Source: a virus
Length of the DNA stretch: 23,546 nt
IMG/VR virus record: IMGVR_UViG_3300027754_000446
Span: 1 to 23,546 of that record
Strand: one strand, 5' to 3'
The notes under the pieces are model-generated. The model was not told where the DNA came from. It made no database searches and saw nothing but the letters and a program-made list of their open reading frames with translations. The position numbers and the translations under genes were made by a program. Positions 1-23,546 of this stretch are shown here, in pieces. Each line of letters starts with the position of its first letter. Positions within the stretch are counted from its first letter, which is position 1.

Positions 1-1471
1 GCGGGATCATCTGCTGATCTGGCTGGCTCATCTGAGCAGCAGCGGCATAGGCCAGAATCGTCTGCGGCTGAAATTTGCTGCACATGACCTGCGCTTTTAG
101 CCGGATCAGCTCGCTGGCAAACAGTGCGACTTCTTCCTGCATCGAGCGCAGGCGCAGGCCGGCGTATTGGCCTTTGATCTGTTGCGCGGTTGCGGTTTCG
201 CTTGCTGCCGAGGCGCCGCGGATAATGTCAGAAATGCCGGTGATCTCGTAGATCTGCGCTTTGATCTCGGTGCGTGCCCGGTAGCAATTCAGTAGAGCAT
301 TAGCCAGCTCATCGATCGGCAGAATGTCGATAGCGCCTTTAAGCCCGCCTTTTTCGCTGAATTGCATCCATTTGTCGACTGGGATCAGCGTATTGTTGTC
401 GCCCTCGGTCAGCAGGCGTTGCAGTGCCGGCTGGCTCGCATCGTAAACGCCGCGAATCCGCAGTGCTTTAACCAGTCCATCAATGCGATCTGAAAGAATA
501 TCTAGCTCGTTGGCTTGGTCCTGGTAAAGCACGAAGTCCGGCACCGGAATCAGCGTGTCGCTGGTCGTGGTGCTGTAAAGCGGCTTTGAACAGGGGAAAA
601 AGCCCTCTAGCTCAAGCGGATCGTCGCGCTCGTCGATCAGCTCGTTATAGTTCTTGGTAAACCAGTAGACCTTGCCGGTTTCTTTATCCCACAACTCGCA
701 TATCTTTGCGCGGGTGCGCTCTTTGTTGCTCTGGCCATAAGTTTTGAGCGTTTCCGGTCCTGAATCTAACGGAATCTTTTTTGATACCTTTTCGCCGAAT
801 CGCTCTGTAAGCGCCTCGCGTGTCATGTAAACCCAACGCCAAACGCAGGTTACCTCCTCCCAAGTGCGTGCGACAGAGTGGCCAAAATCCTTCCAATGAA
901 CGTAATCGGTGGGGGCGCACTCGTATTCGATTTCCTCTTGCGGCTCGGCTTCGCCAGCGGTGTAGTCCTGATTCTCGGGATTCTCGGCGCCTTCGGGGGT
1001 TTGGCCTTCTGCTCGCTCATTTTCGATGTCCTCGGTGATTTGCACGCCATCTTCGGGTGTGTCAAGTGTGCGAACATGCGGCTCGTAACGCACCCAAGCA
1101 GTGCCGCGGCCACCGAGGAACCGATCCTCAACGGCATAGCGCATCGTGGCGCGGAAGTCTGGGTAATGCTCAATCTCGTAATCAAGCGCACGCTCGATCA
1201 GCTCAGACGCCACGCGGCCCACAGGATCGTTATCACCGAACCGGCGCTCTGCGACCGCTTTCGGCAGCTTGGAGTAAACAGCCGGAATCAACGTCTGCAC
1301 GTTGGACCATAGAATATTGAATTTTGCGGTTTCGTTGGTATGCTGGCTGCGATTGTCGTCACGATAGCGTTTGACGATTTTCTCTGCCCGCGCTTCCCAC
1401 TTCTTGAATTCGTTGTCGTATTGACTGACGATATTCAGGTATTTCTGCACGCCGGTTGCGGTGGCTTCCAT
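1..1471 (-). CDS. Phage portal protein, C-terminus cut by window edge
   Basis: Portal proteins form the dodecameric ring at the capsid vertex through which DNA is packaged and ejected. I translated the minus strand from the ATG at 1471: it stays open for 490 codons and runs off base 1, so the gene is partial. The first 70 residues hold the phrase FNILWSNVQTLIPAVYSKLP, followed by a run of Arg/Phe-rich residues. This is typical of the portal family seen in Bcep22-like and related podoviruses. An acidic Glu/Pro/Asn/Gln-rich insert lies around residues 130-160, and the later part (GISDIIRGASAASETATAQQ) matches the portal stem and wing region. The start sits directly against the stop of the upstream ART-like gene, consistent with one late operon. 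The family call is from memory of sequence patterns, not a search. Confidence 0.85.
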   Translation of the reverse strand, partial: MEATATGVQKYLNIVSQYDNEFKKWEARAEKIVKRYRDDNRSQHTNETAKFNILWSNVQTLIPAVYSKLPKAVAERRFGDNDPVGRVASELIERALDYEIEHYPDFRATMRYAVEDRFLGGRGTAWVRYEPHVRTLDTPEDGVQITEDIENERAEGQTPEGAENPENQDYTAGEAEPQEEIEYECAPTDYVHWKDFGHSVARTWEEVTCVWRWVYMTREALTERFGEKVSKKIPLDSGPETLKTYGQSNKERTRAKICELWDKETGKVYWFTKNYNELIDERDDPLELEGFFPCSKPLYSTTTSDTLIPVPDFVLYQDQANELDILSDRIDGLVKALRIRGVYDASQPALQRLLTEGDNNTLIPVDKWMQFSEKGGLKGAIDILPIDELANALLNCYRARTEIKAQIYEITGISDIIRGASAASETATAQQIKGQYAGLRLRSMQEEVALFASELIRLKAQVMCSKFQPQTILAYAAAAQMSQPDQQMIP

Positions 1472-2509
1472 TTATTCGCGTCCTATGATGTTCATGTGCT
1501 TGGGGTCAAACACGACAAAGTTGCTGGTGCCACCGCCAGCGCGTGAGCCTTCGTCTAGGTATTTGATGCCGGGGATGCCGAGGCTATACCGCATGTAATT
1601 TGCAGCGGCTAGCGCGCCCTTTGAATCTTGCGTAGCTCGCTTTCCAGAACCAAATACCTGTTCTACGAGAGCGTCGTGAAACTGCTGCCCGGTCATGTTT
1701 GGTTTTGCAATGGATGGCATAAAATCTAATGCTGCTTTGCCCGCGGCTTGCTGACTCAGCGGCTTATCCCAATCCAGCATCTTGGCTATCTGCTCGTCTG
1801 GGAGGTCTACTTTGTAGAGGGAGCCCGGCAAATCTACATTAGGCAATGGTTGTTCTGATCTAAGAATTTTAACTGCTGGATTATTATTGCCGCCTGCAAA
1901 AGTTCTTGCATGAAACTCAGCCGCGGCTGCACGATCACCATTGTGCCTTGAAAGCTCAAAAGCGGCAGTTTGAACAGGATCATCCCAATTAATAGATTTT
2001 CCGCCTATTTTTATTTCTGCGGCTGGTTTACCTTGTGCTTTGTGCATTGCAGATACACTGCCTTGATAAGATTTTGCAACGCTTGGTGCCTCTGATAAAT
2101 AACCAGCCCCAACACCGTAAGCCTGCGCCCCCTCACCCGTTCCAATCTTCATCGGATCAAACTCGCCCAATGGATTATTGGCAGTTGGTTGGAAGCGATG
2201 CGGGCTTCCGTGATAGACAATCTTGCCCAACATCGCAGGTCCAAAGTTCAACGCGCTATCAATCCCCTGATTAATCATCTCCTGCTTGTTTTCAGGATTC
2301 ATCTGCGAGAGCACGCCACGCGGAGGATTCTTTAACGCTTCTGCCCAGGCGGTCGGCGATACCAGATCGCTAACGTTCTTTTGCACGCCGCGGCCCCATT
2401 GGGCGGCAGCATCTAGTGCCCGACCAACCATGCTGTCAGGTTCGGGTGTCGGCAACGCCATGCCTTGCTGGTATCTCAGCGCAGCTGCCAAGCGGTCGGT
2501 GTCGGCCAT
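1472..2509 (-). CDS. ADP-ribosyltransferase-like phage protein (ART-PolyVal type)
   Basis: 345 residues. Residues 98-140 contain YHGSPHRF, a FDPMKIGTGEGAQAYG stretch and GYLSEAPSVAKSY; residues 229-255 contain LYKVDLPDEQ and LDWDKPLSQQ; the C-terminus has GIPGIKYLDEGSR followed by FVVFD. These are the hallmarks of the ADP-ribosyltransferase domain described in phage polyvalent proteins. Expected catalytic elements are H100, Y137 and a late acidic residue, though the catalytic set is inferred. Such enzymes are thought to modify host proteins on infection. The first 15 residues (starting MADTDRLAAALR) almost repeat the start of the protein at 2799-3221. The gene lies between DUF6321-like and portal genes, with a TAATG overlap upstream. 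An effector packaged in the virion is possible; activity is not shown by sequence alone. Confidence 0.8.
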   Translation of the reverse strand: MADTDRLAAALRYQQGMALPTPEPDSMVGRALDAAAQWGRGVQKNVSDLVSPTAWAEALKNPPRGVLSQMNPENKQEMINQGIDSALNFGPAMLGKIVYHGSPHRFQPTANNPLGEFDPMKIGTGEGAQAYGVGAGYLSEAPSVAKSYQGSVSAMHKAQGKPAAEIKIGGKSINWDDPVQTAAFELSRHNGDRAAAAEFHARTFAGGNNNPAVKILRSEQPLPNVDLPGSLYKVDLPDEQIAKMLDWDKPLSQQAAGKAALDFMPSIAKPNMTGQQFHDALVEQVFGSGKRATQDSKGALAAANYMRYSLGIPGIKYLDEGSRAGGGTSNFVVFDPKHMNIIGRE

Positions 2510-2796
2510 TATTTATTCCTGCTCGATATTGCTGCGGCTTTGCTCTTGGCGTCGGCCTTGCTGCTCGCGCCCCATGCCTTGAGCGCAAGCGCCAAGCGTG
2601 TTGGCTCGCCGTTCTTCTCCATCGGCCCCGGCATACCGCCCATGCGGGCCAGAAATGATGCACGCCGCGGGTTATCGCCAGCCTTTACAGGCGCTTTAAG
2701 CGTGCCGCCTGTTTCGGCTTTGTAACTGGCTCGGCCTGCCGCGTTCAATCCACCGGCAGGGTTTTTCCCTTCTTTACGTGTCCAGGCTGCGCTCAT
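2509..2796 (-). CDS. Small basic phage protein, DUF6321-like
   Basis: 95 residues, strongly basic. The pattern W-x-RKEGKNPAGGLNAAGRASY near the N-terminus, then GGTLKAPV, then RRASFLARMGGMPGP, resembles the small phage family annotated as DUF6321, which often sits among head and packaging genes. The function is unknown; the Lys/Arg/Gly content would suit nucleic-acid contact, but that is inference. Its stop overlaps the start of the ART-like gene (TAATG), and its own ATG follows closely after the stop of the 140-residue protein, so the three genes are tightly coupled. Confidence 0.75.
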   Translation of the reverse strand: MSAAWTRKEGKNPAGGLNAAGRASYKAETGGTLKAPVKAGDNPRRASFLARMGGMPGPMEKNGEPTRLALALKAWGASSKADAKSKAAAISSRNK

Positions 2797-2798
2797 TA

Positions 2799-3221
2799 TT
2801 ATTGTCCCGCTTTAATTTTTAACCAATCCGCTTCGGTTGCGCCAACAGCATCAGGGTTTACGCCATTTGCCTGCATATAATGTTCTTTCCATGCGGTCGG
2901 ATGTGTTGCTGATTTCAACATTTCGCCGGTCGGTGTTGATGATGGCCAATGGTAACGATTGCTATCGTAAGGGTCTCGCTCAGGTCTAACTCCAGCGTCC
3001 CATGCTTTGCGGTAATCATAATTAGCGTTTTTGCTTAAATCTGGCGATTCTCCATATTGCTTTGTGAATTCCGCATACCACGGTGTGGCCGCTATTTCTC
3101 GCTGGAATCTAATTTCTTTTCCTTGCGCGGCTATATTCGGGTTCATAGTCGCAGGTCGTTGCGCGGCATCCAGTTCTTGCTGGTATCGCAGAGCAGCAGC
3201 TAGGCGGTCGGCTTCGGCCAT
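2799..3221 (-). CDS. Putative virion-associated protein sharing an N-terminal tag with the ART-like protein
   Basis: 140 residues. It begins MAEADRLAAALRYQQ, 13 of 15 residues identical to the start of the ART-like protein. The central part (WYAEFTKQYGESPDLSK, then NYDYRKAWDAG, then DSNRYHWPSS and HPTAWKEHYM) resembles a recurrent phage-protein motif of the form YDYR-AW--G----PD--H-P---T--HPT, found alone or inside larger phage polyvalent and structural proteins. No enzymatic residues can be assigned. Located two genes before the ART-like gene and just after a small Gly-rich structural candidate. Base composition is somewhat more AT-rich than TerL. A structural or ejected role is inference from context and the shared tag. 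Confidence 0.75.
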   Translation of the reverse strand: MAEADRLAAALRYQQELDAAQRPATMNPNIAAQGKEIRFQREIAATPWYAEFTKQYGESPDLSKNANYDYRKAWDAGVRPERDPYDSNRYHWPSSTPTGEMLKSATHPTAWKEHYMQANGVNPDAVGATEADWLKIKAGQ

Positions 3222-3223
3222 GA

Positions 3224-3547
3224 TTAAGCCGTGAAGATGCCCACAGCCATAACCTCAACACCGGCCCCAGTCGTGACTTTCCACGCCCCGTTAGCCGACA
3301 CTGCATTTAATTCAATGTTGTATACGCCAATACCACCACCAACGGCATTAGGCAGCACGGTATGCGTGAGGATGCCTGTGCCCGTTCCGTCAACGATCTG
3401 GACTAATGATGTTGCTGCCGTAGACACCGTGCAAACTAACCGATGCAGGTAATCACCCACAGCGCCAGTGCCGCCCAATACCTGGGCTGTTTGTGATACT
3501 GCAACATGCTCATAAAAATACCGATACGGATTGCTTACGCCACTCAT
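3224..3547 (-). CDS. Small Gly/Val/Thr-rich protein, probable structural
   Basis: 107 residues, rich in Gly, Val, Thr and Ala with alternating hydrophobic and polar residues (for example LVQIVDGTGTGILTHTVLP), suggesting an all-beta fold. The ATG at 3547 overlaps the TerL stop as ATGA, a sign of translational coupling. Small beta proteins at this place in phage late operons can be decoration or head-associated proteins, but I do not recognise a specific family. It has no membrane segment, Cys motif or catalytic signature. The gene itself is well supported by its position and by the lack of any competing frame in the gap. Confidence 0.75.
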   Translation of the reverse strand: MSGVSNPYRYFYEHVAVSQTAQVLGGTGAVGDYLHRLVCTVSTAATSLVQIVDGTGTGILTHTVLPNAVGGGIGVYNIELNAVSANGAWKVTTGAGVEVMAVGIFTA

Positions 3548-4872
3548 AATCTGCCACTCCTAGTTGTTTTCATTGTTGACCACATATCGTTGAGCGTTAC
3601 TGTGTTTTCAGGTCCAACCATCAACGGTTTGATCCGGTCCGGCGGCTTGACCGTCGGCTCGGCTCGCCAAGCAATCGCTAACATTCGCATTGCGTCTGCC
3701 GGGTGGCTGCACCAATCGTGCCGCGGCGTTTGCCGAAAGGCTTTCTTGTCCTCGTCATACTCGCGCTGATACTGGCGCAGCGCCTCGATGCCCTCGCTGC
3801 ACTTGTCCTCGTCGAACCAGGTATAGGGCAGCATCATCCGCACCGCCTGGATGCCGTCCTGCACGCCCAGATCCGGCACGATCGCCATGTTGTTGATGCC
3901 GAGATGCTCGGCCATCTGCTCAATCACGCTCTTGCCAGAGGCGGCCAGCGTCTTAGCGCGGGCATCGTGCGGCAGGTAGTGCTTTCCGTAACGATAGGGC
4001 TTGCCGGTGACCACCGCGGCCAGCTCACTGATGTTGGCGCCGCTGACTGCGTAGTAGTCGATGACGTGGATCTCGCCGCGGATGACCTGATAGAACCAGA
4101 TCGCGGTATCGTCACGATAGCCGAGATCCCAGGCGGTATGCACCGGCACCTCGGGTTGGTAGTCAACCCGAGTGATGCGGCCGGTTTCGGTTGCCTCGCG
4201 CATCTCGACGCCGTAAAAGGCGCCCATGATGCTGGCTTCAAATGAAATTTCGTATTCTTGATCGTATTGATCTTTTGAAAGCTGCGCCCTTGCAGCTGAC
4301 AACTCGCCATCAGGTAATAACCCTGACTTGCTGGCCGGCAGCTGCAAAAGAAACCACTCATCCCGCAATCGTTCGGCAGTCTGTTTGATTTCCCAAAATT
4401 GATTCTTGCCTTTTGGCGTGCCACCAAACACCGCCCAGCCTTGCCGGTCGGAGAGCGCCGGCCGGATGACGTTGCCCCAAACAGACGGTTTAAAGTCGCC
4501 GTATTCATCCATGAAGATACCGTCAAAGCCCAGCCCGCGCATCGAATCAGCGTTGTCGGCGCCAAACAAACGCACTTTCGAGCCGTTGATCATGTCGACC
4601 GTCAGCTCAGACTCGTTCGTGCTGGCCGCCGAGGTAGCCGAGAAGTGCTTTAGATAGTCCCACGCCACGGATTTAGCCTGGCTTCGAAACGGAGCGATAT
4701 AGGCAAACTGCGGCATCGGGCTTCGGCTTGTAACTGCGGCCCGGATCAAGTCGTTGATCGCCGCCACGGTCTTGCCAGCCCGCCGATGAGCAACCAAGCA
4801 TGACCACCGCTTAGTGCGCTGATGAAACGGCAGGAATGCCGGTCGCGGCTTGTAGGGAATGACGTGCAGCAT
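3544..4872 (-). CDS. terL: Terminase large subunit (packaging ATPase/nuclease)
   Basis: 442 residues, the usual length for TerL. It pumps DNA through the portal into the prohead and cuts the concatemer. The Walker A variant AHRRAGKT lies at residues 28-35, Walker B IFMDE at 119-123, and the coupling motif GGTPKGKN at 150-157. The C-terminal RNase H-like nuclease shows D249 in AWDLG, D303 in LPHDAR and D393 in the HPADAMR stretch, so the catalytic acids look complete. This is the Terminase_6 N/C arrangement. The ATG overlaps the last base of the upstream TerS candidate stop (TAATG), and its own stop overlaps the next gene. High confidence from motifs and context. Confidence 0.95.
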   Translation of the reverse strand: MLHVIPYKPRPAFLPFHQRTKRWSCLVAHRRAGKTVAAINDLIRAAVTSRSPMPQFAYIAPFRSQAKSVAWDYLKHFSATSAASTNESELTVDMINGSKVRLFGADNADSMRGLGFDGIFMDEYGDFKPSVWGNVIRPALSDRQGWAVFGGTPKGKNQFWEIKQTAERLRDEWFLLQLPASKSGLLPDGELSAARAQLSKDQYDQEYEISFEASIMGAFYGVEMREATETGRITRVDYQPEVPVHTAWDLGYRDDTAIWFYQVIRGEIHVIDYYAVSGANISELAAVVTGKPYRYGKHYLPHDARAKTLAASGKSVIEQMAEHLGINNMAIVPDLGVQDGIQAVRMMLPYTWFDEDKCSEGIEALRQYQREYDEDKKAFRQTPRHDWCSHPADAMRMLAIAWRAEPTVKPPDRIKPLMVGPENTVTLNDMWSTMKTTRSGRL

Positions 4873-5165
4873 TACTCAAGCCACCGGAATGTGTGCTCTT
4901 GCGGCCCGCCATCGGGACCGGTTTGTTCTGCGCGTGACAGTTTAGGCACATGGTATTCAAGCAAATCGGAAAAGCATTTAAAAGCCGCCTGCGGTCCGTC
5001 CTGCACTGCGATCTGGTCTAGCCACTCTTGCAGCCGGTCGGCGTTGCCGTCAACAAAACGAGCGATCGCCTCTTTGGCGACTATGGTTGCTTTGTTCTGC
5101 AATCCTTTAGGCCGGCCCGCCCCTGGCCTTTTGTCGCCTTTTTTAAATTGTCCTGCGTTAGCCAT
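4872..5165 (-). CDS. Probable terminase small subunit
   Basis: 97 residues. The N-terminus has a Lys/Gly-rich stretch (QFKKGDKRPGAGRPKGLQNK), a pattern common at the start of phage small terminases and related DNA-binding proteins. A helical segment follows (AIARFVDGNADRLQEWLDQI), then DLLEYHVPKLSR near the C-terminus. Small terminases recognise the packaging site and load TerL. Position directly upstream of TerL with a one-base stop/start overlap supports the role. No classical HTH is obvious, so DNA binding is inferred from the GRPKG segment and context. The start at 5165 overlaps the previous gene by 8 bases. Confidence 0.75.
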   Translation of the reverse strand: MANAGQFKKGDKRPGAGRPKGLQNKATIVAKEAIARFVDGNADRLQEWLDQIAVQDGPQAAFKCFSDLLEYHVPKLSRAEQTGPDGGPQEHTFRWLE

Positions 5166-5331
5166 TTTTCTTTTCTGGCCTCCGCTTCATAGCCTCGGCC
5201 AGCTTTTTACCCTTATCCGCCTGGTTAAAGTCTTTGGCCACAGAAACCGGCACGCCAACCCGTTTCGCAAACTTCGGATCGTGCGCGGCCGCGGCCATCA
5301 TGCGAGCTTGAGCTGGTGAGCTGGAAGGCAT
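5158..5331 (-). CDS. Small phage protein of the MPSxSxAQARxMAAAAH type
   Basis: 57 residues, translated by me from the ATG at 5331 to TAA at 5158-5160. It starts MPSSSPAQARMMAAAAHDP, then FAKRVGVPVSVAKDFNQADKG, a pattern seen in a widespread family of very short phage proteins located near terminase genes. The function is unknown. It overlaps the TerS candidate by 8 bases and the upstream DUF5856-like gene by one base (TAATG), so it is a coupled member of this operon. It is missed by a simple length cut-off, but the sequence pattern and exact fit into the gap make it convincing. Confidence 0.8.
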   Translation of the reverse strand: MPSSSPAQARMMAAAAHDPKFAKRVGVPVSVAKDFNQADKGKKLAEAMKRRPEKKNG

Positions 5332-5696
5332 TATTTCAACACCTTTAACTTATAGATCGTCGAATCAATCAGCTCGCACGCCTCATCAATAATGTTTTGC
5401 AGCTGCGTATCGTCCGGTAACACCTTGCGGATCGAGTCCACAAAGTCTTTGATCTGTTCCAGATATTTCAGCGGCGACTTGGCAATATGAAAGTCGGCCG
5501 GATAAGTTTCGATTATCGAATAACAGCCTTGAAACGCCTCGGCCCAGCGGTCCACAATGTCGATCACGTTCTCGTAGTATTTTTGAAGCGCTTTGTGCTC
5601 GCTATAACTTTTCGTCTGCAAGTGCATGAAATGAGCGTTCGTGCCGCTATGAAACAGCACACTGACAAACAGCGCGGCGTTCTTCTGATAGTCCAC
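5331..5696 (-). CDS. DUF5856-like phage protein (helical, ferritin/Dps-like architecture)
   Basis: 121 residues, all-helical in appearance. The segment HFMHLQTKSYSEHKALQKYY followed by WAEAFQG resembles the DUF5856 family known from several phages, whose His/Glu-rich helices recall ferritin-like four-helix bundles. A metal-binding role is only an inference. The start is a GTG at 5694-5696; AAAGGG lies a few bases upstream. Another open frame (5564-5860) overlaps the first 133 bases, which is unusual. Followed by a one-base overlap with the next gene. Confidence 0.75.
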   Translation of the reverse strand: MDYQKNAALFVSVLFHSGTNAHFMHLQTKSYSEHKALQKYYENVIDIVDRWAEAFQGCYSIIETYPADFHIAKSPLKYLEQIKDFVDSIRKVLPDDTQLQNIIDEACELIDSTIYKLKVLK

Positions 5697-5860
5697 AAGC
5701 GCCCTTTCAGATAGGCAACGGCGACCGCCGGGTGAGCGCCCGCATCGCTCAAGTCGCCGTTTAGCGGGTAGGGATGCGCTTCACGGAGGAGATCAGCGCC
5801 CAGCCAGTTTAGTGCACAATAATTCAGCACGCAAGCCAAAAATTCAAGATAAATCGACAA
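5564..5860 (-). CDS. Questionable ORF filling the 5697-5843 gap
   Basis: 98 residues from a TTG start at 5860; a GTG at 5830 is an alternative. The first half (for example LNYCALNWLGADLLREAHPY and HPAVAVAYLKGRL) looks protein-like and is the only sizeable frame in the gap between the nuclease candidate and the DUF5856-like gene. The second half overlaps the DUF5856-like gene by 133 bases and reads as an Arg/Cys/Thr-rich shadow. Either a small gene with a long overlapping tail, or the N-terminal half of a gene joined to the DUF5856-like frame by a frameshift. No recognised family and no strong ribosome binding site. Confidence 0.35.
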   Translation of the reverse strand: MSIYLEFLACVLNYCALNWLGADLLREAHPYPLNGDLSDAGAHPAVAVAYLKGRLWTIRRTPRCLSVCCFIAARTLISCTCRRKVIASTKRFKNTTRT

Positions 5861-6152
5861 TTCGCTGCACGTAGCGCCCTTTTACGTTCTTGCGCCAGCC
5901 GTGAACCTCGACCCGCACCCCAGCTTCCCGCACTCGACCGATGGTTTCCGATGCCGTAACTTTGGCAACCCTGTTAGCCACGCCCTCACTGGTGACCTGA
6001 ACCGCCAACACCTCGCCGCGTCGGATGGCCAGCAGATCGGCCCAGCCCCAGAGATCCTTACGCGTTCGGGTAAATGAATTCCATTTCTCGACCACTTCGA
6101 CTAGGTAACCGAGTTCGCGGAGAGCTGCCAGACTGCGCTGGGTTGGTGTCAT
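5844..6152 (-). CDS. Small putative PD-(D/E)XK-fold protein
   Basis: 102 residues. The layout resembles a small VRR-NUC or Holliday-resolvase-like fold: N-terminal helix TQRSLAALRELGY, then WNSFTRTRKDLWGWADLLAI, then the strand VLAVQVTS, then a helix, then RVEVHGWRK. The Asp in GWADLL fits the first catalytic acid. The following strand has Q-V-T where E-x-K is expected, so the active site may be degenerate or use other residues. Its ATG (6152) overlaps the stop of the zinc-finger/J-like gene as ATGA. A nuclease-derived role in replication or packaging is inference; fold assignment is tentative. Confidence 0.65.
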   Translation of the reverse strand: MTPTQRSLAALRELGYLVEVVEKWNSFTRTRKDLWGWADLLAIRRGEVLAVQVTSEGVANRVAKVTASETIGRVREAGVRVEVHGWRKNVKGRYVQRIVDLS

Positions 6153-6439
6153 GGGTTATTCCTTTGTTTTAACAACCATTGGGTAACTTTGGTGCTTGAT
6201 TCCGAATTATTGTGCCGGTCTGGATGACACAAACGAATCAAAAGTGGCAACATTTCTTTTAATTCATTGCTGGCATTGTGTTTGGGCGGCGGCGTGTAAT
6301 ACCTTGCTTCTCTTGCACCCTTCAATTTTTCTTCGCGTTCTTTCTTTTGTTTTATCCAACATTTCAAACAAATCTTTTTCCATTCTTCGTCTGCAAAAAA
6401 AACATTATGACATTGCCGGCAATTAATATAATTTTCCAT
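6149..6439 (-). CDS. Zinc-finger protein with C-terminal J-like HPD segment
   Basis: 96 residues from the ATG at 6439. An in-frame extension to 6592 would read through the repeat array with an Arg/Ala-rich, unlikely sequence, so the internal start is preferred. Residues 5-25 have a CxxC...CxxC pair (CRQC, CLKC) typical of a zinc ribbon. A charged Lys/Glu helix follows, and then LLIRLCHPDRHNN contains the HPD signature of J-domains that stimulate Hsp70/DnaK ATPase. Only the helix II-loop-helix III part of a J-domain is present. It could recruit host DnaK to the replication machinery, as lambda P and DnaJ do together; that is inference. There is no clear Shine-Dalgarno sequence. Confidence 0.7.
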   Translation of the reverse strand: MENYINCRQCHNVFFADEEWKKICLKCWIKQKKEREEKLKGAREARYYTPPPKHNASNELKEMLPLLIRLCHPDRHNNSESSTKVTQWLLKQRNNP

Positions 6440-6447
6440 GTTGTTAT

Positions 6448-6523
6448 TGCGCCAATGTGCGCCATACCGCGCCAATGTGCGCCATCTTAAACATTGGCGC
6501 ACTACAGCGCGGGCGGTGCGCCA
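6448..6523. repeat. TGGCGC(A) repeat array with 10-bp period (iteron-like)
   Basis: On the minus strand TGGCGCA or TGGCGCG occurs at 6448-6454, 6458-6464, 6468-6474 and 6478-6484, exactly 10 bp apart, so a 20-bp unit is repeated twice. A copy in the opposite orientation lies at 6495-6501 and another in the first orientation at 6517-6523; outlying copies are at 6585-6591 and 6652-6658. One helical turn per unit places all sites on one DNA face. It lies in the 176-bp gap between the primase-helicase and the zinc-finger gene, next to AT-rich sequence. Consistent with an origin or a regulator-binding array. Confidence 0.7.
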
Positions 6524-6540
6524 ATGCGCCGCACCGCGCT

Positions 6541-6559
6541 GGGGGGGTATGGGGGGAGG
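6541..6559 (+). other. G-tract in the primase downstream gap
   Basis: Seven G, then TAT, six G, A and two G on the plus strand, in the middle of the repeat-rich gap. It is the longest homopurine G cluster noticed in the window. It might adopt a quadruplex-like structure or simply be a strand-biased tract; loop spacing is not ideal for a canonical four-tract quadruplex. Confidence 0.4.
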
Positions 6560-6595
6560 AGCGCAGCGCACTTTTTGCCCTCTTTGGCGCATTTA

Positions 6596-6613
6596 TGTTA
6601 GTCCTCACTAACA
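6596..6613 (-). promoter_or_regulatory. Perfect inverted repeat just after the primase-helicase stop
   Basis: TGTTAGT (6596-6602) and ACTAACA (6607-6613) are perfect 7-bp arms around a 4-base loop, two bases beyond the primase-helicase stop codon. No T-run follows in the direction of transcription, so a simple intrinsic terminator is unlikely. It could be an operator, an mRNA 3' stabiliser or part of the adjacent repeat region. Confidence 0.5.
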
Positions 6614-6615
6614 TA

Positions 6616-8715
6616 TTAATTACCCTCCTTTTGGTCGTTTTCGTCTTGCATTGGCGCACTTCCGGCCACAAAAACCTCTCTCAATTTCCGGTCTTTGGTC
6701 TTAAATGTTGATCTATAAATGCTTCCTTCGGCCTGCATTTCGGCCAACAAATCCATCAGATCGGATGACGATTTAACGCTTTTGGGAAACCCTGACCGCT
6801 TGCTCAAAAGGTGCCAAACAGAGAAACCGCCGGTATTGGATGTGGTGACCATTTCGCCGCGATTATTAAAATCTTTAATCATGCCGGCCAGTATGCCCTT
6901 TGCCAGATTTGCGGATTTCCGGCGTTCGGCGGCAATAATTGCGGCATTAGCAGCGGCGCCGGAATCAGTAAAACTGCCATCTTCAAGCGGCACGCCGTCG
7001 TGCCAGCGCAGGCGCACTGTCTTTGCACGCGGTCCTAAATTGGCCTTTTGGTGCTCAATGGTCAGGCAATCCTCGTCCTTTTCGACGTTGAGAGACAGGC
7101 GCGAGCGCACAGAATTGTGCCAAGCGGTCGAACCGGAATAATCTTCCCGACCGGCATCCCGACCGTTGATCGCCGACACCTTATTGACGTGCGCCAGTAG
7201 CAGCACAGCGCGCTCTGGTCGGGCAATGCGTGACCGTAGAGAGCGCACAAACTGCCGCACCCGGGCGCGTTTAATTTCGTCATCGTCAAAAGTGTCGCTG
7301 GCATTGTCGACCACCACCAGACCGATATTGCGCTTGGCGACCAGCTCGGACAGGGCGCCAAGCAGCTTGGTTTCGGTCACGCCGCGGTTGTCGCGGTGCA
7401 GTGCAGGATCTATATCAGATGCGTCTAGCAACAGCAATTTGCCTTCCAAATCGGTCGGCGCCACAGAAAGCGCTTTGCATAGGCTGTGGAAACGCCGCAG
7501 AACAACCTGTGCGCCGTCCTCGCCGCTAAAGAATAGGACAGGTGCGGCAATGGTCGGCAAACCGCAGAAAGTGCGTCCTAGCGCGACATGAATCGCCAGC
7601 GACATGGCAACATAAGATTTACCACTGCCGCCGTGACCGGCCAGCAAAGTGACTTCGTTGTGCGGAATCCAGCGATCGACGAAATGGGGTATTGCCGTAA
7701 ATGGATCGGCAAATGCGTCAAAAGACAGTAATTGTTTTTCGAGATCGGAAATTGTGACTTCTGGTTCTGGTGTGCTTGATGCAGAGCTGGTGCCGGCCAT
7801 AGGATTCTTCCACCCCGCAGCCTGGGCGCGAGAAAATAAGGTTTTGATCGTCACGCCGGCGGCTCGATTGGTCGAAAACGATAACCATTTTGCCCGCTGC
7901 ACCTTGTGGTCAAACTTCCCCGACCGGCCTGACCAATCCACCCAGACCTGATATGCGAGATCGCCCAGGCCGGTCGCGTGTAGCGCCATGCCTGCCTCGA
8001 TCCACTGGTGATAGTCCTCGGCATCCAGAAACGCCAGTGCGTCTGCGGCCTCTGCGAGTTGTGCCGGCAGTGTGTAATTGCCCAAGTTGGGTGAGCTGGG
8101 CCCCCCCGCTTCCGCTGCCGGTTCCATCAACATGCGTTCCAGCCAAACAGGTGCGCGTGCCGGGGTGAATCCGGCCAACAGATCCAGTCCATCATCCCAA
8201 GCATACCGGCGCCCCGAATGATGGATAGAAGGCTCGGCCACGATATAGCCGTTGGCCTTGACATCAATCCCCTGCGCCAGCTTGCCACGGCAGCGTTTGA
8301 CGGCCGCGGTGTCGATCCTGACTAGATAGTGCCACCCGTTACCGCTGCGCTGTGTGGGAGTCTCTGGTAGCGCCCCGTTAGCCTGTATGAGCGCCTCCCA
8401 GCTCAGGTGACCGTTATTGCGCGTGTCCACATCGAGCGCCACGCAACCCGCGTCACCCATCGCCAGCCCGATATTGGCGGTCGGCCACTTGGACCACCAG
8501 CCGCGGATCGTCATTTCGTCGCTGCTGGCCTCAGTCGCGCCGTGTGCGGTCAGCGGATGTTTACCAAGCGAGCGACAATCAGAGTCACCGCAGGTGCAGC
8601 CGCCCTGCCGTATGCTATTTAGCGGTAACACGCGAAATCCCCGCAGCGCGTATTTCAGTGCCGCATCCAGTAAGACCTTCGGATGCAGCTCGACTACAGA
8701 ATCATTCTCAACCAT
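6616..8715 (-). CDS. Bifunctional primase-polymerase / RepA-like helicase
   Basis: 699 residues from the ATG at 8715, preceded by GGGGG and 10 bases downstream of the previous stop. An upstream in-frame start (8847) would overlap the zinc-ribbon gene and is rejected. Residues 15-195 form a PrimPol (prim-pol) domain: D95/D97 in ALDVDTR, H129 in GNGWHYL and D151 in QGIDVK. An early Cys cluster CTCGDSDC (40-47) precedes GKHP. Residues 220-300 resemble PriCT_2 (WVDWSGRSGKFD). Residues 340-570 are a RecA-like AAA_25/RepA helicase: Walker A GHGGSGKS (360-367), Walker B GLVVVD (465-470), then LLLAHVNK. It probably primes and unwinds DNA at the phage origin. The repeat array follows immediately. Confidence 0.9.
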   Translation of the reverse strand: MVENDSVVELHPKVLLDAALKYALRGFRVLPLNSIRQGGCTCGDSDCRSLGKHPLTAHGATEASSDEMTIRGWWSKWPTANIGLAMGDAGCVALDVDTRNNGHLSWEALIQANGALPETPTQRSGNGWHYLVRIDTAAVKRCRGKLAQGIDVKANGYIVAEPSIHHSGRRYAWDDGLDLLAGFTPARAPVWLERMLMEPAAEAGGPSSPNLGNYTLPAQLAEAADALAFLDAEDYHQWIEAGMALHATGLGDLAYQVWVDWSGRSGKFDHKVQRAKWLSFSTNRAAGVTIKTLFSRAQAAGWKNPMAGTSSASSTPEPEVTISDLEKQLLSFDAFADPFTAIPHFVDRWIPHNEVTLLAGHGGSGKSYVAMSLAIHVALGRTFCGLPTIAAPVLFFSGEDGAQVVLRRFHSLCKALSVAPTDLEGKLLLLDASDIDPALHRDNRGVTETKLLGALSELVAKRNIGLVVVDNASDTFDDDEIKRARVRQFVRSLRSRIARPERAVLLLAHVNKVSAINGRDAGREDYSGSTAWHNSVRSRLSLNVEKDEDCLTIEHQKANLGPRAKTVRLRWHDGVPLEDGSFTDSGAAANAAIIAAERRKSANLAKGILAGMIKDFNNRGEMVTTSNTGGFSVWHLLSKRSGFPKSVKSSSDLMDLLAEMQAEGSIYRSTFKTKDRKLREVFVAGSAPMQDENDQKEGN

Positions 8716-8725
8716 GGTGCACCCC

Positions 8726-8920
8726 CTATAATTCCTGCGTCCGATAATAGACCTTGCCAGCAATCTGCCCGCTGCCACTGGTTGATTTGCGCTTGTAAGT
8801 CTTGCGGCAGTCCTTGCACACAAAACTCTGCCCAGCCGCCCGTTCAATTGTTTGAAAGCCCTTACCGCCGCAAAAAGAACAGGTCATGTCCGGTGGCCTG
8901 ATTACCCTTTTTACGTTCAT
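8726..8920 (-). CDS. Small zinc-ribbon protein
   Basis: 64 residues from the ATG at 8920; GAGGG upstream and an ATGA overlap with the HTH gene support this start over the longer frame beginning at 8965. CSFC and CKDC, 17 residues apart, form a classic zinc ribbon. The C-terminus is basic (RKTYKRKSTSGSG), suggesting nucleic-acid contact. It directly precedes the primase-helicase, whose own Cys cluster is short, so a helper role in priming is conceivable but unproven. Confidence 0.75.
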   Translation of the reverse strand: MNVKRVIRPPDMTCSFCGGKGFQTIERAAGQSFVCKDCRKTYKRKSTSGSGQIAGKVYYRTQEL

Positions 8921-9075
8921 CTCGCCACCCTCGTCCGATACTCGCACCAGTCGCGAACGGTCCACATGGACACGTCATAAAACGCAGCAATCACGCTATA
9001 CGCCCTGCCAAACCGCTGCCGCTGGTGTCGGGCTTCCTGCACTACTGAAAATGGTATTTTTGCTTTGTGGTGCAT
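8917..9075 (-). CDS. Small HTH-like protein
   Basis: 52 residues from the ATG at 9075, chosen because GGAG lies about 8 bases upstream. An alternative ATG at 9093 overlaps the previous stop as ATGA but has no ribosome binding site. Residues 10-45 are basic and end in YSVIAAFYDVSMWTVRDWCE, which fits a helix-turn-helix with the recognition helix around TVRDWCE. Too short for an effector domain, so it would act as a DNA-binding accessory or regulator. Stop overlaps the zinc-ribbon start (ATGA). Not assigned to a named family. Confidence 0.7.
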   Translation of the reverse strand: MHHKAKIPFSVVQEARHQRQRFGRAYSVIAAFYDVSMWTVRDWCEYRTRVAR

Positions 9076-9089
9076 TAGAATTTCTCCGC

Positions 9090-9542
9090 TCATCTAATGG
9101 CTTTGGATATTTTTTCCAGTTTTCCGTTGGCTTCAAGTTCTACCAGAGTATTCATCGCTTTTGCTGTGCGCTCCAACAAATCAACGTATCGTTGCAAATT
9201 ATCAAAATTAGCAGCTTTTTCTATTCGGTTGAGAGCTTGCCCTAATTTTTCACTTGAATCGCGCACGTTGCCAGCGGCGCGTTTTGTTTGATCGGAAAAA
9301 TTAATCTGAGTTTTTAAGAATTTTTCTAAAACTTGATTGAATCCATCAGTGACTTTTTCCACAGCCACAATTGCATTATTAGCATCTGTTGTCATTGTTT
9401 TTGACATCCTATAAAAGTAATCATTGTTATTTATAAATCCAACAATCGTTTTATTACAATCTTCCCTTGAATAAAGAGGGCCGTGTTTATCGATTTTTAC
9501 TGGCTTTAAATTAAAATCAAAATAATCACCGTAAGCACTCAT
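9090..9542 (-). CDS. Unrecognised coiled-coil protein
   Basis: 150 residues. The ATG at 9542 has a strong AGGAGGGGA ribosome binding site lying inside the end of the cro-like gene and overlaps its stop (ATGA), so the longer upstream frame is rejected. The first 50 residues are mixed; residues 55-150 are helical with heptad-like spacing (VEKVTDGFNQVLEKFLKTQ, later LLERTAKAMNTLVELEANG), suggesting a coiled coil or helical bundle. No enzymatic motif or membrane segment. The gene is noticeably more AT-rich than cro and the primase gene, which hints at separate acquisition. It is the second gene of the leftward early operon. Confidence 0.75.
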   Translation of the reverse strand: MSAYGDYFDFNLKPVKIDKHGPLYSREDCNKTIVGFINNNDYFYRMSKTMTTDANNAIVAVEKVTDGFNQVLEKFLKTQINFSDQTKRAAGNVRDSSEKLGQALNRIEKAANFDNLQRYVDLLERTAKAMNTLVELEANGKLEKISKAIR

Positions 9543-9742
9543 TTCCCCTCCTTCCGGCGCCACCGCCCAGGATAGAGTGCCGGATCTACCCGCAGGCGCC
9601 CGTTCGTCAGGATCTGTAATTTGTAGGCGGCGCCCTCTGGCACCGCATCGCCCCATTTAGCCACCGCCTGGGTGCTAATCCCTAGTCGTTCGGCCAGTGC
9701 TCGGCGCCCGTCAAAGTATGTCACCGCATCGCTTGTTCGCAT
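9539..9742 (-). CDS. cro: Cro-like repressor (P22 Cro family)
   Basis: 67 residues from the ATG at 9742. The layout MRTSDAVTYFDGRRALAERL, then GISTQAVAKWG, then PEGAAYKLQILTNGRLRVDP closely follows the P22-Cro type: an HTH with Q-A-V-A-K-W in the recognition helix and an LRVDPALY tail. Cro dimers bind operators between divergent early promoters and favour the lytic course. It is the first gene leftward from the divergent control region, exactly where cro or cI genes sit. The partner repressor is not in the window: the rightward first gene (9870) has no HTH. Confidence 0.85.
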   Translation of the reverse strand: MRTSDAVTYFDGRRALAERLGISTQAVAKWGDAVPEGAAYKLQILTNGRLRVDPALYPGRWRRKEGK

Positions 9743-9757
9743 CGAATTTGAACCCCT

Positions 9758-9786
9758 ATAAAATAGTTGCAGAAAGTTGTTGACAA
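9758..9786 (-). promoter_or_regulatory. Leftward sigma70-like promoter for cro operon
   Basis: Read on the minus strand: TTGTCA (9786-9781), 17-base spacer, TTTTAT (9763-9758). The -35 matches consensus at five of six positions, the -10 at four of six. It would start transcription shortly before cro. Its -35 overlaps that of the rightward promoter almost base for base. Confidence 0.5.
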
Positions 9787-9797
9787 CCTGTTTCTGC
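9769..9797. promoter_or_regulatory. Dyad operator candidate between divergent promoters
   Basis: Outer arms GCAGAAA (9769-9775) and TTTCTGC (9791-9797) are perfect inverted repeats; inside them GTTG (9776-9779) and CAAC (9784-9787) form a second inverted repeat. The dyad spans both -35 elements, so a bound Cro or repressor dimer would block both promoters. The assignment to Cro is inference. Confidence 0.6.
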
Positions 9798-9808
9798 CCG
9801 ATTATATT
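9780..9808 (+). promoter_or_regulatory. Rightward sigma70 promoter
   Basis: TTGACA at 9780-9785, a 17-base spacer and TATATT at 9803-9808: a perfect -35 with optimal spacing and a five-of-six -10. Transcription would begin near 9815 and run into the CA-rich leader and the plus-strand early genes. Confidence 0.8.
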
Positions 9809-9850
9809 GTGAGCCATGCAGTAACGCAACAGAAGAAAACAACCGACCGA

Positions 9851-9866
9851 CCAACCGAAAGGAAAC
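9851..9866 (+). repeat. CA-rich translation leader, copy 1
   Basis: CCAACCGAAAGGAAAC, preceded by tandem ACCG/ACCA tetranucleotides from about 9841, ends four bases before the ATG at 9870. It includes the AAAGGAA ribosome binding site. An exact copy stands before the next gene. Confidence 0.75.
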
Positions 9867-9869
9867 ATC

Positions 9870-10067
9870 ATGTCCTTACAAGAAGCCACTGAAATTTCAA
9901 AAGCAGCAAAAGCCAAAGGCTACGGCACGCGCATCATGGGCGGCAAAATGCAATTTGTAGTTGTGTCTTACGCCAGAAACGGCAAAGCCACGCTGATTGC
10001 CAAATCCGAATACGTTAGCCTTGATGACACACTGGAAGTGCTCAACAGCTTACCCGTAGCAAACTAA
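9870..10067 (+). CDS. Unrecognised 65-residue early protein
   Basis: 65 residues starting MSLQEATEISKAAKAKGYG, first gene of the rightward operon. It has an N-terminal amphipathic helix followed by two short beta-like stretches (MQFVVVSYA, KATLIAKSEYV) and a final helix, an alpha-beta arrangement of a very small domain. No HTH, Cys motif or membrane segment. The AAAGGAA site in the repeated CA-rich leader places the start firmly. Early position under the strong rightward promoter suggests an accessory or host-interaction role, but nothing in the sequence defines it. Confidence 0.8.
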   Translation: MSLQEATEISKAAKAKGYGTRIMGGKMQFVVVSYARNGKATLIAKSEYVSLDDTLEVLNSLPVAN

Positions 10068-10074
10068 CAACCAA

Positions 10075-10090
10075 CCAACCGAAAGGAAAC
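10075..10090 (+). repeat. CA-rich translation leader, copy 2
   Basis: An exact 16-base copy of the leader before 9870, preceded by tandem ACCA units and ending three bases before the ATG at 10094. Confidence 0.75.
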
Positions 10091-10093
10091 AAA

Positions 10094-10252
10094 ATGAAAA
10101 CATTACATGACTCTCACGTTGTTGCTCTGGCTCAACACGAAGAAGAAATGGATAACATTGCATGGATTGAGTCGTGCGAAGCAATGAACGAAGCAGAAGG
10201 CCGTTGGGTCGATAACGGTTGCTCAAACATAGAAAATTACGATTACGAATAG
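10094..10252 (+). CDS. Unrecognised 52-residue acidic early protein
   Basis: 52 residues, translated from the ATG at 10094 to TAG at 10250-10252, starting MKTLHDSHVVALAQHEEEMD. Strongly acidic, with Trp in AWIESCEAMNEAEGRW and a Tyr-rich end (NYDYE). Such small acidic early proteins in phages are sometimes DNA mimics or inhibitors of host enzymes; this is only a possibility. Support for the gene is the exact copy of the CA-rich leader directly in front of it and its fit between two other leader-equipped genes. Confidence 0.75.
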   Translation: MKTLHDSHVVALAQHEEEMDNIAWIESCEAMNEAEGRWVDNGCSNIENYDYE

Positions 10253-10261
10253 TTTTATACC

Positions 10262-10279
10262 GCGCCCCCTCGGGGGCGC
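10262..10279 (+). other. Strong GC hairpin between early genes
   Basis: GCGCCCCC (10262-10269) pairs perfectly with GGGGGCGC (10272-10279); with a four-base loop this is a 7-bp all-GC stem. It follows the 52-residue gene and precedes the third CA-rich leader. No T-run follows, so it is better read as an mRNA stability, pausing or processing element than a complete intrinsic terminator. Confidence 0.6.
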
Positions 10280-10289
10280 ACCCAACCGA

Positions 10290-10303
10290 CCAACCGAAAG
10301 GAA
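10290..10303 (+). repeat. CA-rich translation leader, copy 3
   Basis: CCAACCGAAAGGAA, 14 bases identical to copies 1 and 2, preceded by CCCAACCGA and ending five bases before the ATG at 10309. Confidence 0.75.
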
Positions 10304-10308
10304 TCACC

Positions 10309-10683
10309 ATGTCAATAGAACCCTGCCTCTGCGGTGCCACAGACTGCCCCAAGTGCTACCGCAACGCCACTTCTCGCGAAGTGTCAGACGATGACCGCGC
10401 AGACGCTTGCGATGCCATTACAGAAGAAGTGCTCAACACCGGCAAGTTTCCGCAGCTCGGCCGCACAGAAGTTGATCTTTACGATTTCGTGAGCGAAGAA
10501 TTAGATCATAGCTTTGCCTTTGAGCTGGTGGTTGCTGCCCTCGGCACAAACAAACCCGCCCTTGAAGCTCGCATTGAGCGCCTCTACGACAAAGTGCAGG
10601 CCATGCTTAAGAAACATCTGGAAGATTCGGATTGCGTTGATGAGATGGCGCAAGACATTTGTGACGATCGGAGTGAAAGATGA
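10309..10683 (+). CDS. Unrecognised early protein with N-terminal Cys motif
   Basis: 124 residues from the ATG at 10309, which the repeated AAAGGAA leader fixes; a longer frame through the hairpin is rejected. The first 16 residues contain CLC and CPKC (MSIEPCLCGATDCPKCYRN), a possible small zinc site. The rest is acidic and helical (EVDLYDFVSEELDHSFAFEL, then EARIERLYDKVQAMLKKHLE). No catalytic signature. The stop overlaps the tiny membrane-protein start (ATGA). A small metal-binding accessory protein is all that can be said. Confidence 0.8.
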   Translation: MSIEPCLCGATDCPKCYRNATSREVSDDDRADACDAITEEVLNTGKFPQLGRTEVDLYDFVSEELDHSFAFELVVAALGTNKPALEARIERLYDKVQAMLKKHLEDSDCVDEMAQDICDDRSER

Positions 10684-10769
10684 AACAGATTATTCTTGAT
10701 TGTGTTTTGGGATTGGTAACATTTGCAGCAGTTTGGATTTTTGTTGTTTTACTGTTTTCATTAAATTAA
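10680..10769 (+). CDS. 29-residue single-pass membrane peptide
   Basis: Translated from the ATG at 10680, which overlaps the previous stop as ATGA. After MKQIILD the chain is almost entirely hydrophobic (VLGLVTFAAVWIFVVLLFSL), one transmembrane helix with a short basic N-terminus. The stop lies 10 bases before the next ATG, which has its own GGAGG site. Very short, but the coupling and the clean hydrophobic segment favour a real gene. Confidence 0.55.
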   Translation: MKQIILDCVLGLVTFAAVWIFVVLLFSLN

Positions 10770-10779
10770 CGGAGGAATC

Positions 10780-11538
10780 ATGGCTATAAATTTACAGGCA
10801 ATATCACGCAACACCACGCTGCAACCGCCCCGCATCATGGTGTATGGGCCGCATGGGCTGGGCAAGACGACCTTCGGCGCCAGCGCACCGGCACCGATAT
10901 TCATCCTAACTGAGGACGGCCTGGGCCGGTTAGAAGCGGATCACTTCCCGCTAGCGACCAAGTTCTCAGATGTTCAGGATGCGCTGAAAGCATTACAGGG
11001 TGAGCACGACTTTCAGACCGTCGTCATCGACAGCCTGGACTGGCTCGACAATCTGATTTGGGAACAGATCAACACGCAATACGAAGCAAAAGACCTTGCA
11101 TACGGCAAAGGTGCGGTGATCGCTGCGGATCTCTGGCGCAAGATCCTTGATAGCCTGACCGCTTTGCGTAGCAAAGGCATGGCGTCTATCCTGCTGGCGC
11201 ACTGCGAGATCAAGCGGTTTGACTCGCCAGAAGTCGAGCCTTATGAAAGATACCAGCCCAAGCTGCAAGCCCGCAGCAGCGCCCTGGTGCAGGAATGGTG
11301 CGATGTAGTGGGCTTTGCAAACTACAAAACCATCGTGAAATCTAGCGATGTAGGCTTCAATAACAAAGTAAGCCGCGGGATCTCGACCGGCGAGCGCCTG
11401 CTCTACACCAGCGAGAAACCGGCCTACCTTGCCAAAAACCGCTACAGCCTACCCGATTCACTGCCGTTGGACTGGTCAGCACTGGCAGACGCAATGACGA
11501 CCACAACCGAAACAACCAAACAATCAAAAGGAAAATAA
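10780..11538 (+). CDS. RecA-like AAA ATPase, Sak4/AAA_24 type
   Basis: 252 residues. Walker A GPHGLGKTT lies at residues 23-31 and Walker B VVIDS at 81-85; later MASILLAHCEIKRFD fits the sensor strand of the RecA fold. This is the phage AAA_24 family, of which Sak4-type single-strand annealing/recombination ATPases are members. It lies directly upstream of a DUF669 protein and a RecB/Cas4-like exonuclease, a common phage recombination module. A GGAGG ribosome binding site precedes the ATG. The last 13 residues are Thr/Lys-rich because they are encoded by a CA-rich stretch resembling the leaders at 9851, 10075 and 10290; it ends in AAAAGGAAAA and serves the next gene. Confidence 0.85.
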   Translation: MAINLQAISRNTTLQPPRIMVYGPHGLGKTTFGASAPAPIFILTEDGLGRLEADHFPLATKFSDVQDALKALQGEHDFQTVVIDSLDWLDNLIWEQINTQYEAKDLAYGKGAVIAADLWRKILDSLTALRSKGMASILLAHCEIKRFDSPEVEPYERYQPKLQARSSALVQEWCDVVGFANYKTIVKSSDVGFNNKVSRGISTGERLLYTSEKPAYLAKNRYSLPDSLPLDWSALADAMTTTTETTKQSKGK

Positions 11539-11540
11539 TC

Positions 11541-12026
11541 ATGGCCTCACTTAATTTCAACGCCGCAAACATCGAGCCGCAACAGTCTTTCGACGCCTTG
11601 CCCGCCGGTCGCTACGAAGTCATCATTGTGGATTCAGAGATGAAGGAAACCAAAGCCGGAACCGGAGCCTACTTGATGCTGACAATGGAGGTGATCGGCG
11701 ACACCAAGCACAGCGGCCGGAAACTCTGGACTAGACTTAACCTGGTCAACCCCAACGCCACCGCGGTTCAGATTGCCGAGCGCGAGCTGTCGGCGATTTG
11801 CCACTGTGTCGGCATCATGGAACCCGGCGACAGTGAAGAATTGCACAATATCCCATTGACCGTGGACGTGGTGCAGGAGCTGAACCCGCAGTCAGGCCAG
11901 ATGACCAACCGCATCAAGGGGTATTCGACGGCCACCGGCGCACCGGCGCCGAAAGCTAAACCGGCAGCACCCGCAGGCTTTGCCACTGGCAAGGTTGCAC
12001 CCGCAGCTCCTTGGGCAAAGAAGTAA
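11541..12026 (+). CDS. DUF669 family protein, probable ssDNA-binding partner
   Basis: 161 residues. The pattern FDALPAGRYEVIIVDSEMKE, then GAYLMLTMEV, then GRKLWTRLNLVNPN is the DUF669 signature. Such proteins sit with Sak4 or Erf type recombinases and are thought to bind single-stranded DNA with an OB-like fold. The C-terminus is an Ala/Pro/Lys-rich tail (residues 137-161), as in many SSB-like proteins where the tail recruits partners. Starts two bases after the ATPase stop. Function is inferred from family and context. Confidence 0.85.
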   Translation: MASLNFNAANIEPQQSFDALPAGRYEVIIVDSEMKETKAGTGAYLMLTMEVIGDTKHSGRKLWTRLNLVNPNATAVQIAERELSAICHCVGIMEPGDSEELHNIPLTVDVVQELNPQSGQMTNRIKGYSTATGAPAPKAKPAAPAGFATGKVAPAAPWAKK

Positions 12027-12032
12027 TCACAA

Positions 12033-12054
12033 GCTGGGGCGGCAACGCCCCGGC
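12033..12054 (+). other. GNRA-type hairpin after DUF669 gene
   Basis: GGGGCG (12036-12041), loop GCAA, CGCCCC (12046-12051), extended outward by one wobble and two further pairs to a 9-bp stem. The GCAA loop is a stable GNRA tetraloop. No T-run follows; a GGAGG ribosome binding site for the next gene comes seven bases later. Likely an mRNA structure such as a processing or attenuation element. Confidence 0.6.
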
Positions 12055-12068
12055 GTTACGGAGGATGT

Positions 12069-12251
12069 ATGAAAACTTATTCAATTGATATCGTGAAATT
12101 ACCCGCTGATATAAAACCCAAACGATTAGCTGAAGCAATAATCGATGATGAAACTGGTGAAGCAGCATTTATTGTTGGAGAGAACAACATGGATTTTGCT
12201 TTACGTTTAGTTGAGTTTGCGAATCATATGGAAAGATTGAAAAATAAATAA
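12069..12251 (+). CDS. Unrecognised 60-residue protein
   Basis: 60 residues starting MKTYSIDIVKLPADIKPKRL, then EAIIDDETGEAAFIVGENNM and a final charged helix. Alpha-beta character, without Cys or membrane segments. GGAGG lies five bases before the ATG. More AT-rich than the DUF669 and exonuclease genes on each side, so it may be an independent insertion into the recombination module. No family recognised. Confidence 0.75.
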   Translation: MKTYSIDIVKLPADIKPKRLAEAIIDDETGEAAFIVGENNMDFALRLVEFANHMERLKNK

Positions 12252-12264
12252 TTTCGGAGGAATC

Positions 12265-13392
12265 ATGGCAGAGATACCAGAACCGCAGAACAGCACCAGA
12301 TCCGCAATATTCCGGCACTACGAAACCAGCGCAGACCGGCAGGGGCGCCCGCATCTCGGTGCATCTGAGATCGGCCACGAATGCGACAGGTATCTGTGGC
12401 TTAGTTTCAGATGGGCAAAGCCAGCAGACTTTGACGGCCGGATGCTGCGCCTGTTTGACACCGGGAACCACCAGGAACCGCGCCTGATCGCCGACTTGAG
12501 AAACATCGGCGTTGAGGTGTGGGATAAGGATCAGGACGGCAACCAATGGCGCTACAAGGCTGTTGGCGGCCATTTTGCAGGCAGCTTGGACGGTGTTGGC
12601 CTGGGCTTGCCAGAAGCGCCCAAGACGCCGCATTTGCTCGAATTCAAGACCGCAAACGCCAAGAGCTTTGCCGCGATGGTGAAAAATGGGGTAAAGAAGT
12701 CCAAGCCGCAGCACTGGCAACAGATGCAAGTATACATGGGCTGGGCTGGCCTAACTCGCGCCATGTATATCATGGTCGATAAGAATACCGACGACATTCA
12801 CGCCGAGCGCATCGAATTCGACAAGGATGCGTTCAACCAGGCGCTCCAACGCGCCGAGCGCATCATCACGGCGCCCGAACCGGCCGTGACGCTGGCCGAC
12901 GATGCCACGAATTTCACCTGCAAGTTTTGCCGCTTTAAATCGCAATGTTACGAAACGGAAGCACCCGCCGTGAGCTGCCGAACCTGCGCTCATTCGACGC
13001 CTGAGACTGACGGAGACGGCCGCTGGTCGTGTGCACAGGCTAAACCCGACATGGATGTATCAGCCCAGCGTGCTGGATGCGGAGAGCACCGCCACATACC
13101 GACGCTGCTCGGCCGGTTTGCCGAGCTGATGGACGCGACCAGTAATAACCTGCTAACTTACAAAAACAAGCTGACCGGCGCCGAGTTTGCCCAGCCTGTT
13201 TATACCAGTAAGGATATAACAAATCTGGTCGACAAGTCACTGCTTGGAGACTTTGCCCTGACTGCCATCAAAACCGAGTTTGACTGCGACATTACGCCAG
13301 CCGAGCCGGTTGACCATTTCAAGGATCTGGTCGACGATCTGCCGTGGGAAAAAGCCGACAAACCGACAAAAGCCAAAAAGGTGACGAAATGA
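12265..13392 (+). CDS. PD-(D/E)XK exonuclease with Cas4/AddB-like Fe-S cysteines
   Basis: 375 residues. The nuclease core shows GASEIGHECDRYLW (32-45), D109 in GSLDGV, E126-x-K128 in LLEFKTAN and the QxxxY motif Q153/Y157. C40 with C219, C222 and C228 (CKFCRFKSQC) matches the four-Cys 4Fe-4S arrangement of Cas4 and AddB nucleases. A second set, C238, C241, C256 and C272, forms another probable metal site. It probably resects DNA ends for the upstream ATPase and DUF669 partner. A GGAGG site precedes the ATG. The last residues are Lys-rich. The third acid-lysine signature appears intact, so activity is expected. Confidence 0.85.
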   Translation: MAEIPEPQNSTRSAIFRHYETSADRQGRPHLGASEIGHECDRYLWLSFRWAKPADFDGRMLRLFDTGNHQEPRLIADLRNIGVEVWDKDQDGNQWRYKAVGGHFAGSLDGVGLGLPEAPKTPHLLEFKTANAKSFAAMVKNGVKKSKPQHWQQMQVYMGWAGLTRAMYIMVDKNTDDIHAERIEFDKDAFNQALQRAERIITAPEPAVTLADDATNFTCKFCRFKSQCYETEAPAVSCRTCAHSTPETDGDGRWSCAQAKPDMDVSAQRAGCGEHRHIPTLLGRFAELMDATSNNLLTYKNKLTGAEFAQPVYTSKDITNLVDKSLLGDFALTAIKTEFDCDITPAEPVDHFKDLVDDLPWEKADKPTKAKKVTK

Positions 13393-13424
13393 GAATTCAA
13401 ACAGCCGTACGGGAGAATTGAAAA

Positions 13425-13595
13425 ATGAAAACAAATTCACCAGAGGAGCAGGACGGCGATAACTGCCCTTTGTGCGGCAATGACACTCTCGACATGGGTT
13501 ACGGTCTGGCTGGCGGCGGGATTGGTGTTTATTATTTCTGCAAAACTAATGGGTGTAATTATTTTCATAAAACGCAAGATACGGAGGAAAAATGA
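13425..13595 (+). CDS. 56-residue zinc-finger-like protein
   Basis: Translated from the ATG at 13425 to TGA at 13593-13595. CPLC at residues 14-17 and C39/C44 in FCKTNGCNYF give a four-Cys zinc ribbon. A Gly-rich turn (GLAGGGIGV) lies between. The GGAGG near its end serves the next gene, whose ATG overlaps its stop. The family is not recognised, but the fold resembles Lar-type and other small phage zinc ribbons. Confidence 0.7.
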   Translation: MKTNSPEEQDGDNCPLCGNDTLDMGYGLAGGGIGVYYFCKTNGCNYFHKTQDTEEK

Positions 13596-13855
13596 GCACA
13601 AACGCCTTTGACCAGCTCGAGCGCCAATTCAGTCAGGATCTCGATCGCTGGGAAACAGCCCGCGAGCAACGCCAGAAACGCCAGATTGTCATCCTGCCCT
13701 GCCCGTTTTGCGGCAACGATGATGTGGTGGTCGACGAAATCATGCCAAATGTAATTGCCATCTGTTGCGAAGAATGCCAAATGATCGGACCTTATGCTGA
13801 TCTAGACCAGCCCCTTGAGGTTGCGATCCAAAGATGGAATGAGAGGAAATCATGA
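13592..13855 (+). CDS. Lar-like zinc-ribbon protein (restriction alleviation family)
   Basis: 87 residues. After a charged N-terminal helix, LPCPFCGNDDV then CCEECQMIGPYADLD and IQRWNERKS follow the Lar_restr_allev pattern CPFCG ... C--C ... GP ... A---WN-R. Rac prophage Lar modulates host type I restriction, but most family members are untested, so the role here is only a family inference. The start overlaps the upstream stop and has a GGAGG site six bases before. The stop overlaps the next start by four bases. Confidence 0.8.
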   Translation: MSTNAFDQLERQFSQDLDRWETAREQRQKRQIVILPCPFCGNDDVVVDEIMPNVIAICCEECQMIGPYADLDQPLEVAIQRWNERKS

Positions 13856-13986
13856 CTGAAAAACTGGCATTGAAATTAACGGACAAGAAATTCAAATACA
13901 GCAACGCCGCCTCGCACACGTCGGCAGACGGTCTTAAAGACCGCATGAAAGCGTACAAGCGCAAAGCTAAAAAAGGTAAGAAATGA
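13852..13986 (+). CDS. 44-residue basic protein
   Basis: Translated from the ATG at 13852 (GAGAGGAAATC upstream). It begins MTEKLALKLTDKKFKYSNAA and ends in a Lys-rich tail (MKAYKRKAKKGKK). Strong positive charge suggests nucleic-acid or ribosome contact. No family recognised. Start and stop both overlap neighbours by four bases. Confidence 0.65.
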   Translation: MTEKLALKLTDKKFKYSNAASHTSADGLKDRMKAYKRKAKKGKK

Positions 13987-14138
13987 TCGCCCCCGTCTGC
14001 CAGTCCTGCCGACGGGAGGCCGGTTACAAGCTGGTCAAGATCACAAAAGGCACCCGCCGGATATGGAAGTGCAAGTCTTGTGTTGAGCGCAAAAGCGTGT
14101 CTTTTTTGGCGGTAAAAAATCGGAGGATTTATGGGTAA
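13983..14138 (+). CDS. 51-residue zinc-ribbon protein
   Basis: Translated from the ATG at 13983. C6/C9 (CQSC) and C30/C33 (CKSC) form a zinc ribbon with basic residues throughout. The stop lies 8 bases inside the next gene, whose GGAGG site is within this coding region. Unknown function; a small DNA- or RNA-binding protein is plausible. Confidence 0.65.
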   Translation: MIAPVCQSCRREAGYKLVKITKGTRRIWKCKSCVERKSVSFLAVKNRRIYG

Positions 14139-14244
14139 CTGGAATGATTACGACGAAGGGTATTCAGAAGGATTTGCCGACTGCGGCCGGATTGGCCTTG
14201 TTGTTGTTGTGCTGGTCATCATCTGTACAGTGCTGGTGATGTGA
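14131..14244 (+). CDS. 37-residue single-pass membrane peptide
   Basis: Translated from the ATG at 14131, with CGGAGG six bases upstream. The N-terminal 20 residues are polar and acidic (GNWNDYDEGYSEGFADCGR), the rest a hydrophobic helix (IGLVVVVLVIICTVLVM). A very small inner-membrane protein of unknown purpose. Its stop shares one base with the next start (TGATG). Confidence 0.65.
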   Translation: MGNWNDYDEGYSEGFADCGRIGLVVVVLVIICTVLVM

Positions 14245-14363
14245 TGACTGACCGCGAGATATTGATTCAATACCTATTGATGAAAGTGCGGCAAGAGGAC
14301 TGGCATGGCGTCAGCGATGCTGCTAACGATCTGCGCGAAATGGATGCAAGGGAGAAAAAATGA
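14244..14363 (+). CDS. 39-residue charged peptide
   Basis: Translated from the ATG at 14244. MTDREILIQYLLMKVRQEDW followed by a helical charged end. Resembles the small helical accessory proteins common in phage early regions. AAGGGAG near its end forms the ribosome binding site for the next gene, with ATGA overlap. Confidence 0.6.
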   Translation: MTDREILIQYLLMKVRQEDWHGVSDAANDLREMDAREKK

Positions 14364-14620
14364 GCAAACTTATACCGACGTATGTAGAACAGGGTTTGCG
14401 TGTTGAACAGCTTGAGCGCGAACTTGCCGAAGCAAGAGAGCAATTGCGGTTATGTAATGTTGATCAGTTTACAACCGCCGCTGAACTTTCCGAAGCTATA
14501 GCCAACGAGCGTGAACGGTGCGCGAAGGTGTGCGAAAAAATGGCAAATAGCAGGTATTTGTTAGATGACGAGAGGCAGGTTGCTCATTCTTGCGCTGACG
14601 CAATCAGAAAGGGTGAATGA
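14360..14620 (+). CDS. Ea22/Eaa-like phage accessory protein
   Basis: 86 residues. A coiled-coil N-terminal half (VEQLERELAEAREQLRL) leads into AIANERERCAKVCEKMA and a Cys/Ala-rich end (AHSCADAIRKGE). The NERERCAKVCE phrase is widespread in phage accessory proteins of the Ea22/Eaa group, often as a C-terminal module. No known biochemical role. GGGAG precedes the start. Confidence 0.75.
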   Translation: MSKLIPTYVEQGLRVEQLERELAEAREQLRLCNVDQFTTAAELSEAIANERERCAKVCEKMANSRYLLDDERQVAHSCADAIRKGE

Positions 14621-14925
14621 TGACACCAGAAAAACAACGAATCGCCATCGCGGAAGCGTGTGGGTGGAGACCTGATAGCCGTGGTTTGGGGTGGCTTAGT
14701 CCACAGGGCTGTTACGATCCAGAACCTGACTACCTCACCGACCTCAACGCCATGCACGAAGCAGAGAAGGTTTTGATCAGACCAAATCTCTACGCGAAAG
14801 GTGGCTGGGGAACGTATCTTCGCCATCTGTCAATAGTAACGGACGAGCAACACCCCATCGATGCCACCGCAGCGCAACGCGCCGAGGCTTTCCTGCGAGC
14901 AGTTGGAAAATGGGAGGGTGAATGA
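14617..14925 (+). CDS. Phage ABA-sandwich-like accessory protein
   Basis: 102 residues. It starts MMTPEKQRIAIAEACGWRP, then PDYLTDLNAMHEAEKVL, and ends in ATAAQRAEAFLRAVGKWEGE, the pattern of phage ABA-sandwich (alpha-beta-alpha) accessory proteins. These are common, small and functionally uncharacterised. ATGATG gives two possible starts three bases apart. Stop overlaps the next start. Confidence 0.8.
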   Translation: MMTPEKQRIAIAEACGWRPDSRGLGWLSPQGCYDPEPDYLTDLNAMHEAEKVLIRPNLYAKGGWGTYLRHLSIVTDEQHPIDATAAQRAEAFLRAVGKWEGE

Positions 14926-14993
14926 TGACTGACAAACTGAGAGCCGCCGCGAAAGCGGCAACGGTTAAGAATTACTTAACAGTTGGCACCTAG
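14922..14993 (+). pseudogene. 23-residue remnant of an accessory gene at the convergent boundary
   Basis: From ATGATG at 14922 the reading is MMTDKLRAAAKAATVKNYLT, then ends. The first dozen residues resemble the start of common phage accessory proteins (MTDKLR-AA--AL type) that normally continue for 60 or more residues. The frame instead meets a hairpin and a TAG that overlaps the endolysin stop. A truncated gene at a recombination joint is the simplest reading; a functional leader peptide is possible. Confidence 0.45.
14960..14984. terminator. Possible bidirectional hairpin at convergent gene ends
   Basis: AACGGTTAAG (14960-14969) and CTTAACAGTT (14975-14984) form 10-bp arms with one mismatch around a five-base loop, lying between the plus-strand accessory genes and the minus-strand endolysin. 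The stem is AT-rich and no clear T-run follows on either strand, so termination would be weak. Confidence 0.35.
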
Positions 14994-15502
14994 CCCATCA
15001 TCTGCTCTGCCGCATCCTGCACATGAGCAACCCGATTCAACCAGCCCTTGCCGAACGTCTGAAAAGTCGGCAGGGATTGGTAAAACGTTTCCTTGCCCAG
15101 GCTAAACGCTTCCAACAATTCAACGGGATCGGCAGCGGTCGCAGCAGCGATCGTGGCCCTGCCGATAGCACCATCAGCCGTAACGCCTAGCGCCGCTTGC
15201 AATAGCTTTGCTGCGCGTCCTGGCCCCATGTTTACGGCAGAATCAAACACGCAATAATCCACACCCCGCGGCAAGTCCGAACAATGGCAGGCATCCCAAT
15301 AGTTGGCCTTGTATAGCGGCCCGACCAATTCCGGCGTCAACGCTCGCATCTCGGCCTCATCGACGGGATGCTTTACCCACGCTTCCCAGACCTTTTTTGT
15401 CACGCCCAAGTTAGTCATGCCGCCGGGGTCTGCCGGGTGATTTACAAAACCGCCTTCTGACTTCAGCACCAGCGCCAGCGCAGCGGGGAAATTACTTAGC
15501 AT
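14990..15502 (-). CDS. Endolysin, glycoside hydrolase family 108
   Basis: 170 residues from the ATG at 15502 (MLSNFPAALALVL), chosen because GAGGG sits five bases upstream; starts at 15505 and 15520 are also in frame. Residues 15-35 have the GH108 signature: S-E16-GG-F-V-N-H then DPGGMTNLGVT, with E16 as the expected catalytic acid. The C-terminal half (ALGVTADGAIGRATIAA) is the peptidoglycan-binding_3-like part. It cleaves peptidoglycan glycan strands at the end of infection. No signal peptide, so it depends on a holin. It overlaps the membrane-protein gene upstream by 11 bases. Confidence 0.9.
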   Translation of the reverse strand: MLSNFPAALALVLKSEGGFVNHPADPGGMTNLGVTKKVWEAWVKHPVDEAEMRALTPELVGPLYKANYWDACHCSDLPRGVDYCVFDSAVNMGPGRAAKLLQAALGVTADGAIGRATIAAATAADPVELLEAFSLGKETFYQSLPTFQTFGKGWLNRVAHVQDAAEQMMG

Positions 15503-15722
15503 CATCGCCCTCATTTGCATTTGAAAATTTTATACCCGCCAGCAGTCCGATGAACCCGCCGACAATCGTTTGAAACGCTGGCCCGAGCAGCGCAAATATA
15601 TCGTCGTTGTTTACGTCTTTATCAAACAGACCGTAGCACAGCGCAAACACCATGCCGCCGATGACCACGCACAACGTAAAACTGACCATTGTAGTAACAA
15701 TAAAGGTTAGCTTGTCTTTCAT
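15492..15722 (-). CDS. Two-pass membrane protein, holin candidate
   Basis: 76 residues with two hydrophobic segments (about 5-33 and 43-66) separated by a short acidic loop (DKDVNNDD), and a charged C-terminal tail (NANEGDDAK). Size and topology suit a class II holin. It lies immediately upstream of the endolysin. The neighbouring 132-residue protein is also holin-like, so the pair may act as holin and antiholin. Its start overlaps the stop of that gene by four bases. Confidence 0.7.
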   Translation of the reverse strand: MKDKLTFIVTTMVSFTLCVVIGGMVFALCYGLFDKDVNNDDIFALLGPAFQTIVGGFIGLLAGIKFSNANEGDDAK

Positions 15723-16117
15723 TTCTTGACCTTCATGTCCATGATCTTTTCGAGCGTTCTACCGCCAAAATAAAAAGACATAATTAGCATTCCCCACTGA
15801 CCCAGCAGTTGCACGTAGCTCTCATTAACGTCGATCTTAGCCGCTGACAGACCAGCAAACGTGAAATAGCCGATGAGGATTGCAATCAACGTCATGGGGC
15901 GAATGTTCTTTGACAGCCATGAATCGCTGCCCATGTCTGCTTTGAGACGTTCGGTCAATTCATGCTGTTCGGCAACGTCAGCATTTAGCTGTGCCAGCTC
16001 GCCATTTTGACTCATGGTTAGCAGTTGCAACTTAGCCTGTTCAGCCTGTGCCGGATCGGGGAAAAACTTATCGACCAGCTTACTGCCGATGTCTAGGACT
16101 GCGCCGAGGGGGAACAT
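15719..16117 (-). CDS. Holin-like protein, GTA_holin_3TM type
   Basis: 132 residues. The N-terminal DIGSKLVDKFFPDPAQAEQA, then a Gln/Glu-rich coiled segment, SWLSKNIRPMTLIAILIGYF and finally WGMLIMSFYFGGRTLEKI follow the holin family first described for gene-transfer-agent release. Two clear membrane segments lie at about 74-93 and 102-119; a third, weaker one may be in the N-terminus. It would form the inner-membrane lesion that lets the endolysin out. Confidence 0.8.
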   Translation of the reverse strand: MFPLGAVLDIGSKLVDKFFPDPAQAEQAKLQLLTMSQNGELAQLNADVAEQHELTERLKADMGSDSWLSKNIRPMTLIAILIGYFTFAGLSAAKIDVNESYVQLLGQWGMLIMSFYFGGRTLEKIMDMKVKK

Positions 16118-16127
16118 TATTAAACTC

Positions 16128-16697
16128 CTAGAAGTTACCGCCCACAGGATTCAATACGCCAGATGGAGCGTCGGTAATAATTTTTGAACCCATCTGCACA
16201 TGACCGTTGGTTGCCGGTGATTCGTTAATTGGACCATAGCATGATGCCAAGGCTGCCCCATTTACGAGCTTGGCTTGCTTGTCGCAAAGGAACGACCATT
16301 GATTGCTCATGCCCTCGGTCTTGCTCAAAATAAAGGTGCGATGTATCAAAGGCGCTACCGACCATGTTGGGGCTTGTGGGGCTTCTGTGACGGTGCTGAA
16401 CAGACTCCAAACTTTCCCCGCAGGAGCATCGCAAGAGTTATTCATCAGTGCGCCGTTAGCTACGCTTCTGCCCTTCAAGATTGGACAAACTGCCATGCCT
16501 TCTTGAAACACCTTACCTTTGACCTTTATTGACCTGCCTGTGGGCGTGGAGCCTGACGCAGCACACAGCGCGTATTCACCGTTGCAAATCATCAGGTCTG
16601 GGCTTGTAGGTTTTTCCCACTGATTAAAACCAAGGTATAGCACGACAACAGCAGACACGCCTACCAGCGGCAACGCAATTAAAAGTAGCTTTTTCAT
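16128..16697 (-). CDS. Membrane-anchored Cys-rich periplasmic protein
   Basis: 189 residues. MKK then a hydrophobic stretch to about residue 24 (LLLIALPLVGVSAVVVLYLG) is an uncleaved or late-cleaved signal anchor. The exported part has six Cys (38, 45, 71, 89, 138, 153), fitting disulfides in the periplasm, and a repeated motif style: ICNGEYALCAAS, AVCPILKG, SCDAPAGKVWSLF. I do not know a described function; hypothetical proteins with similar phrases occur in environmental bacteria and phages, as far as I recall. Lying inside the lysis cassette, it could be a spanin-like, superinfection-exclusion or envelope-modifying protein. Confidence 0.75.
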   Translation of the reverse strand: MKKLLLIALPLVGVSAVVVLYLGFNQWEKPTSPDLMICNGEYALCAASGSTPTGRSIKVKGKVFQEGMAVCPILKGRSVANGALMNNSCDAPAGKVWSLFSTVTEAPQAPTWSVAPLIHRTFILSKTEGMSNQWSFLCDKQAKLVNGAALASCYGPINESPATNGHVQMGSKIITDAPSGVLNPVGGNF

Positions 16698-16852
16698 TTG
16701 TCACCCCTTTTGTTCCAAAGCTCAAACAGCGTTCTAATTTTTTCTTCCAGCACAGCCACGCGCAGGTCGATCTTGGATAAAACAATAATGAGCGTGATTA
16801 ACGCAAAAAGAATCGGCCATGCTTTTACGAGCAGGTCGAAGGTGTCCATCAT
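16694..16852 (-). CDS. 52-residue membrane protein of lysis cassette
   Basis: Translated on the minus strand from ATGATG at 16852. One N-terminal hydrophobic segment (AWPILFALITLIIVLSKI, residues 11-28), then a charged helix with heptad-like spacing (LRVAVLEEKIRTLFELW) and a basic end. TM-plus-coiled-coil layout resembles i-spanin-like or XhlA/Rz-like small lysis proteins, but it is shorter than a usual Rz. Stop overlaps the start of the 189-residue gene (ATGA), and the start overlaps the upstream stop. Confidence 0.7.
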   Translation of the reverse strand: MMDTFDLLVKAWPILFALITLIIVLSKIDLRVAVLEEKIRTLFELWNKRGDK

Positions 16853-17016
16853 CCAGCTTTCGTCACCAAGTGCAACAGCAACATAATGATGGCACCTGCC
16901 GCAGTCAGGCCAACGGCTTCAATGCGCTTTAAACGGGCGTTGATGCTTTCATACCGAAGCTCACACACCGCTTCATGCGTATTTACACGGCCCTCAATTT
17001 CTGTGACAGATGCCAT
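16849..17016 (-). CDS. 55-residue XhlA-like protein with C-terminal membrane helix
   Basis: Translated from the ATG at 17016, with AAAGGGAAG upstream and 11 bases after the fibre stop. The N-terminal half is charged and coiled (EIEGRVNTHEAVCEL, ESINARLKRIEA), the C-terminal half hydrophobic (VGLTAAGAIIMLLLHLV). This is the XhlA/hemolysin-like arrangement often paired with holins. It is the reverse topology of the next 52-residue protein, suggesting that the two may associate in the membrane. Confidence 0.7.
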   Translation of the reverse strand: MASVTEIEGRVNTHEAVCELRYESINARLKRIEAVGLTAAGAIIMLLLHLVTKAG

Positions 17017-17027
17017 CTGCTTCCCTT

Positions 17028-18248
17028 TTACGGATGCGTTAATTTGTATGCGTCAAATTCTGCTTTGAGTTCTTTGATTGCGTTGACCATGTACCAAGTC
17101 AGATTGTCTGCGTTCACCGACATAACACCAGTGGATTCTGTTTTGACGCACTCCGGCAAGACCGCTTGAAGTTCTTGGGCTATGACGCCAAGCTGCACAC
17201 CTTCTTTTTTAATGGTCGTGTGAGTTGGCAATTCTGTAATTTCGTTTTCTGTGCGGTATTCAAAGTTTCGCACCTGAATAGCGGTAATTTTTTCCAAACC
17301 GACATTGTTATCAACAATGTTTTTCTTAAGGCGAACATCAGATGTAACTGACCAATTTAAAGAGTTTGCACTGTTATAGGCACCAGATGATCCGCTAACA
17401 AAAAAAGTTTCGTTACCTTTACCCGCAAGGTTCCAACCCAAAATGTATTCAGCGGATACATTTCCGGCGCTACCGTGACAATACGGCCCTACAAATACGT
17501 TATTGTTTCCGTTTGTAGTTGGTGTTGCGTTATACCCACAGGCATACCCTATAAAAACACTGTCGGTTCCAGTGGTTATACTACGACCCGCTTGATAGCC
17601 AATGGCGGTATTATTTCCAGCGGTTGTTTCCGAATAAAGAGCCTGATAACCCACGGCGGTGTTGTTGCTGGAGGTATTTGCTTGAAGTGCTTGATAACCG
17701 ATTGCAGTTACGCCAGTTGCGCTAGTCGTTGTGGTTGCAGCCTGATAGCCCAAAGCAACAGCAGCAGTTCCAGCCGGTGCAATCCCATACACAGTGCCAA
17801 GCACAGTAGGTGTGGCGGCTGGTGTAGAAGCTGGCGTCTGCCACGTGGCCACAGTTCCACTGGTTGCCATCAACACCTGACCCGATGACGGTGCGGTAGC
17901 CGCAGCAACAGACACCACGCCTGTTGCTGATGTGAGCTTGTCCACGCCGCCCGCGATATTTGCCGCCAACCCGACATAAAGAGATTTTGCAATGCCGGCG
18001 CCGCCCGCCGTGATGATTGAGCCGGTTGTCGTGCTCGTGGCGTCTGTGACCAGGCTGCTGTTGATGCCTGCCGCAAACGGTATCCTCGCTGTTGCGGTCG
18101 TTTGCCCGTCTTTCGTGATTGCCGTAGACAGGCCGGTGCCTAGATCCGAGGTTAAGGCGTTGAAAGCGGTTGAAGAAATGACGGTGCCCGTGACTACAGG
18201 CTGGCCCGCCGTGTTGATGTTGAAAGTTCCCGAACCATTATAGGACAC
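17028..18248 (-). CDS. Tail fibre with beta-roll repeats and C-terminal S74 chaperone
   Basis: 406 residues from a GTG at 18248: AAAGGAG stands eight bases upstream, and the frame beginning at 18326 would overlap the previous gene. Residues 1-130 carry a Thr/Gly/Ser-rich fibre shaft. Residues 162-256 have repeats of the type ALGYQA, TAIGYQAL, TAVGYQAL, TAIGYQAG, VFIGYACG and VFVGPYCHG, as in YadA-type trimeric heads. From residue 303, SDVRLKKNI opens a full-length S74 intramolecular chaperone (about 104 residues) whose Ser303 would cut itself off after trimerisation. It probably contacts the host surface. Confidence 0.85.
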   Translation of the reverse strand: MSYNGSGTFNINTAGQPVVTGTVISSTAFNALTSDLGTGLSTAITKDGQTTATARIPFAAGINSSLVTDATSTTTGSIITAGGAGIAKSLYVGLAANIAGGVDKLTSATGVVSVAAATAPSSGQVLMATSGTVATWQTPASTPAATPTVLGTVYGIAPAGTAAVALGYQAATTTTSATGVTAIGYQALQANTSSNNTAVGYQALYSETTAGNNTAIGYQAGRSITTGTDSVFIGYACGYNATPTTNGNNNVFVGPYCHGSAGNVSAEYILGWNLAGKGNETFFVSGSSGAYNSANSLNWSVTSDVRLKKNIVDNNVGLEKITAIQVRNFEYRTENEITELPTHTTIKKEGVQLGVIAQELQAVLPECVKTESTGVMSVNADNLTWYMVNAIKELKAEFDAYKLTHP

Positions 18249-18261
18249 TGTTTTTACTCCT

Positions 18262-20214
18262 TTATTTCGTGACAGTCTGCGCGGAAATCCCGCCTGTGAT
18301 TGCTGCGCGTCGTGCCGCATCAGCATTCAATGCTTTTATCAGTCGATCTACATCTTGAAGGTTTGTTTTCGCTTCCGGCCCTTTACTCATTAACATTTCT
18401 GCTAATTTGTTTCTGGTTGCCTCTGGCATTGCCACGCGATTCCATGCTTTTCCGACTGATTTAACCGCATCAACAACTTCACCACTTAATCCGCTTTTAG
18501 CCGCCTGAGCAGCATTCATCAACGCTTCATTATCCAGATCGCCGGCGCCCATCAATCTTGATGCTGTTTGAGATCCGCGGCCGGTTGATTCTAATGCTTT
18601 CAATTGACCTTCTTTTGCCACTTCTGCGGAAAATCTGCGGTAATCACTGCCAAATATTTCGCGCAATTTGTCACTGGTTGCCGGTTCTTTCCACATTTTA
18701 AGCAATGACGTTTGGCCAGCCTCGGTACCAACCTTATCACGCAGGGATTGCAGCGCACCAACACGGAATGCTTCTAATTCGCTGGCGCTCATCCCTTTAG
18801 TCAATTCTGCAACCTTTAGAGAATCCACCTTCATGACAGTGCGGCCAGTTTCGATTGCCGTCTTTAATTCCGCAGGACCGGCAAATGCGTCACGCGCTAG
18901 TTTGTAAATTGAATTTCCTGCGGCATCTTTTGGCGAAAGATCATCCATTTTTTGAGTAAGCGTAGTTCTCAAATTATCATATGCGCGGCTTTGCGCTGAT
19001 GCTTTGAAATTAGGTTTTTCGCTTTCAGCAAGTTGCCACAATGTTTTTTTCATTGTGTCAATTGCATCAAACGGAACGTCATCGCCAATTTTTAACGCCG
19101 ACAAATCAATCGGCATTTTTCCCTCAGTTCTAGCAAGTTTTTCGGCTGCTTTATGGGCTTCTGGCGCTCTTTGCAACAGGCTGTATAGGTCTTTATCAAT
19201 CCGAACAGAAACCCCCTTCAAAGCGTCGTACAGCGGTTTGGCAGCGGTCTTTTGTGCAGTTTCCAAAGCATCTAATGTGGCAACGTAACCTTTTCCCTGC
19301 GTGCCCAGTGATTCGTCGGCTGCGGTCATAATCCGACCGGCGCGACCAGCTTGGCGCTCTCGAATGAGGCGCTCTGTGGCATCACTGGTTTTGCCTGGTA
19401 AGGTTGCCAGCAGATCAAGCAGTTTTTTAGGCGCCTGACCAGATACATCAGCAATGGTTGCCTCTGGTCCAAATCTTTCAATGCGTGCAGCAGCTCGTCC
19501 TGCTGGTGTGCTCATTGCACCGGGTTGGGTAAAAACAGTTCCTTCCGGCACGCCACGCATTAACGCTTCGGCGAGCTTCATAGATGCAGCATTTTGAGTT
19601 GATTGCGGCATTACGCGTTGTGCGATATTGCTGCCAACCGCGCCGCCCACCCCGAGCACGCCCTGACCAAGCCCAGCAGTCGCACCGCCGGCAGCACCGC
19701 CTTTTGCAACATCAGCAGCAAGTCCGTATAGATCTTGCGCTTGCGATTCGCCAGCCCCACTGATTGCACCTTGAATGCCGCCGGCACGAGCAGCTTGCAT
19801 TGCTTTGGGAAGCATCCCAGCCACAACAGGCGCCGCAGACGCACTGCCGCCGCCTAGCATCATAGTTGGCGCCGCAGTCATCGCACTGGTTATTGGCGCA
19901 ATAATTGGATAATCCTGCCGAAATTGTTGCGTCGCGCCCCTTACATAATCGCGCACATCCTTGTATTTACCGAATGGCGCCGCAATACCGCCGGCCAGCT
20001 CATCCAAAAAGCCAAATGTCGGACCTTGCAAGGCATTGATTGCGCCCTGCACACTTGATCCGATTGGCACGCCACCAATAGAAATATCGGCACGCCTGCC
20101 GGCCTGCATGGATGGTGATTCCTGTTCTTTACCAGAAACCAACACAAAACCTTCCGGCAATTTCGGTTGATTTTGTTGCCCAGCAATTAATTCAAATCCT
20201 TCTGGTAATGGCAT
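18262..20214 (-). CDS. Large virion-internal/ejection-type protein
   Basis: 650 residues from the ATG at 20214, with GGGAG six bases upstream, preferred to a start at 20238. The N-terminus holds two copies of LPEGF followed by a hydrophobic residue (residues 3-7 and 19-23). Then come a Gly/Ala-rich membrane-active-looking region (residues 110-200, for example SAMTAAPTMMLGGGSASAAP) and a long helical, charged C-terminal two-thirds. This resembles proteins stored in podovirus heads and ejected to form a DNA conduit. No enzymatic motif. It lies between a second internal protein and the fibre. Confidence 0.75.
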   Translation of the reverse strand: MPLPEGFELIAGQQNQPKLPEGFVLVSGKEQESPSMQAGRRADISIGGVPIGSSVQGAINALQGPTFGFLDELAGGIAAPFGKYKDVRDYVRGATQQFRQDYPIIAPITSAMTAAPTMMLGGGSASAAPVVAGMLPKAMQAARAGGIQGAISGAGESQAQDLYGLAADVAKGGAAGGATAGLGQGVLGVGGAVGSNIAQRVMPQSTQNAASMKLAEALMRGVPEGTVFTQPGAMSTPAGRAAARIERFGPEATIADVSGQAPKKLLDLLATLPGKTSDATERLIRERQAGRAGRIMTAADESLGTQGKGYVATLDALETAQKTAAKPLYDALKGVSVRIDKDLYSLLQRAPEAHKAAEKLARTEGKMPIDLSALKIGDDVPFDAIDTMKKTLWQLAESEKPNFKASAQSRAYDNLRTTLTQKMDDLSPKDAAGNSIYKLARDAFAGPAELKTAIETGRTVMKVDSLKVAELTKGMSASELEAFRVGALQSLRDKVGTEAGQTSLLKMWKEPATSDKLREIFGSDYRRFSAEVAKEGQLKALESTGRGSQTASRLMGAGDLDNEALMNAAQAAKSGLSGEVVDAVKSVGKAWNRVAMPEATRNKLAEMLMSKGPEAKTNLQDVDRLIKALNADAARRAAITGGISAQTVTK

Positions 20215-20216
20215 TT

Positions 20217-21794
20217 TTATCTCCCTGCCGGTTGCCAAGTATTGCCGCCATCGGTTGAGATGATTTCTGCGCCTGTGCTAGTATTTTTTGCACGCATTGG
20301 TTGCGTAGCAGGAACAGACGGTTTATTAAGAATAGGGCTTTCCCTATATCCCTGCTCTTTGCTGTAAATATCCCGCATCGCATTTGTTTCGTTTGAAAGT
20401 TCTAATTTTAATCTTCCCAATTTCTTTAATACCGTATCTTTGTCATCTGTTGCTAAAGGAATAAACGGCATCAATCTAGGCGATTCGCTAGCCGTAACTG
20501 CCGCGCCGCTTCTATCATGTAATTTCAAAGATCCAATATCTGCAATTTCTGCTCTAGCGGCAACGCCTTGAGGATCAACCCTATTGAGAATTGCATTAGG
20601 CAAATATCCTTTGAAACCAGTTGCAGCAACATCACCTGTCATGCCGGGTAAATCTTGACCAGAAATTAATTTAATGGCCCGATCTAGTTGATTATTTGCG
20701 GTTTGATTTGCAGTGATTGCACTATTTACGGTTGCAGGAATTGGCCGCAATTTCTCAGCAGGCGGCGTAAATCCTTGAATGACAGACGGAGGATTGCCAG
20801 CCTTACCTGGTTGCAGGAATACCGGATTACCAGCGGCATCTGTTGCTGCAACAGGTGATCCATAAGTTACAGCAGCAGGCGGTCTAGCAGCAATTTTTTG
20901 ATCTGTTTCAAATTGTTCAATGCTTTTAGGAGTTTTTCCGGATGCCATTGTTTGTTTTACATATTCATCATAAACGCCAAGCGGACCAGTTCTGCGTTCT
21001 AAAATTGCGCGAAGCAAAGTTCTATCTATCGTGCCATCTGGCTTCGTAGCCGCTTGCACACTTTCTGGCGTGAATTTTGAAACGTCTACAGGGGCAAATT
21101 CTGTTTTTGGAATTCCTCTTGCAATTTCTCTAAGCGGTCCACCGCCAGCTGTTGGCTGATAACGTATTTGATCCCCTGTAAGATTAAATGGCTCGTTTGC
21201 GCGTCGTTCTGCTTCTATTTGGGCTTGCCTTTGAGCCAGACTTAACGCCAGCACTTGATTCGCACCTTCTTGCGTTTTCATTCCAGCAATCATTTCCGGA
21301 CCAATATAGCCGGCTTGACGAGCAGGAACAGCAGGCTTTGCGGCCGAATATGGCATTTCAACCGGATTGCCTTCTTCGTCCATTGCCTGCGTTGGCGCGT
21401 TGCCAGTTGCAGATGCCATTGCTGGCCTTGCTTGCATTTCTGGAACAGCCGCAGAACCCGGCACCGCAGGTGCATTTATGGCGGTTCCGAGCGCGGTCAA
21501 ATCTGCCATTTGATCTGCACGATACCTTTCCCCCAACGCCTTCTGTTCCTCAAGCCCCTGCTTCTGCAAATAAGCCCCACCCATAGCCTGCAAGACTTTT
21601 GCAAGCCCCGCGGTCGCTGGTGTGTGCGCCTCTATGCCCTTATAGCTGTAACGCTCTGTGGGCTGTAAAGATTGCGCTTGCAGCAGCTCGGCCATCTTTT
21701 GCTGCTGGGCGATCTTTGCCAGGTCAGCCTGGTAAGGGCTGGGCAGGTTGAAAGCGTGCGTTAGATTTTGATTCTGAAAGTCGAAAGCGGCCAT
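20217..21794 (-). CDS. Virion-internal/DNA-ejection-associated protein
   Basis: 525 residues. The first 130 residues are Gln/Ala/Leu-rich helical (QADLAKIAQQQKMAELLQAQ, KVLQAMGGAYLQKQGLEEQK). A Pro/Ala-rich linker follows. The C-terminal part has QTANNQLDRAIKLISG and GSLKLHDRSGAAVTASESPR, a segment recurrent in phage DNA-transfer proteins, then a helical end (KKLGRLKLELSNETNAMRDI). Its stop lies two bases before the next start. The region is AT-richer in codon choice than the portal and TerL. Ejection role is inferred from family resemblance and order. Confidence 0.7.
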   Translation of the reverse strand: MAAFDFQNQNLTHAFNLPSPYQADLAKIAQQQKMAELLQAQSLQPTERYSYKGIEAHTPATAGLAKVLQAMGGAYLQKQGLEEQKALGERYRADQMADLTALGTAINAPAVPGSAAVPEMQARPAMASATGNAPTQAMDEEGNPVEMPYSAAKPAVPARQAGYIGPEMIAGMKTQEGANQVLALSLAQRQAQIEAERRANEPFNLTGDQIRYQPTAGGGPLREIARGIPKTEFAPVDVSKFTPESVQAATKPDGTIDRTLLRAILERRTGPLGVYDEYVKQTMASGKTPKSIEQFETDQKIAARPPAAVTYGSPVAATDAAGNPVFLQPGKAGNPPSVIQGFTPPAEKLRPIPATVNSAITANQTANNQLDRAIKLISGQDLPGMTGDVAATGFKGYLPNAILNRVDPQGVAARAEIADIGSLKLHDRSGAAVTASESPRLMPFIPLATDDKDTVLKKLGRLKLELSNETNAMRDIYSKEQGYRESPILNKPSVPATQPMRAKNTSTGAEIISTDGGNTWQPAGR

Positions 21795-21803
21795 TTTGAG
21801 CCT

Positions 21804-22052
21804 CTAGTAAGACGGCGTAAAGTTTTGGGAATTTGGATCGTATGGTGCAGACCGATCAACAACGGGGGCGCCGGGTTGCGTTCCGGCTTTCCGCATCATC
21901 ATCTTCATCATCATGTCATTCATGCCACCGCCACTGCCGGCAGGCGTGCCCAATGGCCCGCGATACTTCTGATACGGTTGCGTCGGATCTTGCAGCAGCG
22001 CAGCGAGCTGCATTCGCTTGTCGTCGGGATTGAAATTGTAGGAGGAATTCAT
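21804..22052 (-). CDS. Small Met/Gly/Pro-rich virion protein candidate
   Basis: 82 residues with a central GGGMNDMMMKMMMRKAG, unusually Met-rich, between Pro/Asn-rich ends. The ATG follows the preceding stop with no gap (TAA ATG), so it depends on translational coupling; no good ribosome binding site is seen. Not assigned to a family. Its place between two virion proteins suggests a structural or assembly role. Confidence 0.7.
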   Translation of the reverse strand: MNSSYNFNPDDKRMQLAALLQDPTQPYQKYRGPLGTPAGSGGGMNDMMMKMMMRKAGTQPGAPVVDRSAPYDPNSQNFTPSY

Positions 22053-23135
22053 TTAATTAATCATCCCATAATTAACCATCTTATAACCACTTGGATGCAA
22101 CGCCACGGCTTCAGGCATTACGGCCTCGACTTCATCAGCCATCACGCCGCGCTGCCGTTTGCCAAATATGTCATATTCGTAAACGCCGATCCCTAACCGA
22201 TGCGTGCCAACACGAACAACATTAGATTTTAGGCGAGGATCTGAAAACATCGCAGCGCCGCCAATAGTGCCTGCCAAGTTATAAAGCCCGGCATTCTGCG
22301 CGTTGACGTTTGACGATGCAATTCCATACCGATCCATTGCGCCCTGCCCTGCCGCTTGGGCGCCTTGCATGATCGGTGCCGGTGCGATGTTTGAGCCTTG
22401 ATACCCCTGAAACTGCGGCATCTGGATCTGCGAGCCACTCATCAGGCCGGCGATCTCGTTCAGCGGTTGATTCCGCAGCGCGAGCTGCTGTTGCAGGCTT
22501 TGTTGTGCGGCCGTGTTGCCAAATTGGCCGGATTGCAGCGCCTGGTTATATCCCTGAGCATTTGCAGCAGTGTCTAGCCCGATACCTTGCAGCGCAGCTT
22601 GCGTGAGCAGATCATTCTTTTGCTGATTCTGCGAAATCATGGCGTTTTCGTATGCTTCGCCACCCGGCACTAGACCCTCGTTAATTAACCGTTGCCGCGT
22701 TGCTGCGTCTGACTTTTCGAGCTGCGGCTGCAAGCGTGACATAATTGCCGCTTGCCCAGTCATTCCCGCATTCACCGGCATTTTGGCCACGCCGCTGGTG
22801 TCTAGGCTTGTTTGCAGATTCGGCAGATTAGGATTAAATCCAGTGGCCAGCACATTCTTTGCAGTGCCTAAACCCTGCTCGCCAAGATTGGCCAGTGCCT
22901 GCTGTACGCGTTGCTGCGATTCCAGAGTATTCTGTGCAGTCGGCGTCAGATTCTGCGTTACCGTCGGTTGATCATTTTCACCAAAAGTGACCGTCTGCCC
23001 GCCCAACGGACCAACGATATTTGGGTTGTTCATCCGACCCTGCACGCGGGCGGTTTCGACGTTTGCGGCGCCCTGCGCTTGAGCTGCGCCTGCGTAATCC
23101 GGCGGCGGCGGCGCTGATGGTGACGATTTACCCAT
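22053..23135 (-). CDS. Virion protein with short C-terminal S74 domain
   Basis: 360 residues. It opens MGKSSPSAPPPPDYAGAAQAQ and continues as a Gln/Ala/Asn-rich helical protein (TAQNTLESQQRVQQALANLG, NPNLPNLQT). A C-terminal segment starts with SDPRLKSNVV at residue 298 and contains VYEYDI, GVMADEVEAVMPEAV. This is the S74 core but only 63 residues long, lacking the C-terminal helices seen in the fibre gene. The layout is recurrent in podovirus-like genomes, usually as tail fibre domain-containing protein. The RBS AAGGA lies upstream. It overlaps the acetyltransferase gene by 8 bases. Confidence 0.8.
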   Translation of the reverse strand: MGKSSPSAPPPPDYAGAAQAQGAANVETARVQGRMNNPNIVGPLGGQTVTFGENDQPTVTQNLTPTAQNTLESQQRVQQALANLGEQGLGTAKNVLATGFNPNLPNLQTSLDTSGVAKMPVNAGMTGQAAIMSRLQPQLEKSDAATRQRLINEGLVPGGEAYENAMISQNQQKNDLLTQAALQGIGLDTAANAQGYNQALQSGQFGNTAAQQSLQQQLALRNQPLNEIAGLMSGSQIQMPQFQGYQGSNIAPAPIMQGAQAAGQGAMDRYGIASSNVNAQNAGLYNLAGTIGGAAMFSDPRLKSNVVRVGTHRLGIGVYEYDIFGKRQRGVMADEVEAVMPEAVALHPSGYKMVNYGMIN

Positions 23136-23546
23136 GATTTATCCTTTTGCTGTAGCGTTCATTTAAAAACCGGCAGTCATCGCGGCGCAGCGTGTAAAAC
23201 ACAATGTCGCCCGCTGGGCGCCCTTCTTTGATCCTGCCTTCTTCTGTAAATCCCATATTCGTCACCACTTTTGCGCTTTGTTCGTTGTCGCTGCCCACTG
23301 GCACGATAATCTTTTCGACCTGGCAGATGTTATACGGATAATCAAATATTGCTGCCAAGTAGGCCGGCGTCAGTTGCCCCTCAATGCTGAAATGGCACCA
23401 GATGCTTTTGTGGTTCCAGTTCTCATAAATGACGCCTGCAATAATCTGATCATCTCGTTTCAATCCTAGTGCCGTTGCCCTGCCCTCAAAAAAGCCACCA
23501 TCAACGCGCTGTGCAACCCAGTGGCCGACCTCCGGCCCCGATACTA
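23128..23546 (-). CDS. GNAT-like acetyltransferase, N-terminus cut by window edge
   Basis: 139 codons including the stop are visible. The open frame runs to the window end, so the ATG at 23463 is unlikely to be the real start: upstream residues (GPEVGHWVAQRVDGGFFEGR) already fit the family. GLKRDDQIIAGVIYENW, AAIFDYPYNICQVEKI and SAKVVTNMGFTEEGRIKEGR follow the phage GNAT pattern, with the acetyl-CoA pyrophosphate loop near residues corresponding to NEQSAKVV. It may modify a virion or host protein. Substrate unknown. It lies first in the visible part of the structural operon. Confidence 0.8.
   Translation of the reverse strand, partial: VSGPEVGHWVAQRVDGGFFEGRATALGLKRDDQIIAGVIYENWNHKSIWCHFSIEGQLTPAYLAAIFDYPYNICQVEKIIVPVGSDNEQSAKVVTNMGFTEEGRIKEGRPAGDIVFYTLRRDDCRFLNERYSKRINHG

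Follow-up and report, generated by a model that had tools for sequence, protein, structure and literature searches.

An iteron array that co-varies with the C-terminal domain of a phage primase-helicase is a likely replication origin

An array of short repeats with a 10-bp period lies directly 3' of a primase-helicase gene in an environmental virus, and we consider it likely that this array is the replication origin of the phage, bound by the predicted C-terminal winged helix of the phage's own Prim-Pol/RepA-type helicase. The window analysed here is a 23.5-kb stretch of DNA, an IMG/VR virus record. The array keeps its place in relatives, and it is exchanged together with, and varies in concert with, the C-terminal domain of the protein encoded beside it. 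From these comparisons we infer that binding, melting, priming and the start of replication take place at the array.

Results

Seven heptamers are clustered around the primase-helicase stop

All seven exact TGGCGCA heptamers reported in the initial annotation were located where it had placed them, within 211 bp of the window (minus strand at 6448, 6458, 6478 and 6517; plus strand at 6495, 6585 and 6652). The whole window holds 16, and the remaining nine are scattered across the other 23 kb at approximately the rate expected by chance. Equal frequency elsewhere, which had been named as grounds for dismissing the array, was thus not found. In 300 dinucleotide shuffles, no 211-bp window contained more than three heptamers. 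When 8-mers of any sequence were considered, the best real cluster comprised five copies and the best shuffled cluster four (100 shuffles). Short repeats are thus clustered above chance, as they are in iteron origins of the SaPI/Cch2 kind.

The unit of the tandem block reads CATTGGCGCN on the minus strand. Four TGGCGC units had been described at one-turn spacing, and this description holds, except that the third unit ends in G and is consequently not an exact heptamer. Four further copies, in both orientations, surround the primase-helicase stop (Table 1), and the copy at 6517-6526 forms an 11-bp perfect inverted repeat with 6492-6502. The perfect hairpin and the G-tract noted previously are both present. 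The hairpin is retained in most A-type relatives (defined below) and is a candidate unwinding element. The CCCCCCATACCCC core of the G-tract, read on the minus strand, is invariant across all aligned A-type arrays; the tract contains no iteron and its opposite strand is G-rich.

The gap between the primase-helicase stop and the next gene (ATG 6439) measures 176 bp. A long ORF running across the array (6149-6592) was rejected as coding, because the array is kept regardless of the next gene, which many relatives lack. The copy at 6649-6658 resides inside the primase-helicase ORF and outside the gap. A palindrome, TGTTAGTnnnnACTAACA, was rejected as a dispersed operator as it occurs only once.

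Table 1 Features of the window, with the repeat families found at the same place in relatives
Feature	Position	Strand	Sequence or remarks
Conserved MTPTQRS... gene	5844-6152	-	Right-hand flank of the exchanged module
J/zinc-type small gene	6149-6439	-	Adjoins the array
Putative origin	6440-6618	-	Primase-helicase stop to start of next gene
Four tandem iterons	6448-6487	-	AGATGGCGCA CATTGGCGCG GTATGGCGCA CATTGGCGCA (minus-strand reading); period 10 by TRF
Iteron	6492-6501	+	CATTGGCGCA; inverted relative to tandem block
Iteron	6517-6526	-	CATTGGCGCA
G-tract	6541-6559	+	GGGGGGGTATGGGGGGAGG; C-rich when read on minus
Iteron variant	6582-6591	+	CTTTGGCGCA
Perfect hairpin	6594-6615		TATGTTAGT-nnnn-ACTAACATA; arms 6594-6602 / 6607-6615; directly 3' of primase-helicase stop
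Iteron	6649-6658	+	CATTGGCGCA; within 3' end of primase-helicase ORF
Primase-helicase	6616-8847	-	Prim-Pol residues 63-234; PriCT_2 268-340; AAA_25/RSF1010 RepA-type helicase 374-558; predicted C-terminal winged helix
C-terminal winged-helix domain (predicted model)	6652-6966	-	Residues ~628-732; putatively iteron-binding
B clade repeats			GGAACCGCAT, GCTACCGCAT, GGGAACAGCA, TGAACCGCAT, AATACCGCTAAT
C type and L187 repeats			TGGAACAA
D type repeats			CCGGACA palindromes
L188 repeat			TTGTCAATT
L190 repeat			CCGGGACA
L196 repeat			CAATAGACA
L197 repeat			GCAGACAA
L198 repeat			CGTCTCCCA

Folded as single-stranded DNA, the array region scores z = -6.3 by virtue of its inverted repeats, and a B clade array z = -4.9; both gaps thus contain a foldable region downstream of the gene, as in pRN1, where a downstream stem-loop is essential (PMC4234260). 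These values would also be expected if a structured RNA or a terminator/attenuator followed the primase-helicase gene and the repeats were by-products of its stems. We regard this as very unlikely: no promoter- or terminator-like site was detected in 6100-6800, Rfam returned sub-threshold chance matches with no family at threshold, four tandem direct copies do not pair with each other as stems, and the repeat type follows a protein domain (see below).

One iteron cluster in the window and one in a probably circular relative

One A-type relative, G002 (L209-L211, IMGVR_UViG_3300023184_000316), is a record of 35,551 bp whose ends share an exact repeat of 127 bp, and it is probably a complete circular map of ~35.4 kb. 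If the G002 map is circular, the window would represent approximately two-thirds of a G002-like genome. Circular G002 carries the iteron cluster once, and no second cluster was found in the window, for example near the Cro-like gene. The GC skew, suggested initially as a further check, does not mark the array; neither the window nor G001 nor circular G002 showed a turn there.

The number of clusters bears on the possibility that the array is a copy-control or interference site resembling P4 crr, to which the primase-helicase binds while replication starts elsewhere. The comparative evidence for binding would be identical under this explanation, and P4 has two distinct binding sites for its alpha protein, ori and crr. 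Conversely, with only one iteron cluster in both the window and the 35.4-kb circular G002, no separate origin with the same repeats would be left, and we consider a copy-control role distinctly unlikely.

The primase-helicase probably ends in a winged helix

The true start of the primase-helicase is likely ATG 8715 rather than TTG 8847, which we judge to be too early since most relatives match only from approximately residue 45 (ATG 8715). The helicase portion matched PF13481 (E 2.5e-28) and, in the PDB, RSF1010 RepA (1g8y, E 4e-4). It is therefore a RepA-family helicase, as in RSF1010-type systems; being AAA_25/RepA-type it is not the SF3 helicase that accompanies Prim-Pol and winged helix in pRN1-type proteins.

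Pfam and a sequence-profile search of solved structures found no family for the C-terminal domain. An AlphaFold2 model of residues 550-743 of the window protein contained one long helix, a pair of short ones and a wing of two strands, the pLDDT being ~90 in that region; in the model of a B protein C-terminus these elements recur in the same order, with lower confidence. Structure searches with the C-terminal models revealed many winged-helix matches (PadR, MarR and the RecQ winged helix), with Foldseek E-values of 0.008 or worse and O-methyltransferases also at the top of the Foldseek list; the VIA Z for the C-terminal model against winged helices was 7-9.7. On the strength of these models, the domain is probably a winged helix.

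Close relatives keep the array irrespective of the following gene

We assembled 56 loci encoding primase-helicase relatives in viral contigs, and designated as A type those sharing the C-terminus of the window protein, of which 20 were aligned. The positions of the motif after the stop are nearly fixed in A-type loci (reverse at 26 and 116; forward at 93, 132, 142, 152 and 162), with one unit altered in some relatives. Approximately 20 A-type relatives keep the array in place, and the alignment is conserved between the stop and the last iteron, with little conservation past that point. The gap is hence conserved in close relatives, the second point on which the initial annotation had staked its proposal, and the position directly 3' of an initiator gene is again that of the SaPI/Cch2 kind.

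What follows the array varies: a J/zinc-type gene, the MTPTQRS gene directly, or an unrelated insertion. Roughly half of the relatives lack the J/zinc-type gene beside the array, and most phages of the A, B and C types have the MTPTQRS gene after it. As the array is constant while the following gene varies, we assign it to the primase-helicase rather than to the downstream gene. In two loci, a second and unrelated repeat block, ATTCGGCA / GCCGAATATCTGTGCC, sits between the iteron array and the next gene (L014:2721-2805 and L209:1-60).

The initial annotation had proposed either an origin or a cooperative regulator-binding site. Under the latter, a transcription regulator (the primase-helicase as autoregulator, a Cro-like protein or another phage protein) would bind the repeats and control the downstream genes. 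One-turn spacing and inverted copies would also suit cooperative repressor binding, and the window encodes a Cro-like HTH protein. Against an operator, the array is kept when the downstream gene changes, its repeat follows the primase-helicase C-terminus, no promoter-like site lies in 6100-6800, and a second cluster is lacking in the window, including near the Cro-like gene. An operator is accordingly unlikely in our estimation. The proposal as a whole is supported, with the origin favoured over the regulator site because the array directly follows an initiator-type gene, stays in place when the downstream gene changes, and has repeats that change with the C-terminal domain. Comparison of the sequences further suggests that the primase-helicase is the protein most likely to bind the array, ahead of both the J/zinc and the Cro-like HTH proteins.

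Two other genes of the window may be recorded here. The P22 Cro-like regulator (9539-9916, minus strand) is located at a divergent junction with plus-strand Sak4/SSB genes, and its open frame overlaps ORF 9090-9656. The gene at 5331-5696 (minus strand), between the terminase-side genes and the replication gene, encodes a protein matching DUF5856 (PF19174) and a PHROG labelled starvation-inducible transcriptional regulator.

The C-terminal domain and the array are exchanged together

Across the relatives, the repeat type tracks the last ~65-100 residues of the primase-helicase. Two B clade loci are mosaics. L092 is L093-like up to ~240 bases before the stop, then L088-like through the C-terminal domain and array, then L093- or L100-like. 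L099 shows the same pattern, its middle part being L094-like and the region after the array L098/L100-like. The exchanged part in both comprises the last ~60-80 codons together with the array, and the breakpoints share the intervals -240..-181 and +180..+239, the right-hand one being evident for L092 against L088 and for L099 against L098, but not against L093; the transfer may have run either way. Since the breakpoints are shared and fall at the start of the putative recognition domain, chance linkage is less likely.

A larger replacement separates the window from L182, a C-type locus (L053 is the same contig). Their Prim-Pol domains are 97% identical (303/311) and their MTPTQRS genes match at 97/102 positions, whereas the helicases are 27% and the last 100 residues 28% identical; the L182 array in between consists of TGGAACAA repeats.

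Co-variation is also apparent without exchange. The 8-9 sites of B-clade arrays are nearly invariant in position, while their repeat letters change in concert. Iteron similarity correlated with C-terminal similarity in a Mantel test, with a modest effect (rho 0.22, p 0.0005, 25 arrays; rho 0.19, p 0.027 for 18 non-redundant types). This comparative genetic evidence points to specific initiator-iteron pairs of the SaPI/Cch2 kind. Part of the co-exchange may simply come from the domain and the array lying side by side, but adjacency does not explain why the repeat letters change in concert while the sites stay in place; this change and the shared breakpoints argue in favour of function.

The identity of the exchange partner also bears on a role in DNA packaging (pac) or partition. 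The same strand carries a terminase-type gene pair ~1.3 kb downstream of the array, and the circular G002 map would suit headful packaging. The array, however, is exchanged with the primase-helicase C-terminus and not with the terminase, rendering a pac or partition site extremely unlikely.

Distant relatives carry other repeat families at the same position

Relatives with another type of helicase and C-terminus possess a different repeat family at the same position (Table 1). Furthermore, two deposited phage genomes with an annotated repA carry repeats after that gene, CTGGGACAA seven times in MW202867 and CGAAGATAC six times in MW202879. Repeat counts exceeded those of every other 250-bp window of the same locus in L175, L188-L191, L193 and L196-L198, and exceeded the local background in L102 (paired with L175), L202 and L207. 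In L171-L174 and L187 they were at or near the local maximum, and in L178-181, L186, L195 and L199 the signal was weak or absent. Many of the distant contigs are near-copies, such that the independent types number about fifteen, fewer than the loci.

Among isolated phages related in the Prim-Pol domain, C7, KLB28, Serratianator and H188 were found to have no repeat array directly after the Prim-Pol gene, and none was found there in the Shewanella plasmid NZ_CP068438. As these isolated phages lack it, the array rule holds for the present group and not for all Prim-Pol phages. The window itself has no direct nucleotide match to isolated phages. A D-type primase-helicase and the start of its array occur on L149 (JAURHD010000045.1), a 3.6-kb contig binned as Cephaloticoccus sp., which is possibly a host hint or a binning error; a single MAG contig of this size is too weak to name Cephaloticoccus as host.

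By eye, C-termini reading PY.GKVQR pair with GATAC-type repeats and those reading PM.SKV.R with TGGAACA repeats (L171-L174 and L178-L186 versus L108/L187). This difference may represent a specificity switch of a few residues.

Discussion

We envisage that the predicted winged helix at the C-terminus of the primase-helicase binds the iterons in the 3' flank of the gene. With three or four units at a spacing of one helical turn, several monomers would line up on the same side of the DNA, and the inverted copies may assist in building the hexameric ring, or rings, or in setting the orientation. Loading and unwinding by the RepA-type helicase domain would follow, probably at the AT-rich hairpin nearby, and Prim-Pol would synthesise the first primers. 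Such a course of events matches what has been reported or proposed for SaPI Rep, SCCmec Cch2 and pRN1 ORF904.

More broadly, we tentatively propose, as an idea somewhat more open to doubt than to confidence, that a large uncultured phage group shares one initiator chassis with exchangeable cassettes, in which winged helix and array move together and helicase plus array can be replaced behind an unchanged Prim-Pol. If so, co-infecting relatives would keep separate origin-initiator pairs, amounting to a replication-incompatibility system, and the group, from which more than 10 natural pairs of winged helix and target are supplied here, would allow the protein-DNA code of a winged-helix initiator to be read from natural variation. 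Domain/repeat co-exchange also allows a likely origin and its initiator to be assigned to environmental phages from sequence alone.

Among known systems, lambda O and its ori likewise unite phage iterons with a phage initiator. The lambda iterons, however, reside inside the O gene, and O carries neither primase nor helicase. For origins beside the primase gene of the S. thermophilus phage Sfi21 type, nothing usable was found in the open-access papers searched.

The iterons of RSF1010 are longer than those of the window. RSF1010 RepA/RepB'/RepC and oriV nevertheless offer a related helicase and the same three jobs of primase, helicase and iteron recognition. In RSF1010 these are distributed over three separate proteins (PMC4234260), whereas the window phage would combine them in one polypeptide; the fusion of the co-varying domain to the helicase argues against a separate RepC-like iteron binder.

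The region that SaPI Rep uses lies immediately 3' of the gene encoding it (Ubeda 2007 as cited in PMC7581432), and the isolated C-terminal domain of SCCmec Cch2 binds repeats downstream of its own gene (PMC7581432). The likeness lies in a self-loading initiator helicase with short repeats directly downstream of its gene and the C-terminal domain as the binder, here a presumed one. The helicases of SaPI Rep and Cch2 are DUF927 or D5/Primase_Cterm, in contrast to AAA_25/RepA fused to Prim-Pol in a tailed phage, and their repeat sequences are unlike those of the window.

In pRN1, 166 bp downstream of the ORF904 gene are essential, and the same plan has been predicted in phages (BIP-1) that also have PriCT_2 (PMC4234260). 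ORF904 resembles the window protein in uniting Prim-Pol, helicase and C-terminal winged helix (here predicted) in a single protein, with a noncoding region directly downstream; it differs in its SF3 helicase and 100-bp stem-loop, where the window phage has a RepA-type helicase and 10-bp iterons. On our best reading, what is new is an RSF1010-RepA-type helicase fused to Prim-Pol with interchangeable cassettes of recognition domain and origin; the SaPI/pRN1 plan would thereby come to include this class of helicase fusion.

Follow-up and report, generated by a model that had tools for sequence, protein, structure and literature searches.

How is transcription started and controlled in an uncultured phage at a 127-bp junction (positions 9743-9869) from which two large sets of genes run in opposite directions? 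The window analyzed here is the entire IMG/VR record IMGVR_UViG_3300027754_000446 (23,546 bases). An initial annotation had placed in the junction two back-to-back promoters that share one -35 core inside a dyad operator, and had described the arrangement as a compact switch. The present analysis indicates that the junction is a real and sensible regulatory region, and that the leftward half of this description is probably misplaced.

Gene Blocks around the Junction

The main ORFs to the left of 9742 are leftward and comprise cro, a 150-aa ORF, a primase, a terminase, and others. The primase (6616-8754, minus strand) has Prim-Pol and AAA_25 matches, corresponding to a primase/polymerase with an AAA ATPase domain. 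The main ORFs from 9870 to about 14925 are rightward, namely a number of small ORFs, Sak4, a single-strand binding protein, and a Cas4-type exonuclease. The first of them (9870-10067, plus strand) encodes 65 aa without a family match, and the Sak4-like annealing ATPase (10780-11538, plus strand) matches phrog_124 with an E value of 4.4e-46. A 490-aa ORF lies at the left end of the window. Comparison with relatives, which measure 34-36 kb, shows that the window genome is incomplete; in the relative G001, the gap between the two ends of the window is filled by ORFs on the strand of the leftward block, one of them for a major head protein. Named phages gave one weak DNA match to the window, with 69% identity over some 160 bases.

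The first gene of the leftward block (9542-9742, minus strand) encodes the 67-aa Cro-like protein that had been noted earlier, and this assignment is confirmed by Pfam P22_Cro (PF14549), with 64.3 bits against a curated cut-off of 30.2 and an E value of 8.7e-18. A profile of seven sequences also matches the PDB entry 1rzs, "Regulatory protein cro", at E 6.4e-14.

Three further features of the blocks can be mentioned here. A near-identical leader, ACCAACCGAAAGGAA, precedes three of the first rightward genes (9840-9869, 10066-10093, and 10280-10308); by eye, it is kept before the first rightward gene in close relatives, and it is perhaps a ribosome-binding leader. A dyad of 11 pairs out of 14 at about 14972, between convergent block ends, is a candidate two-way terminator. 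Finally, an ORF at 5331-5696 (minus strand) matches phrog_858, a starvation-inducible transcriptional regulator, and DUF5856.

Rightward Promoter

The rightward promoter, TTGACA-17-TATATT (9780-9808, plus strand), is present as had been claimed, with its -35 at 9780-9785 and its -10 at 9803-9808, and it agrees with the consensus at 11 of 12 positions. Its score is 15.59 bits on a matrix of E. coli frequencies, which is used for all promoter scores below and may not fit the phage host. It is the sole plus-strand match of at least 12.5 bits across the 23.5-kb window, and when the whole 127-bp region is shuffled, this score is reached on either strand in 1 of 1000 trials. The promoter is retained in the eight sequences scanned.

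Candidate Leftward Promoters

On the minus strand, the only match in the window of at least 11.9 bits is TTGCGT-17-TATAAT (9801-9829, -10 at 9806-9801), which scores 11.96 bits, and the top promoter-like matches of both strands of the whole record lie inside the junction. The leftward TATAAT overlaps the rightward TATATT by 4 bp on opposite strands, with predicted starts near 9794 and near 9815, about 21 bp apart. Because the best leftward -10 overlaps the rightward one, the two directions of the junction probably share a -10 in the manner of the bidirectional promoter acrR/acrAB. The pattern TTGCGY-17-TATAAT is present in all 14 sequences of the close set (the window and L002-L014, eight of them distinct), which form two clades of 96-100% and 78-83% protein identity, and the -35 bases TTGCG are invariant in the eight aligned. 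For the window, a shared -10 at 11.96 bits arises in 16 of 1000 shuffles. Among the observations that count against the shared -10 are that TTGCGT fits only three of the six consensus positions and that CAACTATTTTATA (cro strand), part of the leftward promoter proposed initially, is well conserved.

That earlier proposal, TTGTCA-17-TTTTAT (9758-9786, minus strand), is rather unlikely in our judgment. It would have the two promoters stand back to back on a shared -35 core and leave a very short cro leader. The strings themselves are present: on the minus strand, 9781-9786 read TTGTCA and 9758-9763 read TTTTAT, with 17 bp between them. They recur exactly in 12 of the 14 sequences (six of the eight distinct ones) and are lost from L005 and L008. 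The score is lower, 10.11 bits, and with the rightward hexamers held fixed some leftward match at least this good occurs in 135 of 1000 shuffles. The shared -35 geometry itself is uncommon by chance, since only 32 of 1000 such shuffles give a match of this score whose -35 is at most 3 nt away from that of the rightward promoter.

The cro leader helps to distinguish between the two candidates. AGGGG (9753-9757, minus strand), 10 nt before the ATG, is in our own reading the likely Shine-Dalgarno sequence of cro, and in all 14 sequences a run of three to four G stops 10 nt short of the start codon. The distance from TTTTAT to the ATG shifts from 15 to 16-18, while that from AGGGG stays constant in 14 of 14. 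A start from the earlier candidate is predicted at about 9751, inside the leader, which would exclude AGGGG (9757-9753) from the mRNA, whereas TTGCGT-17-TATAAT has its predicted cro start upstream of the Shine-Dalgarno sequence. On the other side, the best leftward match lies close to the cro start in L025, L102, L103, and L105, and short or absent cro leaders may occur in the family, as no Shine-Dalgarno sequence is seen upstream of cro in L102 and L105. On balance, the promoters are more likely to share their -10 than their -35.

It should also be mentioned that the segment GCAACTATTTTATA (cro strand, 9757-9770) is strongly conserved among close relatives without a clear role; perhaps it represents the -10 of the earlier candidate, or else a Cro site that has degenerated.

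Variation of the Promoter Architecture among Relatives

The promoter scan was extended to 22 representatives, and the tests of -10 overlap and of the operator motif (see below) used one representative per lineage (n = 9). L019, with no upstream DNA, was left out of the upstream comparison, and L097 was also dropped from one set. As the representatives were picked after the sequences had been viewed, the P values of both tests are somewhat favorable, and the lineages are related and thus non-independent. With this reservation, the -10 elements overlap in six of the nine lineages (P 0.026), one of the six, L111, being poor at 6.4 bits. The clearest case outside the close set is the more distant L069, where a palindromic ATTATAAT core has TTGCAA at 17 bp in the leftward and at 16 bp in the rightward direction. 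In the other three lineages, L022, L025, and L103, the leftward promoter is separate and stands closer to cro.

A shared -10 is easily obtained by chance, because the -10 is nearly palindromic: depending on the lineage, 17-38% of the shuffles have it as their top leftward match, the figure for the window being 38%. It can therefore be asked whether only the rightward promoter is real, the leftward match being a by-product of this symmetry and leftward transcription starting elsewhere or being weak. Several regions have no good leftward match, which would fit such an explanation: L111 and L112 (one lineage), the intergenic region of CGphi29 (best 7.14 bits), ct3Oc712, a named phage with the same gene order (best 8.3 bits), and 28 of the 30 distinct HTH_17-type regions, where no match of at least 11.9 bits is found. 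The low shuffle frequency of a shared -10 at the score of the window and the conserved TTGCG argue against it, and we consider this explanation distinctly unlikely. The architecture thus varies, and it is chiefly the group to which the window belongs that supports the claim of a shared -10.

Dyad and Putative Cro Operator

The imperfect 29-bp inverted repeat at 9769-9797, a putative Cro operator covering the rightward -35, is present as annotated, with 14-nt arms and 11 of 14 pairs (79%). Both promoters had been placed inside it, which is incorrect, as only the -35 elements lie inside and the -10 elements outside. Such a dyad is improbable by chance, being equaled in 11 of 2000 shuffled versions of the 127-bp region, but dyads this good number three in the window. 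Its core GTTGTCAAC is present in all 14 sequences, and the outer arms are exact in nine (the window and L002-L009) but not in L010-L014. By eye, three of seven arm pairs are changed in L010, with one change compensated, and because the changes are mostly uncompensated the arms receive little support. An RNA hairpin formed by the dyad in the cro leader was also considered and rejected, being no better than shuffles (z -0.15).

The dyad was likewise rejected as the operator of the family, because the motif enriched upstream of cro is CAA-N6-TTG and not the GCAGAAA arms. In the nine lineages, 11 copies are found where 0.78 would be expected (0 of 300 shuffles); of the twelve alternative spacings between 0 and 12, gap 1 comes out highest, with 3 against 0.8 expected (14 of 300 shuffles). 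In L022, L025, and L103 the motif occurs in pairs 17-18 bp apart, which by eye lie over the rightward -35 and spacer. Judged from this pattern, CAA-N6-TTG looks like the Cro operator of the family. It is absent from L069, and the 110 bp upstream of cro in the window contain no exact copy, nor even a five-of-six match; L011 has the motif (TCAACTTGGGTTGT) where the window retains a half-site only. Cro binding at the junction of the window is for this reason plausible at most.

Regulator Exchange and Phage Lifestyle

P22_Cro is found as one gene each in 8 of the 15 group records, the window included, and the remaining seven have an HTH_17-like gene upstream of Sak4. At the Sak4 loci of 80 of 159 relatives, 23 have a Cro relative, 43 an HTH_17-like gene, none both, and 14 neither, some of these last being truncated. 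Two HTH_17-like proteins were run through Pfam, of which one passes the cut-off of 27 (34.3 bits) and one fails (21.9 bits). Among L034-L113, the divergent regulator upstream of Sak4 thus swaps between P22_Cro and a small HTH_17-like protein. At some Sak4 loci the next ORF is, judged by a motif, a putative C5 DNA methyltransferase.

A check for CI-like and integrase genes agrees with the claim that only a Cro-like regulator is visible: Phage_integrase, Resolvase, Peptidase_S24, and AAA_31, the last of which we take to stand for ParA-type proteins, each match in none of the 15 group records, of which the window record is itself incomplete, and the S24 search would miss repressors without an S24 domain. 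HTH_3 matches in three of the 15, all below the cut-off. One of the records, G002, is probably a complete genome, as it carries a 127-bp terminal repeat.

In lambda, CI is the maintenance repressor. A true lysis-lysogeny switch, with Cro in the place of CI, would fit the divergence of cro from the rightward early block, but given the lack of integrase, S24, and AAA_31 matches it is very improbable. In addition, 58 pattern matches to the window's Cro in bacterial genome contigs gave none confirmed, although distant relatives may escape this search. Hence a compact arrangement with Cro as its only regulator is reasonable, but not as a lysogeny switch; the junction looks more like a device for early/late timing, most likely an early/late timer with Cro autorepression in a lytic phage. 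Some caution as to the lytic reading comes from the CGphi29 paper, the available text of which leaves open whether that phage is lytic or temperate.

Proposed Mechanism

We propose the following sequence of events. RNA polymerase would take either the strong rightward promoter, leading to the small ORFs, Sak4, the single-strand binding protein, and the exonuclease, or the weaker leftward promoter, leading to cro, the primase, packaging, and further genes. The shared ATTATATT core of the -10 would leave room for one polymerase at a time, and the rightward promoter would dominate first. As Cro accumulates, it would occupy half-sites that cover the rightward -35 and the region of the leftward start, so that the early genes would be switched off and Cro would curb its own production.

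Of this, the presence and conservation of the sequence elements, the family assignment of Cro, and the order of the genes are established. The whole reading built on them, in which a lytic phage uses a bidirectional promoter whose two directions share a -10, fires rightward first, and is then shut off by Cro, is the one we favor, with some confidence. A wider and more tentative possibility is that the near-palindromic -10 is the hub of the two blocks, where polymerase competition and Cro autorepression replace CI/Cro as an early-to-late timer, and that the lineage repeatedly re-engineers this hub, with the leftward promoter sharing the -10 or standing separate and with Cro swapped for an HTH_17-like regulator.

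Bidirectional promoters are newly recognized, and in the available text of Warman et al. 2026 (PMC12825309) they are described as hardly studied. If our reading is correct, the junction would offer a natural setting of minimal size in which to test how polymerases compete, with two main blocks on one -10 and a single small repressor, for which natural variants (shared, separate, and regulator swapped) are available for comparison. Among the literature matches listed, as titles and beginnings of abstracts, we recognized no report in which a Cro protein controls a shared -10.

Comparison with Known Systems

One close arrangement is that of Salicola phage CGphi29 (NC_020844), in which a Cro relative (46% identity) followed by the primase is divergent from Sak4; it differs in its intergenic region, which has no clear leftward promoter. 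The immunity region of P22 and lambda is related through the P22_Cro family, but in the window cro points in the direction opposite to the early block, and searches for an S24-type CI and for an integrase gave no match.

The Pr/Pc promoters of pLS20, as far as described in the text available (PMC4207663), are similar in being divergent, overlapping, and of unequal strength, with an Xre-type regulator, RcoLS20, repressing the strong one. In that system, however, the -10 of one promoter and the -35 of the other occupy the same position in the authors' favored reading, and looping and self-activation take part.

Bidirectional promoters are defined by starts 7-25 bp apart with an optimum at 18 (PMC10268837, available text); the predicted distance of about 21 bp falls within this range, off the optimum. 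According to the accessible part of PMC12825309, a shared -10 excludes two polymerases, and five E. coli bidirectional promoters show no competition at basal levels, but only with one strong direction. The mutual exclusion envisaged in the initial annotation is thus reasonable, but exclusive occupancy alone makes no switch, and competition is expected at the junction because the rightward promoter is near consensus. The same text describes acrR/acrAB of E. coli as a divergent regulator and operon with overlapping -10 hexamers, both directions being repressed by AcrR. The junction resembles this system in its layout and differs from it in belonging to a phage, in its Cro-type repressor, and in having a rightward promoter near consensus.
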